Shown here: piece by piece, positions 1 through 63,060 of the stretch | Position numbering within the stretch: the stretch's first letter is position 1 | How the letters are laid out: the number at the start of each line of letters is the position of its first letter | From: Orenia metallireducens | GTDB taxonomy: Bacteria; Bacillota; Halanaerobiia; Halobacteroidales; Halobacteroidaceae | Assembly: GCF_003001995.1 (NCBI RefSeq) | Contig: NZ_PVNB01000023.1 | Coordinates: 1 to 63,060, forward strand | Reading direction: 5' to 3' | Length of the DNA stretch: 63,060 bases | Notes under the pieces: generated by a model | Seen by the model: the letters and a program-made list of their open reading frames with translations, nothing else | What the model was told of the DNA's origin: nothing | The model's database searches: none | Program-made: the position numbers and the translations under genes

Positions 1-100
1 AAGCAAGTGAAAGACTTTTGTAGAGGCTTATTGCCTAGTAACTCGCTATCCATCTTGCTTGCTTAACTTTATTATAACAAACTTTTAGGTAAGAGTAACT

Positions 101-135
101 CGGGAAAAAAGCTGATAAGCTTTCCCGAAAATTGT
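101..135 (+). terminator. Possible terminator near window start
   Basis: A 7-bp stem (CGGGAAA at 101-107 with TTTCCCG at 121-127) is followed by a weak T-rich stretch. It may end a transcript entering from outside the window. The remaining bases from 1 to 520 hold the partial repeat listed at 151-200 and a sigma-H-like promoter; I see no gene there. Confidence 0.35.
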
Positions 136-150
136 TTTAATAATTTTGCT

Positions 151-200
151 CACTTTTAAAAAGTAAAAGTGTCGCAATACTCCCATAAAGTTATATTTCG
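151..200 (+). repeat. Dispersed intergenic repeat, copy A (partial)
   Basis: The right end AAAAGTGTCGCAATACTCCC (165-184) matches the conserved end of the elements near 17.3, 32.2, 33.7, 40.4 and 55.9 kb. A short CACTTTT/AAAAGTG stem lies just upstream instead of a long variable arm. Confidence 0.55.
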
Positions 201-438
201 CCTCAATAGAGTTATAATATAAATAGCTAAATTAGCTATTATATCCAATTTATCATTAAATGCACATATTTCAAGTTGAAGAATAATATGATATTAAGTA
301 CAAAGACTAGTAACCCTAAAATTTGGTATAATTAATCCTAGCTAGAGGAAAGGAGAGATTTAGAATCTGCTTATAACTATGATAGTTTAAAAATATCTTT
401 GAAATTATTAAATTTTTATTATTTTTAAAGAGGTAGGT

Positions 439-463
439 AGGAATTATTTGATAGATATAGAAT
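439..463 (+). promoter_or_regulatory. Sigma-H-like promoter upstream of the HlyD-like gene
   Basis: AGGAATT (439-445) followed after 13 nt by AGAAT (459-463) fits the Spo0H/sigma-H pattern AGGAwWW-N11-RnnGAAT. The same geometry recurs before yggS (2940) and before the GGDEF gene (13463). Assignment to sigma-H is inferred from the consensus. Confidence 0.5.
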
Positions 464-520
464 TATATAAGTATAGAATATTTATAATCCTTTGTAATGA
501 TATATGAAGGTAGGGTTACT

Positions 521-1447
521 ATGAGAGATTTTGCTAAAATTACTAGTCAAGTTGAGAGTACCAGATTTAAAAGAAATAATAAATCCAATGCAACTATATT
601 TATTAAATTTTTATTATCCTTAGTTGTTTGTGGCTTAATAGTTATCTTTGGAATTAACTTTTTTGGTTACCATTCCAGCAAGGTAGCAACTACCACTTAT
701 CAAGCAATTAAAGATAGTATTAAGACTTCAGGAATTTTAATTAGAAGGGAGAGGGTAACTTTTGCACCTCAAGGTGGAGAGGTTGAACTTTATTTCTCTG
801 AAGGTGCTAGAATAAGTACTGGAAATAAGATAGCAGAACTTCATGATGAAAATCAGAGTGATAATCTCTATAATTATTATGCTGGGATAATTAGTTACAA
901 GGTGGATGGGTTAGAGATGACCCTAAGAGAAGATAATTTAAAGAATCTCAATTATGATCACTTTGTAAATTTAAAAGGAAAGTATAATCCTGTTAGTTCA
1001 GGTGATAAAGTAAATATGGGAAGACCTATCTTTAAAGTGATTGATAATTTTAAATTTTATTTAGCAGTCTTGTTACCCCAAAATCAGCTAGCAAATTATG
1101 AGGTAGGGACTGAAGTAGAGGTCTTATTCCCAGGATTAGAAGAGTATTTTATAGGTAAGATAAATTCTATTCTATTAGATAAGCCTCAAAATATTATGGT
1201 TATAGAATTTAATAGATTTATCCCTAAGCTAATTGATCTACGAAAAACAGATGTAGAAATCATTAGAAAGAGGTATCATGGAATAGTAGTTCCTAGTTCT
1301 GCCCTGATAAAGAGGGATGATAAGCTAGGTGTGATGGTCAATGGTTACACTAAAAATTATTTTAAAGAGGTTGAGTTGATAGGAGAGGTAACAGACCAAG
1401 CAGTAATAAAAGGGGTAGGACCAGGGGTTAAAGTTATTCTTAATTAA
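521..1447 (+). CDS. HlyD-like membrane-fusion/adaptor protein
   Basis: A 308-residue protein with a short basic cytoplasmic N-terminus, one membrane segment at about residues 26-50 (LLSLVVCGLIVIFGINFFG) and a long extracytoplasmic part. That part resembles biotinyl-lipoyl-like and HlyD adaptor domains (QGGEVELYFSEGARISTGNK near residues 85-105). Proteins of this kind commonly precede yggS-sepF in clostridia, where their role is unknown. I chose ATG 521 because GAAGGTAGGG lies 7 nt before it; the in-frame ATG 24 nt upstream has no Shine-Dalgarno. The next gene starts 18 nt downstream, so the two are probably co-transcribed from the sigma-H-like promoter. No export ATPase or permease is adjacent, so a transport role is not shown. 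Confidence 0.65.
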   Translation: MRDFAKITSQVESTRFKRNNKSNATIFIKFLLSLVVCGLIVIFGINFFGYHSSKVATTTYQAIKDSIKTSGILIRRERVTFAPQGGEVELYFSEGARISTGNKIAELHDENQSDNLYNYYAGIISYKVDGLEMTLREDNLKNLNYDHFVNLKGKYNPVSSGDKVNMGRPIFKVIDNFKFYLAVLLPQNQLANYEVGTEVEVLFPGLEEYFIGKINSILLDKPQNIMVIEFNRFIPKLIDLRKTDVEIIRKRYHGIVVPSSALIKRDDKLGVMVNGYTKNYFKEVELIGEVTDQAVIKGVGPGVKVILN

Positions 1448-1465
1448 GATTAAGGGGGAATACTA

Positions 1466-2785
1466 GTGGAAAAAATTTATGTATTAGATACCAATGTTAT
1501 ACTACACGATCCAAAATCCATATTCTCTTTTGAAGATAACAAAGTTATCATTCCGATGGTGGTTATTGAAGAGGTTGATGACCAGAAAAAACGCCAAGAT
1601 TCAGTAGGAAGTAATGCCAGAATATTCTCTAGATATTTAGACGAATTAAGAAAAAAAGGGAAATTATGCGATGGCGTAGAGCTAGATGATGGTGGAAGAA
1701 TCAAGGTTGAATTAAATCATCAACTTCTAACAGAATTACCTAAGGGATTAGACCCAAATAAGCCCGATAATCGAATTTTAGCAACTACTTTGGGATTGCA
1801 AGAAGATGGCGAGATCCCTGTTATCTTAGTTACTAAGGATATCAATATGAGAATCAAGGCAGATGCTATGGGTCTTGCAGCAGAGGATTATGCAACTGAT
1901 GCTGTAAATATCGATGAACTCTATTCAGGAATAAAGAATATAAATGTTCCTTCAGATAAGATAAATGCCTTATTTAGAGATAAAAAATTAGAATTGAATG
2001 AATTGGATTTAGAGGAAAGGTTGTATCCTAACGAATTTATCAATTTAGAAGATGAATTTGGTGGTTCTCAATCAGCATTATGCTGTTATGATGAAGCTAA
2101 GAATAAATTAATACCCTTTATCTTTAATCCAACTGATATTTGGGGAATTAAGCCTCGTAACCGTGAACAAAAATGTGCTTTTGAATTATTATTAAATGAT
2201 AATATTAAGCTAGTAACTTTGGTTGGTAAAGCAGGAACTGGAAAGACTCTTTTAGCTTTAGCAGCAGGGTTACAGAAGGTTGTAGAGGATAAATCCTATA
2301 AACGATTGATTGTAACTAGACCGATAGTTCCTATGGGAAATGATTTAGGATTCTTGCCAGGGGATAAAGATGAGAAGTTAGCTCCTTGGATGAGACCTAT
2401 CTTTGACAATATGGAGTTTTTAGTAGGTGGCAAAGATGAGAATGGAGCTAGTGCTGTAGCCGATTTAAAGGAGATGGGCTTAATTGAGATGGAAGCAATC
2501 ACTTATATTCGTGGTCGAAGTATTCCAAATCAATTTATCATAGTTGATGAGGCACAGAACTTAACTCCCCATGAGTTGAAGACAATTATTACTCGTGCTG
2601 GTGAAAATACTAAGATTGTCTTAACAGGAGATCCTTATCAGATAGATCATCCTTATCTTGATAGTAATAGTAATGGTTTAACATATGTTGTGGAGAGGTT
2701 AAAGGATAAGGCTTTAGTTGGGCATATGACTCTATATAAAGGTGAGCGTTCTCAATTGGCAGAGATTGCAGCAAGCTCATTATAA
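1466..2785 (+). CDS. PIN domain-PhoH family ATPase
   Basis: A 439-residue protein in two parts. Residues 1-150 form a PIN-type nuclease domain (YVLDTNVILHDP at the start, with acidic residues including DNRIL and TKDINM). Residues 230-439 form a PhoH ATPase domain with Walker A GKAGTGKT and Walker B FIIVDEAQN. This is the PhoH2/YlaK architecture, in known members an RNA helicase/ribonuclease linked to toxin-like or stress RNA turnover. Translation starts at GTG 1466 behind a GGGGGAA Shine-Dalgarno. No separate antitoxin is visible. A GC-rich palindrome and a terminator follow, so it ends the first transcription unit. It is unrelated to phoP-phoR despite the name. Confidence 0.9.
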   Translation: MEKIYVLDTNVILHDPKSIFSFEDNKVIIPMVVIEEVDDQKKRQDSVGSNARIFSRYLDELRKKGKLCDGVELDDGGRIKVELNHQLLTELPKGLDPNKPDNRILATTLGLQEDGEIPVILVTKDINMRIKADAMGLAAEDYATDAVNIDELYSGIKNINVPSDKINALFRDKKLELNELDLEERLYPNEFINLEDEFGGSQSALCCYDEAKNKLIPFIFNPTDIWGIKPRNREQKCAFELLLNDNIKLVTLVGKAGTGKTLLALAAGLQKVVEDKSYKRLIVTRPIVPMGNDLGFLPGDKDEKLAPWMRPIFDNMEFLVGGKDENGASAVADLKEMGLIEMEAITYIRGRSIPNQFIIVDEAQNLTPHELKTIITRAGENTKIVLTGDPYQIDHPYLDSNSNGLTYVVERLKDKALVGHMTLYKGERSQLAEIAASSL

Positions 2786-2835
2786 TTGAGTCTGAAATTA
2801 ACATATATATAATTGGTATTAAAGGTTTTGAATTG

Positions 2836-2867
2836 TTGTAGGGAACGGTCGCGACCGTTCCCTACAA
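2836..2867. repeat. 32-bp GC-rich perfect palindrome
   Basis: TTGTAGGGAACGGTCG is followed directly by its exact reverse complement, giving a 32-bp palindrome centred on CGGTCGCGACCG. A sister copy with one mismatch lies at 40347-40374. Both are intergenic and much more GC-rich than their surroundings, which suggests a dispersed REP-like element. Confidence 0.75.
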
Positions 2868-2905
2868 ATTAATGAATGATTAGAGTAATTAAAATTGTCT
2901 GTTTA

Positions 2906-2937
2906 TAAAAATACACCTATATAGGTGTATTTTTTTT
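2906..2937 (+). terminator. Terminator after the PhoH gene
   Basis: AATACACCTATATAGGTGTATT forms a perfect hairpin directly followed by a T8 run. The sigma-H-like promoter of the next operon begins 3 nt beyond. Confidence 0.85.
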
Positions 2938-2939
2938 GC

Positions 2940-2964
2940 AGGAAAAGAATAATAGATATAGAAT
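2940..2964 (+). promoter_or_regulatory. Sigma-H-like promoter of the yggS-sepF operon
   Basis: AGGAAAA (2940-2946) and AGAAT (2960-2964) are separated by 13 nt, as at 439 and 13463. The position between a terminator and the yggS ribosome binding site supports a real promoter; the sigma-H assignment is inferred. Confidence 0.55.
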
Positions 2965-2990
2965 TAATTTAGGGAGGAGGTTTTTTATGT

Positions 2991-3692
2991 ATGGAAGATA
3001 TTAATGATAATTTATTAAAAATAGAAGAAAGAATTAAAGTTGCTGCTAAAAGATCAGGGAGGGACCTATCAGAAATTAAATTATTACCTATTTCTAAGTA
3101 TCACTCCTTAGATAAGATTCAGGTGGTTTTAGATAAAGGATATGTTGAGTTTGGTGAAAGTAGAGTACAAGAGTTAATGGAGAAGGATGAAGAGTTCTCT
3201 TCTGATGTAGAATGGCATATGATCGGCCATTTACAGAGAAATAAGGTGAAGTATTTAGCAAGAATGACTAGATGCAAGTTAATCCATTCAGTTGATAGTT
3301 TAAGATTGGCTAAGGAGATCAATAAAAGAGCTAAGCAAGAAGAGAGGGTAATGGATATATTAATTCAGATCAATACCGCTCAAGATGATAATAAGTTTGG
3401 GATTTATACTAAAGAGGCAATTGAGATGGTCAAAAAGATTGGTAGCTTTAAAAATGTAAAAATTAGGGGTTTAATGACAATTGCACCTTATAGTGATGAC
3501 CCTGAAGAGGTAAGACCAGCTTTTCGTAAGTTAAGGAAGTTAGCTGAGAAGATAGAAGCAGAGGAGATAGAAGGTGTAGAGATGAAAGAATTATCAATGG
3601 GAATGAGTAATGATTTAGAGGTAGCTATTGAAGAAGGTGCTACAATCTTAAGGGTTGGCTCAGCAATCTTTGGAGAAAGGGAGTATAACTAA
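2991..3692 (+). CDS. yggS: YggS/PLPBP pyridoxal-phosphate homeostasis protein
   Basis: A 233-residue single-domain PLP-binding protein of the alanine racemase-like TIM-barrel fold. The PLP lysine lies in LLPISKYHS, and GEsRVQE, WHMIGHLQRNK and SMGMSNDLE..I..G.T.LRVGSAIFG are hallmark motifs. Family members bind PLP without a known catalytic reaction and influence PLP and amino-acid homeostasis. ATG 2991 follows AGGGAGGAGG by 10 nt; another ATG four bases upstream is out of frame. Its stop codon overlaps the sepF start (TAATG), and proC, a link to amino-acid metabolism, is two genes downstream. Confidence 0.93.
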   Translation: MEDINDNLLKIEERIKVAAKRSGRDLSEIKLLPISKYHSLDKIQVVLDKGYVEFGESRVQELMEKDEEFSSDVEWHMIGHLQRNKVKYLARMTRCKLIHSVDSLRLAKEINKRAKQEERVMDILIQINTAQDDNKFGIYTKEAIEMVKKIGSFKNVKIRGLMTIAPYSDDPEEVRPAFRKLRKLAEKIEAEEIEGVEMKELSMGMSNDLEVAIEEGATILRVGSAIFGEREYN

Positions 3693-4204
3693 TGGAGTTT
3701 ATCAATACCTTATTAGACAAGGTTGACCAATTTTTCTCTTTAAGTCCACAGGAGATAGAGAATGATGATTATCCACCTATTAAATTGGAAAGAAAAAGAA
3801 AATCTCAAGTTAATCAAAAGTTAGAAGGAGAAGATTTGAACTCAATTATCAGCTCTTCTCAAGTTAAGGATATGTTAATTGTAGAACCAGAAAGCTTTGA
3901 TGAGGCTCAGCATATAGTTGATAAATTAAGGGATAAGCAACCGATCTTACTTAATTTAAGCAAGACAGATCGTCAAGTGTCTATTAGAATTATTGACTTT
4001 ATCAGTGGTGCCATTTATGCTTTAGGTGGTAATGTAGAGAAGGTTGGAGAAAGTGTATTCTTATTTGCTCCAGATTCAATTAATATAACCTATAAGTCTA
4101 AGTCTGAGAAGAATTCTAAGGTTAAGAATAAATATAATACTGAGTCTGTTTCAGTAACAGATGGTATATCTAAAGGGGAGAAGGAGAGTCTTTATGAAAA
4201 GTAA
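3692..4204 (+). CDS. sepF: SepF cell division protein
   Basis: A 170-residue protein. The conserved SepF domain lies at about residues 55-135 (DMLIVEPESFDEAQHIVDKL, then VSIRIIDFISGAIYALGG and VFLFAP). SepF binds FtsZ and tethers the Z-ring to the membrane, normally through an N-terminal amphipathic helix; here residues 1-17 (MEFINTLLDKVDQFFSL) could serve. A charged linker and a low-complexity tail flank the core. Start overlaps the yggS stop, and the end overlaps the proC start by 11 nt, giving tight translational coupling in the division operon. Confidence 0.93.
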   Translation: MEFINTLLDKVDQFFSLSPQEIENDDYPPIKLERKRKSQVNQKLEGEDLNSIISSSQVKDMLIVEPESFDEAQHIVDKLRDKQPILLNLSKTDRQVSIRIIDFISGAIYALGGNVEKVGESVFLFAPDSINITYKSKSEKNSKVKNKYNTESVSVTDGISKGEKESLYEK

Positions 4205-5009
4205 GAAGAGTATAGGATTTATTGGAGCAGGAGCTATGGCAGAAGCTTTAATTAAAGGACTGCTTAAGTCAGAAGTCTATCATCCTAGTCAAATACATAT
4301 CAGTGATATTAGAGCAGATAGATTAGAAGAGTTAAAAGAGAGCTATGGTATAGAGACTAGCAGAGCTAATCAAGACTTAGTAAAAAGGGTTGATTATTTA
4401 ATTTTAGCAGTCAAACCCAAAGTGATACCTATAGTTTTGAAGCAAATAGGGGAGGATATTAGCAAATCTCAAAAATTATTCTCACTAGCAGCAGGAGTTA
4501 ATACTGTACTACTTGAGAAATATTTAAAAGAAGAGGTTGCAGTTATCCGTTTAATGCCTAATACACCTGCTTTGATTGGAGAAGGAGCAATAGCCTATTG
4601 CTTAGGTACTGCTGCTCAAGATGATAGTAAGTTAGTTGAGCAGATTTTTGGGACAGTAGGAAGGACATTAAAAGTTGAAGAAGAACTGATGGATGCTGTC
4701 ACAGGGCTTAGTGGAAGTGGTCCTGCCTATATTTATTTGATCATTGAAGCTTTAGCAGATGCAGGGGTTAATGTTGGTTTAAGCCGTGATGATGCTTTGA
4801 GTTTGGTCTTACAAACTATTATTGGTTCTGCTAAGATGGTCTTAGAGTTAGGAGCTCATCCTGGGCAGTTAAAGGATATGGTAACTTCTCCTGGAGGAAC
4901 GACGATAACGGGATTGAAGGTGTTGGAGAGAGAGGGAGTACGGTCAGCCTTGTATCAAGCAGTAGAAGCTGCTACCATAAAATCAAAAGAGTTAAGAGGA
5001 GAGAAATAG
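4194..5009 (+). CDS. proC: Pyrroline-5-carboxylate reductase
   Basis: A 271-residue enzyme catalysing the NAD(P)H-dependent last step of proline synthesis. It has an N-terminal Rossmann motif (GFIGAGAMAEALIKGL), LAVKPK, the RLMPNTPA motif and the C-terminal dimer domain with SGSGPAY and SPGGTT. I place the start at ATG 4194, inside the sepF end, because AAGGAG lies 7 nt upstream; the in-frame ATG at 4161 lacks a convincing site. yggT starts immediately after the stop. Proline can act as a compatible solute, but nothing in this sequence shows a salt-specific role. Confidence 0.95.
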   Translation: MKSKKSIGFIGAGAMAEALIKGLLKSEVYHPSQIHISDIRADRLEELKESYGIETSRANQDLVKRVDYLILAVKPKVIPIVLKQIGEDISKSQKLFSLAAGVNTVLLEKYLKEEVAVIRLMPNTPALIGEGAIAYCLGTAAQDDSKLVEQIFGTVGRTLKVEEELMDAVTGLSGSGPAYIYLIIEALADAGVNVGLSRDDALSLVLQTIIGSAKMVLELGAHPGQLKDMVTSPGGTTITGLKVLEREGVRSALYQAVEAATIKSKELRGEK

Positions 5010-5282
5010 ATGCTGTTAATTTATTTAGTTGATAGATTTTTTCAATTTTATTATTATTTAGTTATAGCTAGAGTTGTAATGTCTTGGGTGCAACCACCGA
5101 CCCATCACCAGACGATGAGAAAGATTATAGCCTTTATTTATCGAGCAACAGAGCCTGTTTTAGGTCCAATTAGAGAGATGATGCCAAATTTAGGTGGAAT
5201 TGACTTTTCACCAATTATAGCTTTGCTAGCTTTGCAAATTGTCAGAAATGGAGTAATCCAATTACTATATCATTTATTTTAG
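5010..5282 (+). CDS. YggT/YlmG family membrane protein
   Basis: A 90-residue protein with two predicted membrane helices (about residues 3-25 and 65-88) and the YggT signature near RVVMSWVQP and RATEPVLGPIREMMP. Family members sit in the yggS-sepF neighbourhood across bacteria and are linked to division-site or thylakoid nucleoid organisation. Start codon follows the proC stop directly, so translation is probably coupled. Confidence 0.85.
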   Translation: MLLIYLVDRFFQFYYYLVIARVVMSWVQPPTHHQTMRKIIAFIYRATEPVLGPIREMMPNLGGIDFSPIIALLALQIVRNGVIQLLYHLF

Positions 5283-5334
5283 TTAAAACTAGAAGAATTT
5301 AATCTGAATAGTATAGGGAATAGGAGTGATAACA

Positions 5335-6123
5335 GTGTTAGATAAAGAGAGGTTGCTCTCTCATATAAATGATGAAGAGGATAGAATAGAGTTGGCTCAA
5401 ATTTTGGATAAAGCAGAGTTGGCTTTGACTAGACATCAAGCAACTTTCACCAATTTCTTAAATCCTCATCATCTTTATTTGGCTAAACCGATTTTAGAGC
5501 AGGTAGCAGATTTGAAGGTTTGGGAATATGGTGGCTATGACCGGGCTGAAAGAAAGAGATTGACCTTGACCCCTGATTATTATTTAGCAGAGTTAGTTGA
5601 GAGCCCAATCGTTCTATTGGATATTAGAGGAAAATTTGAATTCCAAGAGGTAAGCCATCGGGACTTTTTAGGTTCTATCTTAGGAACAGGGATTAAAAGA
5701 GAGATGGTTGGTGATTTAATCTTATACCAAGATGGTTGTCAAGCCGTGGTAGCTGAAGAGATTAGAGATTATCTTAAATTGAATTTAGATAAAGTACATA
5801 AGGTTGGAGTAGAGATAGAAGAGATTGATTTTGATAATTTACAGATAGAGCCAGAAAGAATCAAGGAGATTGATACGACGGTGGCTTCTTTGCGTCTAGA
5901 TTCTGTAGCCAGTTCTGGTTTTTCTACTTCACGTAGTAAGATGAGTAAAGAGATAGAGCAAGGGAAGGTTAAAGTTAATTGGAAGGTCATTGATAATCCT
6001 GCTTATGTGATAAGTCGAGAGGATATTATCTCTATTAGGGGTAGAGGTAGAGTAGAGATAGAAAAGTTATTGGGTGAATCCAATCGAGGAAGGATTAAAT
6101 TAAGATTAAAGCGATATATCTAG
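5335..6123 (+). CDS. ylmH: YlmH-type S4-domain RNA-binding protein
   Basis: About 262 residues: an N-terminal domain typical of YlmH (FTNFLNPHHLYLAKPIL, GGYDRAERKRL) and a C-terminal S4 RNA-binding domain (RLDSVASSGFSTSRSKMSKEIEQGKVKVNWK, about 180-262). Related proteins bind ribosomal particles, and YlmH has been tied to ribosome rescue. Two GTG codons could start it: 5335, with TAGGAG 8 nt upstream, and 5326, with AGGGA 6 nt upstream. I prefer 5335. The gene sits between yggT and divIVA, the standard order. Confidence 0.87.
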   Translation: MLDKERLLSHINDEEDRIELAQILDKAELALTRHQATFTNFLNPHHLYLAKPILEQVADLKVWEYGGYDRAERKRLTLTPDYYLAELVESPIVLLDIRGKFEFQEVSHRDFLGSILGTGIKREMVGDLILYQDGCQAVVAEEIRDYLKLNLDKVHKVGVEIEEIDFDNLQIEPERIKEIDTTVASLRLDSVASSGFSTSRSKMSKEIEQGKVKVNWKVIDNPAYVISREDIISIRGRGRVEIEKLLGESNRGRIKLRLKRYI

Positions 6124-6135
6124 GAGGAGATACTT

Positions 6136-6735
6136 ATGTCTTTAACACCAGCAGATATCTATAATAGAAAGTTTAAAAAGAGCCTAAGAGGATATGATAC
6201 ACAAGAGGTAGATGACTTTTTAGAGTTAGTAGCAGTCTATTATGAAGAGATGATCTCAGAGCAGACCCGATTGAACTCTCTTGTTGAGGATTTAAGTTCA
6301 GAGTTGAAGAGGTATGAAGAACTACAACAATCTTTAGATGATACTGTTAATAAGGCTCATAAATTTGCTGAAGATAAGAAGCAGCAAGCTCAAGAAGAAG
6401 CGGAAATGGTATTGACAGAAGCGAAAAGAAAGGCTAAGGAGATTCTTAGAGAGGGTGAGGTTAAGGCTAAGAACACTATTGAAGGGGCAGAGGTTAAAGC
6501 TAATAAGCTAGTTGATGAGGCTGAATTTGAGGCCAAGCAGAAGTTGATGGATGCTAGAGAAAAGACTGAAGATAAGTATAGAGAATATCAACAGTTGTTG
6601 GAGAATGAACGTCTATTTAAGATTAGATTCAAGACATTATTACAAAGCCACTTAGAGATGTTAGAAGAAGAGCAAAAGCCAGCACAAACAGAGGAGATTG
6701 AGGCTCTAAAATCCGAAGATGATTCATCAGAATAA
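6136..6735 (+). CDS. divIVA: DivIVA domain protein
   Basis: A 199-residue protein. The N-terminal lipid-binding region (LTPADIYNRKFKKSLRGYDTQEVDDFL) is the classic DivIVA/GpsB motif. A long coiled coil covers about residues 30-185, rich in Glu, Lys and Ala. DivIVA marks curved membranes at poles and septa and recruits partners. It follows ylmH by 12 nt behind an AGGAGGAG site and closes the division part of the operon. Confidence 0.93.
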   Translation: MSLTPADIYNRKFKKSLRGYDTQEVDDFLELVAVYYEEMISEQTRLNSLVEDLSSELKRYEELQQSLDDTVNKAHKFAEDKKQQAQEEAEMVLTEAKRKAKEILREGEVKAKNTIEGAEVKANKLVDEAEFEAKQKLMDAREKTEDKYREYQQLLENERLFKIRFKTLLQSHLEMLEEEQKPAQTEEIEALKSEDDSSE

Positions 6736-6748
6736 GGAGGAGCTTTAA

Positions 6749-6994
6749 ATGGAGAAGAGAATAGCGGTAATTGGTATTGTAATCAGTGACCGGATGGGAG
6801 CTGCAGCTAAAGTTAATGATATTTTAGCAGGATATGGGGATATTATTGTGGGAAGAATGGGACTACCATATCAGGATAGGGGATTGAATATTATCTCTTT
6901 GATTGTAGATGGGAGCAATGACCAGATAGGTGCTTTGGCAGGAAAGCTTGGAAATATTCAAGGTGTTAAAGTAAAATCTATGGTAACAACGTGA
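6749..6994 (+). CDS. TM1266-type ACT-like regulator
   Basis: An 81-residue ACT-like protein (RIAVIGIVISDRMGAAAKVN, GRMGLPYQDRGLNIISLIVDG). It matches the family annotated as iron-only hydrogenase system regulator, defined by Thermotoga TM1266 and related to NikR C-terminal domains. It has no DNA-binding domain of its own. No hydrogenase gene is nearby, so the name should not be read as a function. It lies 13 nt after divIVA behind AAGGAGGAG, probably in the same transcript. Confidence 0.75.
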   Translation: MEKRIAVIGIVISDRMGAAAKVNDILAGYGDIIVGRMGLPYQDRGLNIISLIVDGSNDQIGALAGKLGNIQGVKVKSMVTT

Positions 6995-7072
6995 GGGCAG
7001 TAACGAGTGATGAGTGATGAGTAAAAACATTAAGTAATTAACTATTAATTAAGATGTAGGGGGTGAAAGTGA

Positions 7073-7774
7073 TTGAAGATAGGTATTATTGGAGCAATGG
7101 ATATAGAGATAGAGTTACTTAAAAAGGATTTAGAGTTAAAAAGTACCCTTAATAAAGCCAGTATGGAATTCTATGAGGGCAATTTGACTGGTAAAGAGGT
7201 GGTACTAGTTAGAAGTGGAATTGGGAAGGTAAATGCTGCTGTCTGTACTCAGATATTAATCGATGACTTTGATGTCAATGAGGTTATCTTTACAGGGGTT
7301 GCTGGTGCTGTTGACCCTACTTTGGATGTTGGTGATATTGTAATCTCTAATGAGGTGGCACAGCATGATGTTGATGTTACAGGGTTTGGAAGAGAGTATG
7401 GTGAGGTACCTGGATTGGACAGAGTCTTTTTTGAAGCGGAGCAAAGATTGGTTGATTTGGCCAAAGAGGCTGGAGAGAAGGTAACTGCTGCTGAAGAGAT
7501 CAAGGTAGTGACAGGGCGGATTTTATCTGGAGATCAATTTATTGCCGATAGAGAGAAGGTAGCTTGGTTAGGTGAGACCTTTGCTGGACATTGTACTGAG
7601 ATGGAAGGGGCTGCAGTGGGGCAGGTCTGCTTTTTAAATGCTAAGCCCTTTGTAATCATCCGTTCTATGTCTGATAAGGCTGATGGTGAAGCGAATATCT
7701 CCTTTGATGAGTTTGCCAAGATAGCTGCTGATAATTCTTATCAGATAGTAGTGGAGATGTTGAAGAATATGTAA
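7073..7774 (+). CDS. mtnN: 5'-methylthioadenosine/S-adenosylhomocysteine nucleosidase
   Basis: A 233-residue nucleoside phosphorylase-fold enzyme that hydrolyses MTA and SAH to adenine plus the thioribose or homocysteine moiety. Recognisable motifs are IGIIGAMDIEIELL, GIGKVNAA, FTGVAGAVD, the CTEMEGAAVGQVC substrate-binding stretch and IRSMSDKAD with the catalytic aspartate. A TTG start follows GGGGGTGA by 7 nt; no ATG is suitably placed. A strong terminator at 7797 ends this transcription unit. Confidence 0.94.
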   Translation: MKIGIIGAMDIEIELLKKDLELKSTLNKASMEFYEGNLTGKEVVLVRSGIGKVNAAVCTQILIDDFDVNEVIFTGVAGAVDPTLDVGDIVISNEVAQHDVDVTGFGREYGEVPGLDRVFFEAEQRLVDLAKEAGEKVTAAEEIKVVTGRILSGDQFIADREKVAWLGETFAGHCTEMEGAAVGQVCFLNAKPFVIIRSMSDKADGEANISFDEFAKIAADNSYQIVVEMLKNM

Positions 7775-7796
7775 GTATGGGTATGATTAAAGATTA

Positions 7797-7829
7797 AAAA
7801 GACTACTTAGATAATCTAAGTAGTCTTTT
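7797..7829 (+). terminator. Terminator after mtnN
   Basis: GACTACTTAGA and TCTAAGTAGTC form a perfect 11-bp stem with a 3-nt loop, flanked by A4/T4. The following gap to 8189 holds a possible TATAAT at 8085-8090 and the ribosome binding site of the ankyrin gene; I see no further gene. Confidence 0.85.
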
Positions 7830-8189
7830 GGTTTGGTGTGCTGTTCTTGGAGTTTTGAGTTTTTTAATTTGCTAAATCAGATTTTAGGTTTTGATTAAAG
7901 GATGGTTTATCTTTTTTAGATTGAGATGGTACCTACAAATATACTCCAAGAATGCTTCCGCTTTAGTAACTTCTGAGTCAAAAAGTAAGTGAGAAATTAT
8001 TTAAAGGGATAAGGAAAAGTATATATATCTATATAAGTGATAAAAAATATAATTCTAAGTTTGGGATTTATTGAAGTGGCGTGGTATAATTTAGATATTA
8101 GTACATGTAAGGAGGAGGTGAAAGGTTAGTTTTTGTAAAAGTTAGGTTTGAGTATTTTTTCAAAAATTTTATAAAAGGAGATGATTAGC

Positions 8190-8774
8190 ATGAAGTTTAG
8201 AAAAGTATATTTAAGTTTGATATTAGTACTTACCTTAGCGATTATAGGATGTTCTAATTCAACTGATACTCAACAGTCCGCAGAGAAAGTTTCTAGTAAT
8301 GTAACGTCTAGTTCTAATCAAGAAGTTGCTCAAAAGGATGAGGAAGTTGCGGAAGAAGCTGTTCCTACATTCAGTAATTCTAGCACAGAAGATATAAATT
8401 GGGATACTGCTTCAACTGCAAAAGTAAAGGAAGCAATTACAGCTGGAATAGACATTAACAAGCAGGATGATAAAGGAAGGACTCCATTGATGAAAGCTGC
8501 TAAAGCTAATAATGTTGGAGCTGTCAAAGCGTTGTTAAACAATCAAGCCGATGCTAATATTCAAGATAATCAAGGAAAGACTGCTTTAATTGAAGCAGCC
8601 TCTGAAGGGAATAACTTTATTACAGAGTTGTTACTTGATTATAAGGCAGATGTTAATTTAGAGGATAATTCAGGAAATAAGGCCTTGGATTATTTAGAGC
8701 ATTCGATGAGTGCTAGTAAGTTATCAGCTGATGAGGTTGAGGTTTATTCAAGGTTGAAGAAGTTAAGTAAGTAA
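8190..8774 (+). CDS. Ankyrin-repeat lipoprotein
   Basis: A 194-residue predicted lipoprotein. Residues 1-20 form a signal peptide with lipobox LAIIGC, followed by a Ser/Thr/Gln/Glu-rich linker. About three ankyrin repeats then cover residues 75-180 (GIDINKQDDKGRTPLMKAAK, QADANIQDNQGKTALIEAAS, KADVNLEDNSGNKALDYLE). It is probably anchored on the outer face of the cytoplasmic membrane and binds a protein partner, which is not identifiable here. ATG 8190 is preferred over the in-frame ATG 8181 because AAAGGAG ends directly before 8181. It stands alone between terminators. Confidence 0.82.
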   Translation: MKFRKVYLSLILVLTLAIIGCSNSTDTQQSAEKVSSNVTSSSNQEVAQKDEEVAEEAVPTFSNSSTEDINWDTASTAKVKEAITAGIDINKQDDKGRTPLMKAAKANNVGAVKALLNNQADANIQDNQGKTALIEAASEGNNFITELLLDYKADVNLEDNSGNKALDYLEHSMSASKLSADEVEVYSRLKKLSK

Positions 8775-8801
8775 GAAAATAGTAGAAATATATTTAAAAG
8801 A

Positions 8802-8840
8802 TAAAAGAAATCGCTCTAAATTTTAGAGCGATTTCTTTTA
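8802..8840 (+). terminator. Terminator after the ankyrin lipoprotein gene
   Basis: AAAGAAATCGCTCTAAA pairs with TTTAGAGCGATTTCTTT and ends in a short T-rich tail. It is nearly symmetric and could also serve the converging gene. Confidence 0.8.
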
Positions 8841-8979
8841 TCATATCTTTTTTATTTTGATTAATAGATTTTAAGTTTACTAACAGAAGATAAAAAGTAA
8901 TATATTAGCCATGGTCTGCAGGTGTGATTAAATGAGTAATTACAATCATCAAAAAGATGTGTATTTTGCAAATTCATAG

Positions 8980-9498
<519 letters not shown>

Positions 9499-9674
9499 TT
9501 ACATATTACAGTATTCTCTAATGGTAAAATGTGTTACTCTTAACTTATATTATCATTGATAAATTATGTATATAAACCTAGGTAGTTATTGGATTTTTAA
9601 TTTATTTAATTATCTGTATTAATTTATAATAATGGCATAATATTCATTATATATATCTGAATTTGAATTATTCA

Positions 9675-9703
9675 TTGACTAAGCTCAAAATTTATATTAT
9701 AAT
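9675..9703 (+). promoter_or_regulatory. Promoter of the ileS leader
   Basis: TTGACT (9675-9680), a 17-nt spacer and TATAAT (9698-9703) form a good sigma-A promoter about 20 nt upstream of the first T-box stem. Confidence 0.75.
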
Positions 9704-9724
9704 ATAAGACAAAATCTTATATTA

Positions 9725-9980
9725 TAAACAGCAAAGATAGAGAAGAGTAAATATAGTGGAAGTTAAAGCGAACTGGGGATGGTGAAAGCCTGGCAACAGA
9801 AGCTATATTGAAGATCACCTCTTAGCTATTTCTCTGAAATTAATAGTAAGAGAAATCGGATGCAGACCGTTATTCTGTTTAAGTGAGTATATCTGTGAGC
9901 TTTCGGCTTACTATATACTAATTAGGGTGGTACCGCGATAATAACCTCGTCCCTTGCTGGGAGGAGATTTTTTTATTTTT
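9725..9980 (+). promoter_or_regulatory. T-box riboswitch, Ile specifier
   Basis: The leader contains the T-box sequence AGGGTGGTACCGCG (about 9925-9937), the stem I element GAAGATCACCTC with AUC as probable specifier codon (9814-9816), and a terminator (about 9945-9973) with a GGGAGGAG arm and a T7 tract. Uncharged tRNA-Ile would stabilise the antiterminator and permit read-through into ileS. Both the T-box and the downstream gene agree on isoleucine. Confidence 0.93.
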
Positions 9981-10129
9981 TGAATGAAGTTTTGTTTTGA
10001 AGGCTAGAGATCACTTTTAGTAAAGCATCAGAACGCTCCCTAGCCCCTAAGGGTCTATCAACCACTTCGTACAAAACCAGTCCGTCTTAGTTTTAAGAAG
10101 GGGGAATAAAGATTTCTTAATGTTTTTCT

Positions 10130-10155
10130 CCCCTCTCTTGGGATGAAGAGAGGGG
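10130..10155. repeat. Hairpin between the T-box and ileS
   Basis: CCCCTCTCTT (10130-10139) pairs perfectly with AAGAGAGGGG (10146-10155). No T-run follows, so it is not an obvious terminator. The 330 bp between the T-box terminator and ileS hold this hairpin and AT-rich sequence but no gene I can recognise. Confidence 0.5.
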
Positions 10156-10310
10156 TCGGAGGAGAGTTCAAGCTTTTAAGGAATAAAATTTGATTTATAA
10201 ATCTAGTTTTCAGCGTATAGATGCTAGTTAAAGGTGTAGTATATTTAAAGTATAGTTAACTAGCAACTGTTTACTGTCAACTGTCAACTATAAAAAGAGG
10301 GGTGTAAAGA

Positions 10311-13088
10311 ATGGATTATAAAGATACGTTAAATCTACCTAAGACTGACTTTCCAATGCGTGCTAGCTTAGCAAAGCGGGAACCAGAATTTCAACAGTTT
10401 TGGGAAGAGAATCAAATTTATGAGAAAGCATTAAAAAAGAGAGAAGGGGCTAAGCAGTTTATCTTACATGATGGGCCTCCTTATGCAAATGGGGATATCC
10501 ATATTGGACATGCATTGAATAAGATTTTAAAGGATATTGTAACTAGATATAATCATTTACAAGGTTTCCAAGCACCTTATGTTCCTGGTTGGGATACTCA
10601 TGGTTTACCAATTGAGCATAAAGTAACTAAGGAATTAGGTGAGAAGAGAAAAGAGCTATCTACTACAGAGCTAAGGGATATGTGTAGAGATTATGCCCTT
10701 AAATATGTAGAGCGTCAAAAGGGACAATTCAAACGTTTAGGTGTTTGGGGAGATTGGGATAATCCTTATGTAACCTTAAATCCTAAATATGAGGCAAAGC
10801 AGATCGATGTCTTTGGTCAAATGGCATTAAAGGGACTATTATATCAAGGGTTGAAACCAGTTCATTGGTGTACCGATTGTGAGACTGCTTTAGCAGAAGC
10901 AGAGATTGAATATCAAGATAGTCGAGGACCTTCAATCTTTGTTAAGTTTCCAGTTAAAGAAGGTAAGGTTTTAGGAGAAGAAGAGTTAACTGCCGATGAT
11001 TTTGTAGTTATCTGGACTACTACTCCATGGACTATACCATCAAATATGGCGATTTCAGTTCATCCTGACTTCGATTATGTAATCGCTCAAACTTCTAATG
11101 GTAGAATTGTTGCTGCTAAAGAGCTATTAGATCAGATGATGAAGACTTGCAAGGTTGAAGAGTATAGTATAGTAGCAGAGTTTAAAGGGGAAGAGTTAGA
11201 GGGTGTTAAGTGTAAGCATCCATTTTATGATAGAGAATCACAATTGATTTTAGGAGATCATGTTACCTTAGAGCAAGGTTCTGGTTGTGTCCATACAGCT
11301 CCTGGTCATGGTCATGATGACTATGTTGTTTGTCAAGACTACGATATTCCAGTATTTGCTCCAATGGACAATACAGGAACTTTTACTGAGGAAGCTGGAG
11401 AAGAGTTTGCAGGTATGTACTATGATGATGCCAATATTAAAGTGACTAACTTATTAAAAGAACAGGATTTATTGATGAGCTTAAACTTCATTGATCACTC
11501 TTATCCACATTGCTGGAGATGTAAGAATCCAGTTATCTTTAGAGCAACTAAGCAATGGTTTGCTAGTGTTGATGCAATTAAAGATGAGGCTTTAGAGGCA
11601 GTTAGAAATGTAAAGTGGTATCCTGGGTGGGGAGAAACTAGAATCACTAATATGATCGAGAATAGAACAGATTGGTGTATCTCCCGTCAGAGAGTTTGGG
11701 GAGTACCGATTCCAATCTTCTATTGTAAAGATTGTGGAGAGACTATCGTAACTGAAGAGACTATCGAAGCAGTAAAAGAGTTATTTGGAGAGAAGGGTTC
11801 TGGTATCTGGTATGAACTAGAAGCCAATGAGATGGTACCTGAAGGTATTACTTGTGAATGTGGTAGTAGTGACTTTGAGAAAGAACAAGATATTATGGAT
11901 GTATGGTTTGATTCTGGTGCCAGCCATGCTGCGGTATTAGAGAACTATGATATCTTAGATCGACCTGCTGATCTTTATCTTGAAGGTACAGACCAGTATC
12001 GTGGTTGGTTCAACTCTTCATTATTAACTTCAATTGCAGCTAGAGGAGAGGCTCCTTATAAGGCTGTTGTAACCAATGGGTTTACTGTTGATAAGAAGGG
12101 TAAGAAGATGTCTAAATCTATCGGGAATGTTGTTTCTCCACATGATATTATCAAGCAATATGGTGCTGATATCTTGAGATTATGGGTTGCATCTTCTAAC
12201 TTTAAAGAGGATGTGAGAGTTTCTGATAAGATCTTAAAAGAAAATGCTGAGGTTTATCGTAGAATTAGAAATACCTCCCGCTATATTTTAGGTAACTTAG
12301 CTGACTTTGATCCAGCAGAGAACTCTGTAGCTTATGATAAGTTAACTGAATTAGACCGTTGGGCCTTGATGCAGCTACAGAAGCTAGTTAAGCTAGTCAA
12401 AGATGCTTATGAAAATTATGAATATCATAAGATTTATCATGCTGTTCATAACTTCTGCTTAGTAGAGTTAAGCTCCTTCTATATGGATATTCTTAAAGAC
12501 AGAATGTATATTTTAGAACCAAATGATCCAGTTAGACGTTCAGGTCAGACTGCTATGTATGAAATCTTAACTACAATGACTAGGATTATTGCTCCAGTAA
12601 TTGTTCATACAGCAGAAGAAATTTGGAAATATCTACCTGGAGACCATGCAGAGAGTGTCTTCTTAGAGGACTGGCCAGAGCTTAAAGAAGAGTATATTGA
12701 TGAAGAGTTAGCAGCAAAATGGGATAGATTACTAGCTATTAGAAAGGATGTCTCTAAGGCATTAGAGCTTGCTCGCAAGGAGAAGATAATAGGACATCCT
12801 TTAGATGCAGCTGTTAAGATTTATCCAAGTGAAAAGACTTATGACTTTTTAGCTCAATTTGATAATTTAGCAGAGTTATTTATCGTCTCTGTTGCTCAAT
12901 TGGCAGAAGCTGATGAGCAAGTAAGTGGGGATGTCTATGAAGGAAAAGAGTCTGAGATTAAAGTAGCTGTAGCTCAAGCAGCTGGTGAAAAGTGTGACCG
13001 TTGCTGGAATTACAGTGAGACTGTCGGGGAAGATAAAGAGCATGAAACGGTTTGTGCTAGATGTTTAGAAGTAATAAATAGTTTGTAA
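10311..13088 (+). CDS. ileS: Isoleucyl-tRNA synthetase
   Basis: A 925-residue class I synthetase that charges tRNA-Ile. The HIGH motif appears as [11 protein letters not shown] (about residue 60) and KMSKS as [12 protein letters not shown] (about 600). Between them lies the CP1 editing domain ([17 protein letters not shown]-like [15 protein letters not shown]), then the anticodon-binding domain. The end carries a zinc-binding CDRCWNY...CARC motif, typical of the bacterial type. Length and motifs indicate an intact enzyme. It is expressed alone from the T-box-controlled promoter and followed by a strong terminator. The start ATG follows AAGAGGGG. Confidence 0.98.
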
Positions 13089-13098
13089 TTTTTGTTTA

Positions 13099-13136
13099 AA
13101 AAAGCTTGCAACTGAACGTTCAGTTGCAAGCTTTTT
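13099..13136 (+). terminator. Terminator after ileS
   Basis: A perfect palindrome centred on AACGTT (stem AAAAGCTTGCAACTGAA) with a T6 tail. The rest of the gap to 13512 is AT-rich; it holds an inverted repeat AAAATGTTAA/TTAACATTTT at 13424-13449 and the sigma-H-like promoter at 13463. Confidence 0.92.
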
Positions 13137-13462
13137 TAATATTTAGTCTTTTTTAGTTTGATTGTTAGTTTATAAGAAGTTAAACTTTAACAATGAAATT
13201 TAAGCTAATATGGAATAAATTAACTGATGATTGATTATAAATGTATTAATTGATAAAAAATAGAATTACTATTTAGCAGGTCTAAATTATTGTGAATAAA
13301 TTTATAATTCAAAAAATTTAAAAGGAACAATAATTATTTTAATAAGAAGCAATCTGTTTATATTTATATAATTGTAAAGCTGATTTTCTGTAAATTTATA
13401 AGAAAAATTAAATTTTATTTCTTAAAATGTTAATAGTAATTAACATTTTATAATTGCTTTGC

Positions 13463-13487
13463 AGGAAAAAGATATAAGGTATAGAAT
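13463..13487 (+). promoter_or_regulatory. Sigma-H-like promoter of the GGDEF gene
   Basis: AGGAAAA (13463-13469) and AGAAT (13483-13487) with 13 nt between them. The surrounding sequence (TTTGCAGGAAAA, TATAGAAT) is almost the same as that before yggS at 2935-2964. Confidence 0.55.
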
Positions 13488-13512
13488 ATTAATTAAAAAG
13501 AGGAGGGATTGT

Positions 13513-15078
13513 ATGTTAGAGATAATATTGTTCTTACTTATATCAGTAATATTGCCTATAATTTTAATAATGATATCCTCTTTTAATAGGAAATTAACTG
13601 CCAATTCCTATCTATTATTATCTGGACTTTTAATAGTTTTTATTATAAATTATTTACTATTTGGAAATCCTGTCAATAGTATCATTGGAATCGCTTCCTT
13701 ATATTTACTTATTGTTGCAAGTACAATTCTAATGGGAACAAAGGGAGGGGTAATTACTTCTATAGTGATCTTACCTGTTTTGATATGGGCGGAATTTGGT
13801 ATTAGAGAGATTGGCTACCATTTATCCTTCTTTCTGTTTATTTCTTTGGTTTCAGGGTGCTTAAATAGTATGGTTAGAGATAAAATTGAAAGTATCATGG
13901 AATTAAATATGGGATTATCAAACCAAATTAAAGAGCTAAGAGTTCTTAGAGAGATTAGTGCTATTTTGCAGGGAACATTAGAGTTAGATAAAGTATTACA
14001 GATAATCTTATCAGCTGTAACAGCTGGCTATGGCTTAGAGTTTAATCGTGCTATCTTATTTTTAATAGATGATGAAAACGAGAATATGTTGACAGGTAAG
14101 ATTGGGATTGGTCCCCTAGACCAGCAAGAAGGGCTACAGACTTGGCAGAATGTTGCTAAAGATAAGATTAATTTAGAGGGTATGATTGCTGTACAGGAAC
14201 AGCTAGAGTTAAGTGATAAGAAATTAAATGATATTATTCAGAACCTCTCCTTTAAATTAGATAAGGAGCATATAGCTACTAGAGTAATTAGGAATAAAGA
14301 GACTTATAATATTAAAGTGATGGACCCTGATGATAAGTTCGAATGTACTTTAGCTGCAGAATTGGCAATGGAGGCTTTTGCTATTGTACCTTTGATCGTT
14401 AAAGGGAGGGCTATTGGGGTTTTGGTTGTTGATAATATTGCTAATAAAAGAGAGATTACTTACAAAAGTATAGATTCATTATTACCCTTTGCCAATCAAG
14501 CTGCTTTGGCTATACAGAATGCTAAATTGCATAAGTTAAAGGAGGATATGGCCGTTAAAGATAATCTGACGGGTATCTACAATCAAAGGCATTTCCAAAC
14601 AAGCCTTCAGCAAGAGATAGAGTTTGCTAAAGAGAGAGAGGCCTCTTTGGCACTATTAATGATGGACATAGACTACTTTAAGGCCTATAACGATAACAAT
14701 GGCCATCCAGCAGGAAATGAGGCTTTAAAACAGTTATCTAAGATATTAGAGGATAATACAAGGGATAATGATGTAGTATGTAGATTTGGTGGGGAAGAGT
14801 TTGCTATTATCTTACCAAATGTCTTCTCAGATGTAGCTTATGCTATAGCTGAAAGGATTAGGTCTAAAGTTGCTGATAGTTACTTTAAAAATCAAGAGAC
14901 CCAACCTAATGGTAACGTAACAATTAGTGTAGGTATAGGTATCTTCCCTGATGATGCTAGTACAGATCGTGAGTTATTAAATGTGGCTGATGAGGCGTTA
15001 TACTACGCTAAATCTAGTGGGCGCAATAATGTTAAATTGTATCAAGAATATTTAGGCTCTATTAAAGAGTCTTCATAG
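13513..15078 (+). CDS. Membrane GAF-GGDEF diguanylate cyclase
   Basis: A 521-residue protein. Residues 1-115 contain four or five hydrophobic segments, followed by a short coiled region and a GAF domain (about 150-335). The C-terminal GGDEF domain (about 345-515) has DNLTGIYNQRHF, DIDYFKAYNDNNGH and the intact active-site motif GGEEF. RDND, five residues before GGEEF, fits the inhibitory I-site RxxD. It probably makes cyclic di-GMP at the membrane in response to a GAF ligand and is product-inhibited. ATG 13513 is chosen because AGGAGGGA lies just upstream; upstream in-frame codons have no such site. The sigma-H-like promoter suggests stationary-phase control. Confidence 0.9.
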   Translation: MLEIILFLLISVILPIILIMISSFNRKLTANSYLLLSGLLIVFIINYLLFGNPVNSIIGIASLYLLIVASTILMGTKGGVITSIVILPVLIWAEFGIREIGYHLSFFLFISLVSGCLNSMVRDKIESIMELNMGLSNQIKELRVLREISAILQGTLELDKVLQIILSAVTAGYGLEFNRAILFLIDDENENMLTGKIGIGPLDQQEGLQTWQNVAKDKINLEGMIAVQEQLELSDKKLNDIIQNLSFKLDKEHIATRVIRNKETYNIKVMDPDDKFECTLAAELAMEAFAIVPLIVKGRAIGVLVVDNIANKREITYKSIDSLLPFANQAALAIQNAKLHKLKEDMAVKDNLTGIYNQRHFQTSLQQEIEFAKEREASLALLMMDIDYFKAYNDNNGHPAGNEALKQLSKILEDNTRDNDVVCRFGGEEFAIILPNVFSDVAYAIAERIRSKVADSYFKNQETQPNGNVTISVGIGIFPDDASTDRELLNVADEALYYAKSSGRNNVKLYQEYLGSIKESS

Positions 15079-15155
15079 ATTTACAGAATAGATCTGCTCT
15101 TTGTTATAAAGGATTAAAGAGTCTGATTGACTTTCTAAGGGGGAAGAGAGGTGAT

Positions 15156-15647
15156 ATGATGCCAAGTAATTTATTGGTTATTGGGATCTTTACTTATATT
15201 GCTTGTCTATTATATTTTAGAGATTGTTTTTATTCTTATGGTCTTGAATTTTTTGCCAAAAGAAAGCTGTTGAAAATAGGACAAAAGTTAGAAGATTTAG
15301 AATTCTCCTTTGAACAAATTTATTATTTAGTAGCTACTCCAAGTACCAATTGTGACTTTTGTAAATTAAATCTAGAGGATTTTATAGTAGAAAAGGGCAA
15401 GGTATCATTCTTTCATGGTGAGATTTATGATTTAAAGGTATATGCTCAAATGCCCGATGGGCAGAAAAAGCTAGTAGCTATTGTTCCAAAGGATAAATTT
15501 CCAGTTCCTATTTTAGATACTATGTTATATTACAATCAAATTAATCAAAGTGATTATGAGATGTTAGTCTCTTATTTATTTTCTCATCCTAGAACTCATA
15601 GAATGATTATTGAAGAGATAAGAAAGAGAGTAATCGAAGGAAATTAA
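15156..15647 (+). CDS. Hypothetical membrane-anchored protein
   Basis: I do not recognise this 163-residue protein. It begins with one hydrophobic segment (LLVIGIFTYIACLLYF) and continues as a soluble, mixed-charge domain with a CDFC pair near residue 66 and a basic C-terminus. An ATG-ATG start (15156 or 15159) follows GAGGTGAT. It lies 77 nt after the GGDEF gene and could belong to the same transcript, but no partner function can be inferred. Confidence 0.6.
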   Translation: MMPSNLLVIGIFTYIACLLYFRDCFYSYGLEFFAKRKLLKIGQKLEDLEFSFEQIYYLVATPSTNCDFCKLNLEDFIVEKGKVSFFHGEIYDLKVYAQMPDGQKKLVAIVPKDKFPVPILDTMLYYNQINQSDYEMLVSYLFSHPRTHRMIIEEIRKRVIEGN

Positions 15648-15848
15648 GCACTTTTTAGTGTTGAGATCAGAGCTGTTTTCAAAGATTATTTGAATAATTA
15701 TAGCAATAAGATGATTGATTTAATATAAGGATTTTTATGGTGATTATATTTAATAAAAAGAGTTAAGATTAATCGGTAATTATTGCTATTTTATCTTATT
15801 TTGAATTATAAATTGGAATCTTTGATAAAATAGTAATCAATAATTTAC

Positions 15849-15878
15849 TTGCAAAGTATATTTAAGTTATGATATATT
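15849..15878 (+). promoter_or_regulatory. Possible promoter of the remA-gmk-rpoZ operon
   Basis: TTGCAA (15849-15854) and TATATT (15873-15878) are 18 nt apart. The 329-bp gap also contains an inverted repeat at 15782-15837 (ATTGCTATTTTATC/GATAAAATAGTAAT, one mismatch). No gene is visible in the gap. Confidence 0.4.
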
Positions 15879-15976
15879 ATAAATTAGTCTAAATCCTAAT
15901 AAAATCTATTAGCTATATTATTTGAAATATAGATGTTTTATGAGCTGAGTTATTACTAAATTAAGGAGGAGACATA

Positions 15977-16225
15977 ATGAATATTAAATTAATTAATATC
16001 GGTTTTGGTAATATTGTTGCAGCTAATAGAATCATTGCTATTGTAAGCCCTGAATCGGCGCCAATAAAGAGAATTATCCAGGATGCACGGGATAGAGGGA
16101 TGTTGATTGATGCTACTTATGGTAGAAGAACTAGAGCTGTTGTTATCACAGATAGTGATCACATTATTTTATCTGCAGTCCAGCCAGAAACAGTTTCACA
16201 GCGTTTAAAAGATGATGATGAGTAA
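15977..16225 (+). CDS. remA: RemA family DNA-binding regulator (DUF370)
   Basis: An 82-residue DUF370 protein ([51 protein letters not shown]). In Bacillus subtilis RemA is a ring-forming DNA-binding activator of biofilm matrix and osmoprotection genes. Whether the role is kept here is unknown. The gene sits directly before gmk and rpoZ, the usual order in Firmicutes, with AAGGAGGAG before the ATG. Confidence 0.9.
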
Positions 16226-16252
16226 TAAGAGAGCTATAGGGGAAGGAAGATT

Positions 16253-16840
16253 ATGAGTATGCTGAACAATAGGGAAAATAGAGGAAATTTAATAATCTTA
16301 TCTGGACCTTCCGCAGTGGGTAAAGGAACAGTATTAAGAGCTTTGTTAGAGGAATATGATGAGGTATGCTATTCTGTATCAGCAACTACTAGAGAACCTC
16401 GTGAAGGGGAGATAGATGGAGTACATTATTTCTTTATGAGTCAAGATGAATTTAGGGCTTCAATAAAGAATGATGAATTTATTGAGTGGGCAAAGGTACA
16501 TAATAATTATTATGGAACTCCTAGAAATTATGTTGAAGAGACTTTAAAGAGTGGGAAGGATGTAATTTTAGAGATTGACATTCAAGGTGCTCGACAGGTT
16601 GCAGAGAGCTTTAGTGAAGGGGTTTTTGTCTTTTTAGCACCACCATCTATGGAAGAGCTGAAATCTAGAATTTATAAAAGAGGTACAGAGACTGAAGATG
16701 CTATTCAGACTAGAATGAGTAATGCTACTAAAGAGTTAGAAGAGATTGATAGATATGATTATTTGATTATTAATGATGAGGTTGAAAATGCAGTAGATAA
16801 ATTAAAATCAATTATTATTGCAGAGAGATGTAAAATTTAA
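16253..16840 (+). CDS. gmk: Guanylate kinase
   Basis: A 195-residue enzyme phosphorylating GMP to GDP. It shows the P-loop SGPSAVGKGTV, the GMP-binding segment SVSATTREPREGEIDGVHYFF, and EWAKVHNNYYGTP. An ATG at 16253 and a second in-frame at 16259 are both possible; GGGGAAGGA precedes the first. It is 27 nt from remA and 47 nt from rpoZ, in one probable operon. Confidence 0.96.
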   Translation: MSMLNNRENRGNLIILSGPSAVGKGTVLRALLEEYDEVCYSVSATTREPREGEIDGVHYFFMSQDEFRASIKNDEFIEWAKVHNNYYGTPRNYVEETLKSGKDVILEIDIQGARQVAESFSEGVFVFLAPPSMEELKSRIYKRGTETEDAIQTRMSNATKELEEIDRYDYLIINDEVENAVDKLKSIIIAERCKI

Positions 16841-16887
16841 CTATTAGACAAATAGTTAATAGTCAATAGCTAAAAGGAGTGATTATT

Positions 16888-17088
16888 TTGCTATCTTATC
16901 CAGGGATGAACGAATTAGTAGAGAAATGTGGTTCTGCTTTTTCTGCTGTTATTGTTTCAGCTAAGAGAGCTAGAAAGATGAATGAAGGGGCAGAGTCCTT
17001 ATTAGATGAATATAGAGGGACTAAAGATGTCTCTAAGGCTTTAGAAGAGATTATAGCAGATAAGCTAAGACCTGTAGAAAAGAGATAA
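16888..17088 (+). CDS. rpoZ: RNA polymerase omega subunit
   Basis: A 66-residue omega subunit (YPGMNELVEKCGSAFSAVIVSAKRARKM, ending KALEEIIADKL). It assists assembly of the beta' subunit into RNA polymerase. I prefer the TTG at 16888, which has AAAAGGAG 8 nt upstream, over the GTG at 16879, which overlaps that site. The position between gmk and coaBC supports the assignment, which is otherwise difficult for such a short protein. Confidence 0.88.
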   Translation: MLSYPGMNELVEKCGSAFSAVIVSAKRARKMNEGAESLLDEYRGTKDVSKALEEIIADKLRPVEKR

Positions 17089-17161
17089 GTTGATTATTAT
17101 TTTAGTAAAAGTTATAATTTAGTGATTATAATATTATTTAAAAATCTAGTAAATAAGATAG

Positions 17162-17230
17162 ATGTCTTCTAATTTAACTCAGAAAATTAAGTGATAGAAC
17201 TTAGCTGAGTTAATAGGAGGCATTTTTTAT
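17162..17230 (+). terminator. Terminator after rpoZ
   Basis: A long imperfect hairpin (arms near TAACTCAG and CTGAGTTA, extended by ATGTCTTC/GGAGGCAT) is followed by a T6 tract. Confidence 0.75.
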
Positions 17231-17259
17231 TATAATTATTCTATTAATATAATTAATAC

Positions 17260-17386
17260 AATATGAGTATATTGCGACAGTTTTGCTACTAGCTTATAGC
17301 TACTGGTTATTAGCTAAGACCTTAAAAGCTAAAGGGTAGAAGCCAGCAGCTAGTAGCTAATAAAAAAGTGTCGCATCTCTATTAAG
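17260..17386. repeat. Dispersed intergenic repeat, copy B
   Basis: The left end ATGAGTATATTGCGACAG is the inverted counterpart of the conserved right end; the right end here is AAAGTGTCGCATCTCTATTAAG (17366-17386 region). The interior is built from TAGCTACTAGC/GCTAGTAGCTA-like complementary words, quite different from the interior of copies C, D and G. It occupies the whole rpoZ-coaBC gap after the terminator. Confidence 0.7.
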
Positions 17387-17428
17387 TTTAATTCTAAGCT
17401 TAAATACCAGATTAAGGAGGAGTTCAAA

Positions 17429-18625
17429 GTGCTTTTAAAAGGGAAAAATGTTGTAGTAGGTGTGACTGGAGGAATAGCAGTTTATAAGGCTGTAGAGATT
17501 GTGAGTAGATTTAAAAAGTTGGGGGCTGAGGTTTATGTAATTATGACCAAGTCTGCCACAGAGTTTGTGCAGCCGATGACCTTTCAATCAATTAGCCATA
17601 ACCCAGTTGTAGTAGAGATGTTTGGTAGAGCTCAGTATTGGGATGTAGAGCATATCTCTTTGGCAGATAAGGCTGATTTATTTTTGATTGCTCCTGCTAC
17701 GGCAAATATTATTGGAAAGATTAAAAATGGTATTGCTGATGATATGCTATCTACGACGGTAATGGCGACTAAAGGGAAGGTGGTTTTGGCACCAGCAATG
17801 AATGTGAATATGTATCATAATCCTATAGTCCAAGAGAATATGGATTATTTAAGACAGAGAGGATATAAAATTATTGAAGCTGATGCAGGATACTTAGCCT
17901 GTGGTTATGAGGGCTTAGGACGTTTACCTGAACCTGCTGAGATTGTAGCAAGTTCTACAGCAATTTTATTGGCTGAGAATGAGGAGTTGCTAGGAAAAAA
18001 GGTGTTGATAACTGCTGGGGGAACAAGAGAAGCATTAGACCCAGTTAGGTTTTTAGGCAATCACTCTTCTGGTAAGATGGGTTATGCCTTGGCTAGAATG
18101 GCAGCAGCTTATGGGGCAGATGTAACTTTAATTTCAGCACCTAGCAACTTAACTACTCCTAAAGGGGTAGAGAGAATAGATGTAAAAACAGCAACTGAGA
18201 TGGCAGAAGCGGTTTTTAAATATAAAGAAGAGCAGGATGTAATTATTATGGCAGCAGCAGTGGCAGATTATCGCCCTAAAGAGTTCTCTGATACCAAGAT
18301 TAAGAAGAAGGATGGAGATTTACTGATTGAATTAGAGAGAACTGAGGATATTCTAGCTAGATTAGGTAAAGAGAGAGAAAATCAAGTCTTGGTGGGTTTT
18401 GCAGCTGAATCTGATAATCTATTAGAGAATGCTCAAAGTAAGCTCAAAAGAAAGAAAGCTGATTTGATAGTTGCTAATGATATCAGTGCTCAAGAGACGG
18501 GTTTTGCAAGTGATGATAATCAGGTTACAATTATCGGTAAGGATATTCAGGTTACTTTAGAAAAAGCAGATAAGTTAGAGATAGCTAGGGGAGTATTAGA
18601 TGAGGTAGTAAAGCTTTTAAATTGA
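17429..18625 (+). CDS. coaBC: Bifunctional phosphopantothenoylcysteine decarboxylase/synthetase
   Basis: A 398-residue fusion enzyme of coenzyme A synthesis. The N-terminal CoaC flavoprotein (residues 1-185; GVTGGIAVYKAVEIV, PATANIIGKIKNGIADD, APAMNVNMY, and the cysteine in YLACGYEGLGRLPEP) decarboxylates. The C-terminal CoaB part (ITAGGTREALDPVRFLGNHSSGKMG, AAVADYRPK, KIKKKDGD) joins cysteine to 4'-phosphopantothenate. GTG start behind AAGGAGGAG. It follows rpoZ as in many Firmicutes, but a terminator and copy B of the repeat intervene. Confidence 0.96.
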   Translation: MLLKGKNVVVGVTGGIAVYKAVEIVSRFKKLGAEVYVIMTKSATEFVQPMTFQSISHNPVVVEMFGRAQYWDVEHISLADKADLFLIAPATANIIGKIKNGIADDMLSTTVMATKGKVVLAPAMNVNMYHNPIVQENMDYLRQRGYKIIEADAGYLACGYEGLGRLPEPAEIVASSTAILLAENEELLGKKVLITAGGTREALDPVRFLGNHSSGKMGYALARMAAAYGADVTLISAPSNLTTPKGVERIDVKTATEMAEAVFKYKEEQDVIIMAAAVADYRPKEFSDTKIKKKDGDLLIELERTEDILARLGKERENQVLVGFAAESDNLLENAQSKLKRKKADLIVANDISAQETGFASDDNQVTIIGKDIQVTLEKADKLEIARGVLDEVVKLLN

Positions 18626-18751
18626 GTTTTAATACTTTAACTCTTGACATTATAGGATAAATTGAATATAATTTATTGTAATAATAGTAGGTTATAGTAG
18701 TTTGGTAATTTATGTAGGTTGATAATTTAGTATAGTAGCTTTATAAAAATA

Positions 18752-18853
18752 GTAGGATGGTAGCTTGGTAGTGAATATTTGCCAAATAAATAGGCTAGGT
18801 ATACCTATTTATTGATAAATTTTACCACTCCTACGGGGGTGTTTTTCTTTTTG
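18752..18853 (+). promoter_or_regulatory. Candidate attenuator leader of the ABC transporter genes
   Basis: Three elements in order: GTAGGATGGTA (18752-18762); a perfect hairpin AATAAATAGG/CCTATTTATT (18785-18813); and a terminator CACTCC-TACG-GGGGTG (18826-18841) followed by T5CT5. The first element is complementary, but for one extra base, to TACCACTCCTAC (18823-18834), which contains the 5' arm of the terminator. The pairings are mutually exclusive, as in an antiterminator switch. The ligand is unknown. Confidence 0.5.
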
Positions 18854-18881
18854 TATATTAAATTTTAGGGGGAATAAGAAG

Positions 18882-19874
18882 ATGAGAAGTAGAGTAGTTA
18901 GTCTTTTAGTAGTTATTTTATCATTAGGATTATTAATCGGCTGTTCAAATCAAGGGACAGATAAGGCAGCTGAAGTAGATAAGCCGATTAAAGTAGGGAT
19001 AATTCAAATTGTAGAGCATCCAGCTTTAGATGCAGCAAGAGAAGGTTTTATTGAAGAGTTAGCCACAGCAGGTTATAAAGAGGGAGAAAATATTACTTAT
19101 GATTACAAAAATGCTCAAGGAGATATGGCAACAGCTCAAACTATAGCCAAGCAGTTTGCTTATGATGAATTAGATTTGATCTTAGCAATTGCAACTCCAA
19201 CAGCTCAAGCAGTAGCTAATAGTGTCAAAGAGACTCCAATCTTAATTACCGCAGTTACAGATCCAAAATCAGCTGGTTTAGTAGAGAGTTTAGAAGAGCC
19301 AGGAGCAAATATTACAGGGACTAGTGATTTAACTCCAGTTAAGAAGCAGCTAGAGTTATTGACTGAAATAGTTTCTGATGTTAAGAAGGTTGGGATTATC
19401 TACAATGGAGGAGAGATCAACTCTGTTGTACAGGCGGAATTAGCTGAAAAGGCAGCTAAAGAATTAGGCTTAGAGTTAGTTCCTGTTACAGTCAGTTCAA
19501 GTAATGAGGTTTATCAAGGGGCTCAATCCTTAGTTGGCAGAGTAAAGGCAATTTACGTACCAACTGATAATACAGTAGTATCAGCAATACAATCAGTAGT
19601 AAAAGTAGCCAATGAGAATGACTTACCTTTGGTAGTAGGAGAAGATAATTCTGTAGAAAATGGTGGATTAGCAACTGTAGGTATTAACTATTACCAACTA
19701 GGTCGTCAAACTGCTAAGATGGCAGTTAAAGTATTAGCAGGGGAAGACCCAGCTACAATGCCAATTCAGTATTTAGAGAATACAGATTTAGTTATTAATT
19801 TAAAAGCAGCTAAGGAAATGAATATTGAACTTTCTCGAGAAATTATAGATAGAGCAAAAAAGGTTATTGAATAA
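18882..19874 (+). CDS. ABC transporter substrate-binding lipoprotein (TrpX-like)
   Basis: A 330-residue lipoprotein with signal and lipobox (LLIGC, about residue 21) and a two-lobed periplasmic-binding fold of the ABC_sub_bind (DUF534) family: KVGIIQIVEHPALDAAREGF, ATPTAQAVAN, ITAVTDPKSAGLV, and VPTDNTVVSA. Members work with the permease and ATPase genes that follow and in streptococci bind aromatic amino acids (TrpXYZ). The ligand cannot be read from the sequence. A perfect 42-bp palindromic terminator separates it from the permease gene, so the binding protein is probably made in excess. Confidence 0.85.
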   Translation: MRSRVVSLLVVILSLGLLIGCSNQGTDKAAEVDKPIKVGIIQIVEHPALDAAREGFIEELATAGYKEGENITYDYKNAQGDMATAQTIAKQFAYDELDLILAIATPTAQAVANSVKETPILITAVTDPKSAGLVESLEEPGANITGTSDLTPVKKQLELLTEIVSDVKKVGIIYNGGEINSVVQAELAEKAAKELGLELVPVTVSSSNEVYQGAQSLVGRVKAIYVPTDNTVVSAIQSVVKVANENDLPLVVGEDNSVENGGLATVGINYYQLGRQTAKMAVKVLAGEDPATMPIQYLENTDLVINLKAAKEMNIELSREIIDRAKKVIE

Positions 19875-19900
19875 ATAATTAATAATCACTTTAAATAGTA

Positions 19901-19942
19901 CATTAATAAAGTAACTATGATATCATAGTTACTTTATTAATG
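19901..19942. terminator. 42-bp perfect palindrome between binding protein and permease genes
   Basis: CATTAATAAAGTAACTATGAT is followed at once by its exact reverse complement. The distal arm is T-rich. It probably acts as a partial terminator or mRNA-protecting hairpin that raises expression of the binding protein over the permease. Confidence 0.7.
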
Positions 19943-20018
19943 GGTAATATATAACTGATATTAGTCATTTGGCTATAATTTTGATTAATTGTAAAGGAAT
20001 AGAGTAGGAGGAGTAGTA

Positions 20019-20912
20019 ATGAATATAAGTGTTTTTTTAAGTTCTGTTGAGCAGGGATTAGTCTATGCAATTATGGCTTTAGGGGTCTATTTGACCTTTA
20101 GAATATTAGATTTTCCTGATTTGACTGTAGATGGGAGCTTTCCCTTGGGGGCGGCAGTAGCAGCTAAGTTGATCTATTCAGGATGGAATCCTGTAGTAGC
20201 AATTATCTTAGCTTTATTAGCTGGAATATTAGCTGGAACTTTAACAGGTATCTTAAATACTAAATTAAAGATAACTGGATTATTATCGGGAATATTGACG
20301 ATGACAGCACTTTATTCGATTAATTTAAGGATTATGGGAAGAGCCAATATATCATTATTAGGCAAGAATAAAATATTTAACTTATTAACTAGTTTAGGAA
20401 TATCGGAAAAAGCAAGTACTTTTATATTCTTCTTTGTAGTTGTGCTAATAGTTAAATTGTTAATTGATTGGTTCTTAAAGACGGAGCTAGGTTTAGCACT
20501 AAGGGCAACTGGTGATAATAAGCAGATGGTTAGAAGTTTAGGAGTAAATACAGATTTAACTGTAATCTTAGGTTTAGGACTATCTAATGGATTAGTAGCA
20601 TTAGCTGGTGCTTTAGTAGCTCAACACCAAGGATTTACCGATGTTAAGATGGGGATAGGTATGATTATTATTGGTTTAGCATCAGTGATTATAGGTGAGG
20701 CTATAGTCAGAAATAAAACCATTAAATGGGCTACTTTAGGAGTTGTTTTGGGTTCAGTTATCTACAGACTGGTTATTACTATCGCATTACGAATGCGTTT
20801 GAACCCAAATGATTTAAAATTAATTACTGCTATTTTAGTAATTGGAGCACTAGGAGCACCAGCGATTAAAGAGCAATTTAGCTTTAAAAGGTTACAAGGG
20901 GGTGCTAAGTAA
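20019..20912 (+). CDS. ABC transporter permease (TrpY-like)
   Basis: A 297-residue integral membrane protein with about eight hydrophobic segments and the branched-chain-type permease family pattern (ALGVYLTFRILDFPDLTVDGSFPLGA near the start, LGLALRATGDNKQMVRSLGVN in a cytoplasmic loop). It forms the channel of the importer with the flanking genes. AGGAGGAG precedes ATG 20019, and the stop overlaps the ATPase start. Confidence 0.88.
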   Translation: MNISVFLSSVEQGLVYAIMALGVYLTFRILDFPDLTVDGSFPLGAAVAAKLIYSGWNPVVAIILALLAGILAGTLTGILNTKLKITGLLSGILTMTALYSINLRIMGRANISLLGKNKIFNLLTSLGISEKASTFIFFFVVVLIVKLLIDWFLKTELGLALRATGDNKQMVRSLGVNTDLTVILGLGLSNGLVALAGALVAQHQGFTDVKMGIGMIIIGLASVIIGEAIVRNKTIKWATLGVVLGSVIYRLVITIALRMRLNPNDLKLITAILVIGALGAPAIKEQFSFKRLQGGAK

Positions 20913-21709
20913 TGCTTAAAGTTATCGGTGGAGTTAAAGTTTTTAATAAGGGGACTATCAATGAGAAGGTGGCCCTACGGGGTGTGAATTTGGAGATGGA
21001 TAAGGGTGAATTTATCACAGTTATTGGTAGTAATGGTGCTGGTAAATCGACTTTATTGAATGTGATTGCAGGAAATCTAATTTTAGATCAAGGTCAGGTG
21101 ATTGTTGATGATAAGGACTTAACAAATAAGTCTGACCATCAGCGAGCAAATTTAATCAGCAGAGTCTTTCAAGACCCTTTACAGGGAACAGCAGCTTCTA
21201 TGACCATTGCTGAGAACCTGGTCTTAGCTTTAAAAAGAGGCTCACGTTTAGGATTAGGAATTGGTGTGAAAGCTGCTAGGCGTAAGAAGTTTCAAGAGGC
21301 TTTAAGTATCCTAAATTTAGGCTTAGAGGATAGGCTAGATGATAAGGTTGGGCTATTATCGGGTGGTCAACGGCAGGCACTCACCTTGATAATGGCAACT
21401 TTGCAGAAGCCAAAGGTATTATTATTAGATGAACATACTGCAGCTTTAGATCCAAAAACAGCTCAGAATATTATAGAGATTACTCAGAAATTAGTAAAGC
21501 GTCATGAGTTGACGACTTTGATGGTTACCCATGATTTAGACCACGCTATAGAGTTGGGTACTAGAACTATCATGATGAATAATGGTAATATTATCTTGGA
21601 TGTCAAAGGTGAAGAGCGAGAAGGAATGACTATAGATGATTTATTGGATAAGTTTACTAAGGTCAGTGGTCATCGACTGACTAATGATAGAATATTGTTA
21701 GCTCAGTAA
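20912..21709 (+). CDS. ABC transporter ATP-binding protein (TrpZ-like)
   Basis: A 265-residue ATPase with Walker A GSNGAGKST (about residue 38), Q-loop near RVFQDP, signature LSGGQRQALTL, Walker B VLLLDEHTAALD and switch histidine VTHDLDHA. The glutamate after the Walker B aspartate is followed by HTAALD, as in TrpZ-type proteins. ATG overlaps the permease stop (TAATG), indicating translational coupling. Confidence 0.92.
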   Translation: MLKVIGGVKVFNKGTINEKVALRGVNLEMDKGEFITVIGSNGAGKSTLLNVIAGNLILDQGQVIVDDKDLTNKSDHQRANLISRVFQDPLQGTAASMTIAENLVLALKRGSRLGLGIGVKAARRKKFQEALSILNLGLEDRLDDKVGLLSGGQRQALTLIMATLQKPKVLLLDEHTAALDPKTAQNIIEITQKLVKRHELTTLMVTHDLDHAIELGTRTIMMNNGNIILDVKGEEREGMTIDDLLDKFTKVSGHRLTNDRILLAQ

Positions 21710-21800
21710 GCTATTATCAAATATCTTTTAGTCTTGACAACTGAATGTCTTTATTTTAAAATGTATTTAGTCTGTTAAATCTGTAATAAATTGAGATAAA

Positions 21801-21846
21801 ATATATATCATATTAACATATATGTTAATATGATATATATTTTTTT
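21801..21846 (+). terminator. 40-bp palindromic terminator after the ABC operon
   Basis: ATATATATCATATTAACATA is followed by its exact reverse complement and a T6 tract. It ends only about 5 nt before the ribosome binding site of the next gene, so it could also attenuate that gene. Confidence 0.8.
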
Positions 21847-21862
21847 GGTTAGGAGGTAAACT

Positions 21863-22225
21863 ATGACAAAGGGGCAGTTGGAAGCAGCAATCAGCAGAGA
21901 ATTGACACAATGGGAGAAGGACTTTTTAGGTCGAGGACCAGTTATGGTTAAGACCGACATTATGCGGGATATGATAATAGTTGTTTTAAAGGGGCTGTTA
22001 ACACCCGCTGAACATAAGCTGTCTGAGACAACTGAAGGTTTATTGTCCATTAAAAGAATTCGTGCTGATCTGTTAGAAGCAGGACGAGAAAAGCTAGGAG
22101 AGATCATTAAAGAGCAGACTGGTGAAGAAGTAGTTATATTCCATAGTGATATCAGTACAAGAACTGGTGAAAGAATCATGGTCTTTAAATTATCTGCTGA
22201 TTTAGAGGAGAAGATAGGTTCTTAA
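21863..22225 (+). CDS. MpsC/DUF2294 family protein
   Basis: A 120-residue protein of the DUF2294 (now Na+-translocating membrane-potential system, MpsC) family: ISRELTQWEKDFLGRGPVMVKTDIMRDMIIVVLKGLLTPAEHKL, then RADLLEAGREKLGEIIKEQTGEEVV and FHSDISTRTGERIMVF. It has no membrane segment. MpsC is known from a staphylococcal bicarbonate-concentrating system, but partners MpsA and MpsB are not adjacent. AGGAGG precedes ATG 21863 by 7 nt. Confidence 0.8.
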   Translation: MTKGQLEAAISRELTQWEKDFLGRGPVMVKTDIMRDMIIVVLKGLLTPAEHKLSETTEGLLSIKRIRADLLEAGREKLGEIIKEQTGEEVVIFHSDISTRTGERIMVFKLSADLEEKIGS

Positions 22226-22326
22226 TAAAGGAATAATAAGATTTAAAAGGTAACTAAGCTCTGACAGAGCTAACTTGATTATTTTATAAACTGATAATCA
22301 TCAATTTTGTCTTTGCAAGAAAATAC

Positions 22327-22355
22327 TTGACAAGGTGATGTTATATCGATATAAT
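22327..22355 (+). promoter_or_regulatory. Consensus sigma-A promoter in the 22.3-kb gap
   Basis: TTGACA (22327-22332), a 17-nt spacer and TATAAT (22350-22355) match the consensus at every position. The nearest coding start is over 560 nt away and beyond a strong terminator. Confidence 0.85.
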
Positions 22356-22361
22356 AAGGAA

Positions 22362-22640
22362 AGTAATTACTGTGGTATGTTAAATATTGGTTAGTTTGTA
22401 TTTAAAGATTACTTTAAAATCAAAAATGGCTGATAATAGTAATGGAAATAAATATTGAATTTTTAATGCTATCTTGAAAAGATATATGTTAGTTAGTCTA
22501 GTTAAGATAGTATTATGGTAACATATAAAATAGAAAACCGAGTTGGCAGGCAGAAGAAGGGTATAAGATACCAGTCCTATGTAGGTCAACACCAGATTAG
22601 CTAAGATTAATCTTAGCTAATCTGGTGTTGACCTTTTTTT
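22362..22640 (+). ncRNA. Candidate noncoding RNA between promoter and terminator
   Basis: A transcript of about 280 nt is bounded by the consensus promoter and by a 50-bp perfect palindrome (22584-22633) with a T7 tail. It holds no open reading frame with a ribosome binding site. It may be a free-standing small RNA or a terminated leader for the OFA transporter gene at 22919. I did not recognise a known riboswitch motif. Confidence 0.55.
22584..22640 (+). terminator. Very strong intrinsic terminator
   Basis: GGTCAACACCAGATTAGCTA opens a 25-bp arm that is followed without a loop by its exact reverse complement and a T7 tract. Confidence 0.92.
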
Positions 22641-22918
22641 ATGTTCTTAAACATAGAGGCTAAGAACCTTTAATCAAAGAAGGTAGTTGTAAAGGTTTAT
22701 AGACTTATAAGAGTAGATTAGTTATTATTATTATTAATTTGGAGAATATAAGTACTGATAATACCTTTAGTATATCTTATCTTTTAATTTAATAAGCATG
22801 CTAAAATATAGTGAGTTTTTATTAATATTAGGCTGTCATTGGGTGAATTTATTTTTATAGCTATGTTATCATAATTTCAATTAATAAAATTATTAAATAA
22901 TAAGGAGGATGAATTGAT

Positions 22919-24151
22919 TTGGAAAGTATATCAAATTCGAATATTTCTAAAGGAAATAAGAGGTGGTTATATATACCTTTAGGATTGATAATCTTTATGT
23001 GCATGGGGACAGTCTATGCTTGGAGTGTATTTAGAAAGCCTATAGAGGAGATATTTAATATTGGTGCTACTGAAAGTGGCTTACCTTATATGTTCTTTTT
23101 AGTGGCTTATGCGCTAGGAATGCCGATTGCAGGAGGATTAATAGATAAGTATGGTCCTAGAGTAATGACTATAGTTGGAGGATTAATCGTTTCAATTGGT
23201 TGGATTGCATCAGGCTTTGCTTCTAATATAACTATGTTGATTATTACCTATGGTATAATTGCAGGTGGAGGAGTAGGGATAGCTTATGGAGCTCCTATGG
23301 CGGTAGCTGCTAAATGGTTTCCTGATAAGAAGGGATTGGCGGTAGGTTTGACCTTAGGTGGTTTTGGTCTATCCCCTTTTGTAACTGCTCCTGTGGCAAA
23401 TTGGTTGGTAAATTCTTATGGACCTTTTCAGACCTTTAGAATCTTAGGTATAGCCTTTGCTATTATTATTACAGTTTTAGCATTACCGTTGAAGTTTCCA
23501 GAAAGAGAGTTGGAGGGTGATGACGATAATCAAAAAGATAGCACGCTAGGTGTAAGAGATTTAACTGCTAAAGAGATGATAAAGACATCAACTTTTTATG
23601 GTCTGTGGCTCTGTTTTGTAATAGGAACACTGGTAGGTTTAATGGCTATTGGAATTTCAAGCCCTGTAGCTGAGGAAGTTGTTAAGTTAGATGCTAGTAC
23701 AGCAGCCTTTATGGTCTCCTTTTTTGCTATCTTCAATGGAATAGGGCGACCTATTTTTGGAAGTATTACAGATAGCCTCAACCCTAAGAAAGCTGCTATT
23801 ATTTCATATACATTGATAATTGTAGCATCGATTTTAATGCTAAATACTGGCGAAGGGAATGTATTTTTATATGGATTGGCTTTTGCTATATTCTGGTTGA
23901 ACCTTGGTGGTTGGTTAGCGATAGCACCTGCTGCTATAGGAATCTTCTTTGGAGCAAAGAACTATAGTAAGAATTATGGATTCTTATTTACTGCTTATGG
24001 GGTAGGAGCTGTATTAGGGAATCTGCTGGCAGGTAAGTTAAGAGATATACTAGGAAGTTATTTATATACCTTCTATCCAACGATAGGACTTGCAGTTTTA
24101 GGTATAATCATTGCTGTTTTAATGTTAAAGGAGCCCAAAATTGAAAATTAA
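22919..24151 (+). CDS. OFA family MFS transporter
   Basis: A 410-residue transporter with 12 predicted membrane helices. It matches the oxalate/formate antiporter branch of the major facilitator superfamily: MGTVYAWSVFRKPIEE in helix 1, GGLIDKYGPRVM in the first cytoplasmic loop, and AAKWFPDKKGLAVGLTLGGFGLSPF. Substrates in this family are small carboxylates, so the cargo is not settled. The TTG start at 22919 follows AAGGAGG by 10 nt; no in-frame ATG is near. A terminator follows. The upstream 280 nt after the ncRNA terminator are AT-rich and hold no visible gene. Confidence 0.9.
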   Translation: MESISNSNISKGNKRWLYIPLGLIIFMCMGTVYAWSVFRKPIEEIFNIGATESGLPYMFFLVAYALGMPIAGGLIDKYGPRVMTIVGGLIVSIGWIASGFASNITMLIITYGIIAGGGVGIAYGAPMAVAAKWFPDKKGLAVGLTLGGFGLSPFVTAPVANWLVNSYGPFQTFRILGIAFAIIITVLALPLKFPERELEGDDDNQKDSTLGVRDLTAKEMIKTSTFYGLWLCFVIGTLVGLMAIGISSPVAEEVVKLDASTAAFMVSFFAIFNGIGRPIFGSITDSLNPKKAAIISYTLIIVASILMLNTGEGNVFLYGLAFAIFWLNLGGWLAIAPAAIGIFFGAKNYSKNYGFLFTAYGVGAVLGNLLAGKLRDILGSYLYTFYPTIGLAVLGIIIAVLMLKEPKIEN

Positions 24152-24156
24152 TTTTG

Positions 24157-24193
24157 ATAAAGGATGCAATTTTGCATCCTTTATATTTTTTTA
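24157..24193 (+). terminator. Terminator after the OFA transporter gene
   Basis: ATAAAGGATGCAA pairs with TTGCATCCTTTAT across a TT loop, then a T-rich tail. Confidence 0.88.
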
Positions 24194-24404
24194 TAGCTTA
24201 ATTGATTATAAAATTAGAAGGTATTTCCACCAGTTTAGTATAAATACTATAATTAAGTCCTGTATGATTAATATAATTACAGGCTATGCTAGCTTAATAT
24301 CCTTATAAAGAAGCATTTTTTACTAGCATGAGCTGTATTAATAATAAGCTTTAAGAATAGAGAGAATAGTTTTAAGAAATCTTAAGTTAAGGAGGGTGAA
24401 ATTA

Positions 24405-25613
24405 ATGAAAAAGTTAGTAATAGTAGGAAGTGGTATAGCTGCTATTAGTGCAATTAAGGCTATTAGAGAGTATGATAAGGAATGTAGGATCGAGTTGTTT
24501 GGAGAAGAGAGTAGCTATCCCTATAATCGTATCAAACTATCAAAGGGGTTAATGGATGATATTAATGTAGATAAAATTTTATTAGAAAAGAGAGAATGGT
24601 ATGATGAGAATGATGTAGAGATTTATTTAGATACTAGGGTTACTGCGATAGATCCAGAGAATAACGAGGTGATCTTAGATAATGGTGAGCGGGTTAGTTA
24701 TAGTAAGTTAGTATTGGCTAATGGGGCTAGAAATTCAGCTCCACCGATTAGTGGAATAGATAAAGAAGGGGTCTTTACTCTAAGAAAAGTGGTAGATTCT
24801 AGGGCGATTAAAGAGTATGCAGAGGATAGTAATCAGGTCTTAATTATTGGTGGAGGAGTATTGGGCTTAGAGATGGCATGGACTCTTAGCCAAGCAGGTA
24901 AAGAGGTTATGGTAGCTGAGATATGCCCTTATCTGATGCCAGAACAGTTAGATGAAAAGGCTTGTCAGATATTAGAAGAGAAGGTTAAAGAACATAATAT
25001 TGAGATTTTAGCTGGCACATCAATTGAGAAGATAGTCGGAGAAGATAAGGTAGAAGCTTTTATAACTGGTAAAGGTGAGAAACGAGAATGTGATATGGCG
25101 ATTTACTCTACTGGAATTAGACCAAATTTGGATATATTAGAAGGAACTGATATAGAGACTGACTTTGGGGTTGTCGTAAATAATAGGATGCAGACAAATT
25201 ATCCTGATATCTATGCTGTTGGTGATGTATCAGAGCTTGATAATAAGGGTTTTGGTCTCTGGCCGATTGCTATTGAGCAAGGGAAGATAGCAGGATATAA
25301 TATTATAGGTCAAGAGGATGTTTATCAACATATTATTCCAACAGTTATGCTTAATGCCTTTGGACTATCTCTATTTGCTATAGGGGATAATGATGAGCAA
25401 GATGGGATAGATATAATTAGTGAAGAGCAAGAGGATAAGTATATCAAGGTCTTAATTAAAGATAGAGTTATCATTGGTGCTATTGTGATAGGGGATATGA
25501 GTAAGTCGGTTACTCTAAGAAAGGCTATCAAGCAAAGTTTAGAATTAGGTTATTTAGATTTTGATAATGTATCAGTTTCAAAGTTAATAGAGATAATAAA
25601 GAGTAAGCAGTGA
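24405..25613 (+). CDS. NAD(P)/FAD-dependent oxidoreductase (NADH-rubredoxin reductase-like)
   Basis: A 402-residue flavoprotein of the nitrite reductase/rubredoxin reductase type. It shows FAD-binding VGSGIAAIS at the N-terminus, YPYNRIKLSKGL, LANGARN, the NAD-binding VLIIGGGVLGLEMAW (about residue 145) and a second FAD motif IYAVGDVSEL (about 275). No disulfide or iron-sulfur motif is seen. Electrons could flow to rubredoxin-type partners such as the flavodiiron and rubrerythrin proteins 6-8 kb away, but this is inference. ATG 24405 has AAGGAGGGTGA just before it; GTG 24396 lies within that site. A DUF1450 gene follows 61 nt later. Confidence 0.85.
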   Translation: MKKLVIVGSGIAAISAIKAIREYDKECRIELFGEESSYPYNRIKLSKGLMDDINVDKILLEKREWYDENDVEIYLDTRVTAIDPENNEVILDNGERVSYSKLVLANGARNSAPPISGIDKEGVFTLRKVVDSRAIKEYAEDSNQVLIIGGGVLGLEMAWTLSQAGKEVMVAEICPYLMPEQLDEKACQILEEKVKEHNIEILAGTSIEKIVGEDKVEAFITGKGEKRECDMAIYSTGIRPNLDILEGTDIETDFGVVVNNRMQTNYPDIYAVGDVSELDNKGFGLWPIAIEQGKIAGYNIIGQEDVYQHIIPTVMLNAFGLSLFAIGDNDEQDGIDIISEEQEDKYIKVLIKDRVIIGAIVIGDMSKSVTLRKAIKQSLELGYLDFDNVSVSKLIEIIKSKQ

Positions 25614-25674
25614 ACTTTGACTATTAGTATTATACTTAGGAATCATCACTTATTAATTTTGGAGGTGAGCTGTA

Positions 25675-25893
25675 ATGGCGATAGTAAGTTTTTGTGAGAA
25701 CAATTTTGTTCATGGGGTGGAAGAGTTAGTAGATAGAATAGAAGAAGAACTTGATGGTGCTAGTGTAGAGATTGAAGCCTGTTTGGGTTTTTGTGGAGAT
25801 TGTGCTATGGGACCCTTTGCCTTGGTAGATGAGGAGTTTTTGCAAGCAGAGACAGTAGACGATTTATATGAAATGATTAAAAAAGGAGTTTGA
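25675..25893 (+). CDS. DUF1450 family cysteine-containing protein
   Basis: A 72-residue acidic protein of the DUF1450/YuzB type. Cysteines occur at residue 7 and in EACLGFCGDCAMGPFALVD (C36, C40, C43), a thioredoxin-like ferredoxin arrangement that may hold an Fe-S cluster. Function unknown. It follows the flavoprotein gene with GGAGGTGA at good spacing and may be its electron-transfer partner. Confidence 0.75.
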   Translation: MAIVSFCENNFVHGVEELVDRIEEELDGASVEIEACLGFCGDCAMGPFALVDEEFLQAETVDDLYEMIKKGV

Positions 25894-25900
25894 ACTTTGA

Positions 25901-25924
25901 CCTCGTCTTATAGGCGGGGTTTTG
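25901..25924 (+). terminator. Terminator after the DUF1450 gene
   Basis: CCTCGTC pairs with GGCGGGG (two G-T pairs) followed by TTTT. A second hairpin, CAAGCCT-TTAG-AGGCTTG at 25944-25961, lies between the two converging genes. Confidence 0.7.
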
Positions 25925-25974
25925 ACTTTATATTATGTAGTGCCAAGCCTTTAGAGGCTTGACTTATCACAAAG

Positions 25975-26982
25975 CTATCTTCTATACGCAGCTAGTGATA
26001 ATAAATCATCAACAGTAACCATTTCAATACCTTTTTCTTGTAATGTTTCAATAATAGTTGGAAGTGCATTGATAGTTGGCATTAGGCTTTGACCTTTTCC
26101 TCCAGCCGAGTGGAAGAGAATAATCGCACCTTCATGGATATCTGGTAATGTTCTAGCTAGTACCTCTTCTTTAGTCTTAGCTTTCCAATCTAAGGTGTCT
26201 ACAGACCAATGGATTACCTTATAACCCATATTATTAAGTTGTTCTAAAGTAGAAGTATTTGCAGCACCATAAGGTGGTCTCATAAGTTTAGGTCTCTTAC
26301 TAATAATCTTTTTGATAGAGTTATCTGTATCAGCCATATCCTGCTCTAATTCATACTCATTTAGAGTGTTTAGGTTAGCATGATCCCAAGAATGGTTGGC
26401 GATAGTGTGACCTTCTTCATAGATTCTCTTAACTATACTTGGATTCTTTTCTACTCTCTCTCCAACTAAGAAGAAGGTAGCTTTAACATTATATTTCTTC
26501 AATACGTCAAGTACTTGAGGAGTATAAACTGGGTCTGGTCCATCATCAAAGGTTAAGGCTACCTTCATAGTATTAGGACCTTTACGGTATATTTTTTTAA
26601 TATTTTCTTCTCTCTTTGGTTCTGCTATAACAACATCATTATTATTTATCCAATTGATATTGCTGTAATCTGTATTAAAGGAACTATTAGAACTTTTTCT
26701 GGTATCACTAGTCACCCTGCTAAAATTATAAGAGTTCGAACTTGTTTTTTTATCAATAGAAGGTAGACTTAGTGCTTGTCCAGAATATATAATATTAGGG
26801 TTACTAATATTATTGATCCTAATTAAATCAGTGATTGAGGTATTAAATTTTTTGGCAATTGTAAATAAAGAGTCACCTGACTGAATTCTATAGGCTTCAC
26901 TAGCGTAACTATTTGCTGCTACTGCAAAGATTAATATTAGAGATAATATAAGTGCAACTATATATTGTCTATTTTTGATCAT
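25975..26982 (-). CDS. LysM-polysaccharide deacetylase
   Basis: A 335-residue secreted enzyme. Residues 1-27 form a signal peptide ending ANSYA-S. A LysM domain follows (YRIQSGDSLFTIAKKFNTS to IYSGQALSLP, about 30-75), then a Ser/Asn-rich linker and a NodB domain (about 140-325). Catalytic motifs are intact: TFDDGPD, HSWDH, RPPYGA, DTLDW and ILFHS. LysM should bind peptidoglycan, and the enzyme probably removes N-acetyl groups from glycan; such proteins occur in spore cortex or wall modification. GGAGG lies 11 nt before the ATG. Confidence 0.93.
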   Translation of the reverse strand: MIKNRQYIVALILSLILIFAVAANSYASEAYRIQSGDSLFTIAKKFNTSITDLIRINNISNPNIIYSGQALSLPSIDKKTSSNSYNFSRVTSDTRKSSNSSFNTDYSNINWINNNDVVIAEPKREENIKKIYRKGPNTMKVALTFDDGPDPVYTPQVLDVLKKYNVKATFFLVGERVEKNPSIVKRIYEEGHTIANHSWDHANLNTLNEYELEQDMADTDNSIKKIISKRPKLMRPPYGAANTSTLEQLNNMGYKVIHWSVDTLDWKAKTKEEVLARTLPDIHEGAIILFHSAGGKGQSLMPTINALPTIIETLQEKGIEMVTVDDLLSLAAYRR

Positions 26983-27215
26983 ATCTTCATATACCTCCTT
27001 TTTTATTGGCTGTGATTAGAATAACATATGTTAGGTACAATCTCAATCTGTAATTTTTGGGAAGATAAATACATTTTATAGAATTTAATAACAAATAATA
27101 GTGGTTAAAAAATTAAAAGTCAACAAAGAACTTTATAATCAAACTTGAGTTTAAGGTTAATTAAGTTGAAAACTTAAACTTATACCCAGACTTAATAATG
27201 GAAGGAGCTAGAGTT

Positions 27216-27914
27216 ATGGCAAAGGTAGTGATGGATAGAGAACTTAAAGAAGGAAGACTGCTTACAAGAGAGAATAGGTTTGTAGCTAAAGTTGAGTTAG
27301 AGGGAGAAGAAGTAATAGCTTATGTACCTAATCCAGGACGGATGGAGGAGTTAATGATTCCAGGGACTAAAGTTTTTGTAGCTCATTACCCTAAAGCCAA
27401 TCGGAAGACCGAGTATAGTCTATTGTTAGTAGATTATAATGATAATTTAATATCTATAGATAGCCATTTGACCAATAGGTTGGTAGAGAATGCCCTCTTA
27501 GAAGGTGATTTGGTTCAATTTAGGGGTTATGAAGAGATTAAGCCAGAGTATACTTATGGTAATAGTCGCTTAGATTTTTATTTAAGAGGAAAGGGTAAGA
27601 AGTGTCTAATTGAGGTTAAGTCTGCAACTTTGGTAGAAGAGGGAGTGGCTAAATTTCCAGATGCTCCAACTAAAAGGGGGAGACGCCATTTAGATGAATT
27701 AATTAAAGCACATCAGGAAGGTTATAGGGTAGCAGTAATCTTTATCATTCAAAGAGCTGATGCCTATAAGTTTACTCCCCATCAGAGAATAGATCTAAAG
27801 TTTGCAGAGAAATTGAAGGAAGCTGCTGAAAATGGTGTAGAAATTTATGCTTATAATTGCAATATAAGTACTACAGAAGTCAGTATCAACCAAACAGTAG
27901 AGGTTGATGTATAA
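27216..27914 (+). CDS. sfsA: SfsA family DNA-binding protein/nuclease
   Basis: A 232-residue SfsA protein: RENRFVAKVELEGEEVIAYVPNPGRMEEL, DYNDNLISIDSHLTNRLV, and the nuclease-like core SRLDFYL, CLIEVKSATL, FPDAPTKRGRRHL. The D..EVK arrangement fits the PD-(D/E)XK fold. ATG 27216 is preferred since AAGGAG lies 8 nt upstream; the ATG at 27198 precedes that site. Confidence 0.92.
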   Translation: MAKVVMDRELKEGRLLTRENRFVAKVELEGEEVIAYVPNPGRMEELMIPGTKVFVAHYPKANRKTEYSLLLVDYNDNLISIDSHLTNRLVENALLEGDLVQFRGYEEIKPEYTYGNSRLDFYLRGKGKKCLIEVKSATLVEEGVAKFPDAPTKRGRRHLDELIKAHQEGYRVAVIFIIQRADAYKFTPHQRIDLKFAEKLKEAAENGVEIYAYNCNISTTEVSINQTVEVDV

Positions 27915-27951
27915 GATTAACTATGATGATACAAAATATAAAGGATAATTA

Positions 27952-27980
27952 TTGACAAATATCTGTTAAAGTGTTAGACT
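27952..27980 (+). promoter_or_regulatory. Promoter of the metK leader
   Basis: TTGACA (27952-27957), 17 nt, and TAGACT (27975-27980), about 30 nt upstream of the SAM riboswitch. Confidence 0.65.
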
Positions 27981-28014
27981 AATGGAGATAATAAAATTAT
28001 CAAAAAAAGAATAA

Positions 28015-28160
28015 TCACACATCAAGAGTAGTGGAGGGATAGGCCCTATGAAGCTCGGCAACCACCTGTAAAGGAAAGGTGCTAATTCCTACAAGGAAAT
28101 AACCTTGGGAGATGTTCAGATTCTTATTAATCCATCTCTCCTTAGAAGGAGGGTTTTTTT
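28015..28160 (+). promoter_or_regulatory. SAM-I (S-box) riboswitch
   Basis: The leader carries S-box signatures: ATCAAGAGTAGTGGAGGGA at the P1/P2 start, GAAGCTCGGCAACCACC, AAGGTGCTAATTCCTAC, and a P1 closing segment. A terminator (CTCTCCTT/AAGGAGGG, 28135-28152) with T7 follows. Binding of S-adenosylmethionine should stop transcription before metK, matching the downstream gene. Confidence 0.95.
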
Positions 28161-28238
28161 AATTTTAAAGCAAGTAGTTAATGGTGATAGACTATACACT
28201 GTAAACTATTTATTACATATTATTTAGGAGGTAGTCAA

Positions 28239-29420
28239 ATGGGTAAAAGATATTTATTTACATCTGAATCAGTTACAGAGGGGCATCCAGACAAGGTAGC
28301 TGATCAGATTTCTGATTCTGTATTAGATGCAATTTTAAGTCAAGATCCACAGGCAAGGGTTGCTTGTGAGACTACAGTAACAACAGGTATGATCTTAGTT
28401 TCTGGTGAGATTTCTACTAATTGCTATGTTGATATCCCAAAGATAGCTCGTAATGTAGTTAGAGAGATTGGTTATACTCGCGCCAAGTATGGTTTTGATT
28501 CTGAAACTTGTGCAGTATTAACTTCAATTGATGAACAGTCTCCTGATATTGCTCAAGGTGTAGATGAAGCTTTGGAGGTTAAAGAAGGAAAAGAGAGTGC
28601 AGAAATTGGTGCTGGAGATCAAGGACTAATGTTTGGCTATGCTAGTAATGAGACTGAAGAGTTAATGCCATTACCAATTACTTTGGCTCATAAATTAGCT
28701 AGACGACTAGCTAAAGTGAGAAAAGAAGAGATTTTAGATTATTTAAGACCTGATGGTAAGACTCAGGTAACTATTGAATATGAAGATGACAAGCCTGTAA
28801 GAATCGATACTATCGTTATTTCAACTCAACACCATCCAGAGATAAGCTTAGAGCAGATTAGAGAGGATATGATTGAGTATGTAGTTAAGCCGGTGATAGA
28901 TAGTGATTTATTAGATGAAAAGACTAGATACTTCATTAATCCAACAGGTCGTTTTGTAATTGGTGGACCACAAGGTGATGTGGGGTTGACAGGTCGTAAG
29001 ATCATAGTTGATACTTATGGTGGAATGGCACGCCATGGTGGTGGAGCTTTCTCTGGGAAAGATGCTACTAAGGTAGACCGTTCTGCTGCTTATGCGGCTC
29101 GTTATGTAGCTAAGAATATTGTAGCAGCAGGCTTAGCCGATAAGTGTGAGGTACAATTATCTTATGCAATCGGTGTAGCTTATCCTGTATCTATTATGGT
29201 TGATACCTTTGGAACTGCTAAGATTGAAGAGAGTAAGATTGTAGAGCTAGTAAATAAGCATTTTGACTTAAGACCAGGTAAGATCATTGAAACCTTAAAT
29301 TTGCGTAAGCCACATTATCGTCAAGTTGCTGCCTATGGTCACTTTGGTAGAAATGATTTAGATCTACCGTGGGAGAGAACAGATAAGGTAGATTTATTAA
29401 AAGCTGATGCTGGATTATAG
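28239..29420 (+). CDS. metK: S-adenosylmethionine synthetase
   Basis: A 393-residue enzyme making SAM from methionine and ATP. Motifs: [53 protein letters not shown], and the P-loop-like [19 protein letters not shown]. Length is normal. It is a single gene under the SAM riboswitch with AGGAGG before the ATG and a perfect palindromic terminator after it. Confidence 0.98.
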
Positions 29421-29438
29421 AAAACAGAAGAAATTGAT

Positions 29439-29480
29439 AATAACAAAAGCCTAGAGAATATTCTCTAGGCTTTTGTTATT
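29439..29480. terminator. 42-bp palindromic terminator after metK
   Basis: AATAACAAAAGCCTAGAGAAT is followed by its exact reverse complement; the distal arm ends in a T-rich stretch. It may also serve the converging gene. Confidence 0.88.
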
Positions 29481-29572
29481 ATATTTTAGAGACTAGATGT
29501 TTTCCAATTAGACCTAACAGAGAATAGAGATTATAAAATTTATTATTTATTTCAGAGAGTTTAGAGAAGTCA

Positions 29573-30160
29573 TTATTGTCTATGAAATTTCTGCTCTATT
29601 AATAGTTTACTGACAAATTTTTTAATTTCTTCTTCAATCTCAATGGATTTGAGATCAGAGGGTCTTCTATCTGTTAATTCGATATTATATTTAGCAAACC
29701 AGTTGTCTAATTTTTCTATTATATGATCATAGGTATCAGTAATTATCTTTTTGATGCTATCTTCAGCGTGATTTAGATTGTTAAGAGCTTCCTTATATCC
29801 TAAGGTGATTCCTTGATGGGATAAGTGATAAAAGTCATTTAATACAGCTGCTTCATTGGCTGGATTCTCTTCTTTATAGACTTCATACATTAATTTTAAA
29901 AAGGTAAAGACATTATCAGAGATATTATCTATGGAAAAACTCTTATCATTATTATCTTGATGGTGATTATTTGGTTTAGAGTAAGTAATTTCGTCATTAT
30001 TGATTCGGTGTTTGAAAGATATGTCAATTAAATCAGTGTGATGTTCTTTATGCTCTTTAGACCTTTGTTTAGTATCATTATTTTTCTTAGAATTATTCTT
30101 ACTTATCTTAGCAATTTTACTGATTGCTTTAATAGGATTAACTTTATCAAAATTTTCCAC
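29573..30160 (-). CDS. Hypothetical protein, C-terminal part resembling DUF5610
   Basis: A 195-residue protein with a lysine/asparagine/histidine-rich N-terminal half (likely disordered) and a helical C-terminal half. The segment LSHQGITLGYKEALNNLNH followed by ITDTYDHIIEKLDNWF recalls DUF5610 proteins; this is a memory-based resemblance. No signal or membrane segment. A GTG start follows AAGGAGGGA. It is transcribed away from the adjacent sRNA candidate. Confidence 0.6.
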   Translation of the reverse strand: MENFDKVNPIKAISKIAKISKNNSKKNNDTKQRSKEHKEHHTDLIDISFKHRINNDEITYSKPNNHHQDNNDKSFSIDNISDNVFTFLKLMYEVYKEENPANEAAVLNDFYHLSHQGITLGYKEALNNLNHAEDSIKKIITDTYDHIIEKLDNWFAKYNIELTDRRPSDLKSIEIEEEIKKFVSKLLIEQKFHRQ

Positions 30161-30430
30161 AATAAATCCCTCCTTTTTAGGAGTAATAATATTATTATCG
30201 GATAATATTATTATTTGTTAACTTTAATTAATCTTAGAGAGCTTTAATTAAATAAGCCGTTCTCCAATATTAATCGATAAGCTAGCTTATTTCTATTATT
30301 TTTAAACCTTGTTAACTAATGTTTATAGTCTAAGTTTATGCAAGTTCTGTTGAGATTATAGAGAATTTATCAAATTAATTTTAATCAAGTGTAATAAAAT
30401 TTTCATTAGTGGAAAAAATAATAAAATTAC

Positions 30431-30480
30431 TTGACAAAAGGTTCAATTAATATTATAATTTAGATAACGATAATCATTAC
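30431..30480 (+). promoter_or_regulatory. Consensus promoter with Fur-like operator
   Basis: TTGACA (30431-30436), 17 nt, TATAAT (30454-30459) is a full consensus promoter. Immediately after it, covering the expected start site, is GATAACGATAATCATTAC (30463-30480). It differs from the classical Fur box GATAATGATAATCATTATC by only a few bases and contains two overlapping 7-1-7 matches. Iron-bound Fur would block the promoter. Confidence 0.75.
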
Positions 30481-30600
30481 TAACTAAGAATTGATAAATT
30501 CCTCCCCTTAGTTAAAATGGTTTTACTTAAATAACAAGCCTCCCTTGTTATATATAATCGTTAAAATGCTGGTATCATCGGAGATATCAGCTTTTTTCTT
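30466..30600 (+). ncRNA. Probable Fur-regulated sRNA with CCUCC loops
   Basis: About 135 nt between the Fur-controlled promoter and an intrinsic terminator. Hairpin 1: TAACTAAG (30481-30488) with CTTAGTTA (30507-30514), loop ending in CCTCCC. Hairpin 2: ATAACAAG (30531-30538) with CTTGTTAT (30544-30551), loop exactly CCTCC. Terminator: GCTGGTATC/GATATCAGC (30568-30591) plus T6. There is no open reading frame with a ribosome binding site. Loop CCUCC is complementary to Shine-Dalgarno sequences, as in FsrA- and RsaE-type regulators. Targets were not identified. Confidence 0.7.
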
Positions 30601-30747
30601 TTTTTGTCTATAAATTATGCTCAGTCACTACTAGTCTGGGATTAAGGTAGGTACTAGTTGAGTTAATAAACTTTATTGATGTTTATCTTTTTATAATTAC
30701 ATATTTAGTTAATTGCTTGAAAATATTATTATATTTATTTATAATAA

Positions 30748-30762
30748 TGATAATAATACTAA
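30748..30762 (+). promoter_or_regulatory. Possible Fur/PerR site upstream of the flavodiiron gene
   Basis: TGATAATAATACTAA matches 11 of 14 fixed positions of TGATAATNATTATCA. It lies about 160 nt before the flavodiiron start. The remaining 30601-30747 stretch has no gene I can see. Confidence 0.4.
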
Positions 30763-30921
30763 TATCTATAGATAAGTGATAGCTAAGGATTAAAGAGCTT
30801 TTCTCATCACTTATTATATTTGAATATCTGTGGACTATTCAAATATAATGACAAATGATTACATAAGTTAGTTCGTTAGTTTCAATTGATAAAATTACAT
30901 ATAATCTTTAGGAGGGATAAG

Positions 30922-32112
30922 ATGAATCAGATTACATCAATAACTGACAATATTTATTGGATTGGTGTTAATGACCGAGAAACGGAATTGTTTGAGGCTT
31001 TATGGCCTTTGCCTAAAGGGGTAGCTTATAATTCTTATTTAATCGATGGTGAGAAAGTAGCTATAGTTGATACAGTGAAAAATAGTTATATTAATTCTTA
31101 TTTAAGAAACATTAAAGGGGTTATTGGCGATAGACCGATAGATTATCTAATTATCAATCATATGGAGCCTGACCACTCTGGTTCTATTAAGGCAATTAAG
31201 AATGAATATCCTAATATTAAAATTGTAGGAAATAAGAAGACCTTAAACTTTGTTGAAGGATTTTATGGAATTAAAGATGGTTTCCATGAGGTTAAGGATG
31301 GCGATATTTTAGATTTAGGAGGACGACAGCTGAAATTTTATTTAACACCGATGGTACACTGGCCTGAAACTATGATGACCTATGACCAACAAGATAAGGT
31401 GCTATTTTCAGGGGATGCTTTTGGTGGATTTGGAAATTTAGATGGTGGAATCTTTGATGATGAGTTGAATATCGAATTTTATGAGGATGAGATATCCCGT
31501 TATTTTACCAATATAGTTGGTAAGTATGGTCCCATGGTGCTAAGAGCTATCTCTAAATTAGAGGAGGTAGATATTCAAACTATCTGTTCAGCCCATGGTC
31601 CTATCTGGCGTAGTAATCCTCAATATATCATTGATAAGTATGTCAAGTGGAGTAACCAAGAGGCAGAAGATGGAGTTGTAATAGCGTATGGTTCGATGTA
31701 TAGTAATACAGAGAAGATGGTAGAGGCTACTGCTCGTCAGCTTGCAAAAGAGGGTATTAAGAATATTAGAGTGTATAATGTTTCTAAAACCCATATGTCC
31801 TATATTATTAATGATGTTTGGCGTTATAAAGGGCTAATTTTGGCAAGTTGTACGTACAACACAGGAGTATTTCCTTTAATGGATAATCTTCTTCGTTTCC
31901 TAGAGAATAAGAAGATTAAGAATAAGACTTTAGGGCTAATTGGTTCCTATAGTTGGAGTGGGGAGTCCCGTGATCGATTGAAGGATTTTGCTGCTCAAAT
32001 TAATTGTGAACCTGTTCATCCAATTATTGAGATGAAATGTGCTCCTACAGAAAAAGAGTTTGATGATTGTGCTATCTTAGCTAAGAAGGTAGCTGAAGGG
32101 ATAAAAGAATAG
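30922..32112 (+). CDS. Flavodiiron protein (FprA-type)
   Basis: A 396-residue two-domain protein that reduces O2 to water or NO to N2O. The metallo-beta-lactamase-like domain (1-250) keeps the diiron ligands (NHMEPDHSGS, MVHWPETM, FSGDAFG, SAHGPIW). The flavodoxin domain (255-396) has the FMN loop VIAYGSMYSNTEKM. The first ligand histidine set reads H-x-E-x-D-H, as in the canonical family. Electrons usually come through rubredoxin. ATG 30922 is chosen by AGGAGGG 5 nt upstream. Its neighbours are other O2-defence genes. Confidence 0.95.
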   Translation: MNQITSITDNIYWIGVNDRETELFEALWPLPKGVAYNSYLIDGEKVAIVDTVKNSYINSYLRNIKGVIGDRPIDYLIINHMEPDHSGSIKAIKNEYPNIKIVGNKKTLNFVEGFYGIKDGFHEVKDGDILDLGGRQLKFYLTPMVHWPETMMTYDQQDKVLFSGDAFGGFGNLDGGIFDDELNIEFYEDEISRYFTNIVGKYGPMVLRAISKLEEVDIQTICSAHGPIWRSNPQYIIDKYVKWSNQEAEDGVVIAYGSMYSNTEKMVEATARQLAKEGIKNIRVYNVSKTHMSYIINDVWRYKGLILASCTYNTGVFPLMDNLLRFLENKKIKNKTLGLIGSYSWSGESRDRLKDFAAQINCEPVHPIIEMKCAPTEKEFDDCAILAKKVAEGIKE

Positions 32113-32119
32113 AGCTTTT

Positions 32120-32170
32120 AAAGAAAGCCTTGACTACAATCTTGATTGTAGTCAAGGCTTTCTTTATTTT
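32120..32170 (+). terminator. Terminator after the flavodiiron gene
   Basis: AAAGAAAGCCTTGACTACAA opens a 22-bp perfect stem with a TT loop and a T-rich tail. Confidence 0.92.
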
Positions 32171-32190
32171 TGACTAGATTAATGATTTTT

Positions 32191-32300
32191 ATGGGTATAT
32201 TGCTATACTTTGGGTATTAGGTGGGTAGGTGGTTGGATGGATAGGTTTGCCCTAACTACCTAACTAGCAAAGTGAAAAGTGTCGTAATATCATTCTATTA
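32191..32300. repeat. Dispersed intergenic repeat, copy C
   Basis: Left end ATGGGTATATTGCTATACTTTG, right end AAAAGTGTCGTAATATCATT (32276-32295). The interior is the AGGTGGGTAGG.../CTAACTACCTAAC type of loosely complementary repeats. Confidence 0.65.
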
Positions 32301-32382
32301 TATAACTTTCATATATTATTAGAGGATTTTGATATTACTCCATCTTAATTATATTCATCACCACAATAATCCAAGTTATAAT

Positions 32383-32432
32383 TTGACAAAAAGGTTATTA
32401 GATGTTAAAATAATATTAATAACGATTACTAA
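32383..32432 (+). promoter_or_regulatory. Rubrerythrin promoter with possible Fur/PerR site
   Basis: TTGACA (32383-32388), 17 nt, TAAAAT (32406-32411). AATAACGATTACTAATA follows at about 32418-32434 and shares the ATAACGAT...TTACTAA words of the sRNA operator at 30463, with the middle shortened. PerR or Fur control is inferred. Confidence 0.5.
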
Positions 32433-32453
32433 TAAGGGAGGGGTGGTGTTAAG

Positions 32454-33011
32454 ATGGTACAGAATGAAATGACAGCACAGAATTTACGATCAGCCTTTGG
32501 AGGAGAAAGTCAAGCCTATCAGCGGTATAAGGTTTGGGCTAAAAAGGCAGAAAAAGATGGGTTTCCTAACATAGCTTTATTATTTGATGCCATTGCTTAT
32601 GCAGAAGAGATTCATGCAGGTAATCATTTTGAAGCACATGGTAATGTTGATGGAGGTTTTTTAGTTGCTTCTGGTGCTGAGTTTGGTTTGGCTTCTACGG
32701 CTAAGAACTTAGAAGGAGCAATTGCAGGTGAGAATTTTGAGATTGAACAGATGTACCCTACATATCATTTAGTGGCTAGTGATCAAGATGAAAGTGATGC
32801 TGTAAAGTCTTTTTACTATTCTTTAGAGGCTGAGAAGATTCATTCTAAATTATTTTCTGAGGCTAAGGAGGCTGCTGAAGAAGGTAAGGACTATGACTTA
32901 GAGTATGTCAGTATCTGTGAAAAGTGTGGTCATACTGTTAAAGATGGAACACCTGATCAATGTCCTATCTGTGGTGTTAAGAAGGATAGATTTAAAGAGT
33001 TTCATAAATAG
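32454..33011 (+). CDS. rbr: Rubrerythrin
   Basis: A 185-residue protein that reduces hydrogen peroxide in anaerobes. The ferritin-like diiron domain (1-140) has ligand motifs SQAYQRY, AEEIHAGNHFEAH and EAEKIHSKLF. The C-terminal rubredoxin-like domain has CEKCGH and CPICG, holding one Fe(SCys)4 centre. ATG 32454 follows a GGGAGGGG site. It is followed by superoxide reductase, forming a coherent defence pair. Confidence 0.95.
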   Translation: MVQNEMTAQNLRSAFGGESQAYQRYKVWAKKAEKDGFPNIALLFDAIAYAEEIHAGNHFEAHGNVDGGFLVASGAEFGLASTAKNLEGAIAGENFEIEQMYPTYHLVASDQDESDAVKSFYYSLEAEKIHSKLFSEAKEAAEEGKDYDLEYVSICEKCGHTVKDGTPDQCPICGVKKDRFKEFHK

Positions 33012-33017
33012 ATTAAT

Positions 33018-33092
33018 GGGATATTTAGAAGGTAGGTTGGTAGAGGTTGGAAAAAACAATTATCTAAATTCTTTACCCCTAACTATCTAATC
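33018..33092. repeat. Dispersed intergenic repeat core, copy H
   Basis: The sequence between rubrerythrin and superoxide reductase (AAGGTAGGTTGGTAGAGGTTGG ending near 33050, and CCCCTAACTATCTAATC) resembles the interior of copy D but lacks the TGTCGCA ends. Confidence 0.45.
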
Positions 33093-33119
33093 AATTAATA
33101 AATTCAAGGAGGAGATATA

Positions 33120-33470
33120 ATGAGTTATTATGATTTAAAGAAGGCTGCTAATGGTGATGATAAAACAACTTTAGAGGATAAACATGTTCCTGTAATAGAT
33201 GCACCAGATAAAGTGAAGAAGGGTGAATACTTTGAGGTAAAGATTAAGATGGGAGAAGGTATTGACCATCCAATGGAAGAGAAACATTTTATTCAGTATG
33301 TAGAGTTATATGCTGACTATTATCAGTTAGCTAGAGTTAACTTTACTCCTGAGATGAAAGCTGAAGTGGCTTTAACTATCAAGTTAGAAGAGAGCTGTAC
33401 CTTAAGAGCCTATGAGTTCTGTAATATCCATGGGCAATGGGAAGCAGCTAAAGAGATTACAGTAGATTAA
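33120..33470 (+). CDS. Superoxide reductase (neelaredoxin type)
   Basis: A 116-residue class II superoxide reductase, converting superoxide to hydrogen peroxide without releasing O2. Iron ligands are visible: histidines in EDKHVPVID and DHPMEEKHFIQ, and cysteine and histidine in FCNIHGQWE. The glutamate/lysine before the first histidine (EDKH) matches the EKHVP motif. The desulforedoxin domain is absent. Its product peroxide is the substrate of the adjacent rubrerythrin. AAGGAGGAG precedes ATG 33120. Confidence 0.94.
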   Translation: MSYYDLKKAANGDDKTTLEDKHVPVIDAPDKVKKGEYFEVKIKMGEGIDHPMEEKHFIQYVELYADYYQLARVNFTPEMKAEVALTIKLEESCTLRAYEFCNIHGQWEAAKEITVD

Positions 33471-33540
33471 TTGTAAAGAAGAATAAATTTGAGTTTTTCT
33501 CTACTTTAAAAGGTTGAAATAGATAAGTATTATCACCTAT

Positions 33541-33599
33541 GATATAAAAATCTGTATCTATAATTATTGTAAGGTTAAGATACAGGTTTTTATATCTAT
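33541..33599 (+). terminator. Terminator after superoxide reductase
   Basis: GATATAAAAATCTGTATCT (33541-33559) pairs with AGATACAGGTTTTTATATC (33579-33597), one G-T pair, loop of 19 nt. Confidence 0.75.
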
Positions 33600-33667
33600 T
33601 TAATCAATTTTAACCTTATAGGTTCGTAAATCTAGAATAAAATTTAACCATGACATTATCGAGAGAA

Positions 33668-33780
33668 AAAGTGACATTTAGGAGGTAGGTGGGTAGAGGT
33701 TAGGAAAATTCAACTACCTAACCATCCAACCTCTAACTATCTAACAAAAAACTGTCGCACTATTCCCATTAAGTTTCATT
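33668..33780. repeat. Dispersed intergenic repeat, copy D
   Basis: Left end AAAAAGTGACATTTAGG, right end AAAACTGTCGCACTATTCCC (33748-33767) with CATTAAG after it. The interior alternates GGAGGTAGGTGGGTAGAGG with CTACCTAACCATCCAACCTC. Confidence 0.65.
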
Positions 33781-33874
33781 TTGAATTCACATACCTATAA
33801 GTTTAATTTTAAATTCATAGATCTACATTAGTTTAAATTAAATAAAGTGATTTATTAAGAAGGGGGATGAAATG

Positions 33875-34486
33875 ATGAAGGTTCTAATTCCTTTTTATTC
33901 AACATATGGTCACACCTATCAGATGGCCAAGGCGATAGCAGAGGGTGCTCAGCAAGTAGATGGTGCAGAAGTAAAATTACGTAGAATTCCTGAAACTATC
34001 CCTGAAGAGACTCTTAAAGAGATGGGAGCTTTAGAAGTCCAACAAGAGTTTAGTGATATTCCAGAGTGTACCTTAGAAGATTTAAAGGATGCCGATGGGG
34101 TTATCTTTGGAACACCTACTCGTTTTGGACATGTAGCTGGACAGGTACAGAACTTTTTAGATACAACAGGTGGACTATGGCAAGAGGGTGCTATGGTTGG
34201 CAAGGTGGGTAGTGTTTTTGTTAGTACTGCAACTCAGCATGGTGGACAAGAGACTACTATCCGTAGTATGCATACGACAATGTTACATCATGGAATGGTT
34301 ATTGTGGGTCTTCCTTACTCCTTTGCTGGACAAATGACTCTAGATGAAATCAGTGGTGGTTCTCCTTATGGAGCAACAACAATTGCTGGTGGTGAAGGTC
34401 AGAGGGTGCCTAGTGAAAATGAATTAGCTGCTGCTAGATTTCAAGGTAAGCATGTAGCAGAGATTACTGCTAAATTAATTAAATAG
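33875..34486 (+). CDS. WrbA-type flavodoxin, NAD(P)H-quinone oxidoreductase
   Basis: A 203-residue flavodoxin-like protein of the WrbA type: [24 protein letters not shown] (FMN phosphate loop), [18 protein letters not shown] and [12 protein letters not shown]. These enzymes carry out two-electron quinone reduction. Two ATG codons (33872, 33875) follow AGGGGG; the second has the better spacing of 8 nt. A perfect palindromic terminator follows at 34489. Confidence 0.92.
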
Positions 34487-34488
34487 GT

Positions 34489-34537
34489 AAATAACAAGAG
34501 CTAAGGGCAAATTATTTGCCCTTAGCTCTTGTTATTT
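34489..34537 (+). terminator. Terminator after the WrbA-like gene
   Basis: AAATAACAAGAGCTAAGGGC opens a 24-bp perfect stem with a 1-nt centre and a T-rich distal arm. Confidence 0.88.
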
Positions 34538-34656
34538 ACAGTATAGGATAGTTAGCTAACTCTAAAATAAAATTTAACGAATAATTTTCTTGGATTTGTT
34601 AAAACTAACTATGGCACTTAGAGATAAACCAAATTTCAAGTCAGGAGGTTTACTAG

Positions 34657-35130
34657 ATGATAAAGTATCCAGAGGTGAAGGAATCAAGTCAAAGAATCGT
34701 TACAGTTTTGGGTCAGTTGTACAAGCTGGGAGTTGTGGATTTCGATTATTCTGATTCTATCAAACTATACTGTGAAGTAATCCCTGATCATAAAGACTAT
34801 CTCAAGGTAAAGGTCTGGTTGACTAAGAAAAATCAGTTATCTATTTATGAAGATATCAATGGAGGACTGGAGCATAGAGACTTTGTAACTGACATGTCAA
34901 AATATTTAGAAATAGTGGGTGATTTAAATTTAGGTGATCTTAAAATAGAGAAATGGGATCACAAGTCCAAGGAATATAAATTAGACAAAGGAATTGTAAA
35001 TGAGAACTGTTTCACATGCTACCATCGGACTAGACGGGGATATTGTAATCTTCTAAAAAATTGGCATCCTAGAAAGGAAGACAATTCAGCCTGTGCGTAT
35101 TGGACTAAGGTTGAGGAGTTAGTTATTTAA
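34657..35130 (+). CDS. Hypothetical protein with C-terminal Cys cluster
   Basis: I do not recognise this 157-residue soluble protein. The C-terminal part holds a cysteine group (CFTCYHRTRRGYC, then a cysteine in SACAYW about 18 residues on) with a histidine in between. This suggests binding of zinc, iron or an Fe-S cluster. TCAGGAGG lies 8 nt before ATG. It sits between oxygen-defence genes and the helicase without a clear operon partner. Confidence 0.6.
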   Translation: MIKYPEVKESSQRIVTVLGQLYKLGVVDFDYSDSIKLYCEVIPDHKDYLKVKVWLTKKNQLSIYEDINGGLEHRDFVTDMSKYLEIVGDLNLGDLKIEKWDHKSKEYKLDKGIVNENCFTCYHRTRRGYCNLLKNWHPRKEDNSACAYWTKVEELVI

Positions 35131-35228
35131 TATGAATTGACTTAGCCTTTCATTATTGATTTATGAATGAGTATATTATATAATAATAAAGCGTTATAAA
35201 ATATAATTACATATAATTATTATTTTTT

Positions 35229-35255
35229 GTGAGTTCTCATTAGGCTCACTTTTTC
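35229..35255 (+). terminator. Weak hairpin and T-run before the helicase gene
   Basis: GTGAG (35229-35233) pairs with CTCAC (35245-35249) and is followed by TTTTTCTTTT. It lies about 20 nt before the ribosome binding site, so it could be an attenuator. Confidence 0.4.
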
Positions 35256-35288
35256 TTTTGTAAATCAAGTAAAAAAGGAGAGTTAGCT

Positions 35289-37292
35289 ATGAATTTATCC
35301 TTAGCATTAAATACTAAGCAGTTAGAAGCGGTGAAGACAACAGAAGGGGCAGTATTGGTCTTGGCAGGAGCTGGAAGTGGTAAGACAAGGGCTTTAACCT
35401 ATAGGATAGCCTATCTAATTAATAAAGGGATTGATCCTTATAATATTTTGACATTGACCTTTACAAATAAGGCTGCTGAAGATATGAAGCGAAAGGTTAA
35501 GGAACTGATAGGAGATGTTTCAAAAAGGATGTGGATGGGAACCTTCCATAGTATCTGTGTAAGGATTATTGGTCAAAATATAAAAGCTCTAGGTTATGAT
35601 CGAGGCTTTGTTATTTATGATCAAAATGAGAGTAAGGATTTGATTTCAGATATCATCTTAACTATGAACTTAGATAAAGAGAAATATGATCCTAAAATTG
35701 TCTTAAATATGATTAACAAGGCTAAAATGAATATGTGGTCAAAAAGAGAATTGATTAATAACTATTTAGAGATTGGTGGAGGCAGTGAAGAGTTTTATCA
35801 GAATATTGGTGATATTTATCTTAAATATAATGAAGTTTTAAAGGATAACAATGCCTTTGATTTTAATGATTTAATTGGCAAGGCTATTGAATTATTTGAA
35901 ATGAATGAGGATATATTAGAGAAGTATCAAGAGAGATTTAAGTATATTTTAATTGATGAGTACCAAGATACTTCCCCTTTCCAGTATAAATTAGCAAGTA
36001 TGCTAGCAGGAAAGCATCAGAATATATTCGTTGTTGGCGATGACTATCAGAGTATCTATAAGTTCCGTGGAGCAGATATGGAGAATATACTAAACTTTAA
36101 TGAGGATTATCCTGATTGTAAGACTATTAAATTAGAACAGAATTATCGCTCTAAGAAGAATATTATTGAAGCATCAAATGCTTTAATAGCCAATAACTAT
36201 CGCCAGTTTGATAAAAAAGCTTGGACTGAAAAGGATGAAGGAGAGCCAATTATTATCTGTGAAGCCTTAAATGAATATGGTGAAGCAGATTATATAGCAG
36301 AAGAGATTGATAATTTAATTAAATTTAGTAGCTATAGTTATAATGATGTGGCTATTTTATATCGTTCTAATCACCAGTCAAGAGTATTAGAAGAGGCTTT
36401 TATTAGAAGAAGGATACCTTATCATATTGTGGGAGGACTTGGTTTTTATGACCGCAAAGAGATTAAAGATATTATCAGTTATTTGAAGGTTGCTGTTAAC
36501 CCTCAAGATACTATTGCCTTAAAGAGGATTGTTAACACACCTAAAAGAGGTATTGGGGCTAAGACTATCGATAAACTGATTAATCATGCCCAAGAGCATG
36601 TGCCAGAATTTAATCTATTCAGTTTTGCCCAAGAGGATAATAGCTTAGGTCTTTTTGATGTAATGAAAGATCCTAGTGGTGTGTCAGGAATTGGTAAGAA
36701 GACAGCCGAAAGGATTAAGCAGTTTAGGCGAGACTTAGAGGATGTAATCACAGTAAAGGAGTCAAGACTTACTCTACCAGAGAAGGTAGATAAAATTTTG
36801 AAAGTAAGTGGATATCAGGCGATGCTAGAGCTTGATGGCTCAGAGACTGCTTTAAATAGATTGGATAATTTAGCAGAATTTTTGGCTTTAACAGAGAATT
36901 ATTATAATAAGAATCAAAATAGAGACTTAGAAGATTTTGTTAGAGACCTTAAGCTCTTATCTGATCAAGATGATATGAATAACTCTAATCAGATCAAGAT
37001 GATGACTGTTCATGCTTCTAAGGGGCTGGAATTTCCTGTTATCTTTATAGTAGGTATGGAAGAAGATACCTTTCCTCATTATAGAAGTGTCAAGTCAGGT
37101 ATGTTAGAGGAGATTGAAGAAGAGAGACGATTATGCTATGTAGCTATGACTAGAGCTGCTGATAGATTATTTATGACTTATGCCAGAGAAAGGCAACGCT
37201 ATGGTGAAACAAGATCTATGACCCCATCCCGCTTTTTAGATGAGATTCCAACTGAACTTATCTTAGAGGGGAATCATTATCGCAATTTATAA
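35289..37292 (+). CDS. UvrD/PcrA-type superfamily 1 helicase
   Basis: A 667-residue 3'-5' DNA helicase. Motifs in order: Q-motif LNTKQLEAV, Walker A LAGAGSGKTRAL, Ia TFTNKAAEDM, Walker B LIDEYQDTSPFQ, III VVGDDYQSIYKFRGA, IV LEQNYRS, V MTVHASKGLEFPVIFIVGM and VI CYVAMTRAADRL. A helix-hairpin-helix-like stretch (GVSGIGKKTAERIKQFR) lies near residue 460. It is shorter than typical PcrA (about 720-740) and lacks the usual C-terminal extension that contacts RNA polymerase, so it may be a paralogue. AAAGGAGAG precedes the ATG. Confidence 0.92.
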   Translation: MNLSLALNTKQLEAVKTTEGAVLVLAGAGSGKTRALTYRIAYLINKGIDPYNILTLTFTNKAAEDMKRKVKELIGDVSKRMWMGTFHSICVRIIGQNIKALGYDRGFVIYDQNESKDLISDIILTMNLDKEKYDPKIVLNMINKAKMNMWSKRELINNYLEIGGGSEEFYQNIGDIYLKYNEVLKDNNAFDFNDLIGKAIELFEMNEDILEKYQERFKYILIDEYQDTSPFQYKLASMLAGKHQNIFVVGDDYQSIYKFRGADMENILNFNEDYPDCKTIKLEQNYRSKKNIIEASNALIANNYRQFDKKAWTEKDEGEPIIICEALNEYGEADYIAEEIDNLIKFSSYSYNDVAILYRSNHQSRVLEEAFIRRRIPYHIVGGLGFYDRKEIKDIISYLKVAVNPQDTIALKRIVNTPKRGIGAKTIDKLINHAQEHVPEFNLFSFAQEDNSLGLFDVMKDPSGVSGIGKKTAERIKQFRRDLEDVITVKESRLTLPEKVDKILKVSGYQAMLELDGSETALNRLDNLAEFLALTENYYNKNQNRDLEDFVRDLKLLSDQDDMNNSNQIKMMTVHASKGLEFPVIFIVGMEEDTFPHYRSVKSGMLEEIEEERRLCYVAMTRAADRLFMTYARERQRYGETRSMTPSRFLDEIPTELILEGNHYRNL

Positions 37293-37318
37293 TTATAAAT
37301 TGATATAATAGAGAGATA

Positions 37319-37460
37319 ATGAGACACTTTGTTTTTTGGTGGTTGGATAGTTAGAGGTGGTTTACACGAAGAGTCATCTTTTTAGACTCGTAGGAGGTAG
37401 TTGGTTAACCTCTACCCTACCCACCTAATATCAAAACTCTCTTAATATCCACATCAGCCC
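37319..37460. repeat. Dispersed intergenic repeat, copy E (degenerate ends)
   Basis: Left end GAGACACTTTG resembles the conserved GCGACACTTT end; the right end is degraded. The interior (GGTGGTTGGATAG, CCTCTACCCTACCCACC) is like copies C and D. It holds ACGAAGAGTC...GACTCGTAGG (37366-37394), a relative of the hairpin in the tandem array at 59.1 kb. Confidence 0.5.
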
Positions 37461-37553
37461 TTAATTATAAGAAATAAAAATTTGAAGATAGGATCAGAAT
37501 TGTAGTATAATATTACCAAGCAACATAATATCTTACTGACAGGGGGAATGAAA

Positions 37554-37976
37554 ATGGAACAGACCTTAGTATTGATTAAACCTGATGCAGTAGTGAATAG
37601 AAAGATTGCTAAAGTTATTGGTAGATTTGAAGATAAAGGATTGAAGATTGACGCGATGAAGATGGTCTGGATAGATGAAGAGTTAGCTAAAGAGCATTAT
37701 AAACAGCACATATCTAAGAGCTTTCTTCCTAGACTAATCTCTTATATCACTCAAGCACCAGTGGTTGCTATGGTAATCTCAGGTCCTGAGGCAATTAAAG
37801 TAGTTAGAAATTTAGTAGGGGCTACAGATCCTGTTGAGGCTTTACCAGGAACTATCAGAGGAGATTTAGCTTTGGACTTAGATTCAGGTAATATTATCCA
37901 TGCTTCTGATTCTAATGGTAGTGCTATAAAGGAGATTGAACTTTTCTTTAGTGATGAAGAGATCTATAGTTATTAA
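37554..37976 (+). CDS. ndk: Nucleoside diphosphate kinase
   Basis: A 140-residue enzyme that balances nucleoside triphosphate pools. It begins EQTLVLIKPDAV and has the active-site histidine in NIIHASDS plus GATDPVEALPGTIRGD. ATG 37554 has AGGGGGAA 6 nt upstream; the ATG at 37548 overlaps that site. A promoter (TTGAAG, 18 nt, TATAAT near 37482-37510) precedes it. Confidence 0.95.
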   Translation: MEQTLVLIKPDAVVNRKIAKVIGRFEDKGLKIDAMKMVWIDEELAKEHYKQHISKSFLPRLISYITQAPVVAMVISGPEAIKVVRNLVGATDPVEALPGTIRGDLALDLDSGNIIHASDSNGSAIKEIELFFSDEEIYSY

Positions 37977-38005
37977 CATCTTAACAATAGAATAATGGAA
38001 GCTTT

Positions 38006-38046
38006 ATACCTCTTGTTTACTATAGTAGACAGGAGGTATTTTTATT
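38006..38046 (+). terminator. Terminator after ndk
   Basis: ATACCTCTTGTTTACTA pairs with TAGTAGACAGGAGGTAT, followed by a T-rich tail. The rest of the gap to 38344 is AT-rich and holds no gene I can see. Confidence 0.85.
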
Positions 38047-38344
38047 TTGTTTTGAGATTATCTAACTTTTATTTAAAAGGAATTTGGATACATATACGTT
38101 GACAAAATTTTTGTTAAATTAAAAATATTATTCAATAAAATTAAAGTTAAGTTGTTTTTTATAAAAAATGATTTATTTAAAGGAATAGAGAGTTTGTTGT
38201 GGAATTAGTAAATTGATTATTGTTTTTTGAAAATAATTGCTAATTTTATAGTAAAAAGGTTGTTATTGGTAAGGGTGACTTATGATAGTTATATTAAATA
38301 ATTGATATAAAAATTTGGTTTGGATATTAATGAGGAGGAATCTT

Positions 38345-40204
38345 ATGTTAAAATTAAGCTTAAGAAGAAAATTGATTATTATGATAGTATTATCTGCAAT
38401 TATTCCAGTATTAATAGTAGCTACTACTTTATTTAGTCAAGCAGAGAAGGGGATTAGTAAATTAGTTGTAGATAGAATAGAGCAGGCGAGTAATTCAGCA
38501 GATATGTATCTTAAAGAGAAGATGAATGAGACCCTGTTAGTAGCAGAGAGTTATGCACAAAATGAAAAGATCATATCTGCACTAAATAATGAAGATAGAG
38601 AGACTTTAAAGAAGGTAGCTGTACCTATATTTAAGGCTTTAAATCAGGAGAATAAACTTGATGTATTTGAATTTGGTGATAGTAAAGGAAAAGTCTTTTT
38701 TAGAGCACATAATGTTAATAAATATGGTGATGATAAGAGTGAGAAAAAATCTATTCAGTCAGCTTTAAAAGGTGATAAGGTGAAGCTGTTTGAATCAGGA
38801 AATAGTGGCTTTGCCATTAGAGCTATAGTACCTATTAAGAACAATAATAAGATTATAGGTACTATGCAGACTGGCTTTAGCTTCGATCAAAGACTATTAG
38901 ACCAAATCCAAGGTGTCATCTCTGGAGATATTGGATTTTATTCTGAGGATAGACTGGTTGTAAGTTCAAAAGAGGATGAGCAAAGTGGTATAGGGCAGCC
39001 TTTAGAGGATAAGTCTATCTATGAGCAGGTTATAGAAGGAAAAAGGGTAAGAATAACTAATAATCAAGATGACTTATTAGAGTTATACACACCTCTATAT
39101 CATCCAATAACAGGTACAGTTAAGGGTATGATTAGAATCAGCCAAGATTTTAGTTTTGTAACTAAACTGGGCAAGAGAGTATTAATAAGTTTTTTGATTA
39201 ATGGGATTATTATATTGATTTTAATTGTTATCTTCTCTTTATATTTCAATAAGATTGTGATTAATCCTTTAAGAAGATTGACTGCTATTGCTAAAGAGAT
39301 AGCAGAAGGTAATCTAAATACAAAAGAGCTAGAAATTAACTCTAAAGATGAGATAGGAGAATTGACTAGTGCTTTTAATCAAATGAAGAGTAATTTGCAT
39401 GAAATTATTATTAATCTGTTAGATACATCAGAGGAGCTATTAGCTTACAGTGAAGAGTTATCTGCTTCTGCCCAGGAGGGTAATGCAACAATTGAGAGTA
39501 CAAATCAATTAATGAAAGGGATGTCCTCCTCCATTGAAGAGATTGCTATAGGTTCTCAAGAGGTAACTGTTTTAGCACAAGAGACAAATTCTCAAACTGA
39601 GATAGGTAATCAAAATATAACTGCTACCTTAGCAAGTATAAGAGAGATTAGTCAATCTGTTAAAGAGACTGTAAATGCTATTAATGATTTAAATATCACC
39701 TCTCAAGAGATTGGACAGATTATAGAATTAATTGATAATATAGCTGAACAGACAAACTTATTGGCATTAAATGCAGCAATAGAAGCAGCAAGGGCTGGGG
39801 AGCATGGTCATGGTTTTGCTGTTGTTGCAGATGAAATTAGGGAGTTGTCTGTAGAGACCTCTAAAGCTATAGATAATATTTCTGCTTTGATTAAGAAGAC
39901 ACAATTAAAAGCAGGGGTTGGTCTAGATGCTATTAAACAAGTAGAAGAGCAATCTAGAGGTGGAGAATCGATTGCTGAAGAGACTGGAAAGATCTTTGCT
40001 CAAATTCAGAGTTCTAGTGAGAATACATCAGTACAGATTGAACAGACAGCTATATCTGCCGATACTTTAGCTAACAATAGTGAGCAGGTAATGAGTGCGA
40101 TTGATGGTATTAATAATATGTCAGAGGAGATAAGCAATTCTTCACAAGAGTTGGCTATTATGGCAGAGAAATTAAAGGCTTTAGTAGATAAATTTGAAGT
40201 TTAA
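38345..40204 (+). CDS. Methyl-accepting chemotaxis protein 1 (Cache sensor)
   Basis: A 619-residue transmembrane chemoreceptor. Membrane segment at about 10-32, an extracytoplasmic sensor of about 240 residues with Cache-like features ([28 protein letters not shown]), a second membrane segment near 285-305, HAMP, and a long signalling coiled coil. The hairpin tip is canonical: [21 protein letters not shown]. It should control CheA through CheW; no che genes are in the window. ATG 38345 follows AGGAGGAA by 5 nt; the upstream TTG has no such site. Confidence 0.93.
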
Positions 40205-40230
40205 TAATTTAAGTAGATAAAATTCAAATA

Positions 40231-40267
40231 AGGAAGGGGGCATCAATATTGATGCCCCCTTCTTTTA
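40231..40267 (+). terminator. Terminator after chemoreceptor 1
   Basis: GAAGGGGGCATCAATATTGATGCCCCCTTC-type hairpin (arms around AAGGGGGCATCAA/TTGATGCCCC) with TTTTA after it. Confidence 0.88.
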
Positions 40268-40307
40268 TAGTATTAATAGGGGATTGATACTATATTATAT
40301 ATAGATA

Positions 40308-40440
40308 TTATGACATTTTTATTATTTTATAAATGTTAATCTTTTTGTAGGGTCCGGTCGCGACCAGACCCTACTTTAAAACCTTTTAATTCTTCGTTAT
40401 TTATTTGAAAAAGTGTCGCAATATACCCATTAAGCGATAC
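40308..40440. repeat. Dispersed intergenic repeat, copy F, with GC-rich palindrome
   Basis: Left end ATTATGACATTTTT, right end AAAAAGTGTCGCAATATACC (40409-40428) plus CATTAAG. The interior contains GTAGGGTCCGGTCG-CGACCAGACCCTAC (40347-40374), a near copy of the palindrome at 2836. One element therefore carries a second repeat type inside it. Confidence 0.65.
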
Positions 40441-40581
40441 CTTTTACACTGAATTTTACCTAAAAAACAATTTAATATTATGAATTCAATTGAATAGAGA
40501 GTTGATTTTTACTATAATTTAGTTGTATATTATAAATATAAGCTTATGAATCTAAAAATTTAAATTAATGGGGGAAAATTT

Positions 40582-41280
40582 ATGAGTAATAAAATTTTAG
40601 TAGTTGATGATGAAGAGAATATAGTGGAGCTGGTGAAGTTTAATTTAGAGAAGGATGGTTATCAAGTTACAACTGCTTATGATGGTGAAGAAGCTTTAAA
40701 GAAGGTTGAGGAGGTTCATCCTAATCTGGTTGTGTTAGATTTAATGTTACCAAAATTAGATGGTTTTGATGTCTGTCGTCAGATTAGAAAGGATAGTAAA
40801 TTAAGCAAGATACCGATTATTATGTTATCAGCTAAAGGAGAAGAGATTGATAAAATTTTAGGCTTAGAATTAGGAGCTGATGATTATGTAACTAAGCCTT
40901 TTAGCCCTCGTGAACTCTTAGCTAGGGTAAAGGCCATCTTACGTAGAGTTAAGAAAAAAAGTGAAAAAGAAGAGGAAATTATAGCCTTAGGTGATATCAA
41001 GGTAGATTTGACTAAATATCGTGTAGAAGTAGATGGTTCAGAGATTAGCTTGACTCCAAAGGAATTTGATTTATTGGCTGTTTTAATGACACATCCAGGA
41101 CAAGTCTTTTCTAGAAGTTATTTATTAGATGAGTTGTGGGGCTATGATTATCATGGTGATACTAGGACTGTAGATGTTCATATTAGAAGGTTAAGAAAGA
41201 AGATTAGTAATCATAGTGATAAGGAGAGTATCTTGACTGTGAGAGGTGTAGGATATAAATTTAAAGAGATTAAGAGTTAA
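40582..41280 (+). CDS. phoP: Phosphate response regulator (PhoP/PhoB-like)
   Basis: A 232-residue OmpR-family regulator. Receiver domain: DDEEN at the acidic pocket, phosphorylation aspartate in LVVLDLMLP (about residue 53), and the K in VTKPFSPREL. The C-terminal winged helix (GDIKVDLTKYRVEV, TPKEFDLLAVL, DYHGDTRTVDVHIRRLRKKI) binds direct repeats of TTAACA in relatives. Paired with the histidine kinase 67 nt later and with pst genes, this should be the phosphate regulator. GGGGG precedes ATG 40582. Confidence 0.92.
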   Translation: MSNKILVVDDEENIVELVKFNLEKDGYQVTTAYDGEEALKKVEEVHPNLVVLDLMLPKLDGFDVCRQIRKDSKLSKIPIIMLSAKGEEIDKILGLELGADDYVTKPFSPRELLARVKAILRRVKKKSEKEEEIIALGDIKVDLTKYRVEVDGSEISLTPKEFDLLAVLMTHPGQVFSRSYLLDELWGYDYHGDTRTVDVHIRRLRKKISNHSDKESILTVRGVGYKFKEIKS

Positions 41281-41330
41281 GTTTGAGTTTAAGATTGTTT
41301 ACACTTATACTTAAGTTTAGACTCAAACTA
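41281..41330. repeat. Hairpin repeat between phoP and phoR
   Basis: GTTTGAGTTTAAG and CTTAAGTTTAGACTCAAAC form an imperfect stem. A similar AGTTTAAG-type hairpin lies at 44519-44611, and related words occur near 27140. No T-run follows, so it is probably a repeat element, not a terminator. Confidence 0.5.
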
Positions 41331-41347
41331 AATAAAGGAGTTTAAGT

Positions 41348-43126
41348 ATGCTACAGAGATTACAAAGTGTTAAAACTAAGATTATAGCATTATATCTAGT
41401 TATGTTAGTAACTACATTGATCTTTACTGGTTACTTTTTACAGAGGTCTTTAGAGAATTACTTCTCTAGCTGGTTAGAGAGAAAGTTGATTAAAGAGATG
41501 AACTTAATTTTAACTGTTGTCGATCCTTTTTTGTATAATAGGGATTATACTAGATTAAACAGCTCAATTATTACTTATGGTGAGGAGTTAGAGACTAGAA
41601 TTACAATTATAGATTTAAAAGGGAAGGTACTTGCTGATTCTCGTAAAGATCCATCGGTGATGGAGAATCATCTTTATCGACCTGAAGTACAAGAGGTCTT
41701 AAAAGGAAAGTTGGGTAAGGAGATAAGGTATAGCTCTACTTTAGATATGAATATGAAGTATATTGCTTTACCTATCAAGAGAGAAGATGGAGAAGTGATT
41801 GGTGTTATTAGAGCATCTCTAACTCTAAATAAGTTAAAGGAGCTCTACCATGGTATCTGGACGGTATTATTAAAATCATCCTTTTTTGCAATAGTGGTTG
41901 CTGTCTTATTATCTTTAAAGTTAACCAATCAAATTACAGATCCAATTAGAGAGATTACCTCTGCAGCTCAAAAAATAGCAAATGGTTATTTAGATCATAA
42001 GTTAGTTATTAGAACTAAAGATGAGATTGGACAATTGGCTTTAATGTTTAACTATATGGTCGACCGTGTTAAGGATAAGATGCAAGAAATATCAGGGGAG
42101 AAGAATAAAGTGGAAGCTATTGTCACTAGTATTGGTGATGCTGTAATAGCAGTTAATAAGGAGAGGAGGATAATACTCTTTAACTTGGCTGCTGAGCGAA
42201 TCTTTGGAATCAAAGAGGATTTAGTCTTAGATAAATCAGTGATTCAAATAACTAAGAATTATAAGTTAGATGAATTGGTAGAGCTATCTTTAGAGAAGAA
42301 TGAAATAGTAACAGAGGAGTTGGAGATGTTAGTTCCTGAGCAGAGGGTTTTTCGGGTACAGATTGCTCCTATTGAAGGAATCAAGGAGAGTACAGTAGGG
42401 GTTGTGGCAGTATTGAGAGATATTACTGATATTAGGCGTTTAGAGGAGATGAGAAAGGAATTTGTAGGGAATGTATCCCATGAGCTTAAAACTCCATTGA
42501 CTTCTATCAAAGGATATGTGGAAACATTACTAGATAGTGAGCCTGATAAACAGGTTACTCGTTCTTTTTTGAGTATTATTAGAGAAGAGGCCAATAGATT
42601 ACAGAGATTAATTGAAGATTTATTGAGTTTATCTAGATTGGAATCAAAATTCGAGTACTCTAGCAAAGAGCAGGTAGATATGATTAAGGTTATCAATGAT
42701 ACAATCTTTTTATTAGGAGAGAAAGCTAGAAGAAAGTCTATTATTTTGGAGGCTGATCTCCCAGTTTCTCTGCCTTTGCTAAAGGCCAATAGAGATCAAA
42801 TGTCAAGGCTGATGATTAATTTAGTAGATAATGCCATTAAGTATACACCTGATGCTGGCAGGGTAAAGGCAAGAGCATATAATGAAGATGAGAAGTTAAT
42901 TTTGGAGGTAGAAGATACTGGACTAGGAATTCCAGAAAAAGATTTGCCAAGAATTTTTGAAAGATTCTATCGAGTTGATAAGGCAAGAAGTAGAAAGTTA
43001 GGGGGGACAGGTTTAGGTTTATCGATTATTAAACATATTATTGAAGAGCATCAAGGGGAGATTAGTGTAGAGAGTAAACTAGGGGAAGGTAGCAAGTTTA
43101 TAGTAGAGTTACCTTTAAAGGATTAG
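41348..43126 (+). CDS. phoR: Phosphate sensor histidine kinase (PhoR-like)
   Basis: A 592-residue kinase: membrane helix 10-30, extracytoplasmic sensor (40-165), second helix near 175, HAMP (195-245), PAS domain (255-360), HisKA with phosphoacceptor histidine in NVSHELKTPLTSIKGY, and HATPase_c with N box NLVDNAIKYTP, G1 DTGLGIPEKD and G2 GGTGLGLSI. It should phosphorylate the adjacent response regulator and, as in other PhoR proteins, respond to the Pst/PhoU system. AAAGGAG precedes ATG. Confidence 0.93.
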   Translation: MLQRLQSVKTKIIALYLVMLVTTLIFTGYFLQRSLENYFSSWLERKLIKEMNLILTVVDPFLYNRDYTRLNSSIITYGEELETRITIIDLKGKVLADSRKDPSVMENHLYRPEVQEVLKGKLGKEIRYSSTLDMNMKYIALPIKREDGEVIGVIRASLTLNKLKELYHGIWTVLLKSSFFAIVVAVLLSLKLTNQITDPIREITSAAQKIANGYLDHKLVIRTKDEIGQLALMFNYMVDRVKDKMQEISGEKNKVEAIVTSIGDAVIAVNKERRIILFNLAAERIFGIKEDLVLDKSVIQITKNYKLDELVELSLEKNEIVTEELEMLVPEQRVFRVQIAPIEGIKESTVGVVAVLRDITDIRRLEEMRKEFVGNVSHELKTPLTSIKGYVETLLDSEPDKQVTRSFLSIIREEANRLQRLIEDLLSLSRLESKFEYSSKEQVDMIKVINDTIFLLGEKARRKSIILEADLPVSLPLLKANRDQMSRLMINLVDNAIKYTPDAGRVKARAYNEDEKLILEVEDTGLGIPEKDLPRIFERFYRVDKARSRKLGGTGLGLSIIKHIIEEHQGEISVESKLGEGSKFIVELPLKD

Positions 43127-43213
43127 TGTTTTTAAATATGTTGATTTGCTAGATATAATAACTGATATTAAAGTATCTTAATTTTAAATTATAATTTCAT
43201 AAAATTAAAAAAC

Positions 43214-43243
43214 AAAGCGCCATTTTTGGCGTTTTATTTTTTT
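43214..43243 (+). terminator. Terminator after phoR
   Basis: AAAGCGCCA pairs with TGGCGTTTT across TTTT, then a long T-rich tract. Confidence 0.85.
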
Positions 43244-43273
43244 TGGTAACTATTTTCTTATATTTTTCCTCTT

Positions 43274-43327
43274 TTAACATTATGTTAACATTCCCTTAAT
43301 TTATTTGCAAAAAAACCCTGTTATACT
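43274..43327 (+). promoter_or_regulatory. Pho boxes and promoter of pstS1
   Basis: TTAACA (43274-43279), TTAACA (43285-43290) and TTAATT (43296-43301) repeat at exactly 11-bp steps, the Bacillus PhoP-box pattern. TATACT at 43322-43327 is the likely -10 element. Confidence 0.8.
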
Positions 43328-43388
43328 TTGGTTGAACGTTGAGAGAAAGATAATAAAAACATAAGTAAATAAGAGGAGGAGTTTGTGA

Positions 43389-44312
43389 ATGTTTAACAGA
43401 AAAGGTATTGCTTTATCTTTAGTATTACTTTTAGCAGTTGGAGTATTATTTACTGTAACAGGAAAGGTAGACGCTTGGTGGATCTTTGGTGGTGACGATA
43501 AAAAAGAAGAGAAGGCTTATATCCAAATCAAGGGTTCAGATACAATTGTAAACTTAGCTCAAGCATTAGCTGAAAACTACATGGAAGAGCACGCTAATGT
43601 CTCTATTGCAGTAACTGGTGGAGGATCTGGTACTGGAATTAAAGCTTTAATTGCTGGAGAGGTTGATATTGCAGATGCTTCTCGTGTAATGAAGGACAAA
43701 GAGATTCAAATGGCTGAAGATAATGGTGTAGAGGTTTATAGAGTTGTATTAGCTATGGATGGATTGAGTGTTGTTGTAAATGAAGACAACCCTATCAAGA
43801 ATTTAAGTATGGAAGATTTAGGTGCTATCTTTAGAGGAGATATCACTAACTGGAAAGAGGTTGGTGGACCAAACCTTCCAATTACTTTATATGGACGTCA
43901 AAATAGTTCAGGTACTTTCGTTTACTTTAGAGATAATGTATTAAAAGGTGAATATTCTGCTAATATGAACAGAATGAACGGTAATGCTCAAATAGTTGAA
44001 GCTGTTAAGGCTGACAAAGGTGCTATTGGGTATGTAGGAATCGGTTATGCAGCTAAAAATGGTAAACCAGTAGCAGGATTAAATGTAATGAATGTTAATG
44101 GAGCAACTCCATTAGATCCTAAGAATGTTAAAAATGGTTCTTATCCATTAGCTAGACCATTGAATCAATATATCAATGGTAAGCCAACTGGAGCTACTTT
44201 AGAGTTCTTAAAGTATGAGTTGAGTCAAAAAGGAGAGGCTTTAGCTATTAAAGAAGGTTTCTATCCTGTAACTCCTGAGTTCCAAAAAGTTAATAAAGAG
44301 ACTATTCATTAA
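43389..44312 (+). CDS. pstS: Phosphate-binding protein PstS 1 (secreted type)
   Basis: A 307-residue PstS. A signal peptide (about 1-29, ending near KVDA) lacks a lipobox cysteine, so the protein may be released to the periplasm. Phosphate-binding segments are IKGSDTIVNLAQALAE, TGGGSGTGIKALI, ADASRVM and YGRQNSSGTFVYFRDNVL. It is about 60 percent alike by eye to PstS2 3 kb downstream, indicating duplication. It stands alone, behind Pho boxes and before a terminator. A WWIFGGDDKK stretch opens the mature chain. Confidence 0.92.
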   Translation: MFNRKGIALSLVLLLAVGVLFTVTGKVDAWWIFGGDDKKEEKAYIQIKGSDTIVNLAQALAENYMEEHANVSIAVTGGGSGTGIKALIAGEVDIADASRVMKDKEIQMAEDNGVEVYRVVLAMDGLSVVVNEDNPIKNLSMEDLGAIFRGDITNWKEVGGPNLPITLYGRQNSSGTFVYFRDNVLKGEYSANMNRMNGNAQIVEAVKADKGAIGYVGIGYAAKNGKPVAGLNVMNVNGATPLDPKNVKNGSYPLARPLNQYINGKPTGATLEFLKYELSQKGEALAIKEGFYPVTPEFQKVNKETIH

Positions 44313-44340
44313 TAGTAGAACAACTTAGCTTTTAAAATGG

Positions 44341-44374
44341 ATAACCCAGTTTATCGTAAGATAAGCTGGGTTAT
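44341..44374 (+). terminator. Terminator after pstS1
   Basis: ATAACCCAG/CTGGGTTAT with inner TTATC/GATAA pairs. The gap to 44719 also contains the AGTTTAAG-type hairpin (44519-44611); no gene is visible. Confidence 0.75.
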
Positions 44375-44518
44375 ATTAATATAATTTTGCTGATAATATT
44401 ATAATGATTTAAGGGCTAGTTAACTATAAGAAATAAGTTCTCTTGCTAATTGAATATTTAGATATGGTTATCCAACTTTAAAAAATTAAAATGGTATTAT
44501 AAAGAGAATGTGATAATT

Positions 44519-44611
44519 TGAGTATAAGTTTAAGATTGAGGTTAAGGCTGAGCAGATCATAAGATATTGTTTTAATGTTTAACTTATACTTAGACTTAAA
44601 CTTATAATTTG
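44519..44611. repeat. Hairpin repeat upstream of chemoreceptor 2
   Basis: TATAAGTTTAAG (about 44522) pairs with CTTAAACTTATA (about 44598). Words match the hairpin at 41281. Confidence 0.45.
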
Positions 44612-44719
44612 CTAATATACATATTAAATTCTATCTTTGGATTTAGATATCTATGAAAGAATAATGACTTAAAAGTTAATCTTTAGGTTATAAATTTATA
44701 TTATGGGGGTCTTGTCTAA

Positions 44720-46393
44720 ATGAATACCTTTATTAAAGATAAGATGTCAATATCGGCTGATTTCTTAAATAAGATTATGAGGATAAGTAGTATTAAGAAT
44801 AAATTTAGTAATTTGAAATTTAGATATAAATTATTAGTAGGATTTTCAGCAGTAATTTTAGTTTTTTTATTAGGTTCAATGGCTAATTTATTATTCTTAA
44901 GTAGTATTAGCAATGATACTACAATAGTGAAGGAATCTGGAGATAATATGTATTATGTTTTAAAGTTAGCTACATTGATTAGGGCTAAATATATAGATGC
45001 TGTTGATTTATCTAATAATGATGATAGAGCAATCCGTCATTTTGAAAAACATGAAAGAGAGTTCCAAAAGATAGCTGATAAATTAACTGAAATCATCATT
45101 GATAAGAGAGCAAAAATGCTCTTGATAGAATTAGTTAAGCAGAATAATGAGTTTAATAGAATCTTTACTGAGGAATTAATTCCAGTTTATAATATTAAAA
45201 ATGGGAGGGATGTTCCAGAATATAGGGGGATTGTCAATTTTGAAGTACCAATGATTGCCATAGTTAATACTAGAGATGATTTAATTTATGCTAGTAATGT
45301 ATTGAATGAAATTTTTACTGACAGACGGATGGAGGCAGTAAAAGATTTAGGAGAGCATATAAAGTCTAGTTATACTTCTTCAATAATATCAGTTATTTTT
45401 ACTATTATAATTTCTTTAATAATTATTAGACTACTAGAGAATAATTTAGTTAATACCTTGCAGAAGTTAGTAGATTATAGTAAAGAGCTAGCAAGTGGTA
45501 ATTTAAAGGTTAAAAAGTTAAAGATCAATACAAATGATCAGATTGAAGAGTTGGCAAGAGGTTTTAATACCATGGTAGATAATTTATATAATTTACTTAC
45601 TAATGTTTCCAATACAAGTAATCAAGTAGCAGGATTTAGTCAAGAGTTATCCTCTTTATCATTAGAAGCTGATTCTACTATTCATTCAGCTTCATCGATA
45701 ATTAATGATATGTCTGAAGGGGTTAAGCAGGTAGATTATAGTAGCCATGAAGTTATGGAGTTATCTTATAATGTAGTAGATATAACAGGTGAAGGAAATA
45801 ACAAGATTAAAGCTTCAATTGAGCAAATTATAAAAATTCAAGAGACGGTAGATAATGTTGCAGATGTAATAGACCGCTTTAATCAAAGATCTGATGAGAT
45901 TGGTAAGATTACTGATTTGATCGATAGAATTGCTGATCAAACCAACCTCTTAGCTTTAAATGCGTCAATAGAAGCAGCAAGAGCTGGTGAGGCTGGTAAA
46001 GGTTTTGCTGTTGTGGCTGATGAGATTAGAAATTTATCAAAAGAGACCTCTGAGGCTACTAAGAATATTGATGGTTTAATTAGAGAGATTCAAAATCAGT
46101 CAAAAGAGGCAATTCAAGCTATTCAGGCAGGAAAAGATGAGAGTCAGATGGGAGAGAAGGTTATTAAAGAGGCAGGGGAATCTTTTGAAGGTGTAAATGC
46201 TGCTATTACAGATACAGTAGCCAATATTGAAGAGACCACAGCCTCTACTGAACAGTTAGCAGCAGGAAGCCAAGAGGTTTTAAAGGTAACAGAGGAGGTA
46301 AAGGCTATCTCTAAAGAGGTTACTATGGAAGCTGAGAAGTTATCAATTATGGCAGATAATTTAAATGGATTATTGCACAATTTTAATTTATAA
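44720..46393 (+). CDS. Methyl-accepting chemotaxis protein 2, inside the pho-pst region
   Basis: A 557-residue chemoreceptor. Membrane segments at about 40-65 and 215-240 flank a helical extracytoplasmic domain of about 150 residues, similar in size to four-helix-bundle (4HB) sensors. HAMP and signalling coiled coil follow, with the standard tip [21 protein letters not shown]. It has a 39-residue cytoplasmic N-terminal extension. Its place between two pstS genes suggests phosphate taxis. However, no Pho box is visible before it and terminators separate it from both neighbours, so the link is positional only. GGGGGT lies 9 nt before the ATG. Confidence 0.92.
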
Positions 46394-46514
46394 TTAGAAT
46401 TTTATTTGATATATTCAGTTATAAAGTCGTAATAAGTTAAAGATTTTTTATGATGAGTAATTAATATGTATAATTTTTATTTTATTGTAGAAATATAAAA
46501 ATAATACATTGATG

Positions 46515-46590
46515 TTAAGCTCCTATTAACACTCTTTTAACATCCTTGTAACATCTTTGTAACATAAATTAAACTTTTATCTGTTATACT
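46515..46590 (+). promoter_or_regulatory. Extended Pho boxes and promoter of pstS2
   Basis: Five hexamers in 11-bp phase: TTAAGC (46515), TTAACA (46526), TTAACA (46537), GTAACA (46548), GTAACA (46559), perhaps a sixth TTAAAC at about 46569. TATACT at 46585-46590 is the likely -10. The array is longer than at pstS1, suggesting stronger PhoP binding. Confidence 0.85.
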
Positions 46591-46632
46591 AAATTTGTTG
46601 GGTTAAGGTAAATTAATTTGGGAGGAAGAGAT

Positions 46633-47544
46633 ATGTCGAAAAAAGTATTTAGATCAATAATATTAGTTTTAACTATTTTTGTATTTCTAGTAGGATGTGG
46701 ACGAGCTCCAGAGGGACAAGATGGTGGTAGAGAAGCAAAATCAGCATATATTCAAATTAAAGGATCTGATACCAGTGTTAATCTATCACAGATGTGGGCA
46801 GAAGAATATATGAATAATAATGAGGGAGTTTCAATCTCTGTAACTGGAGGTGGCTCTGGTACAGGAATTGCTGCTATAATCAACAACAAAGTTGATATTG
46901 CTAATTCTTCTCGTGATATTAAGGATTCAGAGAAACAGCAAGCTGAGGATAATGGTGTTGAAATTGTAGAGATAGCAGTAGCAATGGATGGTTTAAGTGT
47001 GATTACTAATGCTAACAATCCTGTAAAAAATTTAACTGTAGAAGAGATAGGTAAGATATTTAAAGGTGAAATTAGTAATTGGAAAGAGGTTGGCGGACCT
47101 GATTTAACTATCAATACATATGGGCGTCAGAGTAACTCAGGAACATATGTTTACTTTAGAGATAATGTTTTAAATGGAGATTACACTGCTGAGATGAAGA
47201 GGATGAATGGAAATGCTCAGCTTGTAGAGGCAGTTAAAGCTGATGAGAGTGGAATTGGATATGTAGGTATTGGATATGTAGTAAAAGATGGCAAGACAGT
47301 AGAAGGGCTCAATATATTAGATGTTAATGGTGCTAGTCCATTAGTAGCTGAGAATGTTAAAACAGGGGCTTATCCATTAGCACGACCATTATACCAATAT
47401 ACTAATGGTAAACCAACAGGAGCAGTTCTTGATCTTATTAAATACCAACTAAGTGATAAAGGACAAGAACTTGCTGTAAGAGAAGGTTTTTATCCTGTAA
47501 CTGAAGAGTATTCAAAGCGAAATAATAAGAATTTAGGACAATAG
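46633..47544 (+). CDS. pstS: Phosphate-binding lipoprotein PstS 2
   Basis: A 303-residue PstS with a lipoprotein signal (lipobox FLVGC, cysteine near 23). It is homologous throughout to PstS1: IKGSDTSVNLSQMWAE, TGGGSGTGIAAII, ANSSRDI, YGRQSNSGTYVYFRDNVL. It should deliver phosphate to PstC-PstA. ATG 46633 follows GGAGGAAGAG; the TTG at 46618 lies before that site. A hairpin separates it from pstC. Confidence 0.94.
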   Translation: MSKKVFRSIILVLTIFVFLVGCGRAPEGQDGGREAKSAYIQIKGSDTSVNLSQMWAEEYMNNNEGVSISVTGGGSGTGIAAIINNKVDIANSSRDIKDSEKQQAEDNGVEIVEIAVAMDGLSVITNANNPVKNLTVEEIGKIFKGEISNWKEVGGPDLTINTYGRQSNSGTYVYFRDNVLNGDYTAEMKRMNGNAQLVEAVKADESGIGYVGIGYVVKDGKTVEGLNILDVNGASPLVAENVKTGAYPLARPLYQYTNGKPTGAVLDLIKYQLSDKGQELAVREGFYPVTEEYSKRNNKNLGQ

Positions 47545-47547
47545 ATT

Positions 47548-47573
47548 AAAGGCTCAACTTGAGTTGAGCCTTT
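47548..47573. terminator. Hairpin between pstS2 and pstC
   Basis: AAAGGCTCAACTT is followed by AAGTTGAGCC-type pairing to 47573 (perfect 13-bp arms). Only a weak T-run follows. It probably acts as an RNA-stabilising or partial terminator that favours PstS. Confidence 0.65.
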
Positions 47574-47680
47574 AAAATTATAAATTAATTTATAATTTGG
47601 GATGGCTTGTATAACAATTATTTAAAACTTTTTTATCTTAAAAACATTTATCAGAATAAAGATGGGGGAGGTTGAATCAT

Positions 47681-48574
47681 TTGAAAAGAAGAAGTAAATT
47701 TTCTAAAATCAAGGAGAAGATGGTTGAGAAATTTTTCTTACTAAATGGCTTATTAGTTGTTTTCATCTTAGTTGGTATCTTCTATTTATTGTTAAACGAG
47801 AGTTTACCAACCTTTAAGGAGGTAAGTATAGTTGAGTTTTTTACTAGTACTACCTGGAACCCTACTGGTTATCATAAGGTAAGTTATGGAATTGTCTCAT
47901 TAATATTCAGTACAATTATGGTAACAGTTGGTTCTTTGATCTTTGCAGTACCTCTAGGAATAGCCTGTGCAGCCTACTTATCAGAAATTGCACCAGCTAA
48001 AGCTAGAGAGATATTAAAACCAACTATTGAAATTTTGGCTGGAATTCCTTCAGTAGTTATTGGATTTTTAGGTATAGTATTGATTGGACCGATGATTGCT
48101 AAAATCTTTAATCTACCTAATGGCTTAAATGCAATTAATGGGTCTGTACTGTTAGGGATTATGGCTTTACCAACTATTATTAGTATCTCTGAAGATGCAA
48201 TTAATGCAGTTCCTGATGATTATAAGAAGGCTTCTTTGGCTTTAGGGGCTACTGAGTGGCAAACATTAGTCAAGGTAACTATCCCTGCTGCTTTATCTGG
48301 AATCATTGCAGCTGTAATGTTGGGGATGGGAAGAGCGATTGGAGAGACTATGGCTGTATTAATGGCTACTGGTAATGCTCCTGCATTTCCTAAGAGTATC
48401 TTCTCTGCAGTAAGAACATTGACTGCAACAATTGGTATAGAATTGGGAGAGGTTGCTTATAACACAACCCATTACTATTCATTATTTGCCGTGGGATTGG
48501 TATTATTTGTTATGACCTTCTTGATTAATATAGTATCTGATTGGGTATTAAACAAGTATGAGGAGGCAGAATAA
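47681..48574 (+). CDS. pstC: Phosphate ABC transporter permease PstC
   Basis: A 297-residue membrane protein with six helices and the permease EAA motif region (PDDYKKASLALGATEWQTLVKVTIPAALSGI). Together with PstA it forms the phosphate channel. I choose TTG 47681, which has GGGGGAGG 9 nt upstream; the TTG at 47672 abuts that site. The stop overlaps the pstA ATG. Confidence 0.94.
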   Translation: MKRRSKFSKIKEKMVEKFFLLNGLLVVFILVGIFYLLLNESLPTFKEVSIVEFFTSTTWNPTGYHKVSYGIVSLIFSTIMVTVGSLIFAVPLGIACAAYLSEIAPAKAREILKPTIEILAGIPSVVIGFLGIVLIGPMIAKIFNLPNGLNAINGSVLLGIMALPTIISISEDAINAVPDDYKKASLALGATEWQTLVKVTIPAALSGIIAAVMLGMGRAIGETMAVLMATGNAPAFPKSIFSAVRTLTATIGIELGEVAYNTTHYYSLFAVGLVLFVMTFLINIVSDWVLNKYEEAE

Positions 48575-49428
48575 TGTTTTCTAGAGATATGCAACAAAAA
48601 ATAGGTTTTGGTTTTTTGAGATTATCAGCATTATGTGTATTGTCTATCTTAGCAGTCATTCTTTATGATATCATCAGTAAAGGTATTGGGGTAATTAATT
48701 GGGAGTTTTTAACTACAGCACCTAGCCATGGTATGACCAAAGGGGGTATCTTTCCTGCTATAGTAGGAACCTTTTCTGTTACAGTTATTACTGCTTTATT
48801 AGCTGTACCTTTAGGTATGTTTGCAGCTATTTATTTAAATGAGTATGCTAAACAGGGGAGAATTACTAGACTAATTAGAATGTCTATCAGAAATTTAGCA
48901 GGGGTACCATCTATTGTATTTGGTCTCTTTGGATTGGCTTTATTTGTACAGATTTTAGGCTTTGGAACTTCTATTCTATCTGCTGGTTTGACTTTGGGCT
49001 TGATGACTTTACCTGTTACTATCACAGCTAGTGAAGAGGCCCTAAAGACTATACCTAATAGCTATCGAAATGGTTCTTTGGCTTTGGGAGTGACTAAATG
49101 GTATGCAATTAGAACAAATGTATTGCCTTATGCTATTCCTGGGATGCTAACAGGGACTATCTTAGGTCTATCAAGAGCGGCAGGAGAGACAGCACCTATT
49201 CTCTTTACAGGGGCAGCTTTCTTCTTACCCTTCTTGCCAGATTCACCTTTTAGTCAGTTTATGGCTTTACCTTATCACCTTTATGTTATGTCAACTCAGC
49301 ATCATGATATAGCTAAAGTTAGACCATTAGCTTACGGAACAGCGTTGGTATTGATTGCTTTAGTTCTATCTATGAATATGGTTGCAATTTTATTAAGGTA
49401 TTGGTTACGTAAGAAAGCAAAAAGATAA
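48574..49428 (+). CDS. pstA: Phosphate ABC transporter permease PstA
   Basis: A 284-residue permease with six helices: GGIFPAIVGTFSVTVITALLAVPLGMFAAIYLNEY, AGVPSIVFGLFGLALF, and the EAA loop PNSYRNGSLALGVTKWYAIRTNVLPYAIPG. Its ATG overlaps the pstC stop and pstB follows 15 nt later. Confidence 0.95.
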   Translation: MFSRDMQQKIGFGFLRLSALCVLSILAVILYDIISKGIGVINWEFLTTAPSHGMTKGGIFPAIVGTFSVTVITALLAVPLGMFAAIYLNEYAKQGRITRLIRMSIRNLAGVPSIVFGLFGLALFVQILGFGTSILSAGLTLGLMTLPVTITASEEALKTIPNSYRNGSLALGVTKWYAIRTNVLPYAIPGMLTGTILGLSRAAGETAPILFTGAAFFLPFLPDSPFSQFMALPYHLYVMSTQHHDIAKVRPLAYGTALVLIALVLSMNMVAILLRYWLRKKAKR

Positions 49429-49443
49429 TGAGGAGGAGACTTT

Positions 49444-50202
49444 ATGGCTAAAAACAGTATGGAAGTAAAGGATTTAGATTTTTATTATGGAGATTTTCAT
49501 GCACTTCATAATATTTCATTAAAGATGCCTGCTAATAAAGTTACATCTTTTATTGGACCATCTGGATGTGGAAAATCAACATTTCTTAGAACTTTAAATA
49601 GAATGAATGATTTGATTGAAGGCACAAGAGTAGATGGAGCAGTTCTAATTGATGGTAAGAATATCTACGGAGAAGGTATTGATATCGTTGATTTACGTAA
49701 AAGAGTAGGAATGGTATTCCAACATCCTAATCCATTTCCTAAATCTATCTATGACAATGTAGCCTATGGGCCTAGAGCTCATGGTTTAAAAGATAAAGAG
49801 AAACTGGATCAAATTGTAGAAGAGAGTCTGAAATCAGCGGCTTTATGGGATGAAGTTAAAGATAAGTTAGATTCATCGGCTATGGGGATTTCAGGTGGAC
49901 AGAAGCAGAGATTATGTATTGCTAGAGCTTTGGCTGTAAACCCAGAGATATTATTGATGGATGAGCCTACTTCAGCGTTAGATCCAATTGCTACAGCTAA
50001 GATTGAGGATCTGATTGAAGACCTGAAGAAGGATTATACCATTGTAATTGTAACCCATAGTATGCAACAGGCTGCTCGTATATCTGATTATACAGCATTC
50101 TTTTATATGGGTGATTTAATTGAGCATGGAGCAACAGAGAAAATATTTGAAAAACCAGAAAATCAAAAGACTGAAGATTATATTACTGGTAGGTTTGGAT
50201 AA
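49444..50202 (+). CDS. pstB: Phosphate ABC transporter ATPase PstB
   Basis: A 252-residue ATPase: Walker [19 protein letters not shown]-like [37 protein letters not shown] typical of PstB, signature [15 protein letters not shown], Walker [13 protein letters not shown] and the switch [21 protein letters not shown] lies before ATG 49444. Confidence 0.97.
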
Positions 50203-50299
50203 GATAAAAATATTATTATAAATTTTATTATCTATATGAACTTATTCAATTTATAGATAAAAAGATATGCTTTGTTTTTATTCAGAGAGGGGGCTTACA

Positions 50300-50950
50300 A
50301 TGGTAAGAGATACATTTCACCAAAAATTAGAACATTTAAATCAAGACCTTTTAAAGATGGGAAGTATGGTTGAAGAGGCAATTCATAAAGCAGTAACTTC
50401 TTTAATGGAACAAGATAAAGAGCTAGCACAAGAGGTTATTGATAATGATGATGTTTTAGATGATTATGAAGCTAAAATAGAGCAAGAATGTATTCAACTG
50501 ATTGCTTTACAACAGCCTGTAGCTAAGGATTTAAGAAGAATTGATATGATCTCTAAAATTGTTACTGACTTAGAAAGAATAGGTGACTTAGCACAAAATG
50601 TTGCTATAGTTACTTGTGAATTAGAGAATGATAGATTCGTTAAACCTTTAGTAGATGTTCCTCGTATGGCTGAAATTGCTCAAGAGATGCTTAGAGAGTG
50701 TTTAGATGCCTTTGTTAATTCAGATGTTGATAAGGCAAGAAAGACTGCTCAAATGGATGATAAGGTTGATATGTTAGATTCGCAAATTTTCCGTGAACTG
50801 TTAACTTATATGATGGAAGATCCTAAGTCTATTAGACAGGGGAATTATTTATTATTTGTTAGTAGATATTTAGAGAGAGCAGCAGATCATGCAACTAATA
50901 TCTGTGAAAGAGTTATATATATGATTACTGCTGATAGGGAGAGCTATTAA
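50300..50950 (+). CDS. phoU: Phosphate signalling protein PhoU
   Basis: A 216-residue all-helical protein with two PhoU repeats (FHQKLEHLNQDLLKMGSMVEEAI and a second near DVPRMAEIAQEMLRECLDAF), each with a metal-binding E/DxxxD-type motif (LERIGDLAQN, LERAADHATN). It links transporter state to PhoR signalling. ATG 50300 has GAGAGGGGG before it; the upstream in-frame ATG at 50267 does not. A terminator follows at 50957. Confidence 0.94.
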   Translation: MVRDTFHQKLEHLNQDLLKMGSMVEEAIHKAVTSLMEQDKELAQEVIDNDDVLDDYEAKIEQECIQLIALQQPVAKDLRRIDMISKIVTDLERIGDLAQNVAIVTCELENDRFVKPLVDVPRMAEIAQEMLRECLDAFVNSDVDKARKTAQMDDKVDMLDSQIFRELLTYMMEDPKSIRQGNYLLFVSRYLERAADHATNICERVIYMITADRESY

Positions 50951-50956
50951 TTTTAT

Positions 50957-50989
50957 AAAGACCCTTTAGAGAGGGTCTTTTTTTATTAA
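50957..50989 (+). terminator. Terminator after phoU
   Basis: AAAGACCCT-TTAGAG-AGGGTCTTT followed by a T7 tract. Confidence 0.9.
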
Positions 50990-51029
50990 ATTCAAAGTTT
51001 ACATTTATTTAACATGGTATTAATTCAAT

Positions 51030-51124
51030 TGTAATTTGGGACTGCTAGAATATATATAGTCCCAACAGAGGAGTAAATACTCTTCTTCCCAAAAGAGCCT
51101 AGCTAAAAAGCTAGGCTTTTTAAT
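51030..51124 (+). ncRNA. Possible small RNA of three stem-loops
   Basis: Between phoU and the converging ferritin-like gene lie three hairpins in series: GGGACT/AGTCCC (51038-51063), AGAGGAGTA/TACTCTTCT (about 51067-51086) and AGCCTAGCT/AGCTAGGCT (51097-51118) with T6. A possible promoter (TTTACA 50998, TGGTATTAAT 51015-51024) precedes it. The last hairpin may simply be the bidirectional terminator of the gene on the other strand. Confidence 0.35.
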
Positions 51125-51130
51125 TTGACA

Positions 51131-51640
51131 TTAGGTATTCATCCAAGGCCATGTACTACTCTCCTCAGTGGCATAAAAGTCGCCTGGATTTTCAAAATAG
51201 TTAAAGACATTCTGTAAAGATTCATAGTGCCACTCTTCTTCTTGCATTAAAGCTTCAAAGAACTTTCTTTCTATATCATCATCGGTCTGTTTGGCTAATC
51301 TCTCATAAATCTCATAAGTATCCTGTTCTAATTCCATAGCATGGCGATAGATATTGGTATTACTCTCTTTCCAATTATCACGTTCACTATCTGAAAAACT
51401 TTCAAATAATTGCTGGACTTTATTTTCAATATCTTCTGGTTGGTAATCATTCTCTTCAATAGGTTTATTAGCAGCTATCTTTTTGACCTTATCTACATGG
51501 TCTAGCTCTTGGGCAGCTAGGCTTTCTAATACTTTACGAGATAAAGGGTTTTCTGCTCCCTCTATATGATTATTATAGTAGTGATAGCTCTCTTTTTCCA
51601 TCTTAATTGCTAGCTCTAGTGACTCTTCTTTAACTCCCAT
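51131..51640 (-). CDS. Ferritin-like (rubrerythrin-related) diiron protein
   Basis: A 169-residue helical protein with two-fold helix pairs bearing E..H ligand motifs: AIKMEKESYHYYN, AAQELDHVDKVKK, AMELEQDTYEIYERLA and ALMQEEEWHYESLQN. This is the ferritin-like diiron pattern without a rubredoxin domain. It may act in peroxide or iron handling. ATG at 51640 follows AGGGGAG; it shares a terminator region with phoU's end. Confidence 0.85.
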   Translation of the reverse strand: MGVKEESLELAIKMEKESYHYYNNHIEGAENPLSRKVLESLAAQELDHVDKVKKIAANKPIEENDYQPEDIENKVQQLFESFSDSERDNWKESNTNIYRHAMELEQDTYEIYERLAKQTDDDIERKFFEALMQEEEWHYESLQNVFNYFENPGDFYATEESSTWPWMNT

Positions 51641-51792
51641 CTTAAACTCCCCTTTCCTAATTGTTGGTATGAGTACTGCTTTCTCATATCAGCTATTAGT
51701 TTATGTAATCTATATATATTAAAACATGGTAAAATTAGTAAGAGGATAAAAAATAAAGAGACTTAATCTGACATTAAGCCTCAATAGAATAA

Positions 51793-52929
<1,137 letters not shown>

Positions 52930-53241
52930 TTATATAACCTCCAGTTGTAAACTTTTTAAAAGCAATTTATATTTTATCCCTAAGATAGTTTCTTATACTG
53001 TTAGCTTAAGTAGTAAAAATTATATCATAGTATAGGCTGTTGAGCAAAATAATTTAGGATAATTGTGATAATAACGTTATATTTAAAATTCACTCTAAAG
53101 TTGAATAAGTATAATGAAGTTTTTATTGATATATTATTAAATTCTAATTTTATGAAGGGATTTGAATAAATATACAGAAATATATCAGGGTTGTCATTTT
53201 ATTTTATAAATTACAAAAATATTAGAAAGGTGATGTAATTG

Positions 53242-55212
53242 ATGAAGATTTCTGTATTTACTAAGAGGAGTATTGCTTTTAAGCTGACTATAATTTTTAT
53301 TGCTATTATTGTAGTAGGAATAAGTGCTTTAGCATTTTTAACCTATAATAGATCGGCTGAAATTTTACTTTCAGAGAAAAAGGAGCAGTTAAAGGCTGTC
53401 AGAGAGCTAAAAAAAGAGAGAATAGAGAGTTATTTCAATGAAAGGATAGGTGATATAACAGTCTTAGCTAAAAACCCCTTGTCTAAAGAGGCTTTATCCT
53501 TATTCACTGAAGAATTTAAGAGTGGATTAAATAGTGATGGATATAAGTTATTAGAAGAGATCTATGGAGATAACTTATCCCATTATATTAATACTTATGG
53601 ATATTATGATCTCTTTTTAATAGATTTGGAAGGTAATGTGGTCTATACAGTAGCTAAAGAGGATGATTTGGGAACAAATCTAACTAAGGGTATTTATAAA
53701 GACTCTGGCTTGGCAGAGGTTTATAAAATAGGGTTAAAGAGGGTTAGTATGATTGATTTCTCTTATTATGAACCTAGTCAAGAGCCTGCAGCTTTTATCA
53801 GTGCCCCAGTGTTTGATGATAATAAAGAATTAATGGGAGTTGTAGCTTTACAATTATCTATTACTCAAATCAATGATATTATGCAAGAGAAGACAGGAAT
53901 GGGTGAGAGTGGAGAGACATATCTAGTTGGAGCAGATAAACTGATGAGGTCTGATTCTCGCTTTATAGAGGAGAGTAGTATCTTAAAGAAGGTAGTTGAT
54001 ACCAAAGGAGTTAATTTGGCTTTAGAAGGTAATAGAGGGGTAGAGCTTATTGCTGATTATCGAGGGATTAAGGTGGTAAGTGCCTATACACCTCTTGATA
54101 TATTAGATCAGAATTGGGTCTTATTAGCTGAGATAGATAGAGAAGAGGTAATGAGACCAACATATCTACTATTAAAGAATATGATCTTTATCTTAATTGC
54201 TATCTTATTTTCAGCAATCTTACTTGGAAAGTTATCAATTAATAATATGTTAGTGAGACCGCTTAATGATTTTAAAAAGGCTGTATTAAATAATGATTTG
54301 ACTAGTCACCTTGATGAAACTTCACAGGATGAGTTAGGTCAGATTGCAAGGGCTTTAAACAGAATGAAGGATGGGTTAAGGTCGATGATTATCGATATTC
54401 AAAGTAAGGTAGAGAATCTATCTGCTCAAAGTGAAGAGTTATCTGCTAGTGCAGAAGAGGGAAATGCAACGATAGAGATGACTAATCAGTTGATTGAGGA
54501 GATGACAGCCAATATTCAAGAGATATCTTTAAGTGCTCAAGAGGTAAGTAGCATCTCTGAAGAAGCTAATAATCAAACTATAGTTGGTAATAAAAATATT
54601 GAGAAGACAGTTAGCAGTATGAAGGAGATTAATCAAGCAGTTGAAAAGACAGTCAAGGCTATTAATGAATTAGCTAATAATTCTCAAGAGATTAGTCAAG
54701 TGGTAGAGTTAATTACTGATATAGCTAAGCAGACTAATTTATTAGCTTTAAATGCTTCTATAGAGGCATCTAGGGCAAACTCAGGAGGTTCTGGAAACAG
54801 TAGAGGAGAAGCAGGCAAAGGCTTTGCAATAGTTGCAGGTGAGATTAAAAGCTTAGCAGAAGAGACGGCTAAAGCCACTGATGATATCAATAATTTAGTA
54901 AGAGAGACTCAAAAGAAGTCAAAGGCTGGTTTAGAGTTTATTAGAGCGGTGGAGAAGAAGGCTAAAGAGGGAGAAAGGATTGTAGAAGAGACAGGAGAGG
55001 TCTTTAGAAGGATTCAGAATTCAAGTGAAGAGACAACTATTAATATTCAACATACTGCAAGATCTACTAATCATCTGGCAGATAATAGTGATCAGATATT
55101 GGCGGTATCCCAGAATATCAATGATATGTCAGAAGAGATAACTAATTCTTCACAAGAGTTGGCCACGATGGCAGAAGAATTAAAGAGGATAATAGATAAA
55201 TATAAGATTTAA
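53242..55212 (+). CDS. Methyl-accepting chemotaxis protein 3 with tip insertion
   Basis: A 656-residue chemoreceptor with a large double-Cache sensor (about 40-305: [46 protein letters not shown]), membrane segments at 13-35 and 310-332, HAMP and signalling domain. The hairpin tip departs from the norm: [14 protein letters not shown] is followed by NSGGSGNSR before GEAGKGF, a 9-residue Gly/Ser-rich insertion where CheA/CheW and trimer contacts normally form. The frame is intact. ATG 53242 has AAAGGTGA 8 nt before it. A terminator follows at 55219. Confidence 0.92.
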
Positions 55213-55218
55213 TTTTTA

Positions 55219-55258
55219 TAAAAGGTTGATGTACTAATTAGTACATCAACCTTTTATT
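55219..55258 (+). terminator. Terminator after chemoreceptor 3
   Basis: AAAAGGTTGATGTACTAATT-type perfect palindrome with distal T-rich tail. Confidence 0.88.
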
Positions 55259-55299
55259 TTATCTATTTGTGGTACAATATAAGTAAAGGAGGTTTGATA

Positions 55300-55793
55300 A
55301 TGAAATTAGCTAAGATCATAAAATTAGCTAAGATCATAAAATTAATTATAAGTATAGTTATCTGCCAATTAGCAGGAGTTATTGGTTCTTTAGTTACTAG
55401 ACCTGCTATAGATAGGTGGTATGATACTTTAAGTAAGCTTTTTTACTCCGCCAAGCTGGTTATTTGCTCCTGTGTGGACTATTCTCTATTTATTAATGGG
55501 AATAGCACTTTATTTAATCTGGAGTAAAGGTACTGCTAATAAGGAAGTTAAAGCAGCTATTAAAATATTTTCAATACAATTATTTCTTAATGTCTTTTGG
55601 TCTTTTGCTTTTTTTTGGAAGCAGATCACCTTTGTTAGGTCTGGCAGTTATAATAGTATTGTGGGTGGCTATTTTACTAACAATCAAAAGATTTAATAAG
55701 ATATCCAAATTAGCTGGAAGTTTATTAATACCCTATATCCTATGGGTTAGTTATGCAACTCTACTAAACTTAGCTATTTGGTGGCTTAATTAG
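55300..55793 (+). pseudogene. tspO: TspO/MBR family protein gene with two frameshifts
   Basis: Three reading-frame segments together give a complete TspO-like membrane protein: IGSLVTRPAIDRWYDTLSK, then (next frame) FTPPSWLFAPVWTILYLLMG and NVFWSFAFF, then GSRSPLLGLAVIIVLWVAI and YILWVSYATLLNLAIWWLN. The first switch lies in a T6 run (55439-55444), the second in a T8 run (55609-55616). Removing one T from each restores one frame. ATG 55300 follows AAAGGAGG. An 18-bp tandem duplication (55303-55338) doubles KLAKII near the start. TspO binds porphyrins and related ligands in membranes. Sequencing error, decay or transcriptional slippage are all possible. Confidence 0.85.
55303..55338. repeat. 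18-bp tandem duplication in tspO
   Basis: AAATTAGCTAAGATCATA occurs twice in tandem directly after the start codon and is followed by AAATTA, the start of a third unit. Confidence 0.92.
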
Positions 55794-55850
55794 GGTTGAT
55801 ATTATAATTTTGATCCTTTTTATAGTAATGCAAGTGATATAATAGATAGA

Positions 55851-55960
55851 AAGTGCGATACTTTGTTTATTAGGTAGATAGGTGGGTAGGAACTGCCTAA
55901 CTACCTAAATTTTTAACTCCTAACCGCCAAAGAAAAAGTGTCGCAATATACTCATTAACC
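55851..55960. repeat. Dispersed intergenic repeat, copy G
   Basis: Left end AAGTGCGATACTTTG, right end AAAAAGTGTCGCAATATACT (55934-55953) plus CATTAA. The interior is GTAGATAGGTGGGTAGG/CTGCCTAACTACC. The best preserved copy together with B. Confidence 0.7.
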
Positions 55961-56196
55961 GCCAGTAGTTAAATAAAAGCTAAATTTTGACTTTTAATCT
56001 AAAGGGGATATTTTAAATTTAATCTGCTGAAAGAGAATAATTATTTCAATAATAGGTATTATAAGAAAAGGATTTATAATTAAATCTTCAATCCCGTTTT
56101 ACATACTGTAAAAGCTAAAGAGAATTTAGTGTATAGTTCAGTTCTCTAAGTGCTTTTTCCATAATAAGATAAGAGAGAAATAAAAAAAACAAAAAA

Positions 56197-56240
56197 AGAT
56201 AATAATAATCATTTTCAAAGCAAAGATAATATGTTATAAT
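56197..56240 (+). promoter_or_regulatory. rpsD promoter with Fur-like box
   Basis: AGATAATAATAATCA (56197-56211) matches 12 of 14 fixed positions of the Fur 7-1-7 box. It abuts TTTTCA (56212-56217), which with a 17-nt spacer and TATAAT (56235-56240) forms a promoter. Metal control of this S4 gene is inferred. Confidence 0.5.
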
Positions 56241-56320
56241 AAACATTGTTATGTCAAAAAGGGATTTACCGCGGCTAAATAAAAAAACATAAAAGAAAAA
56301 TATAAGGGGGATAAGGTAAA
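56241..56320 (+). promoter_or_regulatory. rpsD leader with 16S-complementary word
   Basis: The leader contains TTACCGCGGCT (56266-56276), an island of G+C in AT-rich sequence. It is the exact complement of the universal 16S rRNA 530-loop word AGCCGCGGUAA. S4 genes in Firmicutes are known to carry autoregulatory leaders. No complete structure was worked out here. Confidence 0.4.
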
Positions 56321-56917
56321 TTGGCAAATATGAAGGGACCACGATTCAAGGAAGCTAGAAGATTAGGACTTAATGTTCATGGACATCCTAAAGCTATGAA
56401 TCGTGCAAACAGTAGAACATCAAGAGATGCAAGAAAGTTATCAGACTATGGTAAGCAATTATTGGAAAAACAAAGGTTAAGAGCTTATTATGGAGTAATG
56501 GAGAAGCAATTTAAACGTTATGTCAAACAAGCTATGAATGAAGAAGGAATTACAGGTGAGAATATAGTTAAAAAATTAGAAACTAGATTGGATAATTTGA
56601 TATATCGAATTGGGTTTGCCCGTTCCACAAGGCAAGCAAGACAGTTGGTAAGCCATGGTCATATCTTAGTAAATGGAGAGAAAGTTGATAGACCATCTTA
56701 TCAAGTTCAGGTTGGTGATGAGATTAGCTTGAAGGAAGCATCTAGAAAGGTAGATATGTTCAAAGAGAACTTCCTAGAGATGACTTTACCAGAGTATCCA
56801 TACCTAACAAGAGATATGGAAAACTTCAGTGGAAAGTTGGTCTCACTGCCTAATCGAGAGGATGTTCCAATTGAAATTGATGACCATTTAGTTGTAGAGT
56901 TTTATTCACGACAATAA
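56321..56917 (+). CDS. rpsD: Ribosomal protein S4, cysteine-free form
   Basis: A 198-residue S4: N-terminal [30 protein letters not shown], and the S4 domain [37 protein letters not shown]. It contains no cysteine, so it lacks the N-terminal zinc site found in many S4 proteins. It stands alone, not with rpsM-rpsK-rpoA. It may be a zinc-independent paralogue or the only copy; the window cannot tell. The TTG start follows GGGGGATAAGG. A terminator follows at 56939. Confidence 0.93.
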
Positions 56918-56938
56918 TAAATTATATAACTATTTATT

Positions 56939-56967
56939 AAGAGACAAGGTTAAATACCTTGTCTCTT
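56939..56967 (+). terminator. Terminator after rpsD
   Basis: AAGAGACAAGGT-TAAAT-ACCTTGTCTCTT followed by AATTTTG. Confidence 0.85.
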
Positions 56968-57036
56968 AATTTTGTCTAAAAAATTTTATTTTAGAAGATA
57001 AATTAGAGTTAAGAGATTGATAGATAAAAATTATTT

Positions 57037-57094
57037 TTGACAGAAAACACTACATCTAGTATACTTTTGTATATGAAGACACTAGATGTAGTGT
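57037..57094 (+). promoter_or_regulatory. RNR promoter with two NrdR boxes
   Basis: TTGACA (57037-57042), 17 nt, TATACT (57060-57065). ACACTACATCTAGTAT (57047-57062) lies between the two hexamers, and the palindrome ACACTAGATGTAGTGT (57079-57094) follows. Both fit the NrdR consensus and start 32 bp apart, three DNA turns, as usual for NrdR operator pairs. The nrdR gene is not in the window. Confidence 0.9.
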
Positions 57095-57193
57095 GGATTG
57101 TTTTTGAGATTATTTATTCTAATCTATTATATCATTTGAGCTCAGAAAATAAAAGTGAATTTGAAGGTTGTTACATTAAGGAGGCTAATTAAG

Positions 57194-59101
57194 ATGTTAC
57201 CAAGATGGGATGAACAGAGACAGAAAGTATTTGAGGATAGGTATGCTTTAAAAGATGAAAGTGGGGCTTTGATAGAAGCTAGTCCACAAGATATGTGGAG
57301 AAGAATAGCTAGAGTATTAGCAGAAGGTGATGATAAATTACATAATGAGTATTATCATGCTCTAGAGGATTTTAAATTTGTTCCAGCAGGAAGGCAATTA
57401 GCAGGAATAGGGAACCAAGGTGATGTAACTTTTTATAATTGTTATGTGATCCCTTTTCATAATAGAAAGAATCCAGAGGAAGGTTTAGATAGTAGAGGAG
57501 CAATTATGGATACTATCTCTTCTTGTGTAGAGATCTCAGCACGTGGAGGTGGAGTAGGCTTAAACTGGTCGGTATTACGACCTCGTGACTCTTATGTTGC
57601 AGGAGTTAATGGAAAATCAAGTGGTACTGTAAGTTGGATGAAGGCTATGAATGGTGTGATTTTACAGGTGATTCAAGGAGGCAGTCGCCGCGGAGCTCAG
57701 ATGTATTTATTAGAGGATTGGCATCCCGATGTATTGGAGTTTATCACTGTTAAAGAAAACTTAGAAGAGTTAAATGGAGCTAATCTTTCAGTAGGAATCT
57801 CTGATGAGTTTATGGAGGCTGTTAAGCAGGATGAAGAGTGGGTCTTGAAGTTCCCTGATACAAGCTATCCTAAGTATAATCAAGAATGGGAAGGGGATAT
57901 CAGAGATTGGGAGAGTAAAGGATATCCAGTAAAGGAGTATAAGAGGATTAAAGCTAGAGAGATGTGGGATTTAATCTGCAAATCAGCTTTAAATACTGCT
58001 GAACCAGGGGTTATCTTCTTAGAAAGATATAATAAATGGTCTAATACCAGAGGTGTAGAGAGAATTATCGGTACCAATCCTTGTGGTGAACAGGGGCTTG
58101 GTGGCTGGAGTGTATGTAACTTAGGTTCTATTAATCTAATTCACTTTATAGATGAAGCTGGAGAGGTAAAGTGGGATGAATTAAGAAGTACTGTCAGAAC
58201 AGGAGTGAAGTTCTTAGACCAGATTATTGATGAGAATGATTATATCTATCCTGAAATTGAAGAGAAGCAGAGCAAGATTAGAAGAATTGGGTTAGGTACT
58301 ATGGGATTGGCTGATGCGATGCTATTGGCTGGGATTAGATATGGTTCTAAAGAGTCCTTAGAGTTTATAGATAAGGTATACTCCTTTATCAGAGATAATG
58401 CTTATGAGATGAGTGCAGAGTTGGCAAAAGAGAAGGGAGCTGCACCTGGCTTTGACAAAGATCTATATCTAGATACTTACTTCATTAAGCAATTACCTGT
58501 TCAGATAAGAGAGAAGATTGCTGAGTATGGAATTAGGAATCTATCAATCTTAACCCAAGCTCCAACAGGAACAACAGGGATGTTGGCAGGAGTGTCATCA
58601 GGGATAGAGCCTAATTTCAATTGGGAATATTATAGACAGGATAATCTGGGAAGAAGGAAAGTCTATCATTGGCTAGCACAAGAGTATAGAAATGAAGGTA
58701 AAGAGCTTCCTGGTTATTTTGTGACTGCACCTGAGCTGACACCTGTAGAGCATATCAAGGTACAAGCTAGAATCCAGAACTATCTTGACTCTAGTATCAG
58801 TAAGACCGTTAATGCTCCCAAAAACCATACCATCGAAGAGGTTAAGACCTTGTACATGCAAGGCTATGATCTTGGTTGTAAAGGGACTACTTATTATAGA
58901 GATGGTTCTAGAAGTGGTGTCTTGGTCAATGAAGAGGAAGAAACAGAAGTAAAGAATGAAAAGGTAGTCGAGATGAAACATAAAGAAGAGCCAGATGAAA
59001 AGGATGGTTTTGCTAAATGTCCAAGCTGTGGAGAGTATTCTATGGGGATGCAAGAAGGATGTAACTTCTGCTTGAGCTGTGGACATTCAAAGTGTAGTTA
59101 A
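57194..59101 (+). CDS. nrdJ: Class II (B12-dependent) ribonucleoside-diphosphate reductase
   Basis: A 635-residue reductase forming deoxyribonucleotides with an adenosylcobalamin-generated radical. The active-site set is present: first redox cysteine in FYNCYVIP, SSCVEISARGGGVGLNWS, NPCGEQ with catalytic cysteine and glutamate, and QAPTGTTGMLAGVSSGIEPNF. The C-terminus holds CPSCGEY...CNFCLSCGHSKC, a zinc-ribbon-like tail probably also used for reduction. No small-subunit gene is needed or present. ATG 57194 follows AAGGAGG; the upstream in-frame start lacks a site. Controlled by NrdR boxes. Confidence 0.95.
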   Translation: MLPRWDEQRQKVFEDRYALKDESGALIEASPQDMWRRIARVLAEGDDKLHNEYYHALEDFKFVPAGRQLAGIGNQGDVTFYNCYVIPFHNRKNPEEGLDSRGAIMDTISSCVEISARGGGVGLNWSVLRPRDSYVAGVNGKSSGTVSWMKAMNGVILQVIQGGSRRGAQMYLLEDWHPDVLEFITVKENLEELNGANLSVGISDEFMEAVKQDEEWVLKFPDTSYPKYNQEWEGDIRDWESKGYPVKEYKRIKAREMWDLICKSALNTAEPGVIFLERYNKWSNTRGVERIIGTNPCGEQGLGGWSVCNLGSINLIHFIDEAGEVKWDELRSTVRTGVKFLDQIIDENDYIYPEIEEKQSKIRRIGLGTMGLADAMLLAGIRYGSKESLEFIDKVYSFIRDNAYEMSAELAKEKGAAPGFDKDLYLDTYFIKQLPVQIREKIAEYGIRNLSILTQAPTGTTGMLAGVSSGIEPNFNWEYYRQDNLGRRKVYHWLAQEYRNEGKELPGYFVTAPELTPVEHIKVQARIQNYLDSSISKTVNAPKNHTIEEVKTLYMQGYDLGCKGTTYYRDGSRSGVLVNEEEETEVKNEKVVEMKHKEEPDEKDGFAKCPSCGEYSMGMQEGCNFCLSCGHSKCS

Positions 59102-59645
59102 GTGGAAAAATTCGTTCGGGGATTTTTCCCTTACGAAGAGTTCGAAAGAACTCGTAGGGAGTAAACTTAGAGCAAGCACAAAATCTAGTTTATATGCTAA
59201 GATATAAAAGTAAGTCCGAATTAGAGTGGAAAAATTCGTTCGGGGATTTTTCCCTTACGAAGAGTTCGAAAGAACTCGTAGGGAGTAAACTTAGAGCAAG
59301 CACAAAATCTAGTTTATATGCCAAGATACAAAAGTAAGTCCGAATTAGAGCAGAAAAATTCTGTCGGGAATTTTTCCATTACGAAGAGTTCGAAAGAACT
59401 CGCAGGGAGTAAACTTAGAGCAAGCACAAAATCTAGTTTATATACCAAGATACAAAAGTAAGTCCGAATTAGAGCAGAAAAATTCTGTCGGGAATTTTTC
59501 CATTACGAAGAGTTCGAAAGAACTCGCAGGGAGTAAACTTCAAGCAAGCACAGAATTTAGTTTATAGCTTGGATTATAAAAAAGTAAGAGTCAATAAAGT
59601 AGAGAAATTGAACCAGGAATTTTCTATTAGGTTGAATTAAAAAAC
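59101..59645 (+). repeat. Tandem array of 124-bp units
   Basis: Units begin at 59101, 59225, 59349 and 59473, each exactly 124 bp apart; a fifth, decayed unit runs to about 59645. Units 1 and 2 are nearly identical, as are 3 and 4, and the pairs differ in the first hairpin (GGAAAAATTCGTTCGGGG against AGAAAAATTCTGTCGGGA). Every unit can form a hairpin with GAAAAATT/ATTTTTC-type arms and a second GAGTTC-GAAA-GAACTC hairpin with a GNRA-like loop. There are no spacers and no open frame. It starts right after the nrdJ stop and fills the gap. Confidence 0.9.
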
Positions 59646-59658
59646 TTAGGGATAGAGA

Positions 59659-59698
59659 TAAAATAAGCTATCATTGATATCAATGATAGCTTATTTTA
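59659..59698. terminator. Palindromic terminator after the tandem array
   Basis: TAAAATAAGCTATCATTGAT is followed by its exact reverse complement. It can end transcription from both directions. Confidence 0.85.
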
Positions 59699-59720
59699 TG
59701 ACAAGTAAGATTAATATAGC

Positions 59721-59957
59721 TTAATTATCATTACTAAATCCTATTATATTTAAAATTAATCCTAAGAAGATAATGATATATTCGATACCTCCTAAGTTAC
59801 TATTAGGGTCAATAGCTATGATTCCGCCAACTAGTGTTATTTCAATTCCTAAAATCATTAGATTTATAGTTGATTTGCCTTTTGATTTAGAGACGATAAA
59901 TATTATACTTCCACTGACAAATAATAACATAAAAAGCAGTACAATAATTCTTGTCAT
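59721..59957 (-). CDS. Small membrane protein
   Basis: A 78-residue protein with three hydrophobic stretches (TRIIVLLFMLLFVSGSIIFIV, LMILGIEITLVGGIIA, EYIIIFLGLILNIIGF). I do not recognise a family. ATG at 59957 follows GAGAGGG; the longer frame to 60032 has no such site. It is isolated. Confidence 0.5.
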   Translation of the reverse strand: MTRIIVLLFMLLFVSGSIIFIVSKSKGKSTINLMILGIEITLVGGIIAIDPNSNLGGIEYIIIFLGLILNIIGFSNDN

Positions 59958-60094
59958 ACTATACCCTCTCTTCTTTAAAAATAATCTAATATTAATTTTA
60001 CTATTTACTATTTGAAGTTTAATATGTGACAAATAATCTTTTATTTATCACTAACAAGACTATCGGATATTAGGTTAGTGATAATAATATTTTG

Positions 60095-60799
60095 TTACTT
60101 AACCGCTACAATAGCTGCAAACTTACTGTTTTTATGTAAGATATCAACCTTCTTAAAACCCACCTTCTGTAGCTCTGAAATAATAAAGGTTACTGTCTCA
60201 GGGGTATCCTCTTTCTTTATATAATCAAAAACGTGCTGTTGATATTTTTCACCCTTAAACTGAATTAAGTATTCCTTATATCGGTCATTTTGGATATCAT
60301 CCACTTTGGGAATTTCATGTTTAATTAAATCCCAGTACCAGAAGGTACCACCTTCAACTAAGGAATCATATATTTTCTTGAGTACTTTATTCCATTCAGC
60401 TCTATTTCGTAAATGGTGGAGTACTGCAGCGGCAATAACGATATCATAATGCTGCTTGCAAAGCTTTAATTCTCTAATATCCCCTTGAAGTAGCTGTTCA
60501 ACTGTACCACCAGTACTTTCAATTCTTTCTTTAGCCCTGTTGAGCATATTCATACTTAAATCAATTATAGTAGATTCGAGAGTGGGGAAGTTTTCTAAAA
60601 CCTTTAGAGTAAAGTTACCACCTCCACAACCAATGTCACAGATATAGTTGGCATTAGGATTAGTTTTAGCTATAGTATTTGCAATCATCTCTAGGACTAA
60701 TGCTGAATCTACCGTTGAGGTCTGTCCTGTCTCTAGATTAGAAAATCTATCTACTTCATTATCAAATCTTGATCTTATCTCATTGACTGTCATTTTCAT
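60095..60799 (-). CDS. Class I SAM-dependent methyltransferase
   Basis: A 234-residue methyltransferase with motif I ICDIGCGGGNFTLKVL, the acidic ribose-binding STIIDLSMNML, and motif IV/post-I YDIVIAAAVLHHLRN. It belongs to the broad UbiE/COQ5-like group; the substrate is unknown. GGAGGTAA precedes the ATG. It is divergent from tetR. Confidence 0.87.
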   Translation of the reverse strand: MKMTVNEIRSRFDNEVDRFSNLETGQTSTVDSALVLEMIANTIAKTNPNANYICDIGCGGGNFTLKVLENFPTLESTIIDLSMNMLNRAKERIESTGGTVEQLLQGDIRELKLCKQHYDIVIAAAVLHHLRNRAEWNKVLKKIYDSLVEGGTFWYWDLIKHEIPKVDDIQNDRYKEYLIQFKGEKYQQHVFDYIKKEDTPETVTFIISELQKVGFKKVDILHKNSKFAAIVAVK

Positions 60800-60954
60800 C
60801 TGATTACCTCCAGTTTTTATTTTTTAATCAAATATTTGCTTTAGTACATGGATTACTTCTAATGATAAATTTATATAAATAATATACTAAATTGTAATAT
60901 TTTTCAACAAGAACATGAAATTTAAAAATATCTCAATTTTCATAAACTTTATTT

Positions 60955-61035
60955 TGACAATTTATCTGACCCCTGTTATAATTAAATTGACTGAAAGGTC
61001 AATTTTTTATTACACCTGCTTGACTGGACGGTCAG
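60955..61035 (+). promoter_or_regulatory. tetR-tolC promoter with two TetR operators
   Basis: TTGACA (60955-60960), 16 nt, TATAAT (60977-60982). Operators TTGACTGAAAGGTCAA (60987-61002) and TTGACTGGACGGTCAG (61020-61035) share the form TTGACyNNNNrGTCAA and cover the start region, consistent with autorepression. Confidence 0.8.
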
Positions 61036-61056
61036 TTGAGAAAAGGAGGGTTAAAA

Positions 61057-61635
61057 ATAGCTAATATATCGAAAAAAGATAGTATAATTAATGCTGCATT
61101 GAAGCTGTTTTCTAATAATGGTTATCATAAAACAACAGTTAGCCAGATAGCCAAAGAGGCTAAGGTTGCTAAAGGAACTGTTTATTGGTATTTCGATAGT
61201 AAGAAGCAGTTATTTCAGGCGATTATATTGACAGGGGTAGAAAGATTGACAAGCCAAATTGAGAGTAGAGTTAAAGAAAAGGATGATGTACTTGACAAAT
61301 TAAAATCAATAGTGATGATATACTTAGAATTTATTAACAAAGCTAGGCAACACTTCAAGGTGTTTCAAGAAGGAATGATAGCTGTAATCGATAATGATTT
61401 TAAAGATAGGATGATGGCTTTTAGAAGTGAACAAGCTGAATTTATTGCGGCTATTATCGAACAAGGAAAGAACGAAAATAAAGTTCGCTTAGATGTTGAT
61501 AATAAGGATATGGCTTATTTATTATTATCAATGGTTACTAGTTTTAATGATTATTTGCAGGGTAATAATGATTTTAATATTATTTCCAAAGGAGATATTA
61601 TAATTGACGTCTTCCTACAGGGGGTAGCTAGATAG
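61057..61635 (+). CDS. TetR/AcrR family repressor
   Basis: About 192 residues. The N-terminal helix-turn-helix is clear (KDSIINAALKLFSNNGYHKTTVSQIAKEAKVAKGTVYWYFDSKKQLFQAI); the C-terminal ligand domain is helical. It likely represses itself and the downstream tolC. The start is unusual: AAAGGAGGG is followed after 6 nt by ATA (61057), in frame, and there is no ATG, GTG or TTG at normal spacing. The only standard alternative is TTG 61036, which precedes the Shine-Dalgarno site and overlaps operator 2. Confidence 0.9.
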   Translation: MANISKKDSIINAALKLFSNNGYHKTTVSQIAKEAKVAKGTVYWYFDSKKQLFQAIILTGVERLTSQIESRVKEKDDVLDKLKSIVMIYLEFINKARQHFKVFQEGMIAVIDNDFKDRMMAFRSEQAEFIAAIIEQGKNENKVRLDVDNKDMAYLLLSMVTSFNDYLQGNNDFNIISKGDIIIDVFLQGVAR

Positions 61636-61653
61636 TCATAAAAATTTTTATAG

Positions 61654-61677
61654 TTAATTGACTAAGCAGTCAATTAA
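61654..61677. promoter_or_regulatory. Third TetR operator, before tolC
   Basis: TTAATTGACT-AAGC-AGTCAATTAA is a perfect inverted repeat containing TTGACTAAGCAGTCAA, the same motif as the two sites before tetR. It overlaps the region just upstream of the tolC ribosome binding site. Confidence 0.8.
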
Positions 61678-61690
61678 TAGGAGGGGTCTT

Positions 61691-62974
61691 ATGAAGAGTA
61701 AAATATATATTATTACAATTATCTGTCTACTGCTTAGTGCTGTAACTGTGTATGCTGCTGAGTCTGATCAGAAGACGGTCTTAAGTAAGGAAGAGGTAAT
61801 CGAATTAGCCTATAAAAATAATCCTGACATAATTAAGTTAGAAAAGGATCTGGAGATTGCTAAAGAGGGCTTAAAGGGAGTAAAGGCAAGTTTTTATCCT
61901 AAAATCAGTCTAAATAGTATTTATACTTTAAATTCAGACCAACAGTTATCAACAATGTCTAAGGATAGTTACACATTTGATTTAGGTTTACAACAACCTC
62001 TGTTTATGGGAGGACAACTTGTAGCTGGTTATGAGCAAGTAAAGAAGAATTTTGAAATGACTAAATTACAGTTAGAGGATAAGAGACAAGAGATCAGAAA
62101 TCAAGTTCTTAATCAATATTATCAAATTTTGCAAAGCAAGAAGATGGTTGAGGTAAATCAACAGAACATAAGTACAATTAAACGATATCTTGAAATTGCT
62201 CGAATCAAAAAAGAGGTTGGGATTTTAACTAACACTGATGTATTACGATCTCAAATAGATTTAAATAAAGGAAAGCAGAGTTTATTGCAGATTGAAAATA
62301 GTCTTAAGTTAAGCAAGCTGCGCTTAAAGAATGATTTGGGAATAGGAAAGGATGTAGAGTTAATCTTAGATGATGAATTAACTTGGCAGGAGATTAACTT
62401 AACAGAAGCTGAGGTCAGAGAGTATGCTTTTGCCAATAGGTTTGATTTACAGCAGTTAGAGTTAAGAGAAGATGTTTTGGAGTTAGAGGTAGATAAAGCC
62501 AAAGGTGCTAAATATCCTACTCTTAATCTATCAAGTAATTACTCTACTATGGGTGATAGCTTAAAATTTGATGATGGTAACTTCAAGGTCAGCTTGATGC
62601 TAAGTTATGATATCTTTGATGGAGGTGCCAAAGATTCAAAGGTAAAGCAAGCTAAGAAGGAGCTAGAGAAGTTTAATATTACAGAAGAACAGACGCTAAA
62701 TAATATCGGATTGGCTATTCAAGAGAGCCTGCTAAAAGTATCTGAGGCTAGAGAGTATATTGAGTTAGCAGAGTTAAGCTTGACCCAAGCTAAAGAGAAT
62801 CTGCGACAAAATGAGATACAGTATCAAGAAGGACTGCTAAGTAGTTTTTATGTCTTAGAAGCACAGAGCACCTTTAAACAGGCTCAGACTGAATATTATA
62901 AGGCGATTTATAATTATAATCTAGCTGTAGCCAATTTAGAGAGAGTAATGGGGAGAGACATAGTAACTAGTTGA
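61691..62974 (+). CDS. TolC family outer-membrane efflux protein
   Basis: A 427-residue protein with signal peptide (1-21, ending VYA-AE) and two homologous outer-membrane efflux (OEP) repeats: VIELAYKNNPDIIKLEKDLEIA and a second near REYAFANRFDLQQLELREDVLEL, each with long coiled coils. It should form a trimeric outer-membrane channel for tripartite pumps. This implies a diderm cell envelope. ATG 61691 follows AGGAGGGG. The adaptor and pump genes usually found next would be downstream, where an element end appears instead. Confidence 0.93.
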   Translation: MKSKIYIITIICLLLSAVTVYAAESDQKTVLSKEEVIELAYKNNPDIIKLEKDLEIAKEGLKGVKASFYPKISLNSIYTLNSDQQLSTMSKDSYTFDLGLQQPLFMGGQLVAGYEQVKKNFEMTKLQLEDKRQEIRNQVLNQYYQILQSKKMVEVNQQNISTIKRYLEIARIKKEVGILTNTDVLRSQIDLNKGKQSLLQIENSLKLSKLRLKNDLGIGKDVELILDDELTWQEINLTEAEVREYAFANRFDLQQLELREDVLELEVDKAKGAKYPTLNLSSNYSTMGDSLKFDDGNFKVSLMLSYDIFDGGAKDSKVKQAKKELEKFNITEEQTLNNIGLAIQESLLKVSEAREYIELAELSLTQAKENLRQNEIQYQEGLLSSFYVLEAQSTFKQAQTEYYKAIYNYNLAVANLERVMGRDIVTS

Positions 62975-62976
62975 TA

Positions 62977-63060
62977 TGTTCCAGAACATCGTTTACGGTA
63001 AAAATTCCAAGACATCGTTTATTCACTAGTGATTATTTTGTTACAGGACATCGTTTATAT
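62977..63060 (+). mobile_element. Possible insertion-element end with repeated transposase-site motif
   Basis: Three copies of ACATCGTTTA in the same orientation (in 62985-62995, 63011-63021, 63047-63057), each preceded by CCAGA, CCAAG or ACAGG, start 3 nt after the tolC stop. Repeated terminal motifs beginning with TG are typical of IS21-like and some other element ends. The window stops before any transposase. Confidence 0.45.

Follow-up and report, generated by a model that had tools for sequence, protein, structure and literature searches.

Two adjacent small hairpins act as a mobile unit in the mitochondrial double-hairpin elements and GC clusters. In bacteria, the REPs carry GT(A/G)G as the 5' head of the palindrome, at least in those listed in PMC2817692, and the hallmark of RAYT-linked REPs is a RAYT gene that lies between two copies of the repeat in inverted orientation. 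The size, abundance, position and intragenic cases of REPs are described in PMC3733652. The Rickettsia palindromic elements (RPE), as presented in PMC10969869, measure about 150 bp and are found as in-frame inserts in protein genes.

The array described here lies behind nrdJ in Orenia metallireducens, within a window (the whole stretch of DNA analysed) of 63,060 nucleotides. With a probability of roughly 0.75, we regard it as a small palindromic mobile element, non-autonomous and largely restricted to one family of Halanaerobiales, that has been amplified locally in tandem. That element, hp2, is ordinary as a REP-like mobile palindrome and unusual in its tag, its size, its chemoreceptor hot spot and its regular arrays. 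G000 denotes O. metallireducens itself, G001 and G002 belong to the same genus, G000-G007 make up the family and G008-G012 its sister family.

The array behind nrdJ

The host gene, whose name was taken from a preliminary description of this DNA, and the parts of the array are as follows.

57155..59101, + strand: host gene, nrdJ-type ribonucleotide reductase, 648 aa (PF02867 and PF00317); its stop codon borders the array
59102..59225, + strand: unit 1 (hpA 59104-59129, hp2 59133-59158, tail S 59159-59225)
59226..59349, + strand: unit 2 (hpA 59228-59253, hp2 59257-59282, tail S to 59349)
59350..59473, + strand: unit 3 (hpA 59352-59377, hp2 59381-59406, tail S to 59473)
59474..59597, + strand: unit 4 (hpA 59476-59501, hp2 59505-59530, diverged tail)
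about 59598..59632, + strand: decayed hpA of a fifth unit, read by eye
59658..59702, + strand: terminator-like perfect palindrome, end of the presumed nrdJ 3' UTR, read by eye

TRF placed the array at 59105-59566 with a period of 124, 3.7 copies and a score of 791, far above all other repeats in the window. Cutting from 59102 in 124-bp steps gives the four exact units previously claimed, together with the decayed fifth, and the array does begin right behind the nrdJ stop codon. The units had been described as an identical pair followed by another identical pair. This holds for the 59-nt hairpin parts, where unit 1 equals unit 2 and unit 3 equals unit 4 (the pairs differ at 7 positions), but not for the tails, which differ by 1-3 bases among units 1-3 and by 25-27 in unit 4. 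The duplication of a two-unit block proposed at that stage is therefore only partly right, because hairpins and tails differ in history.

Folding of one unit (in the register of unit 3) returned the two hairpins expected, at -25.1 kcal/mol (z -2.76; 4 of 200 shuffles were equally stable), and GAAA lies in the loop of hp2 in all four units. By eye the tail might hold a third hairpin, which is not counted. The terminator scan gave no canonical terminator inside the array, and the palindrome at 59658..59702 is absent from its output; analogous palindromes also lie 3' of nrdJ in G001 and G002. Within the array no Rfam family reached its curated threshold. Elsewhere the window contains a T-box leader (9725-9957) and a SAM riboswitch (28016-28118).

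Orthologues of nrdJ are present in G001 (93% identity) and G002 (84%); a scan of named genomes with NrdJ gave no relative. The comparison of copy number suggested in the preliminary description gave four units and a remnant here, two and a remnant in G001, and none in G002, where the terminator-like palindrome follows the stop codon immediately. By eye, copy number also differs at three more loci common to G000 and G001.

Structure of the repeat

The consensus of 19 aligned hairpins (alignment A1) is ACGRAGRGTY..RACYCGTAGG. Its ends are conserved, the termini being ACGRAG and GTAGG, and GTAGG occurs only at the 3' foot. hp2 is a hairpin of 25-26 nt with a three-base bulge (AC-GAA-GAGTT..AACTC-GT-AGG), preceded by a 5' leader of about 8-10 nt, so that leader and hp2 together measure 36-39 bp. 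Behind genes it is often paired with hpA, which has a 10 bp stem and a six-base loop, and with a tail of about 65 nt, which brings the unit to about 124 bp; three bases separate hpA from hp2 (33 copies, four genomes).

In a second alignment (A2; 33 hand-chosen copies, mostly found by regular expression), two-sided changes occur in 9 of the 18 pairs of hpA and hp2, in both stems, and 92.7% of the cells form pairs, against at most 64.5% in slid versions; none of 500 shuffles reached the covariation score. In 21 of the 33 copies the lowest hp2 pair (columns 31-53) is disrupted, ie the foot of hp2 is not conserved. Covariation in both stems, with the differences in copy number between species, backs the earlier suggestion of a repeated structured element, with duplication, in the presumed 3' UTR. 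A part in protein binding or 3' stability, also raised there, is conceivable.

Distribution

With one array unit as query, 13 places were found in the own genome, 9 of them outside the array. A related hairpin had been noticed in a repeat named copy E, which shares hp2 with the array and gave 36 matches; the following copy in the window bears this out.

37354..37398, + strand: further hp2 copy, inside a MITE-like repeat (copy E), 49.0 bits with covariance model R1, which was built with this copy

R1, made from the 19-hairpin alignment, gave 116 matches in the own genome at E<=0.1. At E<=0.01 it gave 113, 94, 60, 27, 43, 4, 90 and 138 in G000 to G007, so that the own genome has at least 113 copies, and 0, 1, 0, 1 and 2 in G008 to G012. 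There were none in 18 other genomes of the class. In a survey of the phylum with stricter filters (an even draw of 398 genomes, two family members included), 4 genomes matched, all from the order. The exact hp2 pattern, searched in a collection of 84,980 species from which records near the window may be excluded, was found only in Halonatronum saccharophilum, in 3 stretches. A composite model of hpA and hp2 (R2) gave 26 matches in G000, 20 in G001, 14 in G002, 41 in G006, 57 in G007 and 1 in G005; G003, G004 and all five genomes of the sister family lacked matches. The plasmid and phage collections gave no match; three viral contigs (L256, L257 and L258) hold matches to the exact pattern, some of which may be due to chance. 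The family is thus nearly absent outside one bacterial family, which we infer to be the Halobacteroidaceae.

A view of the element as peculiar to nrdJ is not supported, since copies also lie behind many unrelated genes, in MITE-like and IS elements, and inserted within genes, and a private nrdJ RNA is rejected because the element occurs at so many unrelated loci. MITE-like repeat ends (..GTGTCGCAATATACCCATTAA) lie at 163-192, 33746-33775, 40407-40436 and 55932-55961 of the window, and the variable interiors of such repeats often carry hp2.

Insertion into genes

The tnpB gene of G002 contains a clean in-frame insert of 36 bp, GGTTCTACC-hp2, with a duplication of 0-1 bp, and the site is empty in G007, G008 and G010. 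In G004 an hp2 lies near this position in the opposite orientation, with a stop codon in the match. Elsewhere one hp2 (39 bp; compare L074) is nested in the loop of another. Both the tnpB insert and those of four receptors stand after ..GCA|, which is not so for the nested copy. The possibility that hp2 is the end of an IS605 element was rejected, as an IS copy without hp2 exists (L117) and in tnpB hp2 is an insert.

Five chemoreceptors from three genera carry full or decayed in-frame inserts at one codon of the tip. One receptor here and two in G006 carry 12 residues between EAARA and GE; a G003 receptor has a decayed insert of 11 residues, its paralogue L264 being empty; and a G002 receptor retains the remnant GTRR, with empty orthologues in G001 and in this window.

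44720..46393, + strand: chemoreceptor gene with an empty site at 45985|45986; the G002 orthologue carries an hp2 remnant

The three full receptor inserts are read in one frame (T-E-G/S-S..T-R-R), and the tnpB insert in the same frame (T-K-S-S..T-R-R). Insertion into receptors looks recurrent because a tree with 31 receptors requires 5 changes to account for the five inserts; some of its branches are long, and the 31 receptors are a biased sample, mostly best matches to an inserted one. Gene conversion among receptors is the alternative to repeated insertion. No empty orthologue was found for the inserted chemoreceptor of the own genome (best identity 32%), and that case therefore rests on paralogues. 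In L226 (G005) an hp2 copy breaks, out of frame, what reads by eye as a YD-repeat/Rhs-like gene. Judged from such filled and empty sites, the mobility of hp2 is well supported.

Tandem arrays

At least 22 arrays were inspected in five genomes, counted from the matches listed, and 17 of the 22 show a period within 117-137 bp. The number of independent events is smaller than 22, because G000 and G001 have some orthologous arrays in common, as do G001 and G002. The periods (bp) are as follows.

G000: 124, 125, 122, 72
G001: 124, 122, 122, 126, 145
G002: 134, 77
G006: 127, 133, 124, 203, 109
G007: 126, 126, 130-137, 124, 124, 117

Left out of the count were own same-strand pairs at 194, 197, 201 and 284 bp, each taken as two hairpins of one MITE-like repeat, a pair at 49 bp (C18), and a pair at 117 bp in C5, where the two hairpins differ and belong to one MITE-like repeat. 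By eye, the units of L247 (G002:C7:106841-107304) and L250 (G001:C8) seem to contain a copy of the RBS and first codons of the next gene, presumably feoB-like. In G004 a tandem hp2 repeat behind tnpB (L119, about 2824-3100) adjoins a stretch of N, where the array may have left a gap in the assembly.

Two arrays of G001 have tails related to tail S of nrdJ: 7 and 0 of 1000 shuffles scored as high for C8, and 12 and 1 of 1000 for L161. The local alignment of tail S with arrays C13 and C9 was not significant. Tail S as a duplicated 3' end of nrdJ was rejected, the local alignment lying within the shuffles (190 and 317 of 1000 for this genome, 33 and 267 of 1000 for G001); by this measure the nrdJ array holds no gene-end copy. 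Direct duplications of gene 3' ends starting right after GTAGG were found in three cases.

Own C8:114887: period 111; a decayed form also in G001
tnpA in G002 and G004: period about 110; the two copies have diverged, and 0 and 11 of 1000 shuffles reached their alignment score
G006 gene ending EELQFELAAQIRDEIDELREKL, which we take to be UvrB-like: period 109

Because these three begin right after GTAGG, they suggest that the end of the hairpin may set the boundary for copying of upstream DNA.

Origin of the array

In the explanation that we favour, the mobile core is hp2 with its leader. It inserts as a short, precisely bounded block, presumably by single-strand transposition of the IS200/IS605 kind catalysed by some enzyme. 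The number of units in tandem then rises or falls, for which slippage or unequal exchange across direct repeats would be the simplest route. At nrdJ the amplification would have taken place behind the stop codon, and the array would therefore be transcribed as 3' UTR without a job specific to nrdJ. It would be close to neutral, and its function at nrdJ is most likely none.

A bolder reading, offered tentatively, is that hp2 represents a class of mobile hairpin not described before, minimal in size (36 bp) and spread in one halophile family. It would move without a RAYT, prefer sites like ..GCA|G, and repeatedly insert in frame into chemoreceptors at their most conserved turn, being harmless enough there. 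It would seed arrays with a period near 124 bp by copying the DNA in front (in fresh cases a gene 3' end), with the junction fixed at the GTAGG end.

Selection for a function could also account for the regular period of the arrays and for the excess of copies on the 3' side of genes. The double hairpin would then be a conserved 3'-UTR RNA module that stabilises, ends or processes mRNAs, with arrays selected for dosage. The stems covary, and the array sits between a stop codon and a terminator-like palindrome. Among 89 of the 116 own matches, set against stops from a simple ORF caller, hp2 lies within 60 nt behind a same-strand stop in 14 cases against 2 in the mirror position, and the first unit begins within 20 nt of the upstream stop in 9 of 15 array rows. 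However, the host genes are unrelated, many copies lie in MITE-like repeats, IS elements, other copies and coding sequence, G002 has no array behind nrdJ, and the array contains neither an Rfam family nor a canonical terminator. We consider such a module unlikely.

That hp2 is an ordinary RAYT-mobilised REP/BIME whose cognate RAYT has been lost from this genome we hold to be quite improbable. REP-likeness in the broad sense is plain: hp2 is a palindrome of 20-40 bp with about 100 copies per genome, mainly extragenic, mostly behind genes and sometimes intragenic, as in PMC3733652, and its clusters are reiterated in tandem with flanking DNA. Head-to-tail arrays are common for hp2, whereas head-tail dimers of REPs are described as rare. 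The GT(A/G)G head, 5' in the REPs of PMC2817692, is lacking in hp2, where GTAGG is 3' only and the 5' arm has a three-base bulge; the terminal CGTC tag and A/T stem start of CGTC REPs and RPE-type repeats are likewise not in the consensus.

Genes that we call RAYT-like, from the motifs of that family, are present in G002, G006 and G007; this genome has a 34-aa fragment. At the two loci read (L215 and L216) the gene does not lie between inverted hp2 copies, the sole match being one of 20 bits, and RAYT as the hp2 enzyme is not supported. Y1 transposase genes are present in the family, the own genome having only a broken copy. No transposase tied to hp2 was found, the Y1 and RAYT-like genes here being remnants. 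A second palindrome of the classic GTAG-headed form, GTAGGG..GGTCGCGACC..CCCTAC, occurs at 2838-2868 and 40344-40374 of the window, and its existence argues against hp2 as the REP. The RAYT-like gene L215 of G002 contains a similar palindrome.

An assembly artefact or chance satellite is scarcely credible, for although the assembly is in 95 contigs, the units show fixed differences, the family spans genera, and the array recurs, with two units, in G001 of the same genus.

Significance

By their descriptions, several known elements stand close to hp2. It shares with RPE (PMC10969869) palindromic in-frame inserts in protein genes and a recurring peptide, and unlike RPE it is 36 bp long, resides in free-living halophiles and has one recurrent chemoreceptor site. 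With the mitochondrial elements it has in common the two small hairpins side by side that act as a mobile unit, and it differs from them in its bacterial host. Titles and the openings of abstracts disclosed no paper on such repeats in Halanaerobiales.

hp2 adds to the Halanaerobiales a palindromic mobile family without either tag published for REPs. The pairs of filled and empty sites in conserved proteins make the tolerance of a 12-residue insert in the chemoreceptor tip directly testable, and the family shows, in bacteria, the growth of arrays and the duplication of gene ends coinciding with a hairpin boundary at several loci.
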